Positions 1 through 64,000 of a stretch of 64,000 nt of DNA are shown piece after piece. The notes under the pieces are model-generated. The model was not told the DNA's origin. It saw only the letters and a list, made by a program, of their open reading frames with translations, and ran no database searches. The position numbers and the translations under genes were made by a program. The first letter of the stretch is position 1, and every line of letters starts with the position of its first letter. Source of the DNA: Prosthecobacter algae (GTDB lineage Bacteria; Verrucomicrobiota; Verrucomicrobiia; Verrucomicrobiales; Verrucomicrobiaceae); assembly GCF_039542385.1 (NCBI RefSeq), contig NZ_BAABIA010000010.1:1-64000 (forward strand), written 5' to 3'.

Positions 1-343
1 TCACGCCCAAAGCCTGGGCAGCCGAACAAAGATCTCTACACCAAGCGCAGGCAAAGAACTGCGTGGCCTCACTGTAGCAGACAAACACTGTCAACCTCCA
101 AGGGACGGGTCCTCGTTTGACGGATACAAACTTCTGGCAGAAGCCTTCGTGGCAGAGTTCGACTCCCCCCTCATCTTTAGCAATCAGAGCCGGGGTTCCG
201 CGCCCTACCATTGGGGCAGTTCCCGGGGAAATGTCACCGACGCGGAACGAGGCTACACCTGGGAGTACTTCGTGTGCTGCATGGATCAAAAACGCATCGG
301 ATTTGTGTTCTCCCTCAACAACGAATGAATATCGTTCTCCCAT
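1..343 (-). CDS. partial open frame running off the left edge, unknown
   Basis: An uninterrupted minus-strand frame starts with ATG at 343 and is still open at base 1 (114 codons). The start begins immediately after the TAG stop of the short frame at 344-499, so the two are either translationally coupled or pieces of one damaged gene. The product has no signal peptide or motif I recognise and is rich in Cys in its second half. Base composition is similar to the neighbouring low-GC patch. It could be a real gene, a decayed gene, or chance; the missing 3' end prevents a decision. Confidence 0.3.
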   Translation of the reverse strand, partial: MGERYSFVVEGEHKSDAFLIHAAHEVLPGVASFRVGDISPGTAPMVGRGTPALIAKDEGGVELCHEGFCQKFVSVKRGPVPWRLTVFVCYSEATQFFACAWCRDLCSAAQALGV

Positions 344-499
344 CTACTCATCACCGGCAAACGCCTTTTGAATAGCATCCAACTTCACAGCATCGGGCTC
401 GCAGTCTCCAGCGATGATCCGAAAGCGTGAAATCCAGCGTTGGCCGGACTCTATTTGAAAGGGTTCCTCCACCATTGGGATGAAGCAGAAATATGTCAT
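344..499 (-). CDS. short open frame, 51 aa, unknown
   Basis: ATG at 499, stop at 344, directly abutting the ATG of the frame at 343. The composition looks protein-like (an N-terminal half with MVEEPF and a mixed acidic C-terminus) but no family is recognised. It lies among several short minus-strand frames in different phases between 1 and 750, which suggests remnants of one or more decayed genes rather than an intact operon. From 500 to 754 I see only another stop-interrupted minus-strand fragment and no complete gene. Confidence 0.22.
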   Translation of the reverse strand: MTYFCFIPMVEEPFQIESGQRWISRFRIIAGDCEPDAVKLDAIQKAFAGDE

Positions 500-754
500 T
501 GCGTCATGCAGCCGAACGTGTTGAGCATACCGGAAGTTGCTGGGATTCGCGATCAGGGTGATAAGACAGGCTCAAAAATCGGCTGGTTACCGTTGACGTG
601 GGCAAGCTCGACTCGGAAACCAACCACCTCCTCCTTCATCACCTCCAGCACTTTTTCGTGGCATATCTTGGCCGCGCCAAACTCCAGAAGTTCAACGTCT
701 CCACTTCAAACGTGGCCTTCTTCCGGCTGTATGCCACCGTTTTTAGTTTTAACC

Positions 755-1762
755 TTAAAGGCCCAGAATATGTGCGCGAAAGAATTGTGATCGCGTTACA
801 CGAGCAGCCCTACCATGCGTCGCTTGATACATGTATGAGTAATATTGGCTAAAAGCGGAGTGTGAATTATTCTTGTTGGCCAGAATGTTTGCCTCTAGAT
901 CAAGCAGTTTGCTTCGGAAGTCTTCGAGCTCTGGAAGCTGATCTAAATAAAGAGTGGTTTCCACAACTAGAGTGAAAAAATTGGACTTTCTGAACCAAAT
1001 AGAGTCAAGGGGTAATGAAAGCGAGGTGATCGTCTCAAATACTTTCTTTATCTTTGTCACAACACTATCACACGAAGGATAAACTTCGTTATACTTCGCA
1101 ACCATGGGCTCCACTTCACGATCTTGAGCAAAATAGCCTCCATTTTCGATCGTCGCCATCACAAGGAGTATAAAGTGCAGATCGGCCATTCTAGTGAACT
1201 CCGATTCACGAAACACACCAAACTTTTCAAGGTCTGTGGTCTCAAGAATAGTTTTTGCAGCGGTGATAAAACTGCCGTCATAGACGGCGTTGTGGATTTC
1301 AACATTCTCGAGCTTAAATTTGGTCAGATTAATCCGCCGAAAAATCTCTCGGACGGTTTCATCGCTAACCCGACCTATATCTCGCATCACTACTTGGTAA
1401 GAAAGAAATTCTTGTTTTTGTTCAACGCTCAAATCTTTATATGGCGAGATCGACGTGTAGGGGCGATCAGGAAGCTCTGGGTTTCCGTCAATGTATCGTT
1501 TAATTGTTGTTAGACGCTGCTGTCCATCAATGACATGGCGCGTGGTAGTGAGTTCTTGAACATTAACTTCCCCCTCGCAAACATATATTTCCGGAAATGG
1601 ATAACCTCGCAAAATAGTGTCAATAAACTCTTCTTGATGGGCGAGAGTCCAAACAAACCGTCTTTGAAAATCTGGACGTAATATCAGCCGGTTGGCCGCA
1701 ACACTTTGATAAATGTCTGCGATTGTCGGGTTAGTGACGGACGGCTTAATTTGGGAGCTCAT
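755..1762 (-). CDS. DUF262 (GmrS/ParB-like N-terminal) domain protein
   Basis: 335 aa cytosolic protein. The N-terminal third has the DUF262 signature: a proline/phenylalanine segment LRPDFQRRFVW around residues 28-38, then DGQQRLTTI around 79-87, the ParB/Srx-like nucleotide-handling motif also found in the GmrS half of GmrSD type IV restriction systems and in DndB-like proteins. The HNH-type DUF1524 nuclease domain that often follows is absent, so this is a DUF262-only protein and is unlikely to cut DNA alone. Its ATG overlaps the stop of the upstream nucleotidyltransferase gene by 4 bases (ATGA), so the two are translationally coupled. GC is visibly lower than in carB next door, suggesting acquisition. 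A defence or nucleotide-signalling role is inferred from the family and partner, not shown. Confidence 0.8.
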   Translation of the reverse strand: MSSQIKPSVTNPTIADIYQSVAANRLILRPDFQRRFVWTLAHQEEFIDTILRGYPFPEIYVCEGEVNVQELTTTRHVIDGQQRLTTIKRYIDGNPELPDRPYTSISPYKDLSVEQKQEFLSYQVVMRDIGRVSDETVREIFRRINLTKFKLENVEIHNAVYDGSFITAAKTILETTDLEKFGVFRESEFTRMADLHFILLVMATIENGGYFAQDREVEPMVAKYNEVYPSCDSVVTKIKKVFETITSLSLPLDSIWFRKSNFFTLVVETTLYLDQLPELEDFRSKLLDLEANILANKNNSHSAFSQYYSYMYQATHGRAARVTRSQFFRAHILGL

Positions 1763-2403
1763 GGCTTTAGTTCGGACAATGTTAGGGTTTCGCGGACTGA
1801 TTGAATTCCACTGATCGTATAAAGTTCAAGATGACGATAAGATCTGAAAACCCCTCCATTTACTTTATAGTTCCCGACCTCTGATCTTTCGTAAGATATA
1901 GATTTAAAAAATTCAAACCACCCGTTTTTTGCCAAGCTTACTTGAAATGAAGTCGGAAGCTTATCAGGTCGAATCCATCCCAGAACTGAATACTCGAGAA
2001 ATTGATGATACATCTGTTGTTCATGCTCAGTGATACTACGACGAGCTCTGCGTAGCTGCATTTGATAAGATCTCGCAATCTCGATGAATTCCTCGAACAA
2101 CTTCTCAGATACCAATGCCACATCAATATCTGAATCGAGACTGAACATCGTATTCTTGTGAGGGCTAAAACCAAGCTGGCCTGAACCAGTGATTAGAACC
2201 TCATGAAAGGAGATGCCAAAATTCTGGGCGATCCGGCTTCGAAAATCAAAAAAGTCGTTCTCCCTGCCTTCGAACACATGGGGAGTTCCGTGCAAGACGG
2301 TTTTTCGACAAAAGTTTGCGATCTCAACGGGTGAATTTATAGCCGCCAGCGTCGTTTTGAACTGTTCGAGTGTGATACGCATGTGTTGGAGCGAATGGTT
2401 CAA
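1759..2403 (-). CDS. nucleotidyltransferase-fold protein, partner of DUF262
   Basis: 214 aa. A polymerase-beta-type nucleotidyltransferase core is readable: GSGQLGF (about residue 69-75) followed by DSDIDVALV (about 91-99), the G[S/T]G...D-x-D arrangement that binds NTP and two metal ions in NTase-fold enzymes such as MNT/AbiEii/CCA-adding proteins. A basic/aromatic C-terminal half carries no domain I recognise. It is the first gene of a two-gene unit with the DUF262 gene (4-base overlap). An alternative ATG lies 21 bases downstream at 2382. Proteins of this fold modify tRNA, proteins or make signalling nucleotides; which applies here cannot be read from sequence. Low GC supports horizontal acquisition. 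Confidence 0.72.
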   Translation of the reverse strand: MNHSLQHMRITLEQFKTTLAAINSPVEIANFCRKTVLHGTPHVFEGRENDFFDFRSRIAQNFGISFHEVLITGSGQLGFSPHKNTMFSLDSDIDVALVSEKLFEEFIEIARSYQMQLRRARRSITEHEQQMYHQFLEYSVLGWIRPDKLPTSFQVSLAKNGWFEFFKSISYERSEVGNYKVNGGVFRSYRHLELYTISGIQSVRETLTLSELKP

Positions 2404-2455
2404 TCATCGGTCTTCACTCGCAGAGCTAATTACTAATTGTGATCTTCGGTTCGTT

Positions 2456-5400
2456 TTACTGATGATACTCCTGCAGCGCGCGGACTTCGACATCGGCGGC
2501 TTGGAGGGACTTGATGGCGCGCATGGCGGCATCGGCGCCACGGAGGGTGGTCATGATGGGGATGCGGTTCTGCATGGCGGCGGTGCGGATCTTGATCTCG
2601 TCCTCGCGGGGGTTTTTGCCCGAGGGGGTGTTGATCACGAGGGCCATGTCCTTGTTCTTCATGAGATCAATGACGTTCGGGCGCTGGCCGCTGGCGAGCT
2701 TCGGCAGGATGTTGACATCGGTACCGGCGTCTTTGATGACCTGGCCAGTGCCGGCGGTGGCGTAGAGGGTGAAGCCGAGATCGGCGTAACCTTTGGCGAT
2801 GCGGGCGACGTTGGCGCGGTCGGTTTCCTTGACGCTGATGAAGACGTTGCCTTTAGTCGGCAGGGTGCCGCCGGCGGCCATCTGGCTTTTGGCAAAGGCG
2901 AGGCCCATGTCCATGTCGATGCCCATGACTTCGCCGGTGGATTTCATCTCAGGCCCAAGAGCGATGTCCACGCCCTGGAACTTGCTGAAGGGGAAGACGG
3001 CTTCTTTGACGCTGAAGTGCTTCGGATGAACTTCTTCGGTGAAGCCCAGTTCCTTGAGGGTCTTGCCAGCCATGATTTTGGCGGCGAGCTTTGGCAGCGG
3101 GACGCCGATGGCCTTGCTGACGAAGGGGGCGGTGCGGGAGGCACGTGGGTTGACCTCGATGACGTAGAGGTCGTCGCCTTTGACGGCGAGCTGCATGTTC
3201 ATCAGGCCGCGCACGCCGAGGGCTTTGGCCAGCTTTTTAGCGGCATCGCGGATGCGGTCCTGCATTTCGGCACTGAGGCTGAAGGGAGGGATGACGCAGG
3301 CGCTGTCGCCGGAGTGGATGCCGGCCTCTTCGATGTGCTCCATGATGGCACCGATGACGGTGGTCTCACCATCGCTGATGCAGTCCACGTCCACCTCGGT
3401 GGCGTCTTCCAGGAAGCGGTCCACCAGCACGGGGCGGTCGGGCGTGGCCTCGACGGCGTTCTTCATGTAGTGGGTCAGTTCGGCATCGCTATAGACGATC
3501 TGCATAGCGCGGCCACCGAGCACGAAGCTGGGGCGCACGAGGCTGGGGTAACCGATGCGGGCGGTGATGGCCAACGCCTCTTCCAGGGAGGTGGCGGTGC
3601 CGCTAGCGGCCTGGTGCAGGCCGAGTTCATCGAGGAGGGCGGCGAAGAGCTTGCGGTCTTCGGCGAGCTCGATGTTTTTCGGGCTGGTGCCGATGATGCG
3701 GACGCCGTTTTCTTCCAGGCCTTTGGCGAGGTTCAGCGGGGTCTGGCCGCCGAACTGGACGATGACGCCGAGCACCTGGTCGTTGCGGTTTTCGCGCTCG
3801 TAGATGTTCAGCACGTCTTCCAGGGTCAGAGGCTCAAAGTAGAGCTTGTCGCTGGTGTCGTAGTCGGTGGAAACGGTCTCCGGATTGGAGTTGACCATGA
3901 TGGTCTCATAACCCAGCTCGCGCAGCGCAAAGGAGGCATGGACGCAGCAGTAGTCGAACTCAATGCCCTGGCCGATGCGGTTCGGCCCACCACCCAGGAT
4001 CATGACCTTCTTGCGGTCATTGTCGCGGACTTCGTCCTCGGTGCCGTAGGTGGAGTAATAATAAGGCGTCTGCGCTTCGAACTCCGCCGCGCAGGTGTCC
4101 ACGAGACGGTAGGTGGGGATGATGCCCAAATTCTTCCTCGCGGAGCGAACCTGATTGGCGTCTGCAGGCGAAAACATCTTGCCTATTTGGACATCGGAGA
4201 AACCAAGTTTTTTGGCTCTCTTTAGTGCAATACGAAGTGGCTCAATGAGAGAGTCGCCTTCCCCAATGGACTCTTCATCTTTGCGATTGGCTACTTCCCA
4301 CATGAGGTCACAAGGGGTCATCAAACCACCATCGCTACGTTTCTTGAACAAATCTTCACCGAGTGTCTTCTGCTCCTTCACAATCTCCTCAATCTGCCGC
4401 AGGAACCAGCGGTCAATCTTGGTCAGTTCGAAGACCTTCTCGACATCCCAGCCAATGGCAAAGGCCTGGCCGAGGAAGAAGATGCGCTCGGCATTCGGCA
4501 CCGTGAGTTTGGTGGTGAGGGTCTCTTCGTCCACCACGACATCGGCACCATCGCCGATCAAACCGAAGCGTTTGATTTCCAGGCTGCGCAGGGCCTTCTG
4601 AAGGGACTCCTTGAAGGTGCGGCCGATGGCCATGGCTTCGCCCACGGACTTCATCTGCGTGGTGAGGGTGGTATCGGCGCCGGGGAATTTTTCGAAGGTG
4701 AAACGCGGGATCTTGGTGACGACGTAGTCAATGGTCGGCTCGAAGGAGGCGGGGGTCTCGCGGGTGATGTCGTTCTTCAGCTCATCGAGAGTGTAACCGA
4801 CGGCGAGTTTGGCGGCGATCTTGGCGATGGGGTAACCGGTGGCCTTGGAGGCGAGCGCGGAGGAGCGCGATACACGCGGGTTCATCTCGATGACGATCAT
4901 TCGGCCCGTGTCCGGATGGATGGCGAACTGGATGTTGGATCCACCTGTCTCCACGCCGATCTCGCGGATGCAGGCGAAGGAGGCATCGCGCATGATCTGG
5001 TACTCACGGTCCGTCAGGGTCTGGATGGGGGCGACGGTGATGGAGTCGCCCGTGTGGACGCCCATGGGGTCCAGGTTTTCGATGGAGCAGATGATGACGC
5101 AGTTGTCTGCCTTGTCCCGCATCACTTCCATTTCGAACTCTTTCCAGCCGAGCAGGGACTCTTCGATGAGCACTTCGCTGACGGGGGAGAGGTCCAGGCC
5201 GCGCCCGGTGATGTATTCGAATTCTTCCTTGTTATACGCGATGCCACCGCCAGTGCCGCCCAGGGTGTAGGCGGGGCGGATGATGAGGGGCAGGGTGCCG
5301 ATCTCTTCAGCGATTTTGCGGGCTTCCTCAATGGTGTGGGCGACGCCGGACTGCGGCAGGTCCAGCCCGATGGCGAGCATGGCGTTCTTGAACTTGAGGC

Positions 5401-5785
5401 GGTCTTCGCCTTTTTCGATGGCGTCCGGCTTAGCGCCGATCATGCGCACGCCGTGTTTTTCCAGCACACCGGAGTGGTGCAGGGACATGGCGGTGTTCAG
5501 CGCGGTCTGGCCGCCCAGAGTCGGGAGAAGGACATCGGGCTTTTCCTTGATGATGATCTTCTCGACGATCTCCGGGGTGATCGGCTCGATGTAGGTCCGG
5601 AAGGCGAATTCCGGATCGGTCATGATGGTGGCCGGGTTGGAATTGATCAAAACGACCTCGTAGCCTTCCTCGCGCAGCGCTTTGCAGGCCTGGACGCCTG
5701 AATAGTCGAACTCACAGCCCTGGCCGATGACGATGGGGCCGGAACCGATGACGAGGATGCGTTTGATGGAGGGATCTTTGGGCAT
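2456..5785 (-). CDS. carB: carbamoyl-phosphate synthase large subunit
   Basis: 1109 aa, full length for the family. CarB makes carbamoyl phosphate from bicarbonate, ATP and glutamine-derived ammonia for arginine and pyrimidine synthesis. Two homologous ATP-grasp halves are visible: the first opens with [19 protein letters not shown] and the second, near residue 600, with [17 protein letters not shown]. The C-terminal region (about 970-1100) is the MGS-like allosteric domain, with [11 protein letters not shown] near its start. carA is not adjacent. The upstream region 5786-6629 contains no gene but holds a cluster of ATGGGGA words that could regulate this promoter. Housekeeping composition; no anomaly. 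Confidence 0.97.
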
Positions 5786-6384
5786 GGAGGCGGAGGGCGG
5801 AGAGAGAAGAGAAAGCTTAGGTTGGGGCTTTCAAGGCTGCCACAGGGGGAGGCGGCGGTTCCGGGAACCGCTCATCTTTGCGGCGGCAGCCGGGAAAGCG
5901 CGGCATCTTGCACAGAGCCAGCGCGCTGTAAAGGGCGGAGGCGGAAGATGTGGCGTTCGAGCAGCATTAAATGACGAAGGTGGGCGGTGCGGTGTGCGAG
6001 AAAGGAGGGGCAGGGATGGGGGATGGGGAGAGATGCGAATTTTTCCCCATTTGGGGATTTTTGAGGTTAATGCACTGAAAATCAGGGTTTTAGGATGGGG
6101 ATGATTTTCCCCATGAGATCCCCATTGCCTCCCCATGGGGAAGGAATGGGGAGATTTAAGACGCCGAGGCCAGGATCGGCGGGCCTGGAACGGGGCCATG
6201 GTCCTCGATGGAGAGGGAGAACGCGGTACCGGAAACGCGGGCGTGCCAGGCCGTGAGCGAACGGAGACGCCAGGGAGGACCGGGGTGAGAGGCACAGCGA
6301 CAATATCCGGGAAGTGGGAGGGGGGCGCAAGCGACGGGAAGGCGACTTTGGGGATTTTTGAGGGGGGTGGGCAAAAGGGGACGG
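5786..6384. other. non-coding region upstream of carB with repeated short words
   Basis: No convincing gene. Open frames here are low-complexity and Pro/Arg/Ser-rich in every phase. It holds the ATGGGGA/TCCCCAT cluster (6016-6152) and one copy of a 17-base word, TTTGGGGATTTTTGAGG, at about 6051, with a second copy at about 6352. The carB promoter must lie at its left end, but I cannot assign -35/-10 boxes with confidence. Confidence 0.6.
6016..6152. repeat. cluster of ATGGGGA / TCCCCAT words, partly helically phased
   Basis: At least seven copies of ATGGGGA in either orientation lie in about 135 bases: near 6023, 6044 (with its partner at 6052, forming a hairpin TCCCCA-TT-TGGGGA), 6095, 6108, 6119, 6130 (a perfect 12-base palindrome TCCCCATGGGGA, 6130-6141) and 6146. 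Successive starts at 6108, 6119 and 6130 are 11 bases apart, close to one helical turn. The cluster lies 230-370 bases upstream of carB and could be an operator array; this is inference. Confidence 0.55.
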
Positions 6385-6490
6385 GAGTGTCTCGCCCTTA
6401 CAGGGCTCGCTGAGAGAGGGGCGCACGTGGGTGGTCTTCCCAGGGCGTTGCCCTGGGCTTTGTTGTCTCGCCCCGCTGGGGCTGGGGGGA
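6385..6490. repeat. triple-hairpin REP-like repeat, copy 1
   Basis: Three compact hairpins in fixed order: GCCCT-tac-AGGGC (6394-6406), CCCAGGGC-gtt-GCCCTGGG (6439-6457) and GCCCC-gct-GGGGC (6470-6482). Copy 2 at 7188-7290 has the same first and second hairpins exactly 800 bases further on. A partial third-hairpin copy lies at about 6538-6562. No coding role is likely. Confidence 0.85.
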
Positions 6491-6629
6491 GGCGACTCCA
6501 TCGGTTGAAGTCAGCGAAGGTTCATCCAGGTGCATTGGTGTTTGTTCCGCTGGGGCTGGGGGGAAGTTTTTGGGTGTCTGGCAGGTTGCCGGAGACACGG
6601 AAATGTGGCATGAGTGATGCCTGGAAGCC

Positions 6630-7169
6630 ATGAGTGCGCTACTGAACCTCCCCACGATCAAGGACCAGACGGCCTTCAATCTGGACCGCTGGGATCAACT
6701 GGCCCGTGATGAAGAGGTGCGCAAGCTGCCTGGGCGAGTGGAGACGGACCGCTTTGGAAGGACGATCATGTATAACTATGCGGAATACTCACACGGGAGC
6801 CGCCAGGGCGATGTCTGGGGCCATCTGAGGCATTTATTACCTGACGGTCATCCTTCCGTTGAATGTCCCATTTCCACCACGGACGGGATTAAGGTGGCGG
6901 ACGTGGCGTGGGTTTCAAAAAAGCGGCTGCTGAAGATTGGAGGTCGCACGGCTTTGTCGGGGGCACCGGAGATCTGTGTGGAGGTGATTTCGCCCGGCAA
7001 TACGCGGGGAGAAATCGAGGAGAAACGCCGTCTTTATTTCGAGGCGGGGGCGAAGGAGGTGTGGATCTGCGACAAGAGGGGGAAGATGATCTTTTTCCTC
7101 AAGGAGGCCCCAGCGGTGGCGGCGAAGACATCCAAATTGTGTCCGGAGATGCCGAAGACGGTGGCGTGA
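6630..7169 (+). CDS. Uma2-family (DUF820) endonuclease-like protein
   Basis: 179 aa, normal length for Uma2/DUF820 proteins, which have a PD-(D/E)XK nuclease-like fold and are multicopy in many cyanobacteria, planctomycetes and verrucomicrobia. Visible features: VADVAWVS around residues 89-96 (active-site Asp), EICVEVISPGN around 111-121, and EKRRLYFEAGAKEVWICD around 128-145, the conserved Lys/Glu helix and strand. Start ATG at 6630; no signal peptide. It stands alone between triple-hairpin repeat copies 1 and 2, about 800 bases apart, so it may have moved as a repeat-bounded unit. Substrate and biological role of the family are not well established. Confidence 0.9.
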   Translation: MSALLNLPTIKDQTAFNLDRWDQLARDEEVRKLPGRVETDRFGRTIMYNYAEYSHGSRQGDVWGHLRHLLPDGHPSVECPISTTDGIKVADVAWVSKKRLLKIGGRTALSGAPEICVEVISPGNTRGEIEEKRRLYFEAGAKEVWICDKRGKMIFFLKEAPAVAAKTSKLCPEMPKTVA

Positions 7170-7187
7170 GGGAAGGGAGGCGGGGAG

Positions 7188-7290
7188 TGCCTCGCCCTTA
7201 CAGGGCTGGTTGGGAGCCCGGCGCACGTGGGTGGTTTTCCCAGGGCGTTGCCCTGGGCTTTGTTGTCATGCCCCGCTTGGGGCTGGGAGA
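7188..7290. repeat. triple-hairpin REP-like repeat, copy 2
   Basis: Same order and spacing as copy 1: hairpins at 7194-7206, 7239-7257 and about 7270-7283 (the last with a 4-base loop and a slightly changed lead-in). It starts some 20 bases after the Uma2 stop codon and could also act as its transcription end. Confidence 0.85.
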
Positions 7291-7330
7291 GAGTTCGTTG
7301 GCAGGCGGGCGGGGAACACCTTGAGAAACC

Positions 7331-7486
7331 ATGACATTGTGCGGACGTTGTCTTTTCTACTGCGCCTCCTCACCTGGGCCTGATGCCATCCTGACCAAGC
7401 AACGCGCCGAATACGAGGCGGGGTTTTACCGAGCTAAAGCTCTGGGGTACTTTGGCTCTGTCCATTTTCCCGCTGGGCCATTCTAA
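7331..7486 (+). CDS. short open frame between repeats, 51 aa, doubtful
   Basis: ATG at 7331, TAA at 7484-7486. The product includes ILTKQRAEYEAGFYRAKA, which looks like a genuine helical segment and may be the remnant of a larger gene truncated by the flanking repeats. No family is recognised, no ribosome binding site stands out, and the frame is short, so it is reported only because the stretch 7170-7756 is otherwise repeat DNA. Confidence 0.2.
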   Translation: MTLCGRCLFYCASSPGPDAILTKQRAEYEAGFYRAKALGYFGSVHFPAGPF

Positions 7487-7540
7487 CGATCTGTTTTCTG
7501 AGGGTCTCGGACTTTCTGCGGCGGTGGGTGGGGGACGTGG

Positions 7541-7710
7541 AGTGTGTCGCCCTTTCAGGGCTCGTTGGGAGGGGCAGGAATTATGGTCTTACCCAGGGCG
7601 TTGCCCTGGGCTGTGTTGTCACGCCCCGCTGGGGCTGAGGGAGTTTCTCAGCGGCAAGGCCTGCACAGTTTATCCATGGGCTATGTTGTTTCGCCCCGCT
7701 GGGGCTGGGG
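7541..7710. repeat. triple-hairpin REP-like repeat, copy 3 with tandem partial copy
   Basis: Hairpins at 7549-7561, 7592-7610 and 7623-7635 reproduce the three-hairpin element. The last part is duplicated in tandem: the third hairpin plus GAGTTTCTCAGCGGC recurs at about 7683-7725 (hairpin 7693-7705). It lies at the 3' end of the minus-strand secreted-protein gene starting at 7757. Confidence 0.8.
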
Positions 7711-7756
7711 GAGTTTCTCAGCGGCTAGGGCTGCGCCAGTGTGCTGAAACACGGGG

Positions 7757-8584
7757 CTACTTCGGCGGGCCCAGCTTTCTGAACACACTGCGGAGTTGCT
7801 CCACGGTGCCGATGGCGAGGGTGACTTCGTATTCGAAGATGAGGCCGGGCTTGAGGGCGAAGGTCTGGAGGGGGGCGAGGTAGGAGCAGTCGCCGGCATT
7901 GCCGTTGCGCACGCGGTAGGTGGTGGCCTCCTTGACATGGGGCAAATGCAGGCCGAGGCCGGAATCCTTGGCATTGACCCAGGCGATCCAGGGTTCGGGG
8001 CCGAGGGTGATGATTTCATTGGGGAAGCCAGGCTGCTGGCGCTGGAGGCTGGCGTCTTTTCCCACGAAGACGAGGGTATCGAGGGCGGGTTTCACAAAGA
8101 GGGCGGGGAGTTCCTGGTGATAGGGCCGGTGGGTCTTTTCCCCGGTGTAGGCCATTTTAAATCTGAGACGGGCGAGGCCGCCTTCCAGCCGCAGCCATTG
8201 TTCCAGAGTCACTTCGGGGAGGAGCTTGCCGGTGGCCCAGTGGCGGGGGGTGGTTTTGGCGTAGAGCTCGTCCTTGGTCTCGCGGCTTTCGAGGAGCTGG
8301 GCAGGTTCGTTGCGCCAACTGCCGCCCTGGACGGGATTGTAGCGCCAGGGTTTGCCGTTCCAGTCGCTGCCGTCGGGGTCGCCATAGTAGGACTGCTGGA
8401 CGTAGCGGCCCACGTCGTAGGCATTGAGCAGATTGTCAGACGAGTGCGAGTGGGAAAACCAGCCGATGCAGGCCCCGGCGGAGAGGTTGATGCCCAGGCG
8501 TACCTGGCCATTGTCCAGATAGACCCATTTTTCCTGCGCGGGGGCGAGGGTGGCCAAAAGGCAGAGAGCGAGGAGGAGGCGCAT
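7757..8584 (-). CDS. secreted protein of unknown function
   Basis: 275 aa. An N-terminal Sec signal (MRLLLALCLLATLAPAQ) predicts export. The mature part is rich in Trp, Tyr and Gly, with DGSDWNGKPWRYNP around residues 71-84; its pattern of beta strands would suit a carbohydrate-active or galactose-mutarotase-like fold, but I do not recognise a named family. Single gene, divergent from the DMT transporter downstream of its start (88 bases between starts). The 3' end abuts REP-like repeat copy 3. Confidence 0.75.
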   Translation of the reverse strand: MRLLLALCLLATLAPAQEKWVYLDNGQVRLGINLSAGACIGWFSHSHSSDNLLNAYDVGRYVQQSYYGDPDGSDWNGKPWRYNPVQGGSWRNEPAQLLESRETKDELYAKTTPRHWATGKLLPEVTLEQWLRLEGGLARLRFKMAYTGEKTHRPYHQELPALFVKPALDTLVFVGKDASLQRQQPGFPNEIITLGPEPWIAWVNAKDSGLGLHLPHVKEATTYRVRNGNAGDCSYLAPLQTFALKPGLIFEYEVTLAIGTVEQLRSVFRKLGPPK

Positions 8585-8671
8585 GAGGAAAGGAGACGTG
8601 GGTCAAGCTAGGCGCAAGGACGGAGCGGGGACGTCTCAATCGTATGAGCATCGGTGACCCTCGCTCCTTGA

Positions 8672-9589
8672 GTGCGCGGCAGGGCCGTGTTATCGCTGGG
8701 GGTGCCTCCAACCTTAGCCACGATCATTTACCCCCTCATTGCCGCCCTTGTTTATGCCTTCGGGGCCTTGGTGCTAAAGCGATCCAGCGAGCTGGGGGTG
8801 GGGCTGTGGCGGACGACGTTTGTGGCGAATTTCATCGTGGCAGGCCTGTTTTCCCTGCTGTGGCTGCTGGGCGGGCCGCCGATCGAGAAGGAGCTGCTGT
8901 GGCAGCCGGGGGTGATCGCGATGTGCCTGTTTGTGGGGCAGATTTCGCAGTTCATCGCCCTGGAGAAGGGGGATGTATCGGTGGCGGTGCCGGTCTTTGG
9001 CCTGAAGGTGATTCTGGTGGCCTTTTTGACGCCGTTCATCATCGGTGAGGCGGTGGGTCTGAAGCTGTGGGGCGCAGCGCTGCTGAGTGTGATCGGCATT
9101 TCGTTTCTGAACAAGAAGGACCAGGGCAAACGGCCCCGTGGGCTGGGCATTACGCTGATTGCGGGTGGCGTGGGGGCGATCAGTTTTGCGGTGTTTGACG
9201 TGCTGGTGCAGAAGTGGGGCCCGCACTGGGGTGTGGGGCGGCTTTTGCCCTGCATTTTCTGGATCAATGCGCTGCTTTCCTGCGGGCTGGTCTTCCGCTT
9301 TTCCGCGCCGCTGAGCGCCATCCCGAAGCAGGCCTGGGGCTGGCTGACGGGCGGCTCCCTGCTGCTGGGCACGCAGAGCATCATCTTCGTGAGCACCCTG
9401 GCGGTGTATGGCAAGGCGACCTCCGCAAACATCATGTATGCCTCACGCGGGCTGCTGAGCGTGGCGCTGGTGTGGATGATCGGGCACTGGTTTGCCAATA
9501 CGGAGCGGAATCTCGGCGCAGGCATTCTGCGCTGGCGGCTGGCAGGGGCGCTGATGATGATGAGCGCGATCGTGCTGGTGGTGGTGTGA
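8672..9589 (+). CDS. EamA/DMT-superfamily membrane transporter
   Basis: 305 aa with about ten hydrophobic segments in two halves, the arrangement of drug/metabolite transporters. An early hydrophobic segment YPLIAALVYAFGALVLK is followed by a charged KRSSE turn typical of EamA helices. The best start is GTG at 8672; in-frame GTG codons at 8687 and 8702 are alternatives, and no ATG precedes the first helix. The substrate cannot be predicted. Single gene, divergent from the secreted-protein gene. A TTTGTTAGGC word lies about 27 bases after the stop. Confidence 0.85.
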   Translation: MRGRAVLSLGVPPTLATIIYPLIAALVYAFGALVLKRSSELGVGLWRTTFVANFIVAGLFSLLWLLGGPPIEKELLWQPGVIAMCLFVGQISQFIALEKGDVSVAVPVFGLKVILVAFLTPFIIGEAVGLKLWGAALLSVIGISFLNKKDQGKRPRGLGITLIAGGVGAISFAVFDVLVQKWGPHWGVGRLLPCIFWINALLSCGLVFRFSAPLSAIPKQAWGWLTGGSLLLGTQSIIFVSTLAVYGKATSANIMYASRGLLSVALVWMIGHWFANTERNLGAGILRWRLAGALMMMSAIVLVVV

Positions 9590-9737
9590 CCGAGGGGCCG
9601 GTGTGGCGATATCGTTTGTTAGGCGAAGGGATGAGGATGGATGTTTGACCTTTTTGTTAGCCTGAAATCCGGATCTCTTTTAGCCAGATCAATGAGCCTT
9701 TACCGGGAGACTTGAGGGTGGGCGGAGGTTCAGGGGC

Positions 9738-9824
9738 CGGGACTTGGCAAGTCCCGCTCCTTGGGGGGGTGAAGGGGAAGCTCGGGGCTTCAGACCCTGC
9801 GGCCAGACCATCCCGCGTGCGGGA
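9738..9824. repeat. two short REP-like hairpins
   Basis: CGGGACTT-ggc-AAGTCCCG (9738-9756, perfect 8-bp stem) and TCCCGC-gt-GCGGGA (9811-9824) lie in the 264-base gap between the DMT transporter and the OmpA-like gene. No gene is seen in this gap. They may serve as transcription ends for the converging genes, but neither has a T-tract. Confidence 0.6.
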
Positions 9825-9853
9825 CGCAGGCAGCTACAAGACGTGGAGCGGCT

Positions 9854-10912
9854 TCAGTTCCACTTCACGAGTTCGACGCGGCGATTTTTGCTGCGGCCGT
9901 CTTCGCTGGCATTGGGAGCGGCGGGGCTGGCAAAGCTGCAGCCGAAGGGGAAGAGGCGCTGGGAGGAGATGCCGTAGCGACTGGTGAGGGCCTCCACCAC
10001 GGCGGCGGCGCGGCGGTTGGAGAGGTCGCGGTTGAATTCGAACTCGCCGACATTGTCGGTATGGCCGACGATGAGGAGCTTGATAGAGCCGTCTTGGGTC
10101 ATGAGCTTTTGAACCTCGGCCAGGGTGGTGTCGGACTCGGGCTTGAGGGTGGCCTTGTTGGTATCAAAGTAGATGCCGTAAAGGGCGACACGACCCGTGG
10201 TGGTGATCTGTTTTTCCATCTCGTCGGCCTTGACCATGACCATACGGTTTTGCAGCGCCTTGGTCTCGATGACGTCCACACGGGCGACGACGGTTCCGGC
10301 GAGGATGCCTTTTTCAGGGTCCTTCCAGGAGTCGGTGACGGCCGCGGCAAAGATGGTGACATAGACATCTCCAGCGCCGCCTTCGCCGGTCTTTTTCAGG
10401 GCGGTGTAACGGAAGTCATCGGCCCCGGGCAGGGTGTATTCCTGAAGGCCGTAGTCCTTTTCCGTCTGGTAAACGGCGGCGGCAAAACGGCCGTATCCAT
10501 TGTCCAGGGTATTGGCTTCTTCCTGGGGTTTGCCATTGCTGGTGCCTTCGAAGAGGACTTCGAAGCCTTTTTCTTTCAGATCGGCCTGGTAGGAGCGCAG
10601 GCACTCGAGGGTGCTGGCATCGGCAGGCTCGCGGTAAAACAAAGTCGTGCGGGCACCTTCGGCCTCGATCTTTTTCCACTCTTTGGTCTTTTGCTCGCCG
10701 TAGTCAAAGATCACGGGCCCGAGGGCGACCTGGTGGGAATCGAACTTTTTGGTGGCGTAGTGGAGGATGATGGAACCCTCGATGCGCTTGAGCAGGGGGT
10801 GATCCTTCGCGCCCTCTTTGTCACGGGTGAATTCTGGGCTGATCTGGGCCTGGGCCAGACCCGAGACAAGGCCGCAAGCGACCACCAACGCCAACGAAAG
10901 AGAGGTCTTCAT
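9854..10912 (-). CDS. OmpA-family protein (peptidoglycan-binding C-terminus)
   Basis: 352 aa from the ATG at 10912, chosen because it begins the Sec signal MKTSLSLALVVACGLVSG; an ATG 12 bases upstream would add four residues. The N-terminal two thirds are a periplasmic or surface domain without a recognised name. The C-terminal 120 residues are an OmpA/MotB-like domain: IYFDTNKATLKPES, VGHTDNVGEFEFNRDLSNRRA and SKNRRVEL are the classic motifs that bind diaminopimelate peptidoglycan. It probably tethers the outer envelope to the wall. Single gene. Confidence 0.92.
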   Translation of the reverse strand: MKTSLSLALVVACGLVSGLAQAQISPEFTRDKEGAKDHPLLKRIEGSIILHYATKKFDSHQVALGPVIFDYGEQKTKEWKKIEAEGARTTLFYREPADASTLECLRSYQADLKEKGFEVLFEGTSNGKPQEEANTLDNGYGRFAAAVYQTEKDYGLQEYTLPGADDFRYTALKKTGEGGAGDVYVTIFAAAVTDSWKDPEKGILAGTVVARVDVIETKALQNRMVMVKADEMEKQITTTGRVALYGIYFDTNKATLKPESDTTLAEVQKLMTQDGSIKLLIVGHTDNVGEFEFNRDLSNRRAAAVVEALTSRYGISSQRLFPFGCSFASPAAPNASEDGRSKNRRVELVKWN

Positions 10913-11236
10913 GTGAGAGGGCAATAAAGCGGTGGCGAGGGGGATGTCGAGATGAGTAAGTTTTTATAGTTCCAGGGCTGACTGAAACCTCCGGCTGGGA
11001 AAAGTGAAGCCGGGCTACGGGAAGCGGGCGCTTGAAAAGCCCGCCTGAACTTGGGGTGCCTATCAGCGGTTTCTTTATGTCGCCCCTATTTTTTCGCCCG
11101 GCGCTGGATTGCGCTGTGCAGGTGTGTATGATTCCCGTTCCCCCAACCCCCCCTCGCATTGTCCCCCCAACATTGCCCGGCAGCGTGCGCACCCCTGCGC
11201 CGATGTTTGGCGTGTGCCATCCCCCCTCTTGGCAGC
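10913..11236. other. intergenic region with one hairpin
   Basis: Divergent promoter region for the OmpA-like gene and the PEP-CTERM protein gene. A hairpin GCGGGC...GCCCGC at about 11023-11043 resembles the other REP-like elements of the window. The second half is C-rich. No gene is supported; open frames here are in-frame extensions or shadows. Confidence 0.5.
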
Positions 11237-13810
11237 ATGCAACCGTCTCCATCCCCCACGTCCTTCTTTTTTCGCCCTCAGCTTCGTGCCCAGAAGCAGC
11301 CCCTCATTCTGAGGTGGCTGTCCTGTTTTCTGGCGGCCAGTCTGGGAGCAGCGACTTTGCAGTATGACAGCGATGGCACGGGCCCCATCACCGATGGCAA
11401 TGCCAGCGGGTGGAATACGACGGCGACCAACAAGCCCTGGTACGACAGCGCCAGCATGACCTATCTGGCGTGGCCGAACACGAATGCGGACATCGCGGTC
11501 TTTGGCGGCGGCACTTCTGGAACGGCGGGCTCGGTGGCGGTGGGAAGTGTGATCGCCAACGGCATCATTTTTAACGCGCCCTTTGCCGGCAGCTACACGC
11601 TGAGCGGGGGAACCATCACGCTGGATGGAACAACGCCGACGATCACAGCGAATGTGAATGCGAGCATCACCTCTGCCCTGGCAGGCACGGTGGGCCTAAC
11701 CAAAAATGGGACGGGCGTTTTGACTCTTTCAGGTGGGGCCGCGAATAACTATGGCGGCGGTACCTCTGTGCTGGCAGGGAACCTGACGATGGCGAAAACC
11801 GCCGGCATCAATGCCGTGGGCGGGGATGTGATCATCAATGGAGGAACGCTCATCTGGGGCGGAGCCAACCAGGTGCCGGATACGGTAAGCGTGACGCTGA
11901 TCAGCGGTGGATTGCAAATCACCGGCAACACGGAAACGATCGCCAACCTCACGATCCAGGGCGGCAACAGCAATGCGAACACTTCCTCCAACGGCGGCCT
12001 TTTCACCATCACCAACACGCTGGCTATCAATGGCGCGGGCAGCCTGGGTTTAAACAGTGCTGGGCAATGGACCGTGAACAAGGCGGACTTTACCGGAGCA
12101 ATAAGCGGAGTCTTCGGCATGACGGGGAATAGCAACACCCGCATCACCCAACTGAACATCGGCAGCGGTGGACTCATCCTCTCCGGGCAGAATCTAGCGA
12201 TCAATAAAGGATCCACGGCTGCCGCGCTGGGAAGTGAGATCGTTTTTAATGGCGGCGTCACGGCCAGTGGCACCAACAACTTTAATACGGGCGGCACCTT
12301 TGGAGCATCCCGCGTGAGCCTGCCCATCATCAGCACCTGGGACATCACCGCAGGCACTACGAATATCAATGTGGCCACCATTGGCGTGGGGGGGCTCATT
12401 AAAACAGGTGTGGGAAACCTCGCCCTGACTGGCGCTGAAGCCAATACGCACACAGGGATGACGACGGTCTCAGGCGGCAGCCTGCTGTTAGGTAAAACCG
12501 CCGGAGTGAACGCTATCGCAGGCGACATCACCGTGGCCACAGGGGGCATCCTGGACTGGAATACGGCGAACCAGTTGGCCGATACCACTCACATTTTCCT
12601 CACCGGGGGCTCGCTGAAATTCGACAACCTGACGGAGACCTTTGCCAATCTGACCCAGACGGCGGGTACGGTGAACATCGGTGGCAATACGAACTCCGGC
12701 ATCGTCAATATCACCGGCCTGCTGAGAGTCTCTGGAGGCAGCACCCTCAACCTCAACAGCGGTGCTGTGTGGACGGTGGGGGCGGCGGATTTCACGGGCT
12801 TCTCGGGCACGGTGGTTTCGCTCAACGGCAACAGCACGACGGGCCTGAACCAATTCATCATTGGCAGTGGCGGGCTGATCTTAACGGGGCAATCCATTAA
12901 CCTGGCCAAAGGCACTGCGGTCGGGGCCTTTGGCAGTGAGCTGGCCATCCAAGGCAATGTCACGGCCAGTGGTACCAATTCCATCAATGCTGGAGCCAAC
13001 ACCGTCGGCGTCTCGCAGGTGAACCTGGGCGCGGCGGACCGCACCTGGAACATCACGAGTGGCACGACCTCCAGTAACTCCAGCGTGGTGAGCAGTGGCG
13101 GTGGTATCGTCAAAACGGGCAATGGCATCCTGGCCCTGAATGCGGCGAATACTTACACCGGCAATACGACCATCAATGGCGGTACAGTGCGCCTCGGAGC
13201 CTCCGGCAGCGTGGACAACTCGCCCGTGATCACGGTGGCGGCGGGGGCGACGTTTGATGGGGTGGCGGTGACGGGCGGTTACTCTGTCAAAAGCGGCCAG
13301 TTGCTTCAGGGCGGTGGCAGCGTGGCGGGAGCGTCCACGATCGCCAGCGGGGCGACGCTGGCCCCTGGGACCGTGAGCGGTGACTTCCTGCAGCGGCTCA
13401 GCTTTTCCAGCTCGCTGATCCTGGCGAGTGGCTCGCAAACACGGCTGCAGCTTTCCAGCAACAGCAGCGACTATGACCAGGTTTTTGTCACGGGTACTTT
13501 CACCCAGCAGACAGGCGGCCAGATCATCGTGGAGCCAGGCGACTTCGTGCCGGTGCTGGGGCAGAGCTTCAATCTTTTCGACTGGGGCACTCTGGGCTCC
13601 CTTTCGACCAATCTGGGCAGCAACTACCGCGATGGCAGCGATGACGACGCGACGGACCTGAACCTGCCCGACATTTCTGGCAGCGGGTACTTCTGGGACA
13701 TCAGCCAGTTTGCGAGCAGCGGCATCATCATTGTGGCGATTCCCGAGCCTTCACGACTGCTGCTGCTGGGGTTTGCAGGGCTGGCCCTGCTGGGCCGTCG
13801 CCGTCGTTAA
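11237..13810 (+). CDS. PEP-CTERM protein with autotransporter-associated beta-strand repeats
   Basis: 857 aa from the ATG at 11237, which places the hydrophobic export segment (ILRWLSCFLAASLGAATLQ) near residues 25-45. The body is Gly/Thr/Asn/Ser-rich with repeated GLTKNGTGVLTLSGG-like and GGIVKTGNGILAL strands, the PATR (autotransporter-associated) repeats that form a right-handed beta-helix. Two long units of about 235 aa each (DNA about 11745-12440 and 12440-13150) are recognisably duplicated. The C-terminus has the PEP-CTERM sorting signal: IPEPSRL, a hydrophobic helix and RRRR. Such proteins are exported and handled by exosortase, commonly for surface or exopolysaccharide association. 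It ends before a rho-independent terminator. Confidence 0.93.
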   Translation: MQPSPSPTSFFFRPQLRAQKQPLILRWLSCFLAASLGAATLQYDSDGTGPITDGNASGWNTTATNKPWYDSASMTYLAWPNTNADIAVFGGGTSGTAGSVAVGSVIANGIIFNAPFAGSYTLSGGTITLDGTTPTITANVNASITSALAGTVGLTKNGTGVLTLSGGAANNYGGGTSVLAGNLTMAKTAGINAVGGDVIINGGTLIWGGANQVPDTVSVTLISGGLQITGNTETIANLTIQGGNSNANTSSNGGLFTITNTLAINGAGSLGLNSAGQWTVNKADFTGAISGVFGMTGNSNTRITQLNIGSGGLILSGQNLAINKGSTAAALGSEIVFNGGVTASGTNNFNTGGTFGASRVSLPIISTWDITAGTTNINVATIGVGGLIKTGVGNLALTGAEANTHTGMTTVSGGSLLLGKTAGVNAIAGDITVATGGILDWNTANQLADTTHIFLTGGSLKFDNLTETFANLTQTAGTVNIGGNTNSGIVNITGLLRVSGGSTLNLNSGAVWTVGAADFTGFSGTVVSLNGNSTTGLNQFIIGSGGLILTGQSINLAKGTAVGAFGSELAIQGNVTASGTNSINAGANTVGVSQVNLGAADRTWNITSGTTSSNSSVVSSGGGIVKTGNGILALNAANTYTGNTTINGGTVRLGASGSVDNSPVITVAAGATFDGVAVTGGYSVKSGQLLQGGGSVAGASTIASGATLAPGTVSGDFLQRLSFSSSLILASGSQTRLQLSSNSSDYDQVFVTGTFTQQTGGQIIVEPGDFVPVLGQSFNLFDWGTLGSLSTNLGSNYRDGSDDDATDLNLPDISGSGYFWDISQFASSGIIIVAIPEPSRLLLLGFAGLALLGRRRR

Positions 13811-13873
13811 CCGAGACTGTTTCAAAGGTTTCTCTGGGCTGTATCAACCATAACCAACAGTCAACAAACGCGA

Positions 13874-13915
13874 CCGCCTGCCCGTGTCGAGAAGACCGGA
13901 CAGGCGGGTTTTTTG
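13874..13915 (+). terminator. rho-independent terminator after the PEP-CTERM gene
   Basis: CCGCCTG (13874-13880) pairs with CAGGCGG (13901-13907), followed by GTTTTTT. It lies about 65 bases after the stop of the PEP-CTERM gene and just before the converging AIM24-family gene. Confidence 0.8.
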
Positions 13916-13922
13916 TAAAGCA

Positions 13923-14945
13923 TCACTGCCCGTCAAACATGCGGCCGATACCGCCGAGGACGGAGCCTTCACCGGTGGCCTTGCCGCCTGCGGAAGGGGC
14001 ATTGGCGAGGATGCGGTCCGCCAGACGGGAGAAGGGCAGGCTTTGCAGCCAGACGGTGCCGTGACCCGTGAGGGTGGTGAGGAAGAGACCTTCGCCACCG
14101 AAGAACATGCTCTTCAAATTGCCCGCGCGCTCGATGTCATAGCTGATACCCTGAGTGAATGCGACGAGGCAGCCGGTATCCACACGCAGGGTTTCCCCGC
14201 GCATTTCTTTTTTGATGATGGTGCCGCCTGCATGGATGAAGGCCATGCCATCGCCTTTGAGACGCTGGAGGATGAATCCCTCCCCGCCGAAGAGACCCGC
14301 GCCGAAGCGTTTTTGGAAAGCGATGCCGACGGAGGTGCCATAGGCGGCGCAGAGAAAGGCATCCTTTTCACAGAGGATCTCGCCACCGTAGTCGGTGAGT
14401 TTCAGCGGGATGATTTTGCCCGGATAAGGGGCGGCAAAAGCCACGCGCTTTTTCCCGGCGTGAGCGCGGTTGGTGAAGTGGGTCATGAAGATGGACTCCC
14501 CGGTGAGCATGCGTTTGCCCACGGTTTTAAGGATGCCCATGAGACCACCGCTGGTGGCGGCAGAACCATCCCCCATCTTGGTTTCGAAGACGATGCCGTC
14601 CTCCATGTAGTTCATGCCGCCAGCTTCGGCGATGACGGTTTCGCCGGGGTCCAGTTCGACCTCGACGATCTGCATCTCATTGCCGTGGATCTCATAGTCC
14701 ACATCATGGGCACGCATGCCACTGCTGCCCGAGATGGGCGGTGGACCTGGGATAGGAGGGGGGCCACCGACGGCACCGCGAAACAGGGCAGGGAGGGCCT
14801 GCTCTGCCCGGCTCCACTGGGCCTGGCCTTCGGTCCAGACGAGGGTCTCGGGACGGACGGCCCCGGAGGCGGCGAGGGATTGCAACTGTTCTTCAGTGAC
14901 CTGATGGCGCTGACCTTCTGAATCGACGTAAAACCAAGGGTTCAT
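13923..14945 (-). CDS. GYF_2 domain plus AIM24/TIGR00266-family protein
   Basis: 340 aa. Residues 1-50 form a GYF_2-type domain ([19 protein letters not shown]...[15 protein letters not shown]). A Pro/Gly linker around 60-75 leads to a TIGR00266/AIM24 beta-barrel from about residue 80, with [18 protein letters not shown] and [13 protein letters not shown] early and [19 protein letters not shown] near the end, all typical for that family. No signal peptide, so cytosolic or membrane-peripheral. The biochemical function of bacterial AIM24-like proteins is not established. Single gene, converging on the PEP-CTERM gene. Confidence 0.9.
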
Positions 14946-15050
14946 AGGGGAATGGAACGGGATGGGCAGTATGAGCCCACGGCAGCCGAAGTGATGGGAA
15001 CCCGGATGCCGTGGAGGTCTGGAAAATGAATCGCCGTTGCGAGGCGGCGA

Positions 15051-15491
15051 TTACTCTTTGGCGGCTTTTTTGTCAGCCGTGCCGGTCTTTTTCTTGGTGA
15101 CGACCTTGTGTTCGGCTGCGTTCTTTTTTTCCACCGGGAAGCCTGCCTTGGCATGGGCGACGATTTCCGCGAGAGTGGCATCGCCGATTCCATCCACTTT
15201 CACGAGGTCCACCGGATCTGCGATGGGGCGTGCTTTGACGATGCTTTTGGCGCGGGCTTCACCGATGCCGGGCAGGGATTGCAGGGCTTTGTCATCCCCC
15301 TTGTTCAGCAGGTCCAGCAGCTTGGTCTTCTGGAGGGGAGTCAGCGTTTTCGCCACGGCCTGAGCTTTGGCGGAGGGGGCGTCAACTTTGGCTTCTGCCT
15401 TCGCAGCAACCTTCTTTTTGGCAGGGGCCTCAGCCGCCTTAACAGAGAATGACATTCCAAGAAGCAACAGCACAGCGAACAAGTATTTCAT
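15051..15491 (-). CDS. secreted helix-hairpin-helix (ComEA-like) protein
   Basis: 146 aa. The Sec signal MKYLFAVLLLLGMSFSVKA is followed by an Ala/Lys-rich linker (about 20-55) and two helix-hairpin-helix motifs: LQSLPGIGEARAKSIVKARP and LVKVDGIGDATLAEIVAHAK. This is the DNA-binding fold of ComEA, the periplasmic receptor in natural transformation. The C-terminus is again Lys/Ala-rich. No other competence gene is nearby, so the link to DNA uptake is inference; exported HhH proteins of this size are common and mostly uncharacterised. Confidence 0.85.
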   Translation of the reverse strand: MKYLFAVLLLLGMSFSVKAAEAPAKKKVAAKAEAKVDAPSAKAQAVAKTLTPLQKTKLLDLLNKGDDKALQSLPGIGEARAKSIVKARPIADPVDLVKVDGIGDATLAEIVAHAKAGFPVEKKNAAEHKVVTKKKTGTADKKAAKE

Positions 15492-15717
15492 AAGCGGATG
15501 GAGAATTTAACCGACTTCACGCTAGGTGATCGGCCTTGGATTGACCAGTGAAAATTGGGTGCTACACGAAAGCGGCACCTGGATGTCTTTTGACAGGAAC
15601 CGATGTGATGAGAGACTGCCACCTGTCCGTGTAGGGCCGCATCAAACTTCTGGCGATTTCCAAAGGTTCCATATCTTCACTTGCACGGCATCAACATCTC
15701 TCAATCCTCCGCCCCCC

Positions 15718-16584
15718 ATGTCCATTGTCACCCTCGGCCTCATTCAAGGCACCACGTTCGCCAGCCAGGCCGAAAGCCTGGCCCGCCACGAGGCCCTGAT
15801 CCGTGACGCCGCGGGCAAGGGAGCGCAGATCATCTGCCTGCAGGAACTGTTCAATATCCCGTACTTCTGCACCCGGCAGGACACGGCCCTGTTTGACCTG
15901 GCGGAGCCGATGCCCGGGCCGACGACGGATCGCCTGGCGGTGCTGGCCAAGGAGCTGGGCGTGGTGATCATCGTGCCGCTGTTTGAGAAACGCGGTCCCG
16001 GCCTGTATCACAACACGGTGGCCGTGCTGGATGCCGATGGCTCTTTCCTGGGCAAGTACCGGAAGATGCACATCCCGCAGGATCCGGGCTTTGAAGAGAA
16101 GTTTTATTTCACCCCGGGTGACCTCGGCTACAAAGTCTGGGACACGAAGTTTGGCCGCATCGGCGTGCTGATCTGCTGGGACCAGTGGTACCCTGAGGCG
16201 GCGCGCCTGACGGCGCTGGCCGGTGCGCAGATTCTTTTTTACCCCACCGCGATCGGCTGGCTGAGCAGTGAGAAGGCCGAACTGGGCAGTGCCCAGCATT
16301 GCGCCTGGGAAACTGTGCAGCGCGGACATGCGGTGGCCAATGGCTGCTATGTCGCAGCGGTGAACCGCACTGGATTCCAGGATGACACGGAATTCTGGGG
16401 CCAAAGCTTTGTGGCGAATCCTTATGGCGAGATCGTCGCCAAGGGGTCCGTCGAACATGAAGAAGTGGTGATTGTGACGTGCAATCTCCAGGCGGTGGAG
16501 GATTTCCGGCGGATATGGCCGTTTTTCCGTGATCGCCGCATTGACACTTACGCCCCTCTGACCAAACGCTACCTTGATGAGTAA
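15718..16584 (+). CDS. aguB: N-carbamoylputrescine amidase
   Basis: 288 aa nitrilase-superfamily enzyme converting N-carbamoylputrescine to putrescine, CO2 and ammonia. The Glu-Lys-Cys triad is visible: E43 in CLQELFN, K116 in KYRKMHIP and C153 in LICWDQWYPEAAR; the last motif and the length are characteristic of AguB. The ATG at 15718 gives the canonical N-terminus (MSIVTLGLIQG); longer in-frame extensions upstream are not family-like. Its stop overlaps the start of aguA by 8 bases, so the pair is a coupled operon for making putrescine from agmatine. Confidence 0.95.
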   Translation: MSIVTLGLIQGTTFASQAESLARHEALIRDAAGKGAQIICLQELFNIPYFCTRQDTALFDLAEPMPGPTTDRLAVLAKELGVVIIVPLFEKRGPGLYHNTVAVLDADGSFLGKYRKMHIPQDPGFEEKFYFTPGDLGYKVWDTKFGRIGVLICWDQWYPEAARLTALAGAQILFYPTAIGWLSSEKAELGSAQHCAWETVQRGHAVANGCYVAAVNRTGFQDDTEFWGQSFVANPYGEIVAKGSVEHEEVVIVTCNLQAVEDFRRIWPFFRDRRIDTYAPLTKRYLDE

Positions 16585-17623
16585 AGGATACCCGCAGAAC
16601 TACCACCTTCCCGCCGAATTCGAAACGCAGGAAGCCATCTGGCTATCATGGCCCTCCAACAAGGAGAGTTGTCCCAAGACCTATCTCAAACTTCAGGATA
16701 AGTTTGGAGAGATCGCCGCCAACCTGACCCGCTACCAGCGTGTGCGCATCAATGCGCCTGAGATGATGCACATGAGCATCCGCCTCAGCATCGCTGATAA
16801 CGAAGGCGCGCTGAACATGGTGGACCTCTACGATCACAACACCAACGATGTCTGGTGCCGTGATCATGGACCGATCTTCATCAAGCACAATGAAACCGGC
16901 GAGGTGGCCATCACCGACTGGAATTTCAATGCCTGGGGCGGCAAGTTCCCTTACGAGCTGGACAACACCATCCCTGAAAAGGCGGCTGAGGTGCTGAAGA
17001 TGCAGCGCTTCACCTCTGACTTCACCCTGGAAGGCGGCGCCATCGAAACCAATGGCAAAGGCCTGCTCCTGACCACCGAAGCTGTGCTGCTGAATCCGAA
17101 CCGCAATGGCGGCAAGGCGCGCACGAAGGCGGAGATGGAGAAGGAGCTGAAGGGCATGCTGGGCGTGAAGGACATCGTCTGGTTCAAAGCTGGCATCGAA
17201 GGTGACGATACCGACGGTCATGTGGATGATATCGTGCGATTCGTCCGTGAAGACGCGGTGATCTGCATGGTGGAAACCAAGGAGAACGACCCGAACTTCA
17301 AGGTGCTGAAGCAGATCCGCGAGCAACTGGATGACGTGCGCACCGCCGATGGCAGCAAGCTGGAGATCATCGAGATCGAAATGCCGAACGCCATTGAGGC
17401 CAAGGACTGGCGCCTGAGTCGCCTGCCGGCCAGCTACGCGAACTTCATGCTGCTGAACAACGCCGTCATGGTCCCCATCTTCGGTCAGAAGAAAAAGGAC
17501 GCCATCGCGGAAGACAAGATCGCCGAGTGTTTCCCAGGTCGCGAGATCATCTCCGTGACTGCCAAAGATCTGGTGATGGAAGGCGGTGCTCTGCACTGCA
17601 TCGCCATGCATCAGCCGAAGTAA
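16577..17623 (+). CDS. aguA: agmatine deiminase
   Basis: 348 aa Porphyromonas-type peptidyl-arginine deiminase (PPAD/agmatine deiminase) fold. It hydrolyses agmatine to N-carbamoylputrescine, the substrate of AguB. Conserved elements: IWLSWP near the N-terminus, NDVWCRDHGPIF around residues 90-101, DTDGHVDDIVRF around 213-224 with the catalytic His, and GGALHCIAMHQP at the end with the nucleophilic Cys. ATG at 16577 overlaps the aguB stop; a TTG three bases earlier is less likely. Transcription probably ends at the strong hairpin at 17652-17682. Confidence 0.95.
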   Translation: MSKGYPQNYHLPAEFETQEAIWLSWPSNKESCPKTYLKLQDKFGEIAANLTRYQRVRINAPEMMHMSIRLSIADNEGALNMVDLYDHNTNDVWCRDHGPIFIKHNETGEVAITDWNFNAWGGKFPYELDNTIPEKAAEVLKMQRFTSDFTLEGGAIETNGKGLLLTTEAVLLNPNRNGGKARTKAEMEKELKGMLGVKDIVWFKAGIEGDDTDGHVDDIVRFVREDAVICMVETKENDPNFKVLKQIREQLDDVRTADGSKLEIIEIEMPNAIEAKDWRLSRLPASYANFMLLNNAVMVPIFGQKKKDAIAEDKIAECFPGREIISVTAKDLVMEGGALHCIAMHQPK

Positions 17624-17629
17624 AACGCA

Positions 17630-19684
17630 TCAACAAACGGGTTCCTTTTGGAAAGCCAGCCTGGTTTCAGGCTGGCTTTTTTGCGCCGCCGCCACGGCTG
17701 CCAATTGGCGGGCTACAAAGGCAGATTTGGAAGCCCGGTTGAAAGGAATCGTCATCATCGCGAACCAAGGCCCTACGATGCGTGCCAAAGGCCCTTGAAG
17801 GATAAGGTGCCGCAGCAGGGCATCTCTCACCCAGGAAAGCGCGTGACCACGCCAGGTGCCAAGCCCCATGCCCATGGCAGCCCGTTTGGCCGCTGTGTTG
17901 GAGGCCTGACGGCGGCAGCGATCATACTCCGCCAACCAAGTGGCGGCTGGCTGGTCATGCCGAAGAATGGCATGCAACATCAGCGCGGCAAACTCCGCAT
18001 CGGCAAAGCCTGTGTTCATGCCCTGACCGCCGATGGGGCTCATGACGTGGGCAGCATCTCCACAAAGGATGAAACGGCCATCGTAGAGCTGCTCGCAGTC
18101 CAGCCGCCAGGGCGAGAAGCTGCTTTGATTCAACTGATCTTCCGGCGCAATGACCTGACCGGAACGCAAGCGCACGATTTCGCTGATGAAACCCGCCGGG
18201 GGGGCTGCCTCAGGCTGGCGGGTCTGCACGATCCAGCGCCGCAGGCCGCCCGGCAGGGGGAAACTTTCCACCGCACCCTGAGCGGTGAAATAGAGGTGCG
18301 CCTCCTCACCCAGGGAGGTGCGATCGACAAAATCTCCCATGATAAAATGATGCCCATAGTCATGCCGCGTGGTGCGCAGGCGCAGGAGATCACGCACGCG
18401 GCTGCGGTGCCCATCACAACCCACCGCATAGGCTGCGCGCAAGGTCGTGAGGCCGCCCGCTTCCTCCTTCACGGTCACAGAGACTTCGTGGTCCGTTTGA
18501 TCCAGCCCCACCACCTCAACCCCACGCTGGAGGGTGACCGATGGATAGGTGGCCAGTTTCTCCGCCAAAAGAGCCATGCTGATCTGCTGCGGCAAAGACA
18601 GCACGAAAGGGTAAGGACCGGGGATCTCCCGGAACGAAGCGATGCCTGTGGGACCACTCTGGCCATGGACATGGCAGTCGCGGATGGGCAGCCCATGCTG
18701 AATGAAGGCCTGATCCAGCCCCAGCTCTGCCAGGATGGCGAGCGTGGGCGGGGTGATGCCGATGGCCTGTGAATGCGTGGGCAGGGCGGTGCGGCGCTCC
18801 AGCACCCGCACCCGCACACCACGCGCCCCCAGCAGGCAGCCCAAGGCCATGCCGATGGGCCCACCGCCGATGAGGATGACCTCGGCATCGTAAGCCTGTG
18901 AAGGGGGCTGAGAGGGAGAACTCATGCGGTGACGCTGGCGGCCAGGGAACCAATACGGCACCCGGGCCTGATAGCGAGCATACGCCTGCCCATAAAAACG
19001 CAGGTAACGTTTCTCCTTCCAAAGGGGTGCCCCGACGCAGTACCCGGTCCAGGCCAGAGCAATGATGAGGTGGTCTGGCGTCCACACAGGTGCCGTCCAC
19101 AGGATGAGGGTGAAGGCGGAATAAATGGGCTGGCGGCTGTAGCGAAACAGGCCTGTGCGGGTGAAGGGCCGATACACGGGTGCCTGCCCGCGCCAGACGG
19201 AGCGCCAGCCGATGCTGCCGATCTGCACGTCCAGCCCTGCATCGCTCATGGACTTGGCCAGCAACACCCAGGATAGACCATAAAGGACACTCAAAGTCCC
19301 TTTGAGCCAGCCTTCGGGCGCAGCCCAGAGCACTTCCGAAGAAGACCAGAACAGGAAAGTCACCAGCAACTGCAAGGAGGCCAACCCTGCAAAGATGGTG
19401 GTGGAAAGCTCCCGCCCCAGGCCCAGTGGGGCTAGGCGTGCCATCCAGCGGCGACCTTTATCCGATAACAGCAGAGAGTGCCCTAGACCAAACTGGAGCA
19501 CCAAGAGCACATCATCCAGCGCAGCCGCCCAGCCATGCAGATGCAGCAGGCTGAAATGCAGCCCCTGATACAGGCTGACGAACATGACCCCGACAGAGGC
19601 CAGGAACAATGAATGACTGATGAGCCCATAAAGCAGCGCCACCCGGCGCTGCGCTGGGGTGTAAGAGACAGGTGCTGTGGCCAT
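17630..19684 (-). CDS. fused ICMT-like methyltransferase and FAD-dependent monooxygenase
   Basis: 684 aa from the ATG at 19684, five bases after the type III PKS stop; longer starts would overlap the PKS gene. Residues 1-250 are a polytopic membrane domain of the isoprenylcysteine carboxyl methyltransferase/NnrU type, ending with the typical LFRYSRQPIYSAF and KEKRYLRFYG...YQARVPYW motifs. From M254 a PHBH/UbiH-like flavin monooxygenase begins: VILIGGGPIGMALGCLLGARG (Rossmann), CDGHRSRVR (DG motif) and CGDAAHVMSPIGGQGMNTG (FAD/GD motif). No stop or frame break separates the two. In Streptomyces alkylresorcinol clusters these are separate proteins (SrsB, SrsC) that methylate and hydroxylate the type III PKS product. 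A genuine fusion is the direct reading; an indel in the sequence is the alternative. Confidence 0.88.
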   Translation of the reverse strand: MATAPVSYTPAQRRVALLYGLISHSLFLASVGVMFVSLYQGLHFSLLHLHGWAAALDDVLLVLQFGLGHSLLLSDKGRRWMARLAPLGLGRELSTTIFAGLASLQLLVTFLFWSSSEVLWAAPEGWLKGTLSVLYGLSWVLLAKSMSDAGLDVQIGSIGWRSVWRGQAPVYRPFTRTGLFRYSRQPIYSAFTLILWTAPVWTPDHLIIALAWTGYCVGAPLWKEKRYLRFYGQAYARYQARVPYWFPGRQRHRMSSPSQPPSQAYDAEVILIGGGPIGMALGCLLGARGVRVRVLERRTALPTHSQAIGITPPTLAILAELGLDQAFIQHGLPIRDCHVHGQSGPTGIASFREIPGPYPFVLSLPQQISMALLAEKLATYPSVTLQRGVEVVGLDQTDHEVSVTVKEEAGGLTTLRAAYAVGCDGHRSRVRDLLRLRTTRHDYGHHFIMGDFVDRTSLGEEAHLYFTAQGAVESFPLPGGLRRWIVQTRQPEAAPPAGFISEIVRLRSGQVIAPEDQLNQSSFSPWRLDCEQLYDGRFILCGDAAHVMSPIGGQGMNTGFADAEFAALMLHAILRHDQPAATWLAEYDRCRRQASNTAAKRAAMGMGLGTWRGHALSWVRDALLRHLILQGPLARIVGPWFAMMTIPFNRASKSAFVARQLAAVAAAQKSQPETRLAFQKEPVC
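17652..17682 (+). terminator. rho-independent terminator after aguA, inside the converging gene
   Basis: A perfect 12-bp stem, AAAGCCAGCCTG / CAGGCTGGCTTT, with loop GTTT and a following T run. It starts 29 bases after the aguA stop and falls within the last codons of the minus-strand flavoprotein gene, which ends at 17630. Confidence 0.92.
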
Positions 19685-19689
19685 GGGAG

Positions 19690-20838
19690 CTAGGCTTGCA
19701 TGCTTTCCGCCGTCGGCCGGCTGACGGCGGCCCGGCAGCCAATGCGCTCCAGCAGAGCCGTCTCCACCGTGAGCCCTGGCCCAAAAGCCATCGCACACAA
19801 AGTAGCATGATCGGTTTCCGCTGAGTCGAGCATCTCCTTCAGCACAAACAGGATGGTGGCGCTGCTCATGTTTCCATAGTCCCGCAGGATGGTGCGTGAG
19901 GCCTCCAGGGCATCGGGCCGCAGGGCCAGGCTTTCCTGCACTTTGTCAAGGATGGAGCGCCCGCCCGGATGCACGGCCCATTCGTCCATGGAATCCACCT
20001 TGCAGCCCTGGCGGCCCAGGATGCCATTGAGCAACTGGCGGATGTTTCCCCCAATGATGTCGGGCACGTAGCTGGAGAGGACGATGTTAAATCCCTCGTT
20101 GCCGATTTCCCAGGCCATCTCGGACTCACTGGAGGGAACGAGGGCCGACTCAAAACCCCGAAGCAGATAAGCAGGCTTTTTATCTATCGGTAGCCGTGCG
20201 CTAACGACCGCTGCTGCCGCACCATCCGCGAACAAAGAGTTCGCCAAAATGCTGTCGTGATGATCATTGATCTGCATGTGCAGGGTGCAGAGTTCCAGGC
20301 AGATGACGAGCACCACGGCCTGTGGATCTGCCTCGCAAAACTGCGCGGCCATGCGCATGGCAGGGAAGGCCGCGTAGCAGCCCATGAAACCCAGGGTATA
20401 GCGCTGCACGTTTTCACGCAGGCCTAGTTCCCGGATGACGTGGTAGTCCGGCCCCGGATTCGCAAAGCCCGTGCAGGAGGTGTAGATGATGTGGGTGACG
20501 TCCTGCTTCTCAAACCCGGGTGTATCCGCCAAGGCCCGGCGGGCCACATCCACGGAGAGTTCCCGCGCACAGTGCGTGTAAACACGGTTACGCTCCGCCG
20601 TGCCTGGCGGAATGAGGCGCCCTTCCGCATCACTGCGATACAGGCTGGCCTCCGCTCCCATAACGAAATCTCCCGTCACGCTGTGACGTGTCTCAATGCC
20701 GCTGCGGTTGTAGATGGCGTGGATGAGACGCTTGGTTTTCGGATCTACGGCCCAGTCCTTGAGGCGGTCGCGAGTGTAGGCCTGGCTGTAGGTGTAAGCC
20801 GGATTGCCGGTGGCGATGTGATGAATGTAAGCAGGCAT
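19690..20838 (-). CDS. type III polyketide synthase (chalcone synthase-like)
   Basis: 382 aa thiolase-fold homodimer-type enzyme. The Cys-His-Asn triad is visible at C154 (LGFMGCYAAFPAMR), H290 (EWAVHPGGRSILDKV) and N323 (DYGNMSSATILFVL), with family-typical IYTSCTGFANPGPDYH around residues 118-133. It would extend an acyl-CoA starter with malonyl-CoA to an alkylpyrone or alkylresorcinol; chain length cannot be read by eye. It is the middle gene of a tight unit: YceI-like gene 5 bases upstream, methyltransferase-monooxygenase fusion 5 bases downstream. This arrangement suggests synthesis and tailoring of a phenolic or quinone membrane lipid. Confidence 0.95.
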   Translation of the reverse strand: MPAYIHHIATGNPAYTYSQAYTRDRLKDWAVDPKTKRLIHAIYNRSGIETRHSVTGDFVMGAEASLYRSDAEGRLIPPGTAERNRVYTHCARELSVDVARRALADTPGFEKQDVTHIIYTSCTGFANPGPDYHVIRELGLRENVQRYTLGFMGCYAAFPAMRMAAQFCEADPQAVVLVICLELCTLHMQINDHHDSILANSLFADGAAAAVVSARLPIDKKPAYLLRGFESALVPSSESEMAWEIGNEGFNIVLSSYVPDIIGGNIRQLLNGILGRQGCKVDSMDEWAVHPGGRSILDKVQESLALRPDALEASRTILRDYGNMSSATILFVLKEMLDSAETDHATLCAMAFGPGLTVETALLERIGCRAAVSRPTAESMQA

Positions 20839-20843
20839 GGAAA

Positions 20844-21413
20844 TCAGGGCTGGGTGAGGGTGACGCTGGCATGTACCTTCACGGCATCGCCCACGCGGAT
20901 GAATAGCAGAACCGACGGCACCTCGATGCCGCTGGCCTTGAGAGATACGTCGAAGTCCAGGTCAAAGGTGGCTTTCTTGCCCACAAGCTTCCATTGGCTG
21001 ATGCGACCCTGGACGCTCTGCTCTTTGCCCAGAAGCTTCAGCTTCATCGGTAAAGTCGCCGGTGTCTTACCATCCTGAGAGACTTCACTCACAGCGGCAT
21101 CAATCTCGGCTATGATCCACGGATGCTCCGTGACCTTCATGGCCTTGCGCATGTTTTCATCGCGCTTCGGCTCGGCTGTGTCCATGGCCTTCGCCGCGAC
21201 GGTGACCTTGGCCGAAATCTGCGTGGGAGCACCTGCAGCATCTGAAGCCACGAGGGTGGTAAAAGGCTGGGCAGCCACTTGACCTGCCCAGTCATGAAGA
21301 GTGGAAGTACCGGAAAAGGTGATGGCGGCAGAGCCTGACCAATTTGCACGGCTTTGCGCGAATGCTGGATACGCCAGACAAAAAGTGAAGAACAAACAAC
21401 AATGTAAAAGCAT
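20844..21413 (-). CDS. YceI-family lipid-binding periplasmic protein
   Basis: 189 aa with Sec signal (MLLHCCLFFTFCLAYPAFA). The lipocalin-like YceI fold is supported by FSGTSTLHDWAGQVAAQP near the N-terminus and EHPWIIAEIDA in the middle. YceI proteins bind polyisoprenoid chains or similar amphiphiles in the periplasm. It is the first gene of the cluster with the type III PKS, so it may carry or shuttle the polyketide-derived lipid; this is inference from context. The short upstream gap (21414-21494) contains the probable promoter. Confidence 0.85.
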   Translation of the reverse strand: MLLHCCLFFTFCLAYPAFAQSRANWSGSAAITFSGTSTLHDWAGQVAAQPFTTLVASDAAGAPTQISAKVTVAAKAMDTAEPKRDENMRKAMKVTEHPWIIAEIDAAVSEVSQDGKTPATLPMKLKLLGKEQSVQGRISQWKLVGKKATFDLDFDVSLKASGIEVPSVLLFIRVGDAVKVHASVTLTQP

Positions 21414-21494
21414 GACAGAAGGAATGAATAAAAAGATGGCTATATGAGATGTGAATAGAACATGGTTAGGGTGCTTCCCAGCACAGCCCGTGCC

Positions 21495-21803
21495 TTATCT
21501 CAAATCGATACAAAGCCACCGATGCAGACGCGCTCCTCGAATCCGCTCGTCACCTTTACCTGGCCAGACTTGCAAAGCCTGCCCAAGACACATGCCCTGT
21601 CTGAATGATGGCACGTCAAAAGCGCTGAAGTCCACAGCCATTCCCTCAGTCCCTATCTCTTGCTCCTGGCTGAGTGTGTCTAAAACCTCCGTCACAAGTT
21701 CTGGCAAGGTCGCCTGCTTCCCCTGGTCTGCCAGAGCAGACGCCTCCGCGACCAAGGCAAAGAGCGCGAGGAAGAGCCAGAACCATTTTCGAGAGAGAGC
21801 CAT
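21495..21803 (-). CDS. small exported protein, unknown
   Basis: 102 aa from the ATG at 21803, chosen because it begins a clear signal-like segment (MALSRKWFWLFLALFALVAEASALA); a 35-residue longer start at 21908 is possible. The mature part is short and partly acidic, with FRQGMCLGQALQVWPGKGD near the C-terminus. No family recognised. It lies between the Ig-repeat protein gene and the YceI gene on the same strand, so it may close the long upstream operon or head the polyketide unit. Confidence 0.5.
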   Translation of the reverse strand: MALSRKWFWLFLALFALVAEASALADQGKQATLPELVTEVLDTLSQEQEIGTEGMAVDFSAFDVPSFRQGMCLGQALQVWPGKGDERIRGARLHRWLCIDLR

Positions 21804-21949
21804 GTCATGAAAGCAGGCCCACATGAACGGTGTAGCACCCGCTTTCTTTGTGACAGTGAGTGGCTGCGAATGCTCAATCCCAACTGAGGATATTTGATTC
21901 GTTATCATTTGTTAGGATTGAGTCTCGACTAGCCTTTGCGAGAAGCCCC

Positions 21950-24907
21950 TTAAGGCACTTCTTGCAGCAGACTGAATGCTCCAGAGAGAATCGGGGTGGT
22001 GGTCGCTTTTTGATTAGCCTGGGGGATCTGAGGCAGCAGGAAGTAACCCACCGCTTTCACAGAACCATCCGCCAGACGCACCACCTGTCCCACGAACGGA
22101 ACTTTTGCCCGCGTAAGGAGTGGGCTGGTCTCGACCAAGGTGAAGCTGCCACTGACCTTGCCTGTGCCCGGGGTGATCGTGAGCGCCACCTTGCCCGGAT
22201 TTTCGGTGATGATCGGCAGCACGACTTTGTTCGCCGCCGTGAAGGTGAACTGAAGCCTCGGATCCGTCGCGGAGAAGGCCAAGCCACCCCCGGTTAAATC
22301 CAAAGTCACATTTCCCACCGCAGGCAGGCCCAAAATGGCTTTGGTCTTGCTGGTTACAGCCAAGTAGGCACCTGCTGCCGTGAGTGGCACATCCCCAAAA
22401 GAGGCAGGATAAGTGCGAGACACCGTGGTCGGTTTAAACCAACTCAAGGCACCGCGGATGACATTGTCCTCAGAGCCCGCATCCTGGAGGTCCAGCAGCA
22501 GTTCGCCCTGGAGGCTACCTAACTTTTTATAAAGCGGTGTGTAAACTCCGAACTGCCCCTGCGAGCTGAGAAAGCTACTACCCATGATGGTCTCTCCATC
22601 TGCTGTTTTCCCCAGCAGTATCAGAGTGCCTGCGGGGGTGACACTGAAGGTGGCAAACCCTGTGCCATGAGGGATGGTGGGTGAGCTCCGATCCGTCGCT
22701 TCCTGAAGGTCCAAGGCCAGACTGTAATAGCCCACAAAAGGGGTCGCGGGCTGGTCTCTCACATGCCAGGCATTGCGCCAGCCATTCACCATCGCAGCGC
22801 CGAGCTGGCCAGTCACTTCACCTGTGCCAGCTTGGAGATTCAGGGTGAGTGTCTGCCCACCTAGAACCACCGAGACATGGGGCGCGGAGGCATTCAAGAA
22901 ACCCTTCGCTGAGTAGGCCATTCCTGCTGCCGCAGCACCACTGGTGGGGAGCGCCCCGGTGAGCTTTAGCGTGTAAGCTCCAAGTGAGGTGGTGGTGAGG
23001 GAGAAGGTGCCTCCAAGACCTTTGTTGGTCGCCGCTTCACGCTTGATCAAACCCGTGAAGTTCCCGACCTGATGCGTGTCCAAAGCATTCACCACCCAGG
23101 GTGCCACCACCACCGCACTCACCCCACCCGCATTGCTAGCACGCACTTGCACATCATAGCGCCCCGGCACGGTGGCACGGCCTTTGATGACTCCCGTGCT
23201 AGCCACAAAGGTGAGACCTTTGGGCAGCCCTGTGATGGCAAAAGTTTTGGGGTAGTTTGAAGCTGTCACGGTCTGATTGACCAAGGCACCCAGGGTGGTG
23301 GGAGAAAACACCACCGGATCCACGATCGGTGCCAGATAAGTGGCAGAAACGGGCAGCGTCAGCGCTTTCACAAGAACGACCGGACTGCCATCCGTCAAAC
23401 GCACCGTGAAGGTGGCGCTGCCTGACGCCGTGGGTGTACCAGAGAGCACGCCTGCTGAGCTGAGCGTGATGCCTGCAGGCGGTGCGCCCGAGGCGATCTC
23501 CCAGGTGTAGGGTCCGGTGCCGCCGGTATGCAGCAAGCTGTGAGAAAAAGCCACCCCTTTAACTGCCGTGGGCAATGAAGCCGTGCGAATGACGAGATCC
23601 GTCAAGGTCAGTGTGAACACTTTGGTAGCGACACGGGCCGCCGCGTCTTCTACCTCCACGGTAAAGCTGCTGCTGCTGGAAGATTGCGGCGTGCCAGATA
23701 GCAGCCCCTGTTCACTCAAGGTCAGGCCTGCGGGCAAGACGCCTTCACTGACGCGCCAGGTGTAGGGGCCTGTGCCACCGATGACGCTCATAGAGGTGCT
23801 GTAGAGACTGCCCACGAAACCTGTGGCCAAAGGTGAAGCCGTCAAAATCGTGGGCTCCGCCGGAGCCGTAACGGATACCGTGGCTGTGCTGGAATCCACT
23901 CCAGCAGGCAAGGCGGTGTTACTGATCCTGACCCAGTAGCTGGTGGTGGCAAGCAAGCTCGGCGTGGTGAAGGAGGCGGCATTGGTGCCGACGGGTGTGG
24001 TGATGACTCCGCTCACTCCTTGATACCACTGATAAGTCAGGGGGCCATCCCCGGAGGCTACGACGGAAAGGGTCGTGCTTTGCCCGCTGTTGATCTGTGT
24101 TGAAACGGGTTGCTCCACGATGGCCGCTGGCTGCAGCACGGTGACAGTGGCGGTGTTTGACTGGACTCCCGCGGGGTTCGCCGCATTGCTCACTCTGACC
24201 CAGTAACTCTTCGTCGCGGTGAGATTCGGGGTGGTGAAACTCGCCGCATTCGTGCCTACCGGCTGGGTGGTGACTCCACTGGCCCCTTCATACCATTGAT
24301 AGGTGAGCGGCGCCCCACCGGTTGCCGTAACGGTCAGGGTGGCAGTGCTGCCGCTGCTGATGGAAGTCGAGGCCGGGTGCGTGCCAATGGCAGCGCCTGC
24401 ACCGGCCGAGACTTGCAGGGTAAAGCTGGCCTGCGCAGATCGCCCGCTGAAGTTGGAGTTTTCCCACCCTCGAATGGTGATCACGTGGTTGCCTGTCTGC
24501 GTCGTGGTCCCGGTCAGCGTGGTCGTTTTACTTCGTGAATTGGCCAATGTCAGACCATTCGGCAGTGTACCGCTGGAAACGGACCACGACTGAGGAGTAT
24601 GCCCGCCACCACCCACGACCTGAAACACACCCGCGAGATTGGTCCCTGCCGTCACCGGCACCGTGGCAGAGCCTGCCGCTGGGGCCACTTGGCTGACAGA
24701 GGTGGCCCCTGCCACACTGTCAAAGGCCCCCAGCCCGACAACGGTGGTAATGACAAACTTCGTCGTATCCACAAACGCCGCCGAAGTGAGCAGCTTGGCC
24801 TCTGGAAAAAGCATCTGCACAATGGGCGAACGCTGAAACAGCAGCAGCAGCGAGCTGTACCTGGAAAAGGGTTTCTTGAACTTCTCGATCACGGAAAAGA
24901 GATTCAT
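21950..24907 (-). CDS. Ig-repeat surface protein with long N-terminal leader
   Basis: 985 aa. The first 60 residues are an unusual leader (basic/aromatic, then FVITTVVGLGAFDSVAGATS). About residues 160-350 hold two near-identical Ig-like modules (PLTYQWYEGASGV and PLTYQWYQGVSGV, each followed by TNAASFTTP). About 355-600 are putative-Ig (He_PIG type) modules with GLTLS..GLLSGTP repeats. The C-terminal 370 residues contain a repeated beta-rich domain without a name. D63-x-x-A-G-A-T69 resembles the ApbE flavinylation consensus D-x-x-(S/T)-G-A-(S/T), with Ala instead of Ser/Thr; it could equally be a signal-peptidase site. It is the last large gene of the ApbE/TlpA/DUF4266/DUF3570 operon. Confidence 0.8.
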   Translation of the reverse strand: MNLFSVIEKFKKPFSRYSSLLLLFQRSPIVQMLFPEAKLLTSAAFVDTTKFVITTVVGLGAFDSVAGATSVSQVAPAAGSATVPVTAGTNLAGVFQVVGGGGHTPQSWSVSSGTLPNGLTLANSRSKTTTLTGTTTQTGNHVITIRGWENSNFSGRSAQASFTLQVSAGAGAAIGTHPASTSISSGSTATLTVTATGGAPLTYQWYEGASGVTTQPVGTNAASFTTPNLTATKSYWVRVSNAANPAGVQSNTATVTVLQPAAIVEQPVSTQINSGQSTTLSVVASGDGPLTYQWYQGVSGVITTPVGTNAASFTTPSLLATTSYWVRISNTALPAGVDSSTATVSVTAPAEPTILTASPLATGFVGSLYSTSMSVIGGTGPYTWRVSEGVLPAGLTLSEQGLLSGTPQSSSSSSFTVEVEDAAARVATKVFTLTLTDLVIRTASLPTAVKGVAFSHSLLHTGGTGPYTWEIASGAPPAGITLSSAGVLSGTPTASGSATFTVRLTDGSPVVLVKALTLPVSATYLAPIVDPVVFSPTTLGALVNQTVTASNYPKTFAITGLPKGLTFVASTGVIKGRATVPGRYDVQVRASNAGGVSAVVVAPWVVNALDTHQVGNFTGLIKREAATNKGLGGTFSLTTTSLGAYTLKLTGALPTSGAAAAGMAYSAKGFLNASAPHVSVVLGGQTLTLNLQAGTGEVTGQLGAAMVNGWRNAWHVRDQPATPFVGYYSLALDLQEATDRSSPTIPHGTGFATFSVTPAGTLILLGKTADGETIMGSSFLSSQGQFGVYTPLYKKLGSLQGELLLDLQDAGSEDNVIRGALSWFKPTTVSRTYPASFGDVPLTAAGAYLAVTSKTKAILGLPAVGNVTLDLTGGGLAFSATDPRLQFTFTAANKVVLPIITENPGKVALTITPGTGKVSGSFTLVETSPLLTRAKVPFVGQVVRLADGSVKAVGYFLLPQIPQANQKATTTPILSGAFSLLQEVP

Positions 24908-24945
24908 AAGACTAGGATGTTTGAAGGGAAAAAGATCTGTCAGGG

Positions 24946-25173
24946 TTAATTGCAGCCGCAGCCGCCACCGCCCACCCCACCGCCGCCAAAACTGGCCTCG
25001 CGAGAAAAGTAGGCATGATTGGTCATCGCTAGAAACAGCGTGTCGCGCTCTGGACTCATCAAAGGATTGGCGAGATTCCCCCGCTCAAACGGCCTCACGC
25101 GCACCAGGTGGCTGGAGCAACTGCTCAATGTGGCGGCCACAGTGACCGCTAGGAAAAGTAAGCTAGGTTTCAT
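24946..25173 (-). CDS. DUF4266 small lipoprotein with Gly/Cys tail
   Basis: 75 aa. Lipobox LSSC after a short hydrophobic signal predicts an acylated Cys near residue 18. The mature peptide has the family core LVRVRPFERGNLANPLM and ends in GGGGVGGGGCGCN, the invariant-looking glycine/cysteine tail of DUF4266 proteins. Families of this kind occur beside ApbE, DUF3570 and thioredoxin genes, as here (22 bases from the TlpA stop, 38 bases before the Ig protein). The function is unknown; the two tail cysteines could bind metal, be oxidised by the TlpA partner, or be modified. Confidence 0.88.
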   Translation of the reverse strand: MKPSLLFLAVTVAATLSSCSSHLVRVRPFERGNLANPLMSPERDTLFLAMTNHAYFSREASFGGGGVGGGGCGCN

Positions 25174-25194
25174 TCTGGATCAGGAAGGTGAGGT

Positions 25195-25683
25195 TTATTG
25201 AGCGAGCAGTTCCTCGATCTCTTTCACGTATTCGGCTTCCGTCTTTGCGCCCTTGAAGCCCTTATGGATGTGGCGGATTTTCCCATCTCGCCCGACGAGG
25301 TAGCTGGTGGGCATGGTGGGCGGATTAAAAAAAGCGGCCGCCTTCTGCTGAGTATCATGGACCAGGGTGAAACCCACGGGGTTCTTCGCCGCAAAGGCCT
25401 GGTACTTTTCCGCCTCTTCATCGACACCGATGCCGATGATGACGAGACCTTTCTTGGCATAGGTATCATGGAGGCGAGACATCGTGGAAAACGAGGCTTT
25501 GCATGGCGCGCACCAGGAGGCCCAGAAATCCACCAAGACGACTTTTCCTGCTGTCTTGGGCAGGGCTGCGCTGGGCAATAAACCTTTGAGATCCGGCAGG
25601 GCCGAGCCTGTGGCGGGTTCGCCTGCAAAGCTCATGGTTAGGCCGAGGCAGAGTGTGGTAATGAGGGTAACGATGTATTTCAT
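25195..25683 (-). CDS. TlpA-like exported thioredoxin-fold protein
   Basis: 162 aa. Sec signal (MKYIVTLITTLCLGLTMSFA) then a TlpA/ResA-like thioredoxin domain: VLVDFWASWCAPCKASF around residues 48-64 with the CxxC redox pair, and the cis-proline segment PTMPTSYLV around 122-130. It would reduce disulfides or keep cysteines reduced in the periplasm. Located between apbE and the DUF4266 gene with gaps of 20-30 bases, so its likely clients are operon partners, especially the Cys-tailed DUF4266 lipoprotein. Confidence 0.93.
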   Translation of the reverse strand: MKYIVTLITTLCLGLTMSFAGEPATGSALPDLKGLLPSAALPKTAGKVVLVDFWASWCAPCKASFSTMSRLHDTYAKKGLVIIGIGVDEEAEKYQAFAAKNPVGFTLVHDTQQKAAAFFNPPTMPTSYLVGRDGKIRHIHKGFKGAKTEAEYVKEIEELLAQ

Positions 25684-25710
25684 AGGGTGACTAAGGTTGG
25701 GTGTTTTGAG

Positions 25711-26688
25711 TTAAGCGGACTGAACTTGATACTGACGAAAATGACGGGTGGCGGTGACTCCCTGCTCCCCCTGAAGGCAGGCCTCCACACCGGGGGCGTT
25801 TTCAGCGAACTGGAGGCCCTCCTTTTGCCCCAGCACAAAGACACAGGTGGAGTAAATGCCGGCGATGAGTGAAGTGGGTGCCACCACCGTCACGGCACGC
25901 AGTCCATGACGGACAGGCCACCCCGTGCGGCGGTCTAAGATATGGCCATAACGCACGCCTTCGTGCTCAAAGCGCCGGGCATAGTCACCCGAGGCACACA
26001 CGGCATATCCTGAGACGGCGAGACCGCCAATGCAGCGGTCCGTCTGCACGCCATCCTGAATGCCCACATGCCAGAACGGATGCTGCCCATTCCCGCCCAG
26101 AGCCAGGATGTCGCGCCCCAGATCCACCAGGATATCCACGATCCCATGACGGCGAGCGATGGCGATGACTTGATCCACCGCGTGCTCTTTGCCAAAACCT
26201 CCGAAGTCCAGGCCCATGCCAGCTCTGGGGAGGTAGATCTTGCCAGGCTTGCGCTCCACTTCTTTCCAGTTGGACAATGCCAGGGCCTGCTGCACTTCAG
26301 CCTCCAGTGGCAGCCGCTCATGCACTTTTTTCCAATCCCAGAGCTGGATCAGCGGCAGCATGGCGGGATCGAGCAAACCTTCGGTTAGGCGGTGCATGGC
26401 CTCACCCATGTCGAGCATTTGCTCCATCTCGGCATCGATTTCGACCCACCGCTGCCCGGCTCCCTGGTTGATGCGCGAAAGCAGCGAATCTGGGCGAAAG
26501 CGAGAAAACTTGGCTTCAAATTCGCCTAACCAACCCAGCGCTTCCGCTAGGAACTTCAAGGCCGCTTTCTGGTCCTCGCAGCGGAACTGGATGACGCAGG
26601 CGGTGCCCATCGCCTTGAAGGCAAGGCTGCGCACGCCTCGGCTATCTGGAGGGATGACGGCAGGTGTCACGGGTGCGGGTTTCGACAT
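25711..26688 (-). CDS. apbE: ApbE-family FAD:protein FMN transferase, divergent
   Basis: 325 aa. ApbE moves FMN from FAD to a Thr/Ser of a target protein. Family motifs: KAMGTACVIQF near residue 25, LDFGGFGKEHAVDQV around 160-174, and GHILDRRTGWPV around 249-260. Two oddities: no Sec/Tat signal or lipobox is visible, so it may act in the cytosol, and the usual metal-binding A-D-x-x-(S/T)-T motif reads IAGIYST, with Gly in place of Asp. It lies 8 bases from the DUF3570 gene and 27 from the TlpA gene. Candidate substrates are operon partners carrying D-x-x-x-G-A-(S/T) motifs. Confidence 0.88.
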   Translation of the reverse strand: MSKPAPVTPAVIPPDSRGVRSLAFKAMGTACVIQFRCEDQKAALKFLAEALGWLGEFEAKFSRFRPDSLLSRINQGAGQRWVEIDAEMEQMLDMGEAMHRLTEGLLDPAMLPLIQLWDWKKVHERLPLEAEVQQALALSNWKEVERKPGKIYLPRAGMGLDFGGFGKEHAVDQVIAIARRHGIVDILVDLGRDILALGGNGQHPFWHVGIQDGVQTDRCIGGLAVSGYAVCASGDYARRFEHEGVRYGHILDRRTGWPVRHGLRAVTVVAPTSLIAGIYSTCVFVLGQKEGLQFAENAPGVEACLQGEQGVTATRHFRQYQVQSA

Positions 26689-26695
26689 GATCGTT

Positions 26696-27853
26696 TTAAA
26701 ATTGGATGCTCACACCAAAGGTCCAGATATTGGCCGTGGGATAGGCCGCTGTAGGGGCTTGGTTAGCGCCCCAGCCACTCATGTCGTAATGCTCATAGGC
26801 TGCGGAAAGGGCGATGTTTTCCGTCAGCCGATAGCGTGTCTTGATGCCCAGGCTCAGTGTGTTCATCGAGGAGAGACGGTAGTCTGCCGAATAGTGCGGT
26901 CCCTTTCCCGCAGGGTATTCTTCAGGGTTGGCGTTGGGTACCTCATCCAGGGTGTTCTGGAAAAAATCCGCTGCGTTCTGGCGATAATATCGACAGAAGG
27001 GCGTCACCTCCAGCTTGTCCCACAGTCCTTGCCGCCACTCCACCTGAAGGCTCTGCGAGAATACCCCGTAGTCATCCTGAGAAAGGCGCAGCGTGGCATC
27101 CAGTGCCGCCTGCACTTTGTCGAAGTAATGCGTGCCCTGCATTTGCAAAACACCCCGCAGTCGGCTGTCTGGCCGGTTTTCACGGTACAAATTCACCGTG
27201 GGAATGTCGATCGTCCCACCGGCGCCGTCAGGCAGTGAAACGATGTCCGTCCGCTGGATGGCTTTATACGGGTCGTTCAGATAACCTTCGCTGTACCCCA
27301 CGGTGAGATTGGCGGCCAAGATGGTGTTTTTATCCAGCAACTGGGTGATGCCCATGAAAAGGTCGTAGCTTCGTTTGGTCTGATCTTCGAGGCCAAAGAC
27401 CTTCACCGAATCGTCCAAATAATTGAAGCCAAAAGCCAAGGTGGTATTTTTCTGATTCAGCTCCCAGCGGTCGCTCAAAGACAATCCATGCGAAAGATAG
27501 TCACTCTCTTTGCTGCGAGAAAACTCAAGCTCCACGCGGTGATCGCCGATCTGCTGAGACAACGCACCGAGGATGCCATTGCGCACATCTTCCAGGTCTG
27601 CCAAGAAAGGCTGCACCCCCCCAGGAAGGGCACCTGTGGGTGAGGCTCCACTGATGGCATCCGAGAGAAACTGGTAACGAAAGCTGGTCTGCTCCGTGAA
27701 GTGCATCTCTCCGCGAAAATACCAGGACTCAACACTGATGCGTCCGTTGGACTCATCGTAAATTTGGTAACTGGTATCGAACTTTAGGCGCTCAGCCGCC
27801 TCCACTGCCAAGGAAGGCAAAAGCAAGGGCGCCAAAGCGAGTGGTTTTCTCAT
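26696..27853 (-). CDS. DUF3570 outer-membrane beta-barrel protein with flavinylation-like motif
   Basis: 385 aa from the ATG at 27853, which starts a signal peptide (MRKPLALAPLLLPSLAVEA); an upstream ATG at 27916 would bury it. The mature protein alternates aromatic/polar residues in about sixteen strands and ends in phenylalanine (FGVSIQF), typical of outer-membrane barrels. Near the start of the mature part it has SDAISGASPTG; D65-A-I-S-G-A-S71 matches the ApbE consensus D-x-x-(S/T)-G-A-(S/T) exactly. This makes it a strong candidate for covalent FMN attachment by the ApbE encoded 8 bases downstream. DUF3570 function is not established. Confidence 0.87.
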   Translation of the reverse strand: MRKPLALAPLLLPSLAVEAAERLKFDTSYQIYDESNGRISVESWYFRGEMHFTEQTSFRYQFLSDAISGASPTGALPGGVQPFLADLEDVRNGILGALSQQIGDHRVELEFSRSKESDYLSHGLSLSDRWELNQKNTTLAFGFNYLDDSVKVFGLEDQTKRSYDLFMGITQLLDKNTILAANLTVGYSEGYLNDPYKAIQRTDIVSLPDGAGGTIDIPTVNLYRENRPDSRLRGVLQMQGTHYFDKVQAALDATLRLSQDDYGVFSQSLQVEWRQGLWDKLEVTPFCRYYRQNAADFFQNTLDEVPNANPEEYPAGKGPHYSADYRLSSMNTLSLGIKTRYRLTENIALSAAYEHYDMSGWGANQAPTAAYPTANIWTFGVSIQF

Positions 27854-27943
27854 GCCAGGCCTCCGGAAAAAGACCTTCCAAGAGGAATCTGGCGATGCAG
27901 AAGGGGGAGTACACATGGTTAGAATAAATAAGGTGTATCTGAC

Positions 27944-30900
27944 TCACGGCGCATGGACCAGAGATAACGCGAGCACCTCAGCAGGCTGTGTGGAATGACG
28001 GGCTGCGAGCTCGTCCTTCATTCCCCAGCGGTAAAGGATCGGCAGCAGAAATAAGGTGAGGAAAGTGCTACTGACGATGCCGCCGATCACCACCGTCGCG
28101 AGGGGCCTCTGCACCTCGGCACCCGCTCCCTCACTCAAGGCCATCGGGATAAATCCCAGGCTAGCCACCAGGGCCGTCATGAGCACGGGACGCAGTCTTT
28201 GCAGGCTGCCTTCCGTCACGGCAACTTCTGCGCTGCGGCCTTCATTGCGCAATTGATTGAAGCAACTGATCAACACGACGCCATTCAATACCGCCACACC
28301 ACACAATGCGATGAACCCGATAGCCGCACTGATGCTGAAGGGTAAGTCCCGCAACCATAAAGCCAAGACACCGCCCGTGATCGCAAGAGGGATACCCGTG
28401 TAGATGATAAGCGTCTGCATCACGCTTTTAAAAGTGGCGTGAATGAGCACAAAGATCAGCACCAGAGCCAGGGGAACCACAATGGCCAGCCGTGCACGGG
28501 CCTCCTGCAAATGCTCAAACTGCCCCCCGAAATCAATCCGGTAACCCTCTGGTATCTGCATCGTTTCGGCGATTTTTTGACGGGCTAAGGTGACATAGGC
28601 CTCCGAGTCGGTGCCGCCTGCCAAGTCCACATTCAGACCCACCCGGCGGTGGCCATCTTCACGCCCGATGGCATCCACTTGAGGCACCTCCACAAAGCTG
28701 GCCAAGCGCCCCAGCGTGATCAAGCCACCGTCCTGCGTGCGCACAGGCAGGGCCTTCATCACTTCTGGGTTATTGCGCAGGGATTCTGGGAGTCGAACCA
28801 CGATGCTACGACGGCGATTATTCTCCATGAGCATGCCTGCGGTATGCCCCGCCATGGCGGTGGTGATGGCCGCATTCACTTCCGCTGCCTCAACATTGAA
28901 TTTCAGCATCGCGGCACGGTCCACCTGGATCTCCAGCACGGGCACCCTCCCTTGTGTCTCAAACTCCGCATTGTTCGTGCCGGGCAATCCCTCAAGCAGC
29001 GCCTTCACCTGCCCGCCGATCTTTTCCATCATGTCGTAGTCGTCGCCAAAAATGCGCACCGCCAGATCCGCTCGGGAACCTTCCAGCATCTCATTGAAAC
29101 GCATTTGGATAGGCTGGGCAAAATCATAATCTTGTTCAGGCACCTCCTTGGCCAGTTCCTCACGAATGAGCTCCGCCAAACGGTCTCGGCTCACTGGCTG
29201 CCCATTTTCCTGCCGCCATTCAGACTGCGATTTGTAAAAGACGTAGAGATCATATTCTCCGGGGGACATCGGGTCCGTGGCCACTTCGCTGGTGCCCACG
29301 CGGGCGAAGGTGCGGGTGACTTCAGGCACCTTGTTGATGAGGTATTGCTGTGTTTTGATGCAACGCTCCAGGGAAGTTTTCAGGCTGGTATTTGCAGGCT
29401 GGTAAACCATGGCCGTCCAAGATCCTTCATTGAGGGTAGGGACGAACTCCTGCTTTAAGCTCATGAATAACAGGCCCGTGGTCCCCAAGAGCACCAAAAC
29501 GGCAGCCACCACTCCCCAGCGCGTTTTCCAGGCCAGCCCCAGCAGCGGTGCGTAGGCGGCCTTGGCTCCGCGCATGAGGAAGTTATCCTTCTCTGAGATA
29601 TTGCCTCTGAGCAGCAGGGAGCAAAGCGCAGGCATGAGCGTCAAGGACAATACTAAAGCGCCCCCCAGAGCCAGCATCACTGTGATGGCCATGGGGTGAA
29701 ACATTTTCCCCTCGATTCCGGTCAATGCCAGAATAGGCAAGTAAACCAGAGTGATGATGAGCACGCCAAAAAACATGGGGCTCCCCACCTGCTGCCCTGC
29801 CTCCCTCACAGCAGCCAGGCGCTCCTTCGCCGTCAATTTCCGGCCCAAGGCGTGTTGCTTTTCTCCCAGCACGCGCACGATGTTTTCCACCATCACGACG
29901 GCCCCATCAATGATGAGACCGAAATCCACTGCTCCTAATGACATCAGGTTTCCGGAGACTCCTCCAAAGGTCATGCCGATGAGCGCGAATAGAAACGACA
30001 GTGGAATAGCAAGCGCGACGATGAGTGCCGCGCGCCAGTTGCCTAACAAAAGAAGCAACACACCGATGACGAGAATGGCCCCTTCAAACAGGTTGTGCTT
30101 CACTGTGTCAATCGTGCGGTCCACCACTTCACTGCGTGCGTACTGAATGCGCAGCTCCAGACCTGGAGGAAGTTTCTTTTGCAATTCGGCCAGTTTCTCC
30201 TCCACCCGTTTGCTGATGATGCGGCTGTTTTCCCCCACCAGCATCATCACCGTCCCCAGCACAGCTTCCTCCCCATTTTCGACCGCACAGCCCGTGCGCA
30301 CATTGCTGCCAATACTCACCTCTGCGAGATCCTTCACTCGTATGGGCTCCACCCCCGCCGCGAACTTGACGGGTAGGTTGGCAATGTCCTCAGCACTGGC
30401 CACCTTCGTCACACCGCGAATGAGCATGCGGTCTGTGCCACGCTCAATCACGCCCCCGCCGGCATTGTCCACATTCTGGCCGATGATGGCTGCCAACTCA
30501 CTGAAGGTTAAACCCGCTTGTGCCAGCGATTCAGGCTTGGGCAAGACCACCAACTGCCTTTCATAACCGCCACTGCTGTTGATCTCCGCCACACCCGGCA
30601 CGGTGCGGAGGAAAGGCTTCACAATGTAATCATGGGCCTCACGTAGATCCATGAGCTGGCGTTCCCGGGATTGCTTCCGACCCGGGGCATCCTTTTGATA
30701 ATCCAGCGTGTAGTAGAGGATCTCGCCTAAACCCGTGCTGATGGGCGACATCTGCGGACTGAGTCCCGGTGGTAATTCGACCTGCACCAAACGCTCACTG
30801 ACGAGCTGCCGCGCCCGAAAGATGTCTGTGCCATCTCGAAAGACCAGGGTGACCTGTGAAAGGCCTGACTTCGTGAGCGAGCGAAACTCTTCCACTCCTT

Positions 30901-31129
30901 GGATACCAGCGAGAGCCAACTCCAAAGGATAAGTGACGAGTTTCTCCGTCTCCTCCGGTGCCAGCCCCGGCACAGCCGTATTCACCTGGACCTGAGTGTT
31001 GGTGATGTCTGGTACGGCATCTACGGGCAGATGCAGCGCGGAAAAGATTCCCGCAGCCAAGAGCAGCAAGGCCCCCATGATGACGAGAAAGCGATTTTTG
31101 AGTGAGAATTCGAGAATGGAAGTGATCAT
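27944..31129 (-). CDS. CzcA-type heavy-metal RND efflux pump
   Basis: 1061 aa, full length for the HME-RND family. Twelve membrane segments with large periplasmic loops after TM1 and TM7. TM4 carries DFGLIIDGAVVMVEN, the DFGx3DGAx3VEN signature of the HME1/CzcA group that exports Co, Zn and Cd, rather than the CusA pattern. It begins MITSILEFSLKNRFLV, as usual for the family. The channel gene is upstream in the same operon, but no periplasmic adaptor (CzcB/CusB) is encoded; the expected position is a 145-base gap with a 30-codon frame. The DUF3570 gene follows after 90 bases from its chosen start. Confidence 0.95.
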   Translation of the reverse strand: MITSILEFSLKNRFLVIMGALLLLAAGIFSALHLPVDAVPDITNTQVQVNTAVPGLAPEETEKLVTYPLELALAGIQGVEEFRSLTKSGLSQVTLVFRDGTDIFRARQLVSERLVQVELPPGLSPQMSPISTGLGEILYYTLDYQKDAPGRKQSRERQLMDLREAHDYIVKPFLRTVPGVAEINSSGGYERQLVVLPKPESLAQAGLTFSELAAIIGQNVDNAGGGVIERGTDRMLIRGVTKVASAEDIANLPVKFAAGVEPIRVKDLAEVSIGSNVRTGCAVENGEEAVLGTVMMLVGENSRIISKRVEEKLAELQKKLPPGLELRIQYARSEVVDRTIDTVKHNLFEGAILVIGVLLLLLGNWRAALIVALAIPLSFLFALIGMTFGGVSGNLMSLGAVDFGLIIDGAVVMVENIVRVLGEKQHALGRKLTAKERLAAVREAGQQVGSPMFFGVLIITLVYLPILALTGIEGKMFHPMAITVMLALGGALVLSLTLMPALCSLLLRGNISEKDNFLMRGAKAAYAPLLGLAWKTRWGVVAAVLVLLGTTGLLFMSLKQEFVPTLNEGSWTAMVYQPANTSLKTSLERCIKTQQYLINKVPEVTRTFARVGTSEVATDPMSPGEYDLYVFYKSQSEWRQENGQPVSRDRLAELIREELAKEVPEQDYDFAQPIQMRFNEMLEGSRADLAVRIFGDDYDMMEKIGGQVKALLEGLPGTNNAEFETQGRVPVLEIQVDRAAMLKFNVEAAEVNAAITTAMAGHTAGMLMENNRRRSIVVRLPESLRNNPEVMKALPVRTQDGGLITLGRLASFVEVPQVDAIGREDGHRRVGLNVDLAGGTDSEAYVTLARQKIAETMQIPEGYRIDFGGQFEHLQEARARLAIVVPLALVLIFVLIHATFKSVMQTLIIYTGIPLAITGGVLALWLRDLPFSISAAIGFIALCGVAVLNGVVLISCFNQLRNEGRSAEVAVTEGSLQRLRPVLMTALVASLGFIPMALSEGAGAEVQRPLATVVIGGIVSSTFLTLFLLPILYRWGMKDELAARHSTQPAEVLALSLVHAP

Positions 31130-31161
31130 AACTCCAGGGAAGGAAAGGACGTTCAGGGAAC

Positions 31162-31254
31162 TCAGTTAAACTGGGAGGAACCGGGGAAGGGGCTTTGGAG
31201 AGTGCGCTTCAGCGTGGCTTGTGTTTCATGCCCGAAATCATCCAAATTTTGCAT
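31162..31254 (-). CDS. possible 30-residue small ORF between channel and pump genes
   Basis: ATG at 31254 and stop at 31162-31164; product begins MQNLDDFGHETQATLKRT and is hydrophilic. It fills most of the gap between the CzcC-like gene and the CzcA-like gene, where an adaptor gene would normally lie. It shows no similarity I can recognise to an adaptor terminus. It may be a small regulatory peptide, a relic, or chance. Confidence 0.25.
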   Translation of the reverse strand: MQNLDDFGHETQATLKRTLQSPFPGSSQFN

Positions 31255-31274
31255 GATCTTTTGTTAGGTAAAAA

Positions 31275-32546
31275 TCAGCCTTCTTTGGCCACACGTAGAG
31301 GCTCCATTTTCTGTCCCAAGGGTGCCCCGGTCAGCCGCTCCACCTCCATGCGGTGTTTCCAGGCATTGCGTCGCCCTTCGATCAAAGCGTCCATGGCATC
31401 CAGGTAGCCTCGCTGCATCTCGACATAAGTCGCAGCCGGCACGGCTCCCAGACGAAAGTGTCGGTCTGCCTCGATTGCAGCCTCTTGGAACTGTTTTTCA
31501 CTCTCTGGACGCCAATGGTCCAGGGCTGCTAACTCCGCCAGATAGGCCGAGCGTGCGATGGCGAGGTCTCTTTCCAGATCCCTGAGCGTGGCCAGCAAGA
31601 GTGCCTCCGCCTGGAGCGTGCGCGCCTGTTCGGTCGCTACATTTCCTTTGTTCTTATTCCAGAGAGGCAGGGGAATGGAAAAAGCAAACCCACCTTCCAC
31701 CTGGGTTCCCCCCGCATGCTGGCCCGCCATGTAAGGACCAAAGCTGATGTTCCCCCAGCGCTCGGACTTGGTCAGGTCCACCTTCAGCCCCTGCTTCGCC
31801 ACTTGCAGGCGCTTTTGTTGAAGGTCGAAATTACTCCCGGCCGCTTGCTCCTTCAGTTTCTCAAGCGCTGGCACCTGGGGGAAAAGAGTGGACGGATCTA
31901 CGAGGGCCAGAGCCGCCTCGGGTGGGCGACCACACAGGACATTGAGCGCCGTGCTGGACTCCTGCGCTTGCTTGGACGCATCGGTCAGCGTGCGATCGCT
32001 CGTCAACAAGGCGGCCTCCAGGATCCGCCTTTCCAGCAGAGCACTCACAGAGCCCGCATCCCGCTGCACGAGAACTTCGATCAAGGCCTCCAGCCTCTCT
32101 CTCACAGACCGTGCCGCCTGCTCTTTGCGCTGAAGCAGCACCACATCACCACTCAAAGCCCGCACTTGGTTCACCAACTGGGATTTGAACTGCTGTAGAC
32201 CTAGCTCAGCCAGGGTGATGTCCCGCTCGGCAATGGCTTTGCGCAACGCCATGCGACCTGGAAAATCAAACACTTGAGCGATCTGTGCGCGCCAAACCAG
32301 CCCTTCCTTTTGACTAGCGAGGCTCATCCCTCCTAGCTCCATGGAAAGCTCTGGATTGACCCGCTGCGCCGCAGACTGACGCCCTCCGCGGGCTGCTGCG
32401 ATCTCCGCTTCGTAGAAGCGAACTTCGGGGTTTTTTTGCAGGGCCTCAGCGGCGAGGTCGTTTGACGTCAAAAGAGAAGTGCGAGCATGAACGGTGGATG
32501 CCGTGGCCAGCAGCCACAGGCCCATGTGCAGAAACAAATTTTTCAT
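31275..32546 (-). CDS. CzcC-like outer-membrane efflux channel (TolC family)
   Basis: 423 aa from the ATG at 32546, chosen because it starts a signal peptide (MKNLFLHMGLWLLATASTVHA); the frame is open 45 codons further but without family-like sequence. The mature part has the alternating helix/strand pattern of outer-membrane factors: NPEVRFYEAEIAAARGGRQSA and RVNPELSMELGG near the start, VDLTKSERWGNISFGPYM in the middle, and a C-terminal repeat with RLGAVPAATYVEMQRGYLDA. It would pair with the CzcA-type pump encoded downstream. Operon with the small exported protein upstream (gap about 170 bases). Confidence 0.9.
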   Translation of the reverse strand: MKNLFLHMGLWLLATASTVHARTSLLTSNDLAAEALQKNPEVRFYEAEIAAARGGRQSAAQRVNPELSMELGGMSLASQKEGLVWRAQIAQVFDFPGRMALRKAIAERDITLAELGLQQFKSQLVNQVRALSGDVVLLQRKEQAARSVRERLEALIEVLVQRDAGSVSALLERRILEAALLTSDRTLTDASKQAQESSTALNVLCGRPPEAALALVDPSTLFPQVPALEKLKEQAAGSNFDLQQKRLQVAKQGLKVDLTKSERWGNISFGPYMAGQHAGGTQVEGGFAFSIPLPLWNKNKGNVATEQARTLQAEALLLATLRDLERDLAIARSAYLAELAALDHWRPESEKQFQEAAIEADRHFRLGAVPAATYVEMQRGYLDAMDALIEGRRNAWKHRMEVERLTGAPLGQKMEPLRVAKEG

Positions 32547-32717
32547 GAGGAACGCGGGCAGAAAGTGAAACCGGGCAGCGGCCGGACAGGCTGCGGGCAT
32601 GGAGTTCCCATGCAGTGGCCCCGAAATTCGGCCACGGTGATACCGGCGAGAGAGATGCCTAACAGGACGTATGTAAAACATCAGGCCATGAGGCCTGTGC
32701 GGACGTCATGCATTTCC

Positions 32718-33200
32718 TCAAATCAGTAGCTGCACCGTGGCCAGCAGCGGCTGACTCACAGGCATGAATTTCTCGGTTGAGAAAGTGATAGGAAGCGGAT
32801 CGTGCCGCTCCGAAGAAGGAATCCAAATGACCAGGGAGGCTGTGGCTGTGTAATTCAGTGCAGGCGCACTTTTAACGGACAGTTCTGACAGGTCGCGGGC
32901 CGAAGTGATGCTGCCTTTGACATGAGCGGAGACTAGGCTGTGATCCCCGAACTGATCTGAAGCACTCATGCTGACAAGCACACGAGCCAAATTTTCCGAA
33001 TGATCTTCGAGATTGGGTGTGTAATGCCCAGCATCGTGTCGCAAGACGAGCTGGGTGCCATTTTCAGACTCCTGCACCTGCACGCGATGGCTTCCATCCA
33101 GATTCGCCATCATCACCATCACCGCGGGCATGATCGCCGTCCCCGTGATGGCGTAGGCCATCAGCAAGAAGCTGGCGAGAATGCGATGGGACAGTTTCAT
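32718..33200 (-). CDS. exported protein heading the metal-pump operon, unknown
   Basis: 160 aa with an N-terminal hydrophobic segment (ASFLLMAYAITGTAIMPAVMVMM) that is either a signal or an anchor. The remainder is hydrophilic with several His residues (ENGTQLVLRHDAGHY, SENLARVL), which could interact with metal, but no family is recognised. It is the first gene of the minus-strand run, immediately behind a 16-base palindrome (33205-33220) only 4 bases from the start codon. Confidence 0.65.
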   Translation of the reverse strand: MKLSHRILASFLLMAYAITGTAIMPAVMVMMANLDGSHRVQVQESENGTQLVLRHDAGHYTPNLEDHSENLARVLVSMSASDQFGDHSLVSAHVKGSITSARDLSELSVKSAPALNYTATASLVIWIPSSERHDPLPITFSTEKFMPVSQPLLATVQLLI

Positions 33201-33204
33201 GAAT

Positions 33205-33220
33205 ATAACTACTTAGTTAT
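33205..33220. promoter_or_regulatory. perfect palindrome upstream of the metal-pump operon
   Basis: ATAACTA-CT-TAGTTAT, a 7-bp dyad with 2-base centre, in a markedly AT-rich stretch. It lies 4-20 bases before the ATG of the first gene of the operon and about 150 bases before the divergent hydrolase gene. The form suits a small dimeric repressor site (ArsR, BlaI/CopY or MarR class), but which protein binds is unknown. Confidence 0.55.
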
Positions 33221-33368
33221 CTAACAACAAATAACGCAAGCTGGCAATGGCTTGTTGCAAGATGATCAAAAGATAATGTTAGGCTGAAGTTGATACTCAC
33301 TCGCAACCTCTCATGCAAGGCCGCAGGTCGAGGCTTGAAGGCCTCATTCTTCTGGCCACCTTGACGGC

Positions 33369-34394
33369 ATGCATCGACTTGCTGTTCTCTGCCTTGTCTT
33401 CTTATTTATTGCGCTATCGCAGGCCCAATCCCAGCTTCCGGGCTGGCAGGCGGAGGTGCGGGAGATTCAGATTGCCAGCACGGCAGATCAGTCTTTGCAG
33501 CCTGCCCTGACGTGGTCGCCCACGACTGTGGAAGCGCGCCCGCTTTTGGTGGGCCTGCATACCTGGAGCGGGGACTACCGACAGGCCGCGAACGGACGTG
33601 TGTATGCCCAGTGGTGCATGGACCAGGGCTGGCACTTTGTGTACCCGAACTTTCGCGGGCCGAACAGCACGCCTGCCGCCATGGGCAGCGACCTAGCAGT
33701 GCAGGATGTGGCGGATGCGGTGGCGCATCTGCAAAAAAGCGAGCGTGTGGATGCCAGACGCATCTACCTCATCGGCGTCAGCGGCGGCGGCCACATGGCC
33801 ATGCAGATGGCAGGCAGGCACCCGGAGATTTGGGCCGGTGTCTCCGCTTGGTGCGGCATCAGTGACATCGCGGCTTGGCACACGGAGCATCTGAAAAACG
33901 GCATGCCGGACAACTATGCACGCCACATTGAACTGGCGCTGGGCGGTGCACCCACAGGAACGCTGCTGGCCGAGGCGGCGAGGCGATCCCCGCTGACTCA
34001 CTTGGCCCGGGCCAAAGGCGTGCCGCTGGACCTGAACCATGGCATTCACGACGGGAGGCTGGGCAGTGTGCCGTTTCGGCATAGTTTGTTAGCCTTTAAT
34101 CAGACCGCCGCTGCGCCCCTGCCAGTGGCGGAGATCCTGGCCTACTATGAGACCCAGCAACGGCCCACAGGCTGGCCCGCGCCGGAGGTGGACCCGCTGT
34201 ATGGACCGAAGCCGGTGCTCTTCCGCCAAATTTCCGGCAGCACGCGGGTGACGCTTTTTGAGGGCGGGCATGAGATTCTGTACACACCTTCGCTGAACTG
34301 GCTGGCGCTGCAGCAGAAAGGGCAGCCTGCGGTGTGGACAGTGGCCAAACCGATGCCCGTGGGCGGTGCGGCGGATACGAAGTCCGGCCTCTGA
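33369..34394 (+). CDS. secreted alpha/beta hydrolase (prolyl oligopeptidase-like)
   Basis: 341 aa. Sec signal MHRLAVLCLVFLFIALSQA. The catalytic nucleophile elbow is GVSGGGHMAMQMAGR around residues 136-150, preceded by DVADAVAHLQKSERVDARRIYLIG, as in S9-type peptidases and dienelactone-hydrolase-like esterases. A late GGHEILYTP probably contains the catalytic His. Exported to periplasm or surface; substrate unknown. Divergent from the metal-pump operon and followed 43 bases later by the HAD phosphatase gene. Confidence 0.85.
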   Translation: MHRLAVLCLVFLFIALSQAQSQLPGWQAEVREIQIASTADQSLQPALTWSPTTVEARPLLVGLHTWSGDYRQAANGRVYAQWCMDQGWHFVYPNFRGPNSTPAAMGSDLAVQDVADAVAHLQKSERVDARRIYLIGVSGGGHMAMQMAGRHPEIWAGVSAWCGISDIAAWHTEHLKNGMPDNYARHIELALGGAPTGTLLAEAARRSPLTHLARAKGVPLDLNHGIHDGRLGSVPFRHSLLAFNQTAAAPLPVAEILAYYETQQRPTGWPAPEVDPLYGPKPVLFRQISGSTRVTLFEGGHEILYTPSLNWLALQQKGQPAVWTVAKPMPVGGAADTKSGL

Positions 34395-34436
34395 GAGTCC
34401 TTGAAGTGGCGGGCATCCCGCGCCATCACAGAGACC

Positions 34437-35099
34437 ATGCTGAAAGCCTTCATCTTCGACCTCGACGGCACCCTCATTGATTCCCTGGCGGACATTGCGG
34501 CGTCCATCAACCGCATGCTGGAGGCCCGCGGTTATCCTGCCTGCAAGGATGCGGGTATCTTCAAACAGATGGTGGGAGACGGGATGGAAAAGCTCGTCGA
34601 GCGCGCCTTGCCCGAGGCGGCCCGGAGCGAGGAGCTGATCCGAATCTGCACGGAGGAGTACCGGGCTTTTTATGACCTGCACTGGCAGGAGCAGACGCTG
34701 CCTTACCCACAGATCCTGGAAGTCCTTGCCGCTCTGAAAGCTAAGGGGCTGAAGCTGGGCGTCATCTCCAACAAGGCTCATCGCTTCACCGTGCCGATGA
34801 CAGAGCATTTCTTTGGTACGGACTGTTTTGAACTCATCCTGGGGCAGCGTGCCGAGGTGCCGCGCAAGCCGGATCCCGCAGGTGCCTACGAGGCGGCGGC
34901 CAGCCTGGGCCTGCGCCCCGAAGAGTGCGCCTATGTGGGTGACTCGGGCATTGACATGGCCTTTGCCAAAAGCTCCGGCATGGTGGGCATCGGTGTGGAT
35001 TGGGGCTTCCGTTCCGTGGAAGAACTGAGGGAACATGGAGCCGTGCATGTGATCTCCAAACCGGGCGAATTGCTCGAAATCGGCGACAAATCACGCTGA
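34437..35099 (+). CDS. HAD-family phosphatase, phosphoglycolate phosphatase-like
   Basis: 220 aa from the ATG at 34437, which gives the canonical start MLKAFIFDLDGTLIDSL. HAD motif I is DLDGT, motif II SNKAH (residues about 111-115), motif III around K143 (RKPDPAGAYEAA), motif IV GDSGIDMAFA. The helical cap and length fit Gph-type 2-phosphoglycolate phosphatases, which remove a product of DNA repair or photorespiration-like chemistry; other small phosphates are possible substrates. Cytosolic. Upstream in-frame codons lack family similarity. Confidence 0.9.
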   Translation: MLKAFIFDLDGTLIDSLADIAASINRMLEARGYPACKDAGIFKQMVGDGMEKLVERALPEAARSEELIRICTEEYRAFYDLHWQEQTLPYPQILEVLAALKAKGLKLGVISNKAHRFTVPMTEHFFGTDCFELILGQRAEVPRKPDPAGAYEAAASLGLRPEECAYVGDSGIDMAFAKSSGMVGIGVDWGFRSVEELREHGAVHVISKPGELLEIGDKSR

Positions 35100-35138
35100 G
35101 CCTTGAGTGCGGCTGCGGGTGCGAGTAATGTGCGCATC

Positions 35139-36017
35139 ATGGTCTCCACCCGCTTTCTGCGAATCGCTGCCCAGACCTCTGTGCTGGCAGCTTCTTTTTG
35201 GCTATCCTCTTGTAAAACACCGACGGCCCCTCCGCCCCCGGTCGAAGAACCTGCCAAGAAGCCCACGGGTCTCTATGAATGGCATGGAGAAGGCAAAAGC
35301 ATCTCCTCCATCCGCATCAATGTGGATGAGCAGAAGGCCTATCTCTACAATGGCGACGACCAGATCGGCTGGACCTACGTGGCTACGGGCATCACGAGCT
35401 TTCCCACCCCGACGGGCCAGTTCAAGATCATGGAAAAGATCGCCGACAAGGTCTCCAACCTTTATGGCAAAGGCTACGATGCCAATGGCAAGCTGGTGAA
35501 CTCCGACTTTAAACAAGGGCGGGACCTGCTGCCTCCCGGTGGCCGTTTTGAAGCGGCCAAGATGACCTACTTCATGCGCCTGACAGGTGATGGCGTGGGC
35601 ATGCACATCGGCCCTATTCCGCGCCCAGGTCGCCGCGCCTCCCACGGCTGCATCCGCCTGCCATCGAAGTTTGCCGGCACGATCTTCAAAAATGTTTCCG
35701 TAGGCACTCCAGTGACCATCGAGGGCAGCGGCCCGGACTATGCGACCTACATGAAGCAGTCGAACGCCAAGGCCAAGGCCAACGCGGCGAAGCTGGCAGC
35801 CTCCAAGAAAAAGGCGGAGGAAGCCGCCGTCAAAGCGGCTGAGGCGACCAGTCTGGCTCCCGATGATCCGAATGGCCCTGGGCCCCAGGCCACTCCTGCA
35901 GGCACTCCAGCACCGGGCACTTCCGTGATCACGACCCTCCCTGCCACACCTGCGGCACCAGCCCCAGCCACTCCCACGGAGGAAGTGAAGCCTGCCCAGC
36001 CCGCCCCCCAGCAGTAG
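35139..36017 (+). CDS. lipoprotein L,D-transpeptidase (YkuD domain)
   Basis: 292 aa from the ATG at 35139. A signal with lipobox LSSC predicts lipid anchoring. After a Pro-rich linker, the YkuD domain spans about residues 40-200 with VDEQKAYLYNGDD, TPTGQFKI and the catalytic HIGPIPRPGRRASHGCIRLP stretch (His and Cys). It would form 3-3 peptidoglycan cross-links or attach proteins to the wall. The C-terminal 90 residues are a Lys/Ala-rich coil then a Pro/Ala/Thr-rich tail, probably wall-spanning. Followed by a strong terminator. Confidence 0.93.
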   Translation: MVSTRFLRIAAQTSVLAASFWLSSCKTPTAPPPPVEEPAKKPTGLYEWHGEGKSISSIRINVDEQKAYLYNGDDQIGWTYVATGITSFPTPTGQFKIMEKIADKVSNLYGKGYDANGKLVNSDFKQGRDLLPPGGRFEAAKMTYFMRLTGDGVGMHIGPIPRPGRRASHGCIRLPSKFAGTIFKNVSVGTPVTIEGSGPDYATYMKQSNAKAKANAAKLAASKKKAEEAAVKAAEATSLAPDDPNGPGPQATPAGTPAPGTSVITTLPATPAAPAPATPTEEVKPAQPAPQQ

Positions 36018-36033
36018 GGCCCCGCCCCTTTAA

Positions 36034-36069
36034 CAAAAAAGGCGCTACACAAGATGCAGCGCCTTTTTT
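36034..36069. terminator. bidirectional rho-independent terminator
   Basis: AAAAAAGGCGCT (36034-36045) and AGCGCCTTTTTT (36057-36068) form a stem with an A-tract on one side and T-tract on the other, so it can end both the transpeptidase gene and the converging cupin gene. Confidence 0.92.
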
Positions 36070-36118
36070 GTGCCCGGGTCCAAGGGGAGCCAAGGATGAA
36101 GGTCCCCCCGCCAGACGG

Positions 36119-36595
36119 CTATTCTTCACCGGCAAAGTACTCCACCTCATTCATCTGGAAGCATTTCTTCTGCGGCTTCAGCAGCCACTTGCCGGATTCC
36201 GGGTAGTGAAGGATGTCGGCCTGCGGCTGGTCGGCGATGACCATAAAAGTGAGGTCTTCCTCGCTGTTATTGAGAATCTGATGGGCCTCTCCCGGTGGAA
36301 ACACAAGGTAGTCACCAGCCTGGATGGCCTCCTGGCCCTTGGGTCCGCGCACCTGGCCAAAGCCCGACAGAATGTAATAGGCCTCCCACTGGGCGGAGTG
36401 CTCGTGGAAAGGAAAGTTCACCTTGCCGGGCGGCACGCGGTGGATCTCCACCTCAAACGGATGCCCGCCACCCCAGGTGCCGGTATCCTTGGGCCCACCC
36501 GCCGCCTGGCTGAGCGAACGCCGGCGAACGCCATACTTTCCCTGAGGTGAGTTTTGCGAGGTCCAGGGAAGGTCGTCAGATTGGATGCGGGTCAT
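36119..36595 (-). CDS. cupin-domain protein
   Basis: 158 aa from the ATG at 36595 (MTRIQSDDLPW); the frame extends upstream but without family-like sequence. The cupin core is visible: VNFPFHEHSAQWEAYYILSG (motif 1 with His and Glu ligands), then GDYLVFPPGEAHQILN (motif 2, His ligand). A single small barrel of this kind binds a metal and may be an isomerase, dioxygenase or sugar-binding protein; substrate unknown. It is divergent from the Fur-family regulator, so the Fur-like operator 144 bases upstream might also affect it. Confidence 0.85.
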   Translation of the reverse strand: MTRIQSDDLPWTSQNSPQGKYGVRRRSLSQAAGGPKDTGTWGGGHPFEVEIHRVPPGKVNFPFHEHSAQWEAYYILSGFGQVRGPKGQEAIQAGDYLVFPPGEAHQILNNSEEDLTFMVIADQPQADILHYPESGKWLLKPQKKCFQMNEVEYFAGEE

Positions 36596-36738
36596 GGGGA
36601 TACAGGGATGCACAGTGATGAGAAGCGACTGTTCTGGCAACCCCTGAAAGCCAGCAGGTAATGTTATGTGGGCTTTTTTAGCCCGGTTTTGTGCAATGAT
36701 TCCGAATCCGCCCTTGAACTGTGGCCGTATCCCATACA

Positions 36739-36765
36739 TTAGAATCATTCCAATTCTAATTCTAA
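36739..36765 (+). promoter_or_regulatory. PerR/Fur-like operator before the regulator and suf genes
   Basis: TTAGAAT (36739-36745) faces ATTCTAA (36753-36759), with a further ATTCTAA at 36759-36765 and an imperfect ATTCCAA at 36747. TTAGAAT-C-ATTCCAA is close to the 7-1-7 PerR/Fur box pattern TTATAAT-N-ATTATAA. It ends 3 bases before the ATG of the Fur-family regulator, suggesting autoregulation and control of the following suf genes. Confidence 0.7.
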
Positions 36766-36768
36766 TCT

Positions 36769-37224
36769 ATGGCGACTCCCTCCCCACGCTCTTCGTCGAA
36801 GCCCTCGGGCCTTGACTGCCGTCTGGCCGTGCTGGGCACCGATGCCCGGCTGACCCCGCATCGGCGTGAAGTTTTTCAGGCCTTGGCGGAATCCAACGAT
36901 CACCCGACGGCCTACGACCTGTTTGCCAAGGTCAAAGAGCGCTCTCCCAGCATCTCGCTGGCCACGGTTTACAACTGCCTGGAGCACCTCACCAGCCACG
37001 GCCTCATCCGCCAGGTGCAGTTGGAGCGCGGCCAGTCCCGCTACTGCGCGAACCTGCATGAGCACGTCCACTTTCACTGCGAAAGCTGCGGCAAGGTCAT
37101 CGATGCGCACCCAGCGGCTGACTTTGACCCTGCCAAATTCTGGAACCTGCCTGCGGGCACGAAAGTCAGCCGCATGGACATCGCCATTCACGGCACCTGC
37201 GAAGCCTGCTCCAGCAAAGCCTAA
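36769..37224 (+). CDS. Fur-family metal/peroxide-responsive regulator
   Basis: 151 aa. Winged-helix N-terminus with LTPHRREVFQALAES and the recognition helix ISLATVYNCLEHLTSHGLI (about residues 62-80), then RYCANLHEHVHFHCESCGKVID with the His-rich metal site and first CxxC (CESC), and a final CEAC for structural zinc. Whether it is Fur, PerR or Zur cannot be decided by eye; the upstream operator is PerR/Fur-like. It sits 21 bases before sufC, so it probably controls Fe-S cluster assembly in response to iron or oxidants. Confidence 0.92.
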   Translation: MATPSPRSSSKPSGLDCRLAVLGTDARLTPHRREVFQALAESNDHPTAYDLFAKVKERSPSISLATVYNCLEHLTSHGLIRQVQLERGQSRYCANLHEHVHFHCESCGKVIDAHPAADFDPAKFWNLPAGTKVSRMDIAIHGTCEACSSKA

Positions 37225-37245
37225 TCCCTTTTTCAACACTCCCTC

Positions 37246-38004
<759 letters not shown>

Positions 38005-38024
38005 CTCACGACTGACAAGACTGA

Positions 38025-38492
38025 ATGAACCCCAGCGTTTACATCGAAACGACGATTCCGAGCTACCTCGTAGCGCGGCCGAGTCGTGATGTGGTACTCG
38101 CTGGCCATCAGGAAGCCACCAGAGAATTTTGGACTCTGCGAAAGCACCAATTCGACCTGTATATTTCAGCGCTAGTTATAGACGAAGCTGGGAGTGGCGA
38201 ACCTGAAATGGCGGCAAAAAGACTGGAATGTCTTCGGGGTTTGAAAATCCTGAACTCCACGGACGAGTCAGACGCTCTAGCTCTGCTACTCGTCGCAAGG
38301 TTAGGACTTCCAAAAAAGGCTGAAGCTGACGCCTATCACATCGCCATCGCTGCAGTTTATTCGATGGATTTCTTACTCACCTGGAATTGCAAGCACATCC
38401 ATAATTTGCATATGCAGCGCCGGATTGAGGAGACCTGTCGAAAGGCTGGTTTTGTGCCTCCGGTCATCGGCACACCTGATGAGCTCATTTAG
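38025..38492 (+). CDS. PIN-domain VapC-like toxin
   Basis: 155 aa PIN-domain RNase. The first acidic residue lies in VYIETTIPSYL at the N-terminus, the middle acid in LVIDEAGSGE and the later ones in KAEADAYHIAIAAVYSMDFLLTWNCKHI, matching the VapC-like family with a YIETTIPSY start. It would cleave RNA unless bound by its antitoxin. It is placed between sufC and sufB, 20 bases after sufC, and has visibly lower GC than its neighbours, so it was probably inserted into the suf operon. Confidence 0.88.
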   Translation: MNPSVYIETTIPSYLVARPSRDVVLAGHQEATREFWTLRKHQFDLYISALVIDEAGSGEPEMAAKRLECLRGLKILNSTDESDALALLLVARLGLPKKAEADAYHIAIAAVYSMDFLLTWNCKHIHNLHMQRRIEETCRKAGFVPPVIGTPDELI

Positions 38493-38504
38493 AATCCGAA
38501 CATC

Positions 38505-38756
38505 ATGAGTACAACTATCGAAGACCCCATCGTTGCCGAAGTGCATGCAGCGCGTGAAGCCATCTTTGCCTCATGCGACTACGATCATGCCAAATTCGTA
38601 GCTCACATGCGTGAGTATGCAGGGCAACTCAAACGCGAAGGCTGGGTCTTCTCAGACCGACCCATTGTGCGTCGTCAGGAGACTACCTCATATTCGGAGG
38701 ACCCCACTGAAAGCTTTGTGGTCCGCGAAGAGCCACCGCTGAACACTGATAACTGA
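38505..38756 (+). CDS. probable antitoxin partner of the PIN toxin
   Basis: 83 aa. The N-terminal half [21 protein letters not shown] is the pattern of small proteins that commonly accompany PIN-domain toxins of this type; the C-terminal half is polar and probably disordered, suited to wrapping the toxin. It starts 12 bases after the toxin stop, so the order is toxin then antitoxin. No DNA-binding domain is obvious, so autoregulation by this protein is doubtful. The gene ends 20 bases before sufB. Confidence 0.72.
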
Positions 38757-38776
38757 ACACCGAACACTTTCTTATT

Positions 38777-40195
38777 ATGGTCACCGCCCCAGACAACGAC
38801 ATTTCCGACATCAAGGTCGATAGCGTGGGGGACTTCACGTTCCCTGAGCGCAATAAATACGACTCCGGCTTTGGCATCACCGAAAAGACGGTGGACTTCA
38901 TTGCCGATGTCAAAAACGACCCGGACTGGATCCGTGAGTTCCGTCACAAGGCGCTCAAAATCTTCCAGAGCAAGCCGATGCCCACGCATTGGGCCACCAA
39001 GGATCTGGAGAACATCAAGTTCGACGAGTTCCGCTACTACCTTTCCGATGGCCAGAAGCCGAAGCGTTCCTGGGACGATGTGCCTGAGGATGTGAAGCGC
39101 ACCTTTGACCGTCTGGGCATCCCGGAGCAGGAGCGCAAGTTCCTCGCCGGCGTGGAGGCTCAATATGACTCTGAGGCTGCCTACTCCAACATCAAGGCCG
39201 CCGTGGAAGAGCAGGGCGTCATCTTCGTCAACAGCACCGAAGGCCTGCACAAGCACCCTGAGATCTTCAAGAAGTGGTTCGGTAAGGTCATCCCAACGGG
39301 TGACAACAAATTCAGCGCCCTGAACAGCGCGGTGTTCTCCGGCGGTTCCTTCATTTACGTGCCTCCGGGCGTGAAAGTGAAGCACCCCCTGCAGGCTTAT
39401 TTCCGCATCAACTCGGAGCAGTTTGGCCAGTTCGAGCGCACGCTCATCATCGCTGATGAAGGCGCGGAGCTGATGTACATGGAAGGCTGCACGGCCCCCA
39501 AGTTTGAAACCGCCACGCTGCACAGCGCTGTGGTGGAACTCGTGGCCATGAAGGGTGCGAAGATCCAGTACGTGACCGTGCAGAACTGGAGCAGCAACGT
39601 CTTCAACCTCGTCACCAAACGCGGCATCGCCCATGAAGATGCCGAGGTGCGCTGGATTGACTGCAACATCGGCAGCCGCCTGACCATGAAGTACCCGGGC
39701 GTCATCATGAAGGGCAAACGCGCCCGTGGGGAGGTCATCAGCATCGCCCTGGCCAACAGCGGTCAACACCAGGACACGGGTGCCAAGATGGTACACGCCG
39801 CTGACGACACGACGAGCAACGTCATCTCGAAGTCCATCTCCATCGGCGAAGGCCGCAGCACCTATCGTGGTCTGGTGCACATTCCCAAGCACCTCAAGGG
39901 CTGCAAGAACAACACCGAGTGCGACGCCCTGCTGATCAACAGCAACAGCCGCACCGATACGTACCCCGCCATCAGCGTGCGCGGCAACCAGCACTCCACG
40001 CAGCATGAAGCCAGCGTCAGCCAGGTGAGTGCGGACCAGATCTTTTACCTCATGCAGCGCGGCCTCAGCGAGGCTGAAGCCATGAGCCTGAGCGTGAACG
40101 GTTTCATCAACGACCTCGTGAAGGAATTCCCGATGGAATACAGCGTGGAACTGAAGCGCCTCATTGACCTCGAAATGGAAGGCAGCGTCGGCTGA
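38777..40195 (+). CDS. sufB: Fe-S cluster assembly scaffold SufB
   Basis: 472 aa, full length. SufB forms the SufBC2D complex on which Fe-S clusters are built. Motifs include [42 protein letters not shown] and the C-terminal [24 protein letters not shown], all strongly conserved in SufB. ATG at 38777 gives the usual N-terminus. Downstream of the inserted toxin-antitoxin pair and 58 bases before sufD. Confidence 0.97.
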
Positions 40196-40253
40196 TGCTT
40201 TGACGCGTGGGCCTCCTCCCCGCTCACTCCCTCCTTCCCCGACCTCACGCCCC

Positions 40254-41612
40254 ATGTCCGCCACTCTCGCTCCCACCCCCAAAAACTCTCCCGTTCCTGT
40301 GTCCGAAGCTCCTGATTCTCCTGCTCCCTCCGGCCTCGAAATCATTGCGCCAGTGCGTGATGAAACCTCGGCTCCTGGCTGGTTTCTCGCCCGTGCCGAA
40401 GCGGCCTGGGCCGAGTTCCAGAAGCTACCCGTGCCGAGCGTAAAGGATGAAAGCTGGCGCTATTCCAACGCCAAGAACATCGAGCTGGGCCTGCACAGCC
40501 CGGCCATCTCTGCCACGGAAGCGCAGAAGCAGCAGGCGCTGGCCGCCTCTGAAGGGCTGAAGGAACGCACGGCGCGTTTTGTCTTCGTGAACGATGAGCT
40601 CATCGAATCACAAACGGACGCGCTGCCAGCCGGCGTGGTGTGTGTGAGCTTTGCGGAAGCCCTGAAGTCTCATGGCGATGTGCTGAAGGAGCACTTCATG
40701 AAGCGGGAAATGACCCTTGGCTCGGCCAAATTTGCCGCGCTGCATCTGGCGCATGTGAAGGCTGGGACGGTGATCTTGGTGCCGAAGAATGTGGCCATCG
40801 AGAAGCCCATCGAAGTCTTCCATTGGGTGGTGGGCGATCACGCTGCCATCTTCCCCCACACCCTCATCGTCACGGGCGACAATGCCGAAGTCAGCGTGGT
40901 GGACCATTACCGTAGCCTGGATGGCGAAGGCGGCCTCAGCATCGCCATCGCCGACCTTGTCAGCGGCACGGGCAGCCGCATCACCTACGCGGCCTGCCAG
41001 GAGCTGGCGGATGATGCGCAGGCGCTGCATCTTTCCAGCATCGTCGCAGGCCGTGATTCCAATGTGAAGAGCTTTCAGGTGCAACTGGGTGCCGAGTTCA
41101 GCCGCAGTGAAACCGTCAGCGACCTCGTCGGCCAGGGTGCACGCAGCGACATGCTGAGCGTCTCCCTGCCCATTGGCGAACAGGTGGTGGACCAGCGTAC
41201 GCTGCAGAACCACATGGCCCCGCATGCGACGAGCGACCTTCTTTACAAGAACGCCCTCTATGGCAAGTCCCGCAGCATCTTCAGCGGCCTGATCACGGTG
41301 GATGAAACCGCCCACTACACGGACGCCTACCAGACCTGCCGCAACCTGCTGAACAGTGACGAGGCGGAAGCCACCTCCCTGCCAGGCCTGGAGATCAATG
41401 CCGACCAGGTGAAGTGCAGCCACGGTGCCACCAGCGGCCCCATCAGCGATGAAGAGCTGTTTTACCTGAAAGCGCGCGGCATCAGCGACAATGAATCGCG
41501 CAAGCTGATCATCGAAGGTTTCCTCGCGGATGTGCTGAAGCGCTTTGGCAACAGCGAAGTGCTGGACACCCTGGTGGCCCGCATTGACGAGAAGCTGGAG
41601 CGCGCCGTCTAA
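40254..41612 (+). CDS. sufD: Fe-S cluster assembly protein SufD
   Basis: 452 aa from the ATG at 40254. Paralogue of SufB in the SufBC2D scaffold. Evidence: DESWRYSNAKNIELG near residue 65, VPKNVAIEKPIEVFHWV around 178-194, ALYGKSRSIFSGLITVDETA around 336-355 and the end segment CSHGATSGPISDEELFYLKARGIS. A Pro/Ser-rich N-terminal 40 residues precede the conserved part. No sufS or sufE gene follows, so those are elsewhere. Confidence 0.95.
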   Translation: MSATLAPTPKNSPVPVSEAPDSPAPSGLEIIAPVRDETSAPGWFLARAEAAWAEFQKLPVPSVKDESWRYSNAKNIELGLHSPAISATEAQKQQALAASEGLKERTARFVFVNDELIESQTDALPAGVVCVSFAEALKSHGDVLKEHFMKREMTLGSAKFAALHLAHVKAGTVILVPKNVAIEKPIEVFHWVVGDHAAIFPHTLIVTGDNAEVSVVDHYRSLDGEGGLSIAIADLVSGTGSRITYAACQELADDAQALHLSSIVAGRDSNVKSFQVQLGAEFSRSETVSDLVGQGARSDMLSVSLPIGEQVVDQRTLQNHMAPHATSDLLYKNALYGKSRSIFSGLITVDETAHYTDAYQTCRNLLNSDEAEATSLPGLEINADQVKCSHGATSGPISDEELFYLKARGISDNESRKLIIEGFLADVLKRFGNSEVLDTLVARIDEKLERAV

Positions 41613-41641
41613 CGAAAAGTGCGGCTGTTTTCCAAGCACCC

Positions 41642-42574
41642 ATGATTACCCGCCTGTTCAGGTATTCCCATCTGGCAGGCTGGGCCGCCTTGGTGCTGGG
41701 CATCGTTTTGCAATTCGGGCTGAAGGATCATCTCTTTGGCTTTCGGCTGCTGTTTTATGCGATGCCCAAACCCTGCCTGCTGGCCCTCGCGGTCATCCTT
41801 TTGGTTTGGCCCAAGGCAGGCCTGAAATCCCGGGGAATGGCCGCCCTGATGGTCCTGTCTTTGGGTGCTGCCTGGATGATGACTTCCTGGCGCACGGCCG
41901 CGCCGCAGGTCGCCCAGCGGAATGAAGCCACGGAGGTGCGCATCCTTTACTGGAATCTCTGTCGGCCCAAGGAACTGCACCAGGGCATGGTGGATCTGGT
42001 GAAGGAATTTCAACCGCATGTGGCCGCCTTTGTGGAGCCAGGCCGCAGCAAGATGGAGGACAACTGCCGCCGCTATGAAGCGATGCTGCCCGGCTACCAG
42101 GCTGCCTGGATGCCACGCGGCATTCTGTGGCTGTCCAAAGTACCCTCGCGCTACCGCGAGCGGGGCAAGTTGGAGGGGGCAGGGGCCTTTGCCCGCTTTG
42201 AGGTCAATGGCCTGGGACCCGCATTCCCGGTCGTTGTGGCCGATGTGCATCCGCATCCGCTGCACTGGCGCAAGGGCCAACTGGATGAGGCGCTGAGCCA
42301 TGCACAGGGACGGACCGATGCGATCCTGGTCGGCGATTTTAACACTCCTCTGGAGTCCGCGCTGCTGGACGAGTACCGGAAACATTTCACCCATGCGCTG
42401 GAAGTGGCAGGGGAGGGCTTTAAGGAAACCTGGCCGCTGGGGCTGCCTCTGCTCAGTCTGGATCACTTTTGGTTAGGCCAGGAATGGGAAGTTGTGGAGG
42501 CCAAGAAAATCTGGCGTGTCACCAGCAGTGATCATGCCGCGCTGTGCGTGACGCTGCGGCGCAAGGCCAAGTGA
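41642..42574 (+). CDS. membrane-anchored endonuclease/exonuclease/phosphatase-family protein
   Basis: 310 aa. Three hydrophobic segments within residues 1-85, then an extracytoplasmic EEP domain: ILYWNLCR (strand with Asn), VAAFVEPG (metal-binding Glu), VVADVHPHP, ILVGDFNTPL (catalytic Asp/Asn) and SSDHAALCVTL (catalytic Asp-His). The arrangement suggests a phosphodiesterase acting outside the cytoplasmic membrane on a nucleic acid or lipid phosphate. It follows sufD by 29 bases and may be co-transcribed but is functionally unrelated as far as can be seen. Confidence 0.88.
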   Translation: MITRLFRYSHLAGWAALVLGIVLQFGLKDHLFGFRLLFYAMPKPCLLALAVILLVWPKAGLKSRGMAALMVLSLGAAWMMTSWRTAAPQVAQRNEATEVRILYWNLCRPKELHQGMVDLVKEFQPHVAAFVEPGRSKMEDNCRRYEAMLPGYQAAWMPRGILWLSKVPSRYRERGKLEGAGAFARFEVNGLGPAFPVVVADVHPHPLHWRKGQLDEALSHAQGRTDAILVGDFNTPLESALLDEYRKHFTHALEVAGEGFKETWPLGLPLLSLDHFWLGQEWEVVEAKKIWRVTSSDHAALCVTLRRKAK

Positions 42575-42631
42575 AGCCGGGGTAGTTGTCCTGGACGAAT
42601 TCAGAGGGCAGGCAGGAATGCCCGCCTCACG

Positions 42632-43180
42632 TCAGTCCACGGACCATTCCACAGCAACCTGCTGCTCGCGGCCGTTGCGGTCGTGGTATTTCACGAATCC
42701 ATTCTTGGCCCCGTATTCATGCACGCACTTGGTCACCTTCACATCGAAGGCGCAGTATTCGGCGATTTCGGCCAGCTTGCCCTGTTGCCACCAACGGATG
42801 GCTTCGAGGCCATCGGCGGTTTTGCCGGTGCCCAGACTGGCGGCGGCGACGGCTTCGAGTTTGAGACGATGGCCGAGCTTTTTTTCCAAGTCCACAAGGA
42901 GGTCGAGATCGCAGACCTGCTCGCGGAAGTCGAAGATGGTATGGCCCATGAGCACTTCATAATCGAAGCTGACATGGTTAAAACCGACGACGAGATCCGC
43001 CCGCGTGAGCTGGTGGATCAGATCCGAGGTTTCATCTTCCTGGAAGATGCGGTACTCGCCCAGCTTGGTGCTATAAGTGACCGCGATGGAGATCCCCATC
43101 TTGTGCTTGTTCCCCCAGCCGCCCACGTCATTGGCGGTGCGGCGGGTTTCCAAGTCGAAATAGACGATGTCCCGGGCCAT
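42632..43180 (-). CDS. RNase H-fold (DEDD-type) exonuclease-like protein
   Basis: 182 aa. YFDLETRRT near the N-terminus gives the DxE pair of DEDD nucleases, LVVGFNHVSFDYEVL the second Asp region and IAEYCAFDVKVTKCVHEYG the last Asp, resembling YprB/predicted 3'-5' exonuclease domains. The usual HxxxD/YxxxD spacing is approximate, so activity is not certain. Cytosolic. Ends 57 bases from the converging EEP gene and starts 5 bases after infA, so it is in an operon with translation initiation factor IF-1. Confidence 0.82.
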   Translation of the reverse strand: MARDIVYFDLETRRTANDVGGWGNKHKMGISIAVTYSTKLGEYRIFQEDETSDLIHQLTRADLVVGFNHVSFDYEVLMGHTIFDFREQVCDLDLLVDLEKKLGHRLKLEAVAAASLGTGKTADGLEAIRWWQQGKLAEIAEYCAFDVKVTKCVHEYGAKNGFVKYHDRNGREQQVAVEWSVD

Positions 43181-43185
43181 CGTGC

Positions 43186-43515
43186 TCAGAGACGATATAC
43201 GATGCGCGCCTTGTCCATGTCGTAGGGCGACATTTCGATTTTGACGTTGTCACCGATGACCAGACGGATGAAGCGCTTGCGCATCTTGCCGGAAATGTGG
43301 GCGAGAACTTCGTGACCATTCTTCAGCTTCACGCGGAACATGGTGCCAGCGAGAACGGCAGAGATCACGCCATCGAGTTCGATCGCCTCTTCCTTCTGCT
43401 TGAGTTCATCTTCAGGCGGTGGCGGCGGTGGCGGACGGCGACCTGATCCACCACGCGGTGGACCGGATGGACGACGAGGCCCACCACGATTATTTGAACG
43501 GCGAGGAGGAGGCAT
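43186..43515 (-). CDS. infA: translation initiation factor IF-1 with N-terminal extension
   Basis: 109 aa; standard IF-1 is about 72. Residues 42-109 are a normal S1/OB-fold IF-1 ([65 protein letters not shown]), which binds the ribosomal A site during initiation. The first 40 residues are an Arg/Gly/Pro-rich extension with RGG-like turns and a run of seven prolines. No alternative Met start lies between the extension and the core, so the extension appears genuine. It may contact rRNA or mRNA, which is inference. Transcribed with the RNase H-fold gene downstream. Confidence 0.92.
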
Positions 43516-43688
43516 AGATAACGCGACGTGGATCCTTCAGAAACCACGGAAGTGGTTAAAGTGCTTCGCGTGGGGGCCATTGACAACCTCTAATTTGTCT
43601 CGTTGTCGTCATTCTGCACTTCTTGAACTGAAAAAGTGCTGGCGCACGCCCAACACTGCATTATGTTCCACTTCGCTAGTTCTCAGAT

Positions 43689-43764
43689 GGTGGTCGTAGC
43701 TCAATGGTAGAGCCCCAGATTGTGATTCTGGTTGTTGCGGGTTCGAGCCCCGTCGATCACCCCA
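43689..43764 (+). tRNA. tRNA-His (GTG anticodon)
   Basis: Cloverleaf readable by eye: acceptor GTGGTCG / CGATCAC, D-arm GCTC...GAGC, anticodon loop TTGTGAT with GTG, T-arm CGGGT-TCGAGCC-CCGTC-type, encoded CCA at 43762-43764. The base before the acceptor (43689) is G and the discriminator (43761) is C, the G-1:C73 pair diagnostic of tRNA-His. Confidence 0.96.
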
Positions 43765-43831
43765 TCTCGCTGTTCACGTTGACAGCTTCTTTCTTTGCTG
43801 AAACTCGCCGCTTCATTATCCTCGTCTGCTC

Positions 43832-44593
43832 ATGGAAGCTCTCGAATCTGCCCTCGGTTACACCTTTCGTGATTCCCAACTGCTGACCATGGCCCTGACG
43901 CATGGGAGCGTGGGCTACGAGGCGCAGCGCACGCAGGCCGACAATCAGCGTCTGGAATTCCTGGGGGATGCGGTGCTGCAACTGACGCTTTCGGAACTGC
44001 TCTATCATAGACTGCCACAGGCGGATGAGGGGACCCTTACCAAACTGCGTGCCCAGGTCGTCTCGGCGAAGGCGCTGTCCGCCATGGCGCGGCGGCTGAA
44101 CCTGGGGCGTTTTCTCATCATGGGCCGTGGGGAGGATGCCAATGGCGGACGCCAACGGGAAAGCAGCCTGGCCGATGCCATGGAGGCCGTGACAGGGGCT
44201 CTCTATCTAGACGGGGGACTGCCCGAGGTGCAAAAGTTTGTACAAAGGCTGTTTCAGTCGGAGCTGGAGGCGCTGCTTCTCAATCCCAGCGATCAAAATC
44301 CGAAAGGCCAGTTGCAGGAGCTGATCCAGGCCGTGGGGCCCACACCGCCTCATTATCGCATCCTTGAAGAGAGCGGACCGGATCACGACAAATTCTTCCA
44401 GGCCAGTGTGCTGTGGATGGGGGCCGTTTTGGGGACTGGGACGGGACGAAGCAAGAAAGAAGCCGAGGTCGCGTCTGCCCGCGCGGCGTTGGCCTCCAGT
44501 GACCTGAAAGAGCAACTCAAGTCATTAGGAGATCTTAATTATAAAGCCACTAGAATTCCCATCACAGATTGTGAGAAGACTGGGCACAAGTGA
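43832..44593 (+). CDS. rnc: ribonuclease III
   Basis: 253 aa. Cleaves double-stranded RNA in rRNA and mRNA maturation. The RNase III signature is RLEFLGDAVLQLTLSE around residues 39-54, with a second acid cluster in SLADAMEAVTGALYLDGG. A double-stranded RNA-binding domain follows (GQLQELIQAVGPTPPHYRI...GRSKKEAEVASARAAL). The last 18 residues after the dsRBD (from about NYKATRIP) fall in an AT-rich stretch and look unlike the rest, suggesting that the natural C-terminus was replaced by inserted DNA. Confidence 0.95.
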   Translation: MEALESALGYTFRDSQLLTMALTHGSVGYEAQRTQADNQRLEFLGDAVLQLTLSELLYHRLPQADEGTLTKLRAQVVSAKALSAMARRLNLGRFLIMGRGEDANGGRQRESSLADAMEAVTGALYLDGGLPEVQKFVQRLFQSELEALLLNPSDQNPKGQLQELIQAVGPTPPHYRILEESGPDHDKFFQASVLWMGAVLGTGTGRSKKEAEVASARAALASSDLKEQLKSLGDLNYKATRIPITDCEKTGHK

Positions 44594-44863
44594 GCGCAAC
44601 TGTGAGAGCAAGACTCATAAGTGAGACTTGTTGATGCGGATGCACAACCTGTGCCCAATTTTGTGCCCAACCAAACTGCCTGTGGAACGTGCCTCTGAAT
44701 TCGGAGGAACAGGCTTATTGCACTTATGCCCACCCTATACGGATAAGGAGGTTTAACGAAGCTTACCTTAGCCAATCATAGAGGCTGTGAAAAAGCGGCA
44801 TAACTCTCTCCAATAGTTCCTTTGCTTGCACAGAGATGGAGGCTGCCCATCTTAACAGCCCTT
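44594..44863. other. AT-rich intergenic patch with TTGTGCCCA repeats
   Basis: Between rnc and aroC, GC drops. TTGTGCCCA occurs as a direct repeat at about 44649 and 44662, and inverted (TGGGCACAA) at about 44581 across the rnc stop. This may be a scar of a past integration; no intact integrase or other gene is seen. Confidence 0.35.
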
Positions 44864-45943
44864 ATGTCCAGCAGCCTCGGCACTCTCTTCCGCATCAGCA
44901 CTTGGGGTGAATCTCATGGTCCCGGTGTAGGCGTCGTCATTGATGGCTGCCCGCCTCGCATTCCGCTGACCGTGGAGGACATTCAGCAGGAGCTGGACCG
45001 TCGCCGCCCTGGCCAGAGCAAGATCGTGACGCCTCGCAAGGAAGATGACAAAGCGGAGATCCTTTCCGGTGTGTTGGATGGTGTAACGCTGGGCACTCCC
45101 ATCGGCATCTTTGTCCGGAACACGGACCAGCGCCCTTCGGCTTACACGGAGATGGCGCAGGCCTACCGCCCCAGCCACGCCGACTACACTTACGATGCGA
45201 AGTATGGCATCCGGGCTGTTTCGGGTGGAGGCCGCTCCAGCGCCCGCGAGACCATCGGCCGTGTGGCAGCCGGGGCAATCGCCCGCAAGGTCCTCCAGCA
45301 GTCTCTAAAGGGCTACGAATGCCTGGCCTACGTGAAGACCATCCAGCATCTGGAAGCGAAAGTGCCGGAGAAACTGACTGCCGAGCTGATCGAGTCCAAC
45401 ATCGTCCGCACCTGCGATCCGGTAGCAGCGGAGAAAATGATCGAGCTGATCGAAAACGTGCGTAGCCAGGGCAACAGCGTGGGTGGGGTGGTGGAGTGCG
45501 TAGTTCGCGGTGTGCCCCCAGGTTTGGGAGAGCCGGTCTTTGACAAGCTGGAGGCCGATCTGGCCAAGGCGATGATGAGCCTGCCAGCGACGAAGGGTTT
45601 TGAAATTGGCAGCGGTTTTGCCGGCACACTGATGACGGGGCTGGAGCACAACGACGAATTCTACATGGATGGCAGCCAGGTGCGCACGCGCAGCAATCGC
45701 AGCGGCGGCATTCAGGGCGGCATCAGCAATGGTGAGGAGATCGTCTTCCGTGTGGCCTTTAAGCCGACAGCTACTGTGCTCCGCGAGCAGAAGACGGTGA
45801 CGAATACGGGCGAGGAAACCACCCTCTCTGCCCGTGGTCGTCACGATGCCTGCGTGCTGCCACGTGCGGTGCCGATGGTCGAGGCGATGGTGCATCTGAT
45901 CATTGCCGACCATTGGCTGCGTCAGCGTGCCCAGAATGGCTAA
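44864..45943 (+). CDS. aroC: chorismate synthase
   Basis: 359 aa from the ATG at 44864. Converts EPSP to chorismate using reduced FMN, the last step of the shikimate pathway. Signatures: [16 protein letters not shown] near residue 15, [18 protein letters not shown] around 125-142 and [11 protein letters not shown] around 283-293. Standard length. Ends just before a strong hairpin shared with the converging msrA. Confidence 0.97.
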
Positions 45944-45948
45944 AAGAA

Positions 45949-45978
45949 AGCGGCTCACGGGGAATCCCATGAGCCGCT
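45949..45978. terminator. hairpin between converging aroC and msrA
   Basis: AGCGGCTCA (45949-45957) and TGAGCCGCT (45970-45978) form a 9-bp stem. On the minus strand it is followed by TTCTTTT, so it works best as the msrA terminator; on the plus strand the T-tract is missing. Confidence 0.75.
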
Positions 45979-46011
45979 GAGAATGAAGTGGTCTAAAGGA
46001 TTTCGTTTGGT

Positions 46012-46635
46012 CTATTCCTTGAACTTGCCTTCCTTGGCCAGTTTGGCGCGGAATTTGGAGACCTTGGGGCTGACGACGGCGCGGCAGTAACCCTGGCCTG
46101 GGTTATTGGCGAAGTAGTCCTGGTGGTAGTCCTCGGCAATGTAGAATTTCTTCAGGGGCACGATCTCTGTCACAATGGGCTGGTCCCAGTCTTTTTGGGC
46201 GGCCTTCATGGATTCCTCTGCAATCTTTTTCTGTTCGTCGTTCAGGTAATAGATGCCGGAGCGGTATTGGTCGCCCACGTCATTGCCTTGGCGGTTCAGC
46301 GTGGTGGGGTCATGAGCGATCCAGAAGTAGTCCACGATTTCTTTGTAGCTGATGACGGCAGGATCGAACTCGATCTGGATGACCTCGTTGTGCTTGGTGT
46401 CACCGGCGCAGACTTCTTTGTAGGTTGGGTTTTCTTTGATGCCGTTGCAGTAGCCGCTGACGACCGACTTCACGCCTTTGAGCATTTCATACTGGGCTTC
46501 GGTGCACCAGAAGCAGCCGCCGCCGAGGACGGCAAGTTCGGTTTTGCCTGAGGTGGCGGCAGGGGCGGGATCTGCGGCGATGGCAGGAGTGAGGGCGGTG
46601 GACATGGCGGCGAGAAGGGAGAGGAAGGTTTTCAT
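46012..46635 (-). CDS. msrA: exported peptide methionine sulfoxide reductase A
   Basis: 207 aa. Signal peptide (MKTFLSLLAAMSTALTPAIA) then a complete MsrA domain with the catalytic GCFWCTEAQYE around residues 40-50, SGYCNG and the downstream DYHQDYFANNPGQGYC. It repairs methionine-S-sulfoxide in exported proteins; periplasmic MsrA fits the envelope-heavy gene content of the window. Single gene with its own terminator. Confidence 0.95.
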   Translation of the reverse strand: MKTFLSLLAAMSTALTPAIAADPAPAATSGKTELAVLGGGCFWCTEAQYEMLKGVKSVVSGYCNGIKENPTYKEVCAGDTKHNEVIQIEFDPAVISYKEIVDYFWIAHDPTTLNRQGNDVGDQYRSGIYYLNDEQKKIAEESMKAAQKDWDQPIVTEIVPLKKFYIAEDYHQDYFANNPGQGYCRAVVSPKVSKFRAKLAKEGKFKE

Positions 46636-46810
46636 GGTCGCTAAGAAAGGGAGGTATGGCGACTACTCATTGCGTTACGAGGGCCGTCAAACTTTCAGAT
46701 GTGTGTGCTTTCGTGAGTTGGAGAATGGGAGGCGGGTTTTATTCCAGCGCAAGGCAGCCTCGACATCGGCGTTCCCAGTTCATACGCTTGGCGTAAACCC
46801 CTTCTGTGAT

Positions 46811-48226
46811 ATGAAAGCACTTCTTTTTGCCCTGCTGGCCACCGTCTCTGCCCATGCCATCACCACGGAGCCGCCGAACATCGTGCTGGTGATGGCGGAT
46901 GATCAGGGCTGGGGTGACATGGCCTACAATGGCCACCCACACCTGAAGACGCCAAACTTCGATGCCATGGCCAAGGAGGGCATCCGTTTTGACAACTTCC
47001 ATGCCGCTGCGCCGGTGTGCTCGCCCACTCGTGGCAGTGTGATGACGGGACGCACGCCGAACCGCTTTGGCTGCTTTTCCTGGGGCCATACGCTGAGGCC
47101 GCAGGAGGTCACCCTGCCGGAGGTGCTGAAGACGGCGGGCTACGTGACCGGGCACTATGGCAAGTGGCACCTCGGAGGCGTGCAGAAGGCGAGTCCGGTG
47201 AGCCCAGGCGCGAGTGGGTTTGATCACTGGGTCTCGGCCCCGAACTTTTTCGATCTGGATCCGGTGCTGAGCGACGAAGGCACCGCGAAGCAGTTCAAGG
47301 GGGACAGTTCGGATGTGACGGCAGAGCTGGCGATCCAGTTCATCCGGGAACGGTCTAACCAAAAGCAGCGATTCCTGGCGGTGGTCTGGTTTGGCTCCCC
47401 ACACAGTCCGCACCAGGCTCTGGAAACTGATCGCGCTCTGTATGCGGACCAACCAAAAAAAGTGCAGGACTTTTACGGAGAGATCACGGCGATGGACCGC
47501 GCTTTTGGCCGCATTCGTCAGGAGCTGAAGACGCTGGACCTGGATGAGAACACGGTGCTTTGGTACTGCAGTGACAATGGGGCGCTGCCAAAGATCGGCT
47601 CCAGTGGTGGCCGCCGTGGCAACAAGGGGCAGGTCTATGAAGGGGGCCTGCTGGTGCCTGCGCTGCTGGAATGGCCTGCACTCTTCAAGGAGCCGAAAGT
47701 CATTACCGCCCCCTGCACCACCAGCGATATCTTCCCGACGGTTCTGGCCATGGCCAAGGTGGAACCGGCGAAGCTGCACCCCCTGGACGGGGTGAATCTT
47801 TTGCCTCTGCTGGAAGGCACGGAGAAAAAGCGAAGCCAGCCCATCGGCTTCTGGGATTCCAAAATCAAAGGCAAGCCAACCCCTTCGGAAAAATGGATGA
47901 ATGATTTGTTAGGCGCGCAGGCCCGGGGAGAAGAACCCAATGATCCTGAGCGGTTGGCGGCAGATGCAGGAGTCATCGGTGAACCCGTACCGATCAACAA
48001 GTTCCCGGGTCACTCGGCCTGGATAGATGGGAACTGGAAGCTGCACCGTATCGAAGACGACAAAGGAGAGGTGGACTGGGAGCTCTATGATCTGAGCGCC
48101 GACCCCGATGAAAGCCGAGTGCTTTTTGCCGAGCAGCCCGAGCGCGTGCCGCAGATGCAGGAAGCCCTGCAGGACTGGCTGCAGAGCGTGGCGAAGAGCC
48201 TCAACGGAGAAGACTACAAGGAGTAG
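46811..48226 (+). CDS. secreted type I sulfatase
   Basis: 471 aa from the ATG at 46811. Signal MKALLFALLATVSAHA. Sulfatase motifs: VLVMADDQGWGDMAYNG (metal site), VCSPTRGSVMTGR around residues 69-81, in which the Cys is converted to formylglycine by a separate enzyme, and GKWHLGG around 119-125. Such arylsulfatase-A-like enzymes remove sulfate from polysaccharides and are abundant in Verrucomicrobiota. Substrate unknown. Downstream gene on the opposite strand ends 7 bases after this one. Confidence 0.94.
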   Translation: MKALLFALLATVSAHAITTEPPNIVLVMADDQGWGDMAYNGHPHLKTPNFDAMAKEGIRFDNFHAAAPVCSPTRGSVMTGRTPNRFGCFSWGHTLRPQEVTLPEVLKTAGYVTGHYGKWHLGGVQKASPVSPGASGFDHWVSAPNFFDLDPVLSDEGTAKQFKGDSSDVTAELAIQFIRERSNQKQRFLAVVWFGSPHSPHQALETDRALYADQPKKVQDFYGEITAMDRAFGRIRQELKTLDLDENTVLWYCSDNGALPKIGSSGGRRGNKGQVYEGGLLVPALLEWPALFKEPKVITAPCTTSDIFPTVLAMAKVEPAKLHPLDGVNLLPLLEGTEKKRSQPIGFWDSKIKGKPTPSEKWMNDLLGAQARGEEPNDPERLAADAGVIGEPVPINKFPGHSAWIDGNWKLHRIEDDKGEVDWELYDLSADPDESRVLFAEQPERVPQMQEALQDWLQSVAKSLNGEDYKE

Positions 48227-48233
48227 CTCAGAC

Positions 48234-48986
48234 TCACTCCGTGACCACAAACATGCCTGCAAAGGTGTTCGGCGAGAACTTCGTGCCTGGGGCAGGGGAG
48301 GTGATCATCTGGGAGATGTCGCCATCCAGAAAGAGTGCGTCCTGACAGCCGAGGTGAAGGAAGAACCGGGAAAGCTGATGGAAGGTGACACGGCCTTTGG
48401 CGCGGTCTTCGCGATCGCTCATGACGAAGACGATTTCCTTGGAAGCTGTCACAATGCCCACTGCGCTGCGCTGGCGGCGGTTCGGTGAGTTCGCATTGAA
48501 AGCTGGGTGCATGACGCCCTTGCGGAGCAGGAGGGGGCCGGACTGGTTGGCGATCCGCGGTTGGATGTGGAGGCTGGCATACTCTGACGCTTCTGCAATG
48601 CCAGGGCCGTTCTGGTCATCAAGGTAGAAAACTCCATTGGGCTTGAGGAAGAAGTTTCCTTCGGCGTTCGCGAGATTCAGCGGAACCAGAGTTTTTGAAG
48701 CAATAATGGTTAGGCCACAGGGTTTCGGCCCGCGCTCATAGATCCCGGCATTGGTGGCGAAGAGGATCTTTTTGCCCTCTTGGCTGAGCTGCTTTTGCAG
48801 ACCTCCGAAGTCGGAAAGGGGCTTGCCGGAATCATCCTGCCAGCGCAGATCCAGTTTGGACTGTTGGGTGAGCGGGACCCGATGCACCTGATACAGGCCG
48901 CCTTCATATTCGAGGGTTTCCGTCGCTAAAACGAGAGGCGCTCCAGTGAGGCCCAGCCAAAAGAGGAAGCGGGTGAAAATCTGCAT
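48234..48986 (-). CDS. phosphodiester glycosidase-family (DUF2233) secreted protein
   Basis: 250 aa with a signal-like N-terminus (MQIFTRFLFWLGLTGAPLVLA). The NAGPA/YigE-like domain is supported by FATNAGIYERGPKPCGLTI around residues 75-93, FFLKPNGVFYL around 111-121, NRRQRSAVG and CQDALFLDGDISQM. Members of the family cleave phosphodiester-linked sugars, as in the human mannose-6-phosphate uncovering enzyme, and bacterial homologues act on wall or capsule polymers. Exported; converges with the sulfatase gene. Confidence 0.88.
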   Translation of the reverse strand: MQIFTRFLFWLGLTGAPLVLATETLEYEGGLYQVHRVPLTQQSKLDLRWQDDSGKPLSDFGGLQKQLSQEGKKILFATNAGIYERGPKPCGLTIIASKTLVPLNLANAEGNFFLKPNGVFYLDDQNGPGIAEASEYASLHIQPRIANQSGPLLLRKGVMHPAFNANSPNRRQRSAVGIVTASKEIVFVMSDREDRAKGRVTFHQLSRFFLHLGCQDALFLDGDISQMITSPAPGTKFSPNTFAGMFVVTE

Positions 48987-49072
48987 GAGGGTAATGAAGC
49001 GGAGTAAAAAACTTTGTCACAGGGAACGCGTCTTGGCCAAATCAATTCAGCCTCATCTTGATCCTACTCTCC

Positions 49073-49558
49073 ATGCGAAACGCGCTCTTCTCCTGCATCG
49101 CCATTTTTGTGTCGGGTTTTTTCATCTGGCTCGGCTGGGTCCATTACTCCAAAGGGAAAGCCAGTGAGAAGTGGCCGAAAGCTCAGGGAACCATCCTGGA
49201 ATCGGAAGTGGCCGAAAGCCGGACGCGCGCAGGCTCCAGCTCACGGATGTATGAGGCCCATGTGCGCTACGAATACGAAGTGAACGGCCAGAAGATCAAA
49301 GGGGATCATGTGACGTTCATGGATGGCAGTTCTAGCAATCGCTCGGATGCAGCCAATGTGGTGAACCGGCTGCCCGTCGGGAAGGTGCTGCCTGTGCATT
49401 ACAATCCAGCCAATCCCCATGAAGCCTGCCTTTTGAATGAGGTGGGCAAGATGCCGTGGCTGATGATGGGCGGTGGAGCCGTCGGACTATTGATGTCACT
49501 GAGGACCCTGATCTTTGGCAGTCAGGTGAGACGCCGCCGGGAGATCCGCTTTAGCTAA
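49073..49558 (+). CDS. DUF3592 membrane protein
   Basis: 161 aa. N-terminal helix (FSCIAIFVSGFFIWLGWVHY), a beta-rich middle with WPKAQGTILESEV, YEAHVRYEYEVNGQKIKGD and VLPVHYNPANPHEACL, then a C-terminal helix near GGGAVGLLMSLRTLIFG. This is the DUF3592 plan: two membrane anchors enclosing a soluble barrel-like domain of unknown role. Start at 49073 (ATG); a TTG 15 bases upstream is possible. Confidence 0.88.
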   Translation: MRNALFSCIAIFVSGFFIWLGWVHYSKGKASEKWPKAQGTILESEVAESRTRAGSSSRMYEAHVRYEYEVNGQKIKGDHVTFMDGSSSNRSDAANVVNRLPVGKVLPVHYNPANPHEACLLNEVGKMPWLMMGGGAVGLLMSLRTLIFGSQVRRRREIRFS

Positions 49559-49605
49559 GCCTACGATACGAATTTGAGCGATGGCGGCGAGATGCTGGTT
49601 AAGGT

Positions 49606-50091
49606 TCATGGCATCCTAAAATCCGCAGAGACCCGACGACTTTTGTAATGGTTACCCGTTTCGACGGAACTGTAGTGCAGTTCATTTTCTGTGAGGTTGT
49701 GGATGCGATAGATATCCCACAATGAGGACTTCAAGGGAGGGGTGGAATGGATTGTAGCTGCGGATCCGATAGAAGTAGTGAATGCAGCATAGTATTTTCC
49801 ACTGACTCCCCAAACACCGCTCTCGAACTGTTCGATTTTTCCTTCGACAGGATCGTCGACTTTAAAGGTGATGGTGAAATGACCATCTGCGGTTCGATGG
49901 ATAATCCATTGCTTCCGTCCTCCATTTTTGGTGGGCTGATTTCCGTACCAATATCCAATCATCCACCTCAAACGCTGCTGCATAACTTCATCAGCTTCGG
50001 GTTTAAAAGCCGTAACAGCAGGACTGGATTTACAGCGCGTGAGGCCAACCATGGCTAAACCACAAAAAAGAGAGAGTATGAAACGAGGCAT
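49606..50091 (-). CDS. hypothetical lipoprotein
   Basis: 161 aa. Short signal with lipobox LTRC (Cys about residue 20). The mature part reads like a small lipocalin-type barrel (RWMIGYWYGNQPTKNGG, WIIHRTADGHFTITFKV) but no named family is recognised. Local GC is below the window average, so it may be acquired. Single gene just downstream of mnmG. Confidence 0.7.
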   Translation of the reverse strand: MPRFILSLFCGLAMVGLTRCKSSPAVTAFKPEADEVMQQRLRWMIGYWYGNQPTKNGGRKQWIIHRTADGHFTITFKVDDPVEGKIEQFESGVWGVSGKYYAAFTTSIGSAATIHSTPPLKSSLWDIYRIHNLTENELHYSSVETGNHYKSRRVSADFRMP

Positions 50092-50141
50092 AGAGGCTTT
50101 AAAGAATTCCTATCCAGACGAGGCAGGGTCAAAACGATAGC

Positions 50142-52004
50142 TCACCCCTTTCTCAACATCACGGCCAGCAGCGCAATATCAGCCGGAGTGACGCCCTGGA
50201 TGCGGGTTGCTTGGCCGAGGGTGGTAGGACGGATCTGGGAGAGGCGCATGTGGGCCTCTTTTTTCATGCCGTAGATCTTGGAGTAATCGAAGTTGGTCGG
50301 GATCTCTTTTTCGTCCATGCGGGCGGTCTTTTCGACCATTAGTTCCTGGCGTTGGACGTAGCCTTCGTACTTGAGGTCGTTTTCCAAGAGCTGCCAGATC
50401 TCGTCACTGAACTGCGAGCGGATGTCCTGGGGCAGGGAAGTGTGGTCGTTTTCCGTGCGCCGAATCCAGGCGTGCAGGCGCATGGAATCATGGCTGGTGG
50501 TCTGGGCGAAACGATGAGCTTCGGTCAGGCGGACCGCTTTTTGTTCGGTATGATCACGACGGAAATCATCCACCAAACCCAGGGCAGCGGCCCGAGGAGT
50601 GAGGCGAAGGTCGCAGTTATCCTGCCGCAGAAGCAGGCGATACTCGGCCCGAGAAGTGAAAAGGCGGTAGGGTTCGGTGGTGCCTTTGGTGACCAAATCA
50701 TCCACGAGCACTCCCAAATAGGCTTCGCTACGGCCCAAAATCAGCGGCGGTTTGCCCTGGATTTTGAGGGCCGCGTTGGCCCCCGCCAGCAGTCCCTGAC
50801 CGGCCGCTTCTTCATAACCGGAGGTGCCATTGATCTGCCCAGCGAAATATAGACCCCCCACACGTTTGGTTTCCAGGGTGGAAGAGAGCTGGGTAGGCGG
50901 GCAGTAATCGTACTCCACTGCGTAGCCAGGGCGGATGATTTCCGCCTTTTCCAGACCCACGATGGAGCGGATGAACTGGTGCTGCACCTCGTAGGGCAGG
51001 GAAGTGGAGACCCCGTTGATGTAAAATTCACGAGTGTGGCGACCCTCGGGTTCGAGGAAAACCTGGTGCCGATCCTTCTCCGCAAAGCGCACCACCTTGT
51101 CCTCAATGGAGGGACAGTAGCGCGGACCGACCCCTTCAATGCGCCCACAATACATCGGGGATTTGTCCAAATTGGCCCGGATAACGTCGTGAGTTTGGGG
51201 GTTGGTGTAGGTGATCCAGCAGGGAGTTTGTTCCACGTGGAACAATTTGGGCCCCCAATGGTTGAGGGTAAACAGGTCCCGCTCCTCTTCCACGACCCCC
51301 GAAAGGTAGCTGAAATGGGGGGCAGGAGTGTCTCCTGGCTGGACCTCGCACTTGGAGAAATCAATGCTGCGGCTATTGATCCGGCAGGGGGTTCCAGTCT
51401 TGAAGCGCTTCACTTCGAAGCCGAGGTGAAGGAGGCTGTCTGACAGGGTGGACATGCCGTCCCCCATGCGACCGCCGGACTGGTTTTGCAGACCCACATG
51501 CAGGAGTCCGCGCATGAAAGTGCCTGAGGAAATGATGACGGCAGAGGCCCGATAGACCATACCGAGGCTGGTGCGAATACCGACAACGACATCGTTTTCG
51601 ACCAGGATTTCGGCGGCATTGCCCTGGTGCATGTCCAGGTTGGGCTGGTTTTCGATCAGCCATTTCATGCGAAACTGGTAGGCCTTCTTGTCGCACTGGG
51701 CCCGGGGGCTCTGCACGGAAGGACCCTTTTTGGCGTTAAGCATGCGGAACTGGATACCAGTGGCATCTGTGTTCAGGCCCATCACGCCGCCCAGGGCATC
51801 GATCTCGCGGACGACATGGCCCTTGGCCAAACCCCCGATAGCCGGGTTGCAGGACATCTGGGAAATGGTGTCCAGATTCTGGGTGAGGATGGCCGTCTGG
51901 CAACCCAATCGGGCAGCCGCCATGGCAGCCTCCACCCCGGCATGGCCTGCGCCGCAGACGATGACATCGTAGTGTTTGGGGTAGGTGTAGAGGCTCGTGG
52001 ACAT
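50142..52004 (-). CDS. mnmG: tRNA uridine-5-carboxymethylaminomethyl modification enzyme MnmG (GidA)
   Basis: 620 aa from the ATG at 52004. FAD enzyme that, with MnmE, modifies the wobble uridine of several tRNAs. FAD site [21 protein letters not shown], the [13 protein letters not shown] loop and C-terminal [22 protein letters not shown] are conserved. Its codons for LFHVEQ contain a perfect parS-like palindrome (51229-51244), and a one-mismatch copy lies 65 bases upstream of the start. Genes mnmG/rsmG/parAB are often next to oriC; rsmG and parAB are not adjacent here. Confidence 0.97.
51229..51244. promoter_or_regulatory. parS-like palindrome inside mnmG
   Basis: TGTTCCACGTGGAACA, a perfect 16-base palindrome and the exact form of the ParB centromere-like site known from Pseudomonas and close to the Bacillus consensus. 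It is read in frame as LFHVEQ within mnmG. Confidence 0.85.
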
Positions 52005-52068
52005 GGTCAGGGAAGGGGGTGGGCGCTGGTTTGGGCCGCCTTCCAATAGCTTAGCACAGCTCTAAAAT

Positions 52069-52084
52069 TGTTCCATGTGGAACA
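52069..52084. promoter_or_regulatory. second parS-like site upstream of mnmG
   Basis: TGTTCCATGTGGAACA, one base different from the perfect palindrome at 51229, 840 bases away and in the intergenic DNA 65 bases before the mnmG start. Confidence 0.78.
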
Positions 52085-52097
52085 AAAAGAGGTTGGT

Positions 52098-52452
52098 TTA
52101 GGAACTCTGGGCCATGGCCGAAAGGAAGATAAGGCTCACCGGAACCGAGATCAAAAGGGCCAAAAAGACCATGACTAAGGCGATGAAACCTTGGTAACCC
52201 CTCTCTTTTTTGCTCAGAGCGACGACGCTGTCCCGAGCAGCAAGGAGTAGCAAAGCGACGTGAACGAAAGCGGATGGCCACATATGAGGCGAGGAAACAC
52301 GTCTGGCTGATACCTCCGGAAATCCCCAGTTTGGTTTTAAAAAGTGAAGCGAGTAGCAGCGCGGCCGCCCCGCTCAGCGGCCAGGTAAACCAAACTCGCA
52401 GCGTGGTGATCATTGCCCGTTCTGCGGGATTGTCAGAAGGGGTGGCGCTCAT
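52098..52452 (-). pseudogene. small membrane protein gene with an apparent frameshift
   Basis: The reading frame from 52452 encodes a first membrane helix (VWFTWPLSGAAALLLASLF) and then degenerates into an Arg/Pro-rich, shadow-like sequence. From about 52283 a different frame carries two good helices (FVHVALLLLAARDSVVAL and FIALVMVFLALLISVPVSLIFL) and ends at 52098. Together they make a plausible three-helix protein of about 118 aa if one base is added or removed near 52280-52320. Two separate small genes is the alternative. Family unknown. Confidence 0.5.
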
Positions 52453-52475
52453 GCGAGAGGATCAGTGCATTGGTC

Positions 52476-53109
52476 TCAGAGAATCTGGCCTGAAATGGCG
52501 TCCGTTTCCAGGAAGATTTTCAGGGCTTCATCCGTCTCGACAGGGGCCTCTGGCTGGGTGACAAACATGGTGGAATTGATGATCCTGGGAGTGCCAGGGC
52601 TCGGGATGTTTAGCACTTCCGCGCCATGAAGGATGGCAAGACCGGGCAGGGGAGAGGCTGCTGGAAGCCAGCTGTTGTTGAGGATCACGATCCGGGTTTG
52701 GGCATCGTTCCAGCCGGGCACTTCCTGAGTATAGGCTTGCAAAGCCTCTCGCCCTTCCTCGGTGAACATGGGATAAAAACTCACGAGGTGACAGGCCCAG
52801 ATCCGCAGCGCAGCGGGAGTAATCGGAAACGAGGAAACGGCTGGTGACCGCGCTGGGCTCATAACCGAGCATCAAAAAGGAGCAGGCCGGGCCACCGTCT
52901 AAATGCAGACGGGTGGTTTTCTTTTGGTCAAAACGACCCAGGGAATAGTAGGCCAAGGATTGGCCATAGGTGGTTTGAAACAGTCGGGACAACTGTTCTC
53001 TCAGCCACGCCATCGACCGCCGGAGTTGAAAGGAATCGACCTGGCCAGGCAGGCTGAGGCAGGCAAAACCAGGTTGAGATAGATCCTGGCGAAAGACTTT
53101 GGTCGCCAC
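52476..53109 (-). pseudogene. cytosolic protein gene with an apparent frameshift
   Basis: From ATG 53109 the frame encodes MATKVFRQDLSQPGF..., RLHLDGGPACSFLMLGYEP and RFLVSDYSRCAADLG, then loses protein-like character. An overlapping frame continues with FTEEGREALQAYTQEVPGWND, RIVILNNSWLPA and a coherent acidic C-terminus ending at 52476. The switch falls near the run of five A at 52775-52779, a classic indel site. The intact product would be about 210 aa. HLDGG resembles the H-x-D metal pair of 2-oxoglutarate oxygenases, but the family is not certain. Confidence 0.6.
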
Positions 53110-53297
53110 CCAGTCTGGCAGTGCCGAAGGCAGGGTTGCCTCCGCGTCGAGGTGAAGATGGCAGTCTTCAGGCTTCTAAAAAGCAGGCATCATCCATGCT
53201 ACTTCGAAGGGAGTGGCTCTGTCCAGGTTCTGTTGGCTTCATCGGACTCCTGACTTGCTTCCCCCCTTCATCCGGCTAGTATCTTCTTCCCTCAACT

Positions 53298-54374
53298 ATG
53301 GCCACTAAGACTGCTCCTTCCGCCAAATCTGCTGATGCACCGATCAATGCCAAACTGACTGCGGCAGACAAGATTGAACTGTATCGCAAGATGGTGCGGG
53401 TGCGTCGTTTTGAGCAGGTTTCCCTCCAGCATTATCAGGCCGGTCGCATGGGTGGTTTCCTCCACCTTTACATCGGCCAGGAATCTGTGGCGATTGGTTG
53501 TACTTCCCTGATGGGTGAAAACGATCATGTGATCACGGCTTATCGCGACCACGCCCACGCTCTCGGAGTCGGCATGTCCATGAATGAGTGCATGGCGGAA
53601 CTTTTTGGCAAGGCCACCGGTTGCTCCAAAGGCAAGGGCGGCTCGATGCACTACTTTGCGCCGGATAAGAATTACTGGGGTGGCCACGGCATTGTCGCTG
53701 GGCAGACCCCTCTCGGCCTGGGCCTCGCTTATGGCCTCAAGTATCGTGGCCTCAAAGGCGCAGCGATGTGTTTTCTGGGCGACGGCGCTGTGAACCAGGG
53801 TGCATTCCATGAATCCCTGAACTTGGCGGCCCTTTGGGATCTGCCGGTCATTTACGTTATCGAAAACAACGGCTACTCCATGGGCACCAGCCAGGAGCGC
53901 TCCTCCGCCTACAATGAGAATCTGGCCAAGCGTGCCGAAGGTTATGGCATGGCCTGGGATTCATTCGTCGGTGAAGACCTCTACGACGTGCGCGCCCACG
54001 TGCAGGTGGCGATTGACCGCGCTCACAATGAGAGCAAGCCGACGATGCTGGAAATCGCCACCTATCGCTGGGAAGGCCATTCCGTGGCAGATGCGAACAA
54101 GCTCAAGTATCGCACCAAGGAAGAAGTGGAGAAGTACCAGAAGGAGCACGATCCGATTCAGGTCTGGAAGCGCAACCTCCTTTCGGAAGGTGTGGCGACG
54201 GAAGACGAGCTGAAGAAGATCGACCGCGAAGCTCAGGCAGAAGCAGAAGCTTCGGCAGAGTTCGCCAAGGTCAGCCCCTATCCGGAGCCTGAAGCCATCT
54301 TCGAAGACGTGTACTGGGAAGTGGACAACAAAACGGAAGCAGGTGCAACCGGACGCCACTTCTTCAACGATTGA
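53298..54374 (+). CDS. pdhA: pyruvate dehydrogenase E1 component alpha subunit
   Basis: 358 aa thiamine-diphosphate enzyme. Key motifs: MGGFLHLYIGQES, GKGGSMHYFAPDKNYWGGHGIVAGQ around residues 112-136, and the TPP/Mg site GDGAVNQGAFHESLNLAALW around 160-179 followed by ENNGYSMGTS. It decarboxylates pyruvate (or a branched-chain oxo acid) with a beta subunit, E2 and E3. None of those partners is adjacent; the next gene is unrelated, so the complex is encoded in pieces. Confidence 0.94.
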   Translation: MATKTAPSAKSADAPINAKLTAADKIELYRKMVRVRRFEQVSLQHYQAGRMGGFLHLYIGQESVAIGCTSLMGENDHVITAYRDHAHALGVGMSMNECMAELFGKATGCSKGKGGSMHYFAPDKNYWGGHGIVAGQTPLGLGLAYGLKYRGLKGAAMCFLGDGAVNQGAFHESLNLAALWDLPVIYVIENNGYSMGTSQERSSAYNENLAKRAEGYGMAWDSFVGEDLYDVRAHVQVAIDRAHNESKPTMLEIATYRWEGHSVADANKLKYRTKEEVEKYQKEHDPIQVWKRNLLSEGVATEDELKKIDREAQAEAEASAEFAKVSPYPEPEAIFEDVYWEVDNKTEAGATGRHFFND

Positions 54375-54557
54375 CACGCTTTTGGTTAGGCCGCAGGCGC
54401 TAAAGAATGCGCTTACTGCGGCCTTTGGCATAAAAGTATCCGATTCGGGCATCACGTCAGAAGAAAGGTTGCACCTTGTCTGTCGTATTGAGTAAGTTGT
54501 GATTTACCGCGACGTGCGGAGCGAATCCGCGTGCCCAAACCTAACCCTATCTTCGTC

Positions 54558-56102
54558 ATGAACTCAGCAAACACCAGCCGCCGCACGTTCCTGCGCGGCA
54601 CGATCGCCGGAGCTGCCGGCCTTGCCACTTTGCCCACCTGGGCGAAACCCCTCGGTGCCAACGGTGAAGTCCGTGTTGCCGTCATCGGCTTCAAATCCCG
54701 TGGTTCCGGCCACATCGGCAGCCTGCTGAAGATCCCAGGCGTGCGTCTGGTCGCCCTTTGCGATGTGGACAGCGAAGTGATGGCCAAGCAGGTGGCCGCC
54801 CTCGGCAAGCGTGAGACGCCGATCAAGGTGAAGCAGTACAAGGACTTCCGCGAGTGCTGCGCCGATCCGGACATTGATGCCGTGACCATCGCCACCCCGA
54901 ACCACAGCCACACGCTGATCGCTCTGACTGCGATCGCCAATGGCAAGCATGTGTATGTCGAGAAGCCTGTCTCCCACAACATGTGGGAAGGCCGCAAGCT
55001 GGTGGACGCCGCCGCCATCGCCGAGAAAAAAGGCTTGGTGGTGCAGCACGGCATGCAGCGCCGTTCCGACCTCGGTTGGGCCTCCGCCATGGAGTACATC
55101 AAGAGCGGCCAGATCGGCAAGACCACCCTGAGCCGTGGCATCAATTACAAGGCCCGCAAGAGCATCGGCAAGCTGGATGCCCCAGTGCCTGCGAAGGACG
55201 TTTTTGCCGCCGGCACCTTCAAGGGTGTGGATGGCAAGGCCAGCCAGGGCGAGCTCGACTACAAACTCTGGTCTGCACCGCGCCCGATGCTGCCGGTGAA
55301 CCGCTCCCAGTTCCACTATGACTGGCATTGGCAGTGGGCCTATGGCAATGGCGACATTGGCAACCAGGGACCACACCAGCTCGACGTCGCCCGCTGGGGC
55401 CTGGGCAATCCTTCCGTTCTGCCGAAGCGTGTGATGAGCTTTGGTGGCCGCTGGGGCTACGATGACGATGGCGAGACGGCCAACAACCAGATGGCCTTCT
55501 ATGACTATGCTGAAGGTGCGCCTCTGCTGTTCGACAACCGCGGTCTGCCGATGAAGGACATGAATTGGGCCAAGGGCGCAGAGCCCGTCTATCGCATCAA
55601 TGGCAAGACCTCCGCCCCTCGTATCGGCAATGTCATCCATTGCGAAGGCGGCTTTGTTGCGGAGTCCAAGGCTTACGACAACGACGGCAAGGCGATCCAT
55701 AAGTTTGAAAACTTCCAGGATGGTCCTGACCACATGCTGAACTTCATCAACTCGGTCCGCGCCGGCAAGCTGACGAAGGATGTGCTGCACGTCTCCCACG
55801 GCTACCATGCGGCAGCCCTGGCCCAGATGGCCAACATCTCCTACCGCCTCGGCAAGCAGATCTCCAACGACGAAGTCAAGGAGCGCCTCAGCAACAGCAA
55901 GGCCGCCCAGGAAACCTTCGATCACTTCGTGGAAAACCTGGTCGCCAACAAGATCGACATGAAGGCCGAGATGGCCCAGGTCGGCCCATGGCTGGACTTC
56001 GATCCTGTGGCTGAGAAGTTCACCGGTGAATTCGCTGAAGAAGCCAACAAGCTAGCCAATGGCGAATATGCCGCTGGCTTTGAATTGCCTGTGATCAGCT
56101 AA
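54558..56102 (+). CDS. Tat-exported Gfo/Idh/MocA-family oxidoreductase
   Basis: 514 aa from the ATG at 54558. Twin-arginine signal TSRRTFLRGTIAGAAGLA predicts folded export. The Rossmann NAD(P) domain follows (VRVAVIGFKSRGSGHIGSLLKI), with the EKPVSHNMWEGR substrate-loop motif around residues 134-145 and a long alpha/beta C-terminal domain. Such enzymes oxidise or epimerise sugars; exported members with tightly bound cofactor are very numerous in Verrucomicrobiota and Planctomycetota. Substrate unknown. Followed by a strong terminator. Confidence 0.94.
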   Translation: MNSANTSRRTFLRGTIAGAAGLATLPTWAKPLGANGEVRVAVIGFKSRGSGHIGSLLKIPGVRLVALCDVDSEVMAKQVAALGKRETPIKVKQYKDFRECCADPDIDAVTIATPNHSHTLIALTAIANGKHVYVEKPVSHNMWEGRKLVDAAAIAEKKGLVVQHGMQRRSDLGWASAMEYIKSGQIGKTTLSRGINYKARKSIGKLDAPVPAKDVFAAGTFKGVDGKASQGELDYKLWSAPRPMLPVNRSQFHYDWHWQWAYGNGDIGNQGPHQLDVARWGLGNPSVLPKRVMSFGGRWGYDDDGETANNQMAFYDYAEGAPLLFDNRGLPMKDMNWAKGAEPVYRINGKTSAPRIGNVIHCEGGFVAESKAYDNDGKAIHKFENFQDGPDHMLNFINSVRAGKLTKDVLHVSHGYHAAALAQMANISYRLGKQISNDEVKERLSNSKAAQETFDHFVENLVANKIDMKAEMAQVGPWLDFDPVAEKFTGEFAEEANKLANGEYAAGFELPVIS

Positions 56103-56124
56103 GTCTTACGAAGACATTCTTGAG

Positions 56125-56158
56125 AACGCGGAACCTGGAAACAGGTTCCGCGTTTTTT
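56125..56158 (+). terminator. rho-independent terminator after the Tat oxidoreductase gene
   Basis: AACGCGGAACCTG (56125-56137), loop GAAA, CAGGTTCCGCGTT (56142-56154) and a T run form a 13-bp stem. The tail merges into a TTTGTTAGGC word. Confidence 0.95.
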
Positions 56159-56558
56159 GTTAGGCGTTGGGCGTTTCTCCCGTTGGAGCCCTTCAATCCT
56201 TTTGTGATGCGCTCTGGACATGAGGAGGTGTGGAGCGGTGGAGTGGTTTTCGGCGTGTCGATCTGTCCTGGCATCTTTCCCAGACTGACGGCGGGACGCC
56301 GTCACACCTTGAACCGTTCGTGGTCGTTTGTGTGAGACCAAGAGCTTGTATGACGCGGGGGCAGACGACGATCGCTGGCATCCTTGCAGGATGCGACGGT
56401 GGGTGGGTATGATTTTGGCCTAACCAGGGGTGCGTTGGGGCTTTGTGTGTCCCGGGAAAGACGGGTAATCCGGCGGTGGGGTGGGTGGAGCTACCGGGTT
56501 TTATGCGCCGGACACACCCGTCCTACCTACGCAAAGCGGGCGAAGCGGGAGCTTGGGG
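56159..56558. other. intergenic region with REP-like hairpins
   Basis: No gene supported. Two short hairpins with 3-base loops are clear: GACGGCG-gga-CGCCGTC (56287-56303) and GCATCCT-tgc-AGGATGC (56378-56394). They match the stem-plus-3-base-loop style of the repeats at 6385-7710 and 9738-9824, with different stem sequences. Confidence 0.6.
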
Positions 56559-57164
56559 TTACTGGACAAAGCTGCCGACGACCTTGGGCACCCCGCCTTT
56601 TTGGATGGCGAAGATCTCGGGACTGGCGGCGCGGGGATCGGTGCGAAAGCGGTCGGCGAGGTCGGGGGCGAATTCCTCGAGGGATTCGGGCTTGGCGGGG
56701 AAGACGAAGAGGGAGTGGCGATCCGGCAGGGCCACCCAGATTTCAGGGCCGAAGAGCTTTTCGAAAACGGCGGGCAGGGAAGGGGCGATGAGCAGGGAGG
56801 CGATGAGGGGCTGCTCGCTGCGATAGACGGCATACTGGGCTTTGCCAGCCGCGTCTTTGATGATGGTCGGCTTTAGGGCGGCCAGCCGCTTGTCGGCCAC
56901 CTTTTTGGCCCGCTCCGCAAAGGTTTCGACGCTGAGGCCCAGCTTTTTGAAATCCTCAGCCGAGTAGGCCATGATGCCGGGAACATCGGTGAGTTCCTTG
57001 GCGGGGGTGAGCACGGTGAGTTCGGCACCTTCGGGCACGATGGAGAGGGCGCTGCGCATGACGACGGGCTCGGGCAGCAGCAGCAGTTCTTCCAGACGGC
57101 GTTCGGGCGTCTGGGCCATGAGGCCGCCGAGGAGGCAGAAAGCGGCGAGGAAGCAGTGTTTCAT
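56559..57164 (-). CDS. secreted protein of unknown function
   Basis: 201 aa. Signal MKHCFLAAFCLLGGLMAQ. The mature part is mostly mixed helix/strand: EELLLLPEPVVMRSALSIVPEGAELTVL near the start and IWVALPDRHSLFVFPAKPESLEEFAPDL in the second half. No family recognised. Its 5' end is 85 bases from the ruvA start on the other strand, so the two share a divergent promoter region. Confidence 0.72.
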   Translation of the reverse strand: MKHCFLAAFCLLGGLMAQTPERRLEELLLLPEPVVMRSALSIVPEGAELTVLTPAKELTDVPGIMAYSAEDFKKLGLSVETFAERAKKVADKRLAALKPTIIKDAAGKAQYAVYRSEQPLIASLLIAPSLPAVFEKLFGPEIWVALPDRHSLFVFPAKPESLEEFAPDLADRFRTDPRAASPEIFAIQKGGVPKVVGSFVQ

Positions 57165-57248
57165 GGGGCCTCAATGGAGCACGGGTCCCGCGGCTGCGCC
57201 AGCATCAAAGACCTTGCACGCGGGGCGAGTCCCGGCTTCATGGAGCGC

Positions 57249-57857
57249 ATGATCGCATTCCTCCGTGGCAAACTTGCCGAAGCCTACCCGCATCAAGCCA
57301 TCGTGGACGTCGGAGGGGTGGGTTATGCGACAAACATTCCGCTGACTACCTTTGACAAGCTGCCGCAGCAGGGCGCGGAAGTGCGGCTGCTGACGCATCA
57401 TCATGTCACGGAACGCGAGCACACCTTGTTTGGCTTTTTCACGGAGGATGAGCGAGACCTCTTCCGCTTGCTGATTGACCGCGTCTCCGGCATCGGGCCG
57501 AAGATGGCGCTGTCTGTCCTGAGCGGTATGCCGGTAGCGGCTTTCAAAGATGCGGTGATCCGCAATGACACGGCCGCCCTGGCACGGATCAAGGGCGTGG
57601 GCAAGAAGACGGCGGAGCGCATCGTGCTGGAATTGAAGGACAAGGTGGGAGTGGTGGATGCCTGGCAGGCGGCCGAGGTGGCGCGGGGCACGCATGATCC
57701 GAAACAGGCGGCCATCAGCGATGCCGTGCTGGGTCTGATCGCCCTGGGTTACAAGCAGAGCGAGGCGCAGAAGACGGTGAATGAGCTGGTCAAAGCGAGC
57801 ACGGAGCCAGTGCGCGCCGACAAGCTGATCCGCGAGGCGCTGCGGGCGATGCAGTAA
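57249..57857 (+). CDS. ruvA: Holliday junction branch migration complex subunit RuvA
   Basis: 202 aa from the ATG at 57249. Typical three-domain RuvA: OB fold (MIAFLRGKLAEAYP, VGGVGYATNIP), two helix-hairpin-helix motifs (LLIDRVSGIGPKMALSVLSG and LARIKGVGKKTAERIVLELKDK) and the C-terminal UBA-like domain (AVLGLIALGYKQSEAQKTVNEL) that contacts RuvB. It binds Holliday junctions during recombination. ruvB and ruvC are not adjacent. Confidence 0.96.
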   Translation: MIAFLRGKLAEAYPHQAIVDVGGVGYATNIPLTTFDKLPQQGAEVRLLTHHHVTEREHTLFGFFTEDERDLFRLLIDRVSGIGPKMALSVLSGMPVAAFKDAVIRNDTAALARIKGVGKKTAERIVLELKDKVGVVDAWQAAEVARGTHDPKQAAISDAVLGLIALGYKQSEAQKTVNELVKASTEPVRADKLIREALRAMQ

Positions 57858-57866
57858 ACCGTCGTA

Positions 57867-58595
57867 CTACCAGCCAAAGAAGATGGGGCCGGGGACGATC
57901 TTCACCCCGCCGCTGCCCAGGGGGTTGCCCTTGGTCTCCTCGATGCTCTCCACGACGTTTTCTTTGAGGTTCACGCTCATGCTGCCGGTCTCCACTTTGA
58001 TATAAACCACGGTCTGGATAGGCCTGCCCAGCGCATCCAGGCCGGTATTGTATTGGGGGATGCGGTCATAGACGACGTACTCCAGTTTCTCTTCCTTGCC
58101 GCTGGCGCTGAGCTTGCTGGACTTGCGGTTGGGCTTGCCCAGGCTGGCGTGGACTTCCTCGCTGGTCATGCCGAGCGCGATTTGCTTGGCGGCGATCAGA
58201 GCCTCCACCTCGGTCTGGCGCTGGTGGAGTTTTTTGAGGTTGGGGACGAGGTTGGGGTCGGGGGAAAGTAGGTCGTCCATGCGCATCCAGCCGGAGACAT
58301 CGCCATGACGGGCGCGGCCGCGAACGCGGTAAGCGGTGTCCGAAAGGCCGACGAGCTTCACCAAAGTGCCAGGGGCCATGGAGCCGAGGGCCTGATCCAT
58401 CTTGGAGCGGCTGTAGATGGGAGATTCCTGGAGCACCTTGAGAGTGACTGGCTTCTTCAGCATGTCCTCCACATCCATGGTGCCGGGTTCCGGGGCCAGG
58501 AGGGAGGATTTGCGCGAGCTGGAGAGCTGCGCGGAAGCCACGCTGCCGACGGCGAGGAAACCAAAAACCACGAGGAAAAGTGGGGCCTTGTTCAT
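57867..58595 (-). CDS. exported SH3-like domain protein, unknown
   Basis: 242 aa from the ATG at 58595, chosen because it begins a signal peptide (MNKAPLFLVVFGFLAVGSVASA); the frame is open further upstream across the hemL promoter but not protein-like. A bacterial SH3-like stretch is suggested around residues 55-115 (LQESPIYSRSKMDQALGSMAPGTLVKLVGL...RHGDVSGWMRMDDL). A later ALGMTSEEVHASLGKPNRKS resembles the SmpA/OmlA start. It ends with a Gly/Pro-rich segment. Likely periplasmic or wall-associated; role unknown. Divergent from hemL. Confidence 0.78.
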   Translation of the reverse strand: MNKAPLFLVVFGFLAVGSVASAQLSSSRKSSLLAPEPGTMDVEDMLKKPVTLKVLQESPIYSRSKMDQALGSMAPGTLVKLVGLSDTAYRVRGRARHGDVSGWMRMDDLLSPDPNLVPNLKKLHQRQTEVEALIAAKQIALGMTSEEVHASLGKPNRKSSKLSASGKEEKLEYVVYDRIPQYNTGLDALGRPIQTVVYIKVETGSMSVNLKENVVESIEETKGNPLGSGGVKIVPGPIFFGW

Positions 58596-58678
58596 GACGG
58601 GAGTGAGACTATCAAAGTCTGACGGGTTCAGGAAAGCTTTTGTTCGACGTGCGGGAGCTTTCGCGTATCCGTTTGGCA

Positions 58679-59965
58679 ATGTCTAACGGACCTCTCTCGA
58701 CCAAGCTCTTCGAACTCGCCAAGCAATACATCCCCGGCGGGGTGAACTCGCCCGTGCGTGCCTTCCGGAATGTCGGCGGGGATCCTTTCTTTGTCCGGCG
58801 GGCCAAGGGCTGCCGCATCTGGGATGTGGACGGGCGGGAGATGATTGATTTTGTGGGTACCTGGGGTCCGGCGATTCTGGGTCATGCGCCCGTTTCAGTC
58901 ATCGAGGCCATCCACACGGCAGCGAAGGACGGGGTGAGCTTTGGCATCCCGAATCCTTACGAGGTGGACATGGCGCGGACGATTTGTGAGTGGGTGCCTT
59001 CGGTGAAAAAGGTGCGTTTGGTCAGCAGCGGCACGGAAGCCACGATGTCGGCCATCCGTCTGGCGCGCGGTTTCACCGGGCGGTCCCGGCTGGTGAAGTT
59101 CGATGGCTGCTACCACGGCCACTCAGACAGCCTGCTGGTGGCAGCGGGCAGCGGGGCGCTGACTCATGGCCACCCGGACAGCGCGGGCGTGCCAGCGGCC
59201 TTTGCGGAGCTGACGAGTGTGCTGCCTTTCAATGATGAAGCCGCCCTGGAAGAGCTCTTTGAAGCCAAGGGGCATGAGATCGCCGCCCTGATCGTCGAGC
59301 CCTATCCGGCCAATGCCGGCCTCATTTTGCCGAAGCCCGGCTTCCTGCAGAAGCTGCGCGACATCACCACGAAGTACGGTGCAGTGTTGATCTTTGATGA
59401 AGTGATGACCGGCTTCCGCCTCGCCAAGGGCGGGGTGCAGGAGCTGGAAGGCATCACGCCTGACCTGACCTGCTTTGGCAAGGTGATCGGCGGTGGGCTG
59501 CCGGTGGGGGCCTTTGGCGGGCGGGCGGATATCATGGATTACTTGGCACCGCTGGGGCCAGTGTACCAAGCCGGGACCCTGAGTGGGAATCCTTTGGCGA
59601 TGGCCGCAGGTCTGGCGCAGCTTCGCGAGCTGGAGCGCCAGCAGGGCTTTGCGTATCTGGAAGAAATCGGTCAAGTGATGGAAGACGCCGTGCTGGACGT
59701 GCTGAAGCGCAAGGGCCTGGGCTACCGCTGGTATCGCAAAGGCAGCATGTTCTGCCTTTTCTTCACGGAGACGGAGGTGCATAACCTGCAGGATGCGAAG
59801 ACCTCCGACCTGGTGGCGTTCCGGAAGTTCTTCCACCACTGCCTGGACCATGGAGTTTACTTTGCCCCCAGCCAGTTTGAGACCGGGTTCATCAGCATGG
59901 CTCACGCCAAGGCGGACATGGAGCTCACGGCAGAGGTGGCCGCAGCGGCCCTCGCGTCTCTGTAA
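58679..59965 (+). CDS. hemL: glutamate-1-semialdehyde 2,1-aminomutase
   Basis: 428 aa from the ATG at 58679. PLP enzyme producing 5-aminolevulinate in the C5 haem pathway. Motifs: [13 protein letters not shown] near the N-terminus, [21 protein letters not shown] around residues 117-137, DEVMTGFR with the PLP-binding Asp, and [16 protein letters not shown] with the Schiff-base lysine. Standard length. A GC-rich hairpin (60036-60058) lies in the following gap. Confidence 0.97.
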
Positions 59966-60160
59966 TGGCTGTGCAGGTGCAGCTTTCCCGGGCCCAGTGA
60001 TGTGAGCGGGAGAGGCAGTGCAGGCAGGGAGGTGTGGGCGGCTGAAAGTTGGCCGCCCGCCCCAAAATCTTGTGGCCAAGAGCAAAAAAGTAACCACTAA
60101 GAGGCCTGCCTCATCTCCCACAGGTCTTCAGGCACAGAGTTCAGGAAACCAGACCGCCCC

Positions 60161-60943
60161 ATGAAATCCCTCCTTCGCAAAATCCTCGAAGTGTTCTTTG
60201 CAAAGTTCGGATACAGCTTGGCCCCGACCAAGAAGTGGGAGGAGTACCAGAAGATCTATCTGCGGGACAAGATCGGTGGCCCCAGCGCCAAGCATCTGGC
60301 CCGGCTGCTGGAGACCTATCCGGTGGACTGTGTGTTTGATGTGGGGGCCAATGACGGAGGCTTTGCTGAAATGCTGAGGAATGAGGTCGGCTACAAAGGC
60401 TGGATCATCTCCTTTGAGCCGCTGAAAGAAGTCGCCGAGGTGCTGGCCAAAAAGGCGGAGCGCGACCCGAAGTGGGAAGTCATGACCGATGCCCTGGGTC
60501 GGGAGACGGGTGAAAAGGAGTTTCACCAGATGGCCGGGGACGTGTTCAGCTCCTTTTATCTGCCGGATCCTGACCAGCCGACAAAATACACGGATTCCAA
60601 CCGCGTGTTGCGCACACTGCCCGTACAGGTAGAGACCATCAATAATCTCTGGCCGCAGATCAAGCAGCGCCTTGGGGTCAAGATGCTGCTGCTGAAGATG
60701 GACACGCAGGGCTTCGATGCTGAAGTCTTTGCTGGGGCCAGCGCCTGTCTGGACGACATCCCGATTGTGATGTCTGAGATTTCCTGCATTCGCCTCTACA
60801 AGCAGGCGCTGACTTTTCAGGAGGCGCTCGCTTCTTACGCCGCCTCCGGCTATGTGCCCAGCCTGCTGAATTCGATCAGCTTTGATGACCGCCAGGCAGC
60901 CATCGAAATGGATGCCTTGCTGGTCAGGAAGAAGCTCGACTGA
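60161..60943 (+). CDS. FkbM-family SAM methyltransferase
   Basis: 260 aa. FkbM core: VDCVFDVGANDGGFAEMLRNE around residues 55-75 (SAM-binding glycine loop), SFEPLKEVAE around 87-96, and LLKMDTQGFDAEVFAGA around 175-191. These enzymes O-methylate sugars of polysaccharides or lipids. It opens the right-hand glycan-related region. Its last 20 bases overlap the converging flippase gene. Confidence 0.92.
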   Translation: MKSLLRKILEVFFAKFGYSLAPTKKWEEYQKIYLRDKIGGPSAKHLARLLETYPVDCVFDVGANDGGFAEMLRNEVGYKGWIISFEPLKEVAEVLAKKAERDPKWEVMTDALGRETGEKEFHQMAGDVFSSFYLPDPDQPTKYTDSNRVLRTLPVQVETINNLWPQIKQRLGVKMLLLKMDTQGFDAEVFAGASACLDDIPIVMSEISCIRLYKQALTFQEALASYAASGYVPSLLNSISFDDRQAAIEMDALLVRKKLD

Positions 60944-62483
60944 GCTTCTTTCGGATCTTCGTCCACACATCGTGGTGTTCCTGTTGGCTGAGCATCAGCA
61001 CAGGCAGCAGCAGGGCGCAGACGGCGGTATAGCCCGAGCCTGCGAGAAAGAGGCTGGGATACTCCGGTCTCACCATGCCATTGAACAGCCAAATGCCGAG
61101 CAAGGGCGGCCCGCAGGTGCGAAGGAAAGAGAGGAACAGATGCTTGAAGAGGTACTCGAAGGGGGAGATGTGAATCACCTTCGCCACCATGATAGGCAGC
61201 ACGATCAGCCGGGAGAGCAACATCTCCACAGCGATGGCCGTGACTACACCTTGTAGCCCCCAGAAGGAGCCCAGCACCACGCTGAGGATGGCACTGAAGG
61301 CCCCCCCGATGATGGACATCCAGGACAGCCAGTGGTTCTTGTCCAGCGTGTACAACAGGTTGTGGGCTGGGTACTGCGCAAAGTAGAGCAGGTGAGGCGC
61401 GGCGACGATGTGCAGCACATCGGTGGCGCCCCAGAGATCCGGGCCCACCCAACGGTGAAAGAAGGGAGAGGCCAGCCAGCAGGCCCCGATGACAGCAAAC
61501 ATGCTGAAGGAGGCGGCCCAGCGGGAGCAGCGGAGAAACATCTCCCGCAGCCGCACATCGTCGCCGGCGCCATGCAACTGACTGAAGACTGACATCACCG
61601 GCCCGCCAAAGATGGCACCCACCATGTCCTGGATGATGGTGATCAGGCGCATGCCGATGGAATACAGCGGCACGGCGGACAGCCCGCTCACCCGGTCCAC
61701 CACCACGGGATTGAGATTGCCCCGCAGGGACTCACCGATCATCAGGATGCTGATGGAGCGGGCATAGCGGAGCATGTTCTGACGCAGGTCTTTGACCTCG
61801 GTCGTTTCGGCGGCGGGAACGTGCGTGGGCACCAGCGGTGCGGCAAAGCGGTAGAGCAGGAACAGTTCCACCCCTTCCATCAAGATCTGCACCAGGGCCA
61901 CGCCCACGATGGAGGGGTTGTGGGCCAGCAGCCAGATCAGGAAGCCTGCCTGGAGGAGTGAACGAATGATGGAGGCCTGGGCAATGAGATCGTAGCGCCC
62001 GTTGGCCCGCAGAAACACCACGGGAATGCGGAAGCGGAACCTCAGCACCAGCATGAGGCAGACCAGGAGCAGGGCGAGCTGGAAGTCATCGTGCCGGGCA
62101 CCGGAGACCGTCAGCCCAGAGACCAGGACGATGATGGGCGTGAGGATCAGCAGCAGGCCGGAGATGTATCGAAAATACTGCCTCACGGTGGTGAAAATGA
62201 GACCCTGCTGGTCCACATTGCCCACGCCGACAGCCATCCCCAAAAAACGGGAGGCGGAAAAGGTGATGCCCATCTCCAGCAGGGCACCATAACCCGAGAT
62301 GGAGGTGACGAGTACCCAGAGGCCGTAGCCTTCGACCTTCAGGGATTTGACCATGGCCGGTGTGATCACCAGGGTGATCGCCACCTTGAGGATCAAATCC
62401 AGGACGTTGATGCCCGATCCACGAAACAATCTGCTTTCAGAGAACCTTCGTTTGGGCGTTTCAGCGTTCGGTTCGGTGGCCAC
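60924..62483 (-). CDS. polysaccharide/lipid-linked oligosaccharide flippase (Wzx/MATE-like)
   Basis: 519 aa with 12-14 hydrophobic segments and a short cytosolic N-terminus. VLDLILKVAITLVITPAMVKSLKVEGYGLWVLVTSISGYGALLEMG is split across helices 1-2 and is the usual opening of polysaccharide biosynthesis exporters (I quote only for position, residues about 26-70). It would flip lipid-linked repeat units across the inner membrane. Two bases separate it from the upstream toroid-protein gene, so they are co-transcribed. Confidence 0.9.
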   Translation of the reverse strand: MATEPNAETPKRRFSESRLFRGSGINVLDLILKVAITLVITPAMVKSLKVEGYGLWVLVTSISGYGALLEMGITFSASRFLGMAVGVGNVDQQGLIFTTVRQYFRYISGLLLILTPIIVLVSGLTVSGARHDDFQLALLLVCLMLVLRFRFRIPVVFLRANGRYDLIAQASIIRSLLQAGFLIWLLAHNPSIVGVALVQILMEGVELFLLYRFAAPLVPTHVPAAETTEVKDLRQNMLRYARSISILMIGESLRGNLNPVVVDRVSGLSAVPLYSIGMRLITIIQDMVGAIFGGPVMSVFSQLHGAGDDVRLREMFLRCSRWAASFSMFAVIGACWLASPFFHRWVGPDLWGATDVLHIVAAPHLLYFAQYPAHNLLYTLDKNHWLSWMSIIGGAFSAILSVVLGSFWGLQGVVTAIAVEMLLSRLIVLPIMVAKVIHISPFEYLFKHLFLSFLRTCGPPLLGIWLFNGMVRPEYPSLFLAGSGYTAVCALLLPVLMLSQQEHHDVWTKIRKKLSRASS

Positions 62484-62484
62484 T

Positions 62485-63696
62485 CTAGATCTTTGAGGGT
62501 GAGGGGGATACGTTTTTTATATCACCTTCCAAAGTGCAGGCATCAATGAGAAACTTGCAGGCCCAGTTAATGAGCTGAAAGCGGCAGTAGTCCCCGCTCA
62601 CAGGTAGGGAACCTTTCACCCCGCCGCAGAGGGGGGAATCTTCCTCCCCGATATGGAGCGTGCGGCGCACAAACTGGTTGGCCATCTCGGCCGCTTTCAA
62701 GTACTCAGCCCGTCCGGTATCCTGGTAGAGCATCAGCCAGCAGATCGCTGTCTGGGAAAGTCCCGTGAGGCAGATCCAAGGCACGGCAGGCTTCCAGTTC
62801 GAATCCAGCCGCCCGGGCAGCGCACCTTCGGGCGTGAGGGTTGTGAGCAGGGCATCGGCCGTCTGCACAGCGGCTGCGAGCAGGGCGGGATCGCCGGAAA
62901 AGCGGTAACCTTCGAGAATACCGCGCAGCGTGTAGGCGATCGAGTGGGTCAGCGGCGAGTTTTCATCTTTGCCGAGGCCGCAGTCCTGGTACCAGCCATT
63001 TTCCTGTTGGCGGGAGACAGCCCAGCGGATGTTGCGCAGTCCGGCCTCGCCATATGAAGCCTCACCTGAGACCCGTGAAGCCTCCAGAAGGCCCCAGGCG
63101 ACATGGGTTTCCCAGACGTGATCGCCAGGGGTGGCAAAGGGATTTGGATGCCGCCAGGCCCCGTCCGTATCCTGCACGCTCATCAGCCACTGGGCGGCAC
63201 GATGCATGGAGGTCATGTAGGGGCCTCCAAAGTTTGCTGCCGCAGCGGCGAGACCCAGCAGGATTTGGCCAGTGTCAAAAACCACGGGCGCGACGACCGC
63301 AGAGTGCATGTGACTTCCCCGGAAGGCCCCATCGGGCATCTGGATGGAAATCAGCCAGTCCATCATCCGCTGGGCCGCCTCGGCAAGCAGGGGGCAGTTC
63401 CGCCGTTTGGCATGCTCCAGCAGGGTCGGGATGATGTAGCCAGTGGTTTCCGGGTAGGAAGCAGCCCAGCCAGTGACCAGGCTGTAATGACGCGCTACGC
63501 CACCATCGGCGGAGGCAGAGTTTTTTTGGGCAAGCAGGATCCATTTCAGGCAGGCTTCGATAGCACGGTCCGAGCCCGGATCCTCCTGCAGACCGTGGAC
63601 AAGATCCCGGAAAGTTTCCCGCTGGGCTTCCCAGGGAACCATCCACCGAGAACTTTTTTTGAAAATGTATTTAGCGGTCTTTTTAAGCGCTCGCAT
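62485..63696 (-). CDS. alpha/alpha-toroid protein of a glycan locus
   Basis: 403 aa. Repeated helical pairs with Trp/Gly turns: ADGGVARHY, MDWLISIQMPDGAFRG (residues about 112-127), AAQWLMSVQDTDGAWRHP (about 166-183) and ENGWYQDCGLGKDENSPLTHSIAYTLRG. The D-G-A/G-W/F repeats are of the terpene cyclase/prenyltransferase or glucuronyl C5-epimerase type barrel. In this setting an epimerase, lyase or scaffolding role in polysaccharide synthesis is more likely than terpene chemistry. It overlaps the upstream methyltransferase by 14 bases. Confidence 0.75.
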   Translation of the reverse strand: MRALKKTAKYIFKKSSRWMVPWEAQRETFRDLVHGLQEDPGSDRAIEACLKWILLAQKNSASADGGVARHYSLVTGWAASYPETTGYIIPTLLEHAKRRNCPLLAEAAQRMMDWLISIQMPDGAFRGSHMHSAVVAPVVFDTGQILLGLAAAAANFGGPYMTSMHRAAQWLMSVQDTDGAWRHPNPFATPGDHVWETHVAWGLLEASRVSGEASYGEAGLRNIRWAVSRQQENGWYQDCGLGKDENSPLTHSIAYTLRGILEGYRFSGDPALLAAAVQTADALLTTLTPEGALPGRLDSNWKPAVPWICLTGLSQTAICWLMLYQDTGRAEYLKAAEMANQFVRRTLHIGEEDSPLCGGVKGSLPVSGDYCRFQLINWACKFLIDACTLEGDIKNVSPSPSKI

Positions 63697-64000
63697 GTGT
63701 CGTGCCTTTCAGAAGAGGTGCCGGTTGTCCGTGCGCTTTTCGTTCGCCTACCCAGGCCAGGAACAACCCGTCTGTTCCTGAAATCCCGCCGTGATCAATT
63801 TGGTCCAGGACCTTCACGCGGAAGCCGTGGTCCTCCATCCAGCCAGTCATGGTCTCTTTGCCAAACCACTGTTCCCAGTCGCAAATCTGCAGGCTGCCCA
63901 GCTTCCGGACATCCTTGTCGAGGATCAGCAGGCGGCCTGTGGGGCTGGTGATGCGGCTCAGCTCGCGGACTCCTGCCTGGATGTTCACGGCGTGCTCCAG
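63683..64000 (-). CDS. partial SAM-dependent methyltransferase, cut by the window edge
   Basis: At least 105 codons, open past 64000. Only the C-terminal part of a class I methyltransferase is present: GVRELSRITSPTGRLLILDKD is the post-motif helix/strand that follows the SAM-binding core, then CDWEQWFGKETMTGWMEDHGFRVKVLDQI. The start and the glycine-rich SAM motif lie outside. It overlaps the toroid-protein gene by 14 bases, marking the same operon. Confidence 0.8.
   Translation of the reverse strand: MEHAVNIQAGVRELSRITSPTGRLLILDKDVRKLGSLQICDWEQWFGKETMTGWMEDHGFRVKVLDQIDHGGISGTDGLFLAWVGERKAHGQPAPLLKGTTHASA

Follow-up and report, generated by a model that had tools for sequence, protein, structure and literature searches.

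The window analysed here, a stretch of 64,000 nucleotides from Prosthecobacter algae, contains a run of five minus-strand genes. This run raises the question of whether its products form a flavin-based redox system at the outer membrane and, if so, where in the cell the flavin would be attached. The first-pass annotation had named five consecutive genes of the families below, an assignment upheld by Pfam matches. In order of transcription (intergenic gaps of 7, 27, 21 and 38 bases), the genes are:

26696..27916, minus strand: DUF3570 outer-membrane beta-barrel (PF12094, 3.7e-71)
25711..26688, minus strand: ApbE-family FAD:protein FMN transferase of a signal-less clade (PF02424, 5.8e-70; PDB relatives 7esa and 4xdt)
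25195..25683, minus strand: secreted ResA/TlpA/DsbE-type thioredoxin with a WCAPC active site (PF00578, 7e-19; DsbE-like 3gl3, 1.4e-22)
24946..25173, minus strand: DUF4266 lipoprotein with lipobox LSSC and a Gly-rich tail, ...GGGGCGCN, ending CGCN (PF14086, 3.2e-19)
21950..24907, minus strand: large Ig/He_PIG surface protein with a conserved extended N-terminus (PF05345, PF19081, PF13927)

With moderate confidence, we favour the reading that these genes encode a Verrucomicrobiae variant of the published ApbE/DUF3570/thioredoxin/DUF4266 flavinylation system, with a cytoplasmic ApbE, FMN on the barrel and a thiol electron chain to the surface. Clusters of these four families, in which ApbE flavinylates DUF3570, were reported by Meheust et al. 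(2021; PMC8238504), and 316 of their clusters are without DsbD. For the DUF3570 protein of Chlorobium luteolum, flavinylation by the cognate ApbE was supported by gel and mutant evidence (PMC8238504). The core idea, flavinylation of the barrel by ApbE, is thus already published. Our cluster shares with theirs the adjacent ApbE, DUF3570, thioredoxin-like protein and DUF4266 with a C-terminal CXC, and the [S/T]GA[S/T] acceptor in DUF3570. It differs from their DsbD-type subset in having no DsbD, and from the C. luteolum DUF3570, which has two acceptor motifs, in having one. Because two motifs are a finding of that paper and not its definition of the system, we retain the cluster as a member. Beyond the main text of PMC8238504 are a clade of altered, signal-less ApbEs with an Asp-to-Gly change, undescribed there; a single acceptor, predicted to be lumenal; and a conserved fifth Ig gene, also unmentioned, which has its own N-terminus with a fixed GAT.

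The gene order was found again in nearly all of the ~60 loci compared; their breadth beyond Verrucomicrobiota consists of L051, L052, one Vibrio locus (L129) and one Hymenobacter plasmid (L130). The neighbouring genes are:

27944..31129, minus strand: CusA/CzcA heavy-metal efflux RND permease (TIGR00914 score 1183, cut-off 701)
31275..32681, minus strand: outer-membrane efflux protein, OEP (PF02321, 1.2e-22)
32718..33200, minus strand: small secreted protein upstream of the cluster (10 loci)
20844..21413, minus strand: YceI-like protein downstream of the cluster, in Verrucomicrobiaceae only (PF04264, 1.5e-8; 9 loci)

A gap of 27 bases separates the RND permease gene from the long DUF3570 frame downstream of it, and this gene is probably co-transcribed with the cluster. 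Heavy-metal RND genes were considered as a component of the system and dropped: they are upstream in only five loci, the window included, and their link to the cluster is therefore local. The small secreted protein, for which a Pfam search gave no match, is kept upstream whether RND genes are present or absent. Promoter and terminator scans of the locus gave no clear signal.

The site at which the barrel would carry its flavin is the following:

27641..27661, minus strand: ApbE acceptor motif DAISGAS, residues 65-71 counted from the ATG at 27853

That internal ATG, which opens the signal peptide MRKPLALAPLLLPSLAVEA, is probably the functional start of DUF3570, and it coincides with the position at which the first-pass annotation ended the locus. 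The motif is present as the annotation had said. Its placement just after the signal peptide did not stand: it lies ~45 residues further on, where predicted strand 3 ends. The annotation would have given up barrel flavinylation if the motif proved unconserved, and the comparison was run. The pattern [D/N]-x-[I/V]-[S/A/T/V]-G-[A/S]-[S/T] was kept in all 58 aligned DUF3570 proteins, an alignment of Verrucomicrobiota and two proteobacterial MAGs that excludes the four divergent proteins L089-L092; barrel flavinylation was not refuted by this outcome. These divergent proteins keep SGAS at a second place. A single acceptor site occurs in the window's protein and in most Verrucomicrobiota, and two occur in L051 and L052. 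The recurring gene order and the invariant motif indicate, at the level of sequence, that the gene set and the motif are more than a chance association. With the C. luteolum evidence for a protein of the same family (PMC8238504), this conservation makes covalent flavinylation of the barrel, with S71 as the predicted flavin-bearing residue, well supported. The statement that no FMN_bind protein is encoded held for the window's contig; the genome has one, on another contig.

The AlphaFold2 model of DUF3570 (pLDDT 87.5) has 18 strands and a C-terminal Phe. By fold it matched outer-membrane protein barrels in the PDB (e.g. OmpG, FadL, AlgE and PelB), and a sequence search of the PDB returned nothing. 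Even-to-odd turns are 2-5 residues long and odd-to-even loops are mostly longer, which places the end of strand 3 (residues 56-72) at the extracellular side. Residue 71 should face the lumen, since its parity is that of the polar face (57, 59, 61 and 65). The acceptor is therefore predicted to sit on the inner wall of the barrel, close to its extracellular end, a position that the first-pass annotation had missed.

The linked ApbE matched PF02424 with 236 bits (cut-off 25.6), and three further ApbEs are encoded elsewhere in the genome. The annotation had likewise overlooked that the linked enzyme lacks a signal peptide and that its active site is altered:

25858..25860, minus strand: Gly codon replacing a conserved Asp, in IAGIYST (from alignments)
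26185..26187, minus strand: Glu codon after a conserved Lys (GKE, not AKG), covarying with the Asp-to-Gly change

The replaced Asp aligns with D280 of the Escherichia coli enzyme, D285 of that of Vibrio cholerae and D301 of Listeria FmnB. A single clade (60/60, support 1.0) unites the DUF3570-linked ApbEs of Verrucomicrobiota with those of three proteobacterial loci. All 60 combine KE with AG in place of KG with AD, and KE and AG never occur together in the other ApbEs. No convincing signal peptide was found in any of the ~58 linked ApbEs of the main clade, in contrast to their partner proteins. Median N-terminal hydrophobicity was 2.1-2.6 in the signal-bearing partners versus mostly <1.3 in the linked ApbEs; the few that scored higher had over-extended or unconvincing starts. 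Judged from these sequences, the linked ApbE looks cytoplasmic, with an altered metal site. Canonical periplasmic ApbE, Ftp and FmnB proteins (7esa, 4xdt, 2o18) share its family, its Ser and His regions and its metal-site Thr, but not its lack of a signal peptide or lipobox, its Asp-to-Gly change or its Glu after the conserved Lys. The cytosolic Klebsiella ApbE for fumarate reductase is also signal-less (PMC12052999); its substrate remains in the cytoplasm, whereas the substrate here is an exported outer-membrane barrel.

These features bear on two alternatives. According to the first, the locus is the published system and nothing more: ApbE is exported by an unrecognised route, flavinylation takes place outside the cytoplasm and the Ig gene is a mere neighbour. 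The core genes and the motif agree with PMC8238504, ApbEs are typically periplasmic (PMC12052999), and Hymenobacter and three divergent verrucomicrobiotal loci do have signal-bearing ApbEs. A point against our preferred reading is that the cloning of the C. luteolum construct is described as 'similar' to that of a construct with a signal-truncated ApbE (PMC8238504), so the experimentally proven enzyme may belong to the exported class. We nevertheless regard the first alternative as unlikely, given the missing signal peptides in a clade whose partners have them, and the distribution of the Ig N-terminus described below.

According to the second, the linked enzyme has lost its catalytic activity or does something else, and barrels of this clade carry no flavin. 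The lost Asp, Gly in all 60 sequences, is a metal ligand (PMC4767422) and a member of a proposed Ser-His-Asp triad (PMC12052999), which also counts against our preferred reading; for this reason the enzyme could be weak or dependent on another metal. Against a dead enzyme, the acceptor motif is kept without exception, the catalytic Ser and His regions are retained, and the Glu gained beside the metal-binding loop could compensate for the lost Asp. We consider inactivity very unlikely.

A redox role for the gene set is plausible. The thioredoxin matched the families AhpC-TSA (PF00578), Redoxin (PF08534) and Thioredoxin_8 (PF13905), with DsbE/ResA-like proteins as best PDB relatives; its match to PF13899, the family counted in PMC8238504, stayed under the profile cut-off (E = 0.027). 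All 60 full-length DUF4266 relatives end in CGC[N/Y/F], with CGC invariant. DsbD was considered as an adjacent partner and dropped, because it is adjacent in none of the verrucomicrobiotal genomes examined (closest 7-11 kb, G296 and G140); the only DsbD of the genome sits on another contig, and 43 of the 44 genomes searched have an unlinked one. No CxxCH motif of multihaem c-type cytochromes was seen in the five translations. In the related cluster L056, the fifth gene has a single CxxCH at its start.

In the cytoplasmic variant that we favour, ApbE would transfer FMN from FAD to Ser71 while the DUF3570 precursor still awaits export by Sec or is undergoing it. After crossing unfolded, this chain would be inserted as an 18-strand barrel, whose FMN is predicted to sit in the lumen, close to the cell surface. 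Electrons could pass from an unlinked DsbD-type protein to the secreted thioredoxin and on to the flexible CGC tail of DUF4266, which might act as a shuttle disulfide reaching the flavin from the periplasmic side. At the surface, which would also display the Ig protein, the flavin may then reduce an external acceptor. The order thioredoxin-DUF4266-flavin is no more than plausible; DsbD is also present in genomes without the system, which weighs against this path. In the MtrCAB porin-cytochrome conduit, an outer-membrane barrel and multihaem cytochromes pass electrons across the outer membrane. The likeness is one of function only: a barrel is proposed to carry electrons across that membrane, with flavin and thiols instead of multihaem cytochromes. 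In Erv2-type sulfhydryl oxidases a flexible CGC shuttle tail exchanges electrons with flavin; this too is an analogy, as tail and flavin here are on separate, unrelated proteins.

The fifth gene carries a second motif of interest:

24701..24721, minus strand: DSVAGAT, at the end of the N-terminal hydrophobic segment of the Ig protein

The first-pass annotation had listed this motif as a weaker match. It is present, but it belongs to a highly conserved N-terminus tied to DUF3570, with consensus LLQRTP...LGAx[D/H/N]SxAGAT, in which G, A and T of GAT occur in 88, 89 and 89 of 89 sequences. Among the Opitutaceae genomes sampled, the N-terminus was found in 110 of the 113 with DUF3570 and in three of the 87 without (110/3/3/84). 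The Ig gene is a conserved fifth member of the system and no mere neighbour, since the co-occurrence includes unlinked copies.

DSVAGAT may be a second flavin acceptor or a signal peptidase I site (AGA|T). That it is only the latter, closing an unusually long conserved signal peptide without flavin, we consider an even chance. The motif and the segment before it look like a Sec signal, with a basic residue, a hydrophobic stretch and, at -3 and -1, small residues; in Opitutaceae, His or Asn freely takes the place of the Asp; and unlinked paralogs bear the motif. On the other hand, the peptidase requires neither the Gly at -2 nor the Thr at +1, yet both are fixed, and the N-terminus is missing, with the three exceptions above, from DUF3570-negative genomes rich in other Ig proteins.

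Alternatively, the N-terminus could be an export or docking tag read by the barrel complex, which would then mature or display tagged surface proteins rather than transfer electrons. Its strict co-occurrence with DUF3570, its several and often unlinked copies per genome, and its presence on proteins with differing downstream domains (Ig, NHL propeller) and C-termini fit such a tag. Yet it was not found in DUF3570 systems outside Verrucomicrobiae, so tagging cannot be their general purpose, and redox chemistry is what the thioredoxin, the CGC tail and the flavin suggest. We find this reading quite unlikely. As a tentative extension of the electron-transfer reading, possible rather than probable, Ig proteins with this N-terminus might be a second class of ApbE substrates: the cytoplasmic, metal-site-altered ApbE would flavinylate them, at the Thr of GAT, and the barrel before export, yielding flavin-bearing surface partners of a flavin-bearing conduit.

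If the linked ApbE does act in the cytoplasm, a polypeptide already bearing FMN has to travel through the Sec channel and then fold into the outer membrane. Such a route would account for the presence of a flavin that faces the outside, and for a whole class of barrels flavinylation would have to be assigned to a different compartment. A further consequence would be that ApbE can function without the conserved metal-site Asp. Finally, the N-terminus that tracks DUF3570 offers a ready list of surface proteins as candidate DUF3570 partners or substrates.

The five-gene cluster is real and conserved, and it is a variant of a published system. The window is part of contig C10; the whole genome spans 6.12 Mb and has Prosthecobacter and other Verrucomicrobiaceae as its nearest relatives. 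The cluster is arranged as follows:

21950-27916, minus strand: consecutive genes for DUF3570, ApbE, a ResA/TlpA-type thioredoxin, DUF4266 and a large Ig/He_PIG protein

The intergenic gaps are 7, 27, 21 and 38 bases, and the DUF3570 protein carries an acceptor-like DAISGAS at residues 65-71, numbered from the signal-peptide start (27853). Checks of genes and families showed that the coordinates and motifs in the first-pass annotation were correct.

Directly upstream of the cluster (27944-33200, minus strand) lie genes for an RND permease of the CusA/CzcA type and for an outer-membrane efflux protein; no gene for a membrane fusion protein was seen between the two or next to either. They are preceded by a gene for a small secreted protein (32718-33200, minus strand), which has no Pfam match and remains upstream of DUF3570 at loci without the RND genes. 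At 17630-20838 (minus strand), a chalcone/stilbene-synthase-like (type III PKS) gene is followed by a FAD-binding monooxygenase; together with a YceI-like gene (20844-21413), this set is kept downstream of the cluster at 7-9 Verrucomicrobiaceae loci.

DUF3570 was identified as an ApbE substrate by Meheust et al. 2021 (PMC8238504). Upon co-expression in E. coli, two [S/T]GA[S/T] sites of Chlorobium luteolum DUF3570 were flavinylated, and flavinylation was abolished only when both serines were mutated (PMC8238504). The same study reported clusters that combine ApbE and DUF3570 with a thioredoxin-like protein and DUF4266; some include DsbD and 316 lack it. It left the function uncertain, and its text makes no mention of a barrel, porin or Ig partner (PMC8238504). 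Among the papers searched, DUF3570 or DUF4266 is named in this one only. The first-pass proposal of a covalently flavinylated barrel is thus right for the DUF3570 family, but the idea itself had already been published.

That proposal implied a conserved acceptor motif. The sample comprised 388 verrucomicrobiotal genomes, 42 of which yielded DUF3570 proteins; 21 further contigs were added, and [D/N]-x-[I/V]-[S/A/T/V]-G-[A/S]-[S/T] was kept without exception in the aligned proteins (58/58). Verrucomicrobiae have one acceptor site per protein, and two proteobacterial MAG loci have two each, spaced 11 residues. Four divergent verrucomicrobiotal proteins (loci L089-L092), excluded from the 58, have a degenerate first site (SSAS) and an intact second site (SGAS). 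DUF3570 proteins of other verrucomicrobiotal families (L053-L055, L070, L078, L080, L081, L087, L088) have a long insertion rich in Pro and Ala after the acceptor site, often with a second KAGATP-like element ahead of the proline run. At L075 (G121:C1:1015153), the DUF3570 gene is disrupted, with a TAG stop in frame and its reading frame split, while the ApbE, thioredoxin and DUF4266 frames are still open.

The ApbEs encoded beside DUF3570 start about 20-35 residues ahead of the ApbE domain and have no convincing signal peptide, whereas their three secreted partners have one. N-terminal hydrophobicity was high in a few (e.g. L043, L055, L068, L076); inspection traced this to over-extended starts or unconvincing signals. 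Together with a Vibrio relative (L129), the linked ApbEs form a single clade (60/60, support 1.0), in which Gly replaces the conserved Asp of ADALAT and Glu replaces the Gly after a conserved Lys. Other ApbEs of the same genomes nearly all keep the Asp, including three in the window's genome, and none combines this Gly and Glu. In E. coli ApbE, this Asp is D280, which binds metal 1 together with T284, the Thr that follows it, and a backbone oxygen from the loop holding the Lys/Glu position (PMC4767422); in other ApbEs the same Asp is a named member of an Asp-Ser-His triad (PMC12052999). Because both changes lie near one metal site, it is plausible that the gain of Glu could compensate for the loss of Asp. 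L068 and L085, which have no adjoining apbE, retain the DUF3570 motif, and their genomes encode an ApbE of the altered clade elsewhere. In this sample, only L090-L092 and Hymenobacter (L130) pair DUF3570 with a signal-bearing, Asp-keeping ApbE. At L240 (G394:C1:4299814), an ApbE of the altered clade (AG, GKE) is an orphan: its genome has neither DUF3570 nor the Ig N-terminus. A second signal-less class in Verrucomicrobiota (L137, L133, L140, L142, L146, L147, L150) keeps the Asp (SDALST; ADALST in L150), lacks SGDYxR and is not linked to DUF3570.

The AlphaFold2 model of DUF3570 is a barrel of 18 strands (mean pLDDT 87.5), and the solved structures matched in a fold search were OMP barrels. 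Turns of 2-5 residues follow even strands and mostly longer loops follow odd strands, so that by the usual OMP rule strand 3 (56-72) would end on the extracellular side. Across the family, polar residues occupy positions 57, 59, 61 and 65 and hydrophobic ones positions 58 and 60, which gives residue 71 lumen parity. The acceptor is therefore predicted to be lumenal, near the extracellular end, where a periplasmic enzyme could hardly reach it once the barrel had folded. The simplest reading is that flavinylation would precede barrel insertion and, given the signal-less enzyme, export. A cytosolic ApbE is known from Klebsiella, where its substrate is also cytosolic (PMC12052999).

In Verrucomicrobiae, DUF4266 is usually followed by the fifth gene. 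The body of its product varies as a mosaic of Ig, He_PIG and NHL domains with differing C-termini, but residues 1-70 are conserved: L-L/F-Q-R-T-P ... K/R ... L-G-A-x-[D/H/N]-[S/T]-x-[A/S/V/T]-G-A-T. Among 200 Opitutaceae genomes, 113 have this N-terminus and 113 have DUF3570 (both 110, discordant 3 + 3, neither 84), a co-occurrence whose significance is inflated by shared descent and for which linkage accounts in part. Completeness of the six discordant genomes is 69-88%; of the three apparently without DUF3570, two (G395, G546) carry an altered-clade ApbE or fragments of one. About 20 unlinked copies of the N-terminus were read. DUF3570-negative genomes have 1 to 65 He_PIG matches each, none with this N-terminus. 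The terminal GAT is nearly invariant among 89 distinct N-termini (G 88/89, A 89/89, T 89/89). It may be a signal peptidase site, which explains why positions -3 and -1 hold small residues but leaves the fixed Gly (-2) and Thr (+1) unaccounted for. Alternatively, it may be an ApbE acceptor; the Asp is freely replaced by His or Asn, which argues against a strict ApbE motif, although mutating that Asp had only a minor effect in Klebsiella (PMC12052999). In one related genus, from the family of the window's genome (G235), the fifth protein begins differently:

L056:11364-16019: fifth gene, with a CxxCH segment in place of the LLQRTP N-terminus

This c-type-cytochrome-like segment (NAHCITCH; Pfam matches below cut-off only) is a hint that a redox centre can be part of the fifth protein; the C-terminal region resembles that of the window's Ig protein. 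In the literature consulted, we found no earlier description of a DUF3570-linked ApbE clade that is altered and signal-less, of the predicted lumenal, extracellular-side acceptor, or of the strict co-occurrence of this surface Ig N-terminus with DUF3570.

DUF4266 ends in CGC[N/Y/F], preceded by a Gly-rich stretch, in all 60 full-length proteins. In Erv2-type oxidases, CGC tails form shuttle disulfides beside flavins, and the DUF4266 tail is likened to these by analogy only. DsbD is present, unlinked, in 43 of the 44 genomes searched. Extending the published guess, electrons would pass from DsbD via the thioredoxin and DUF4266 to the barrel flavin, and from there to an acceptor outside the cell.
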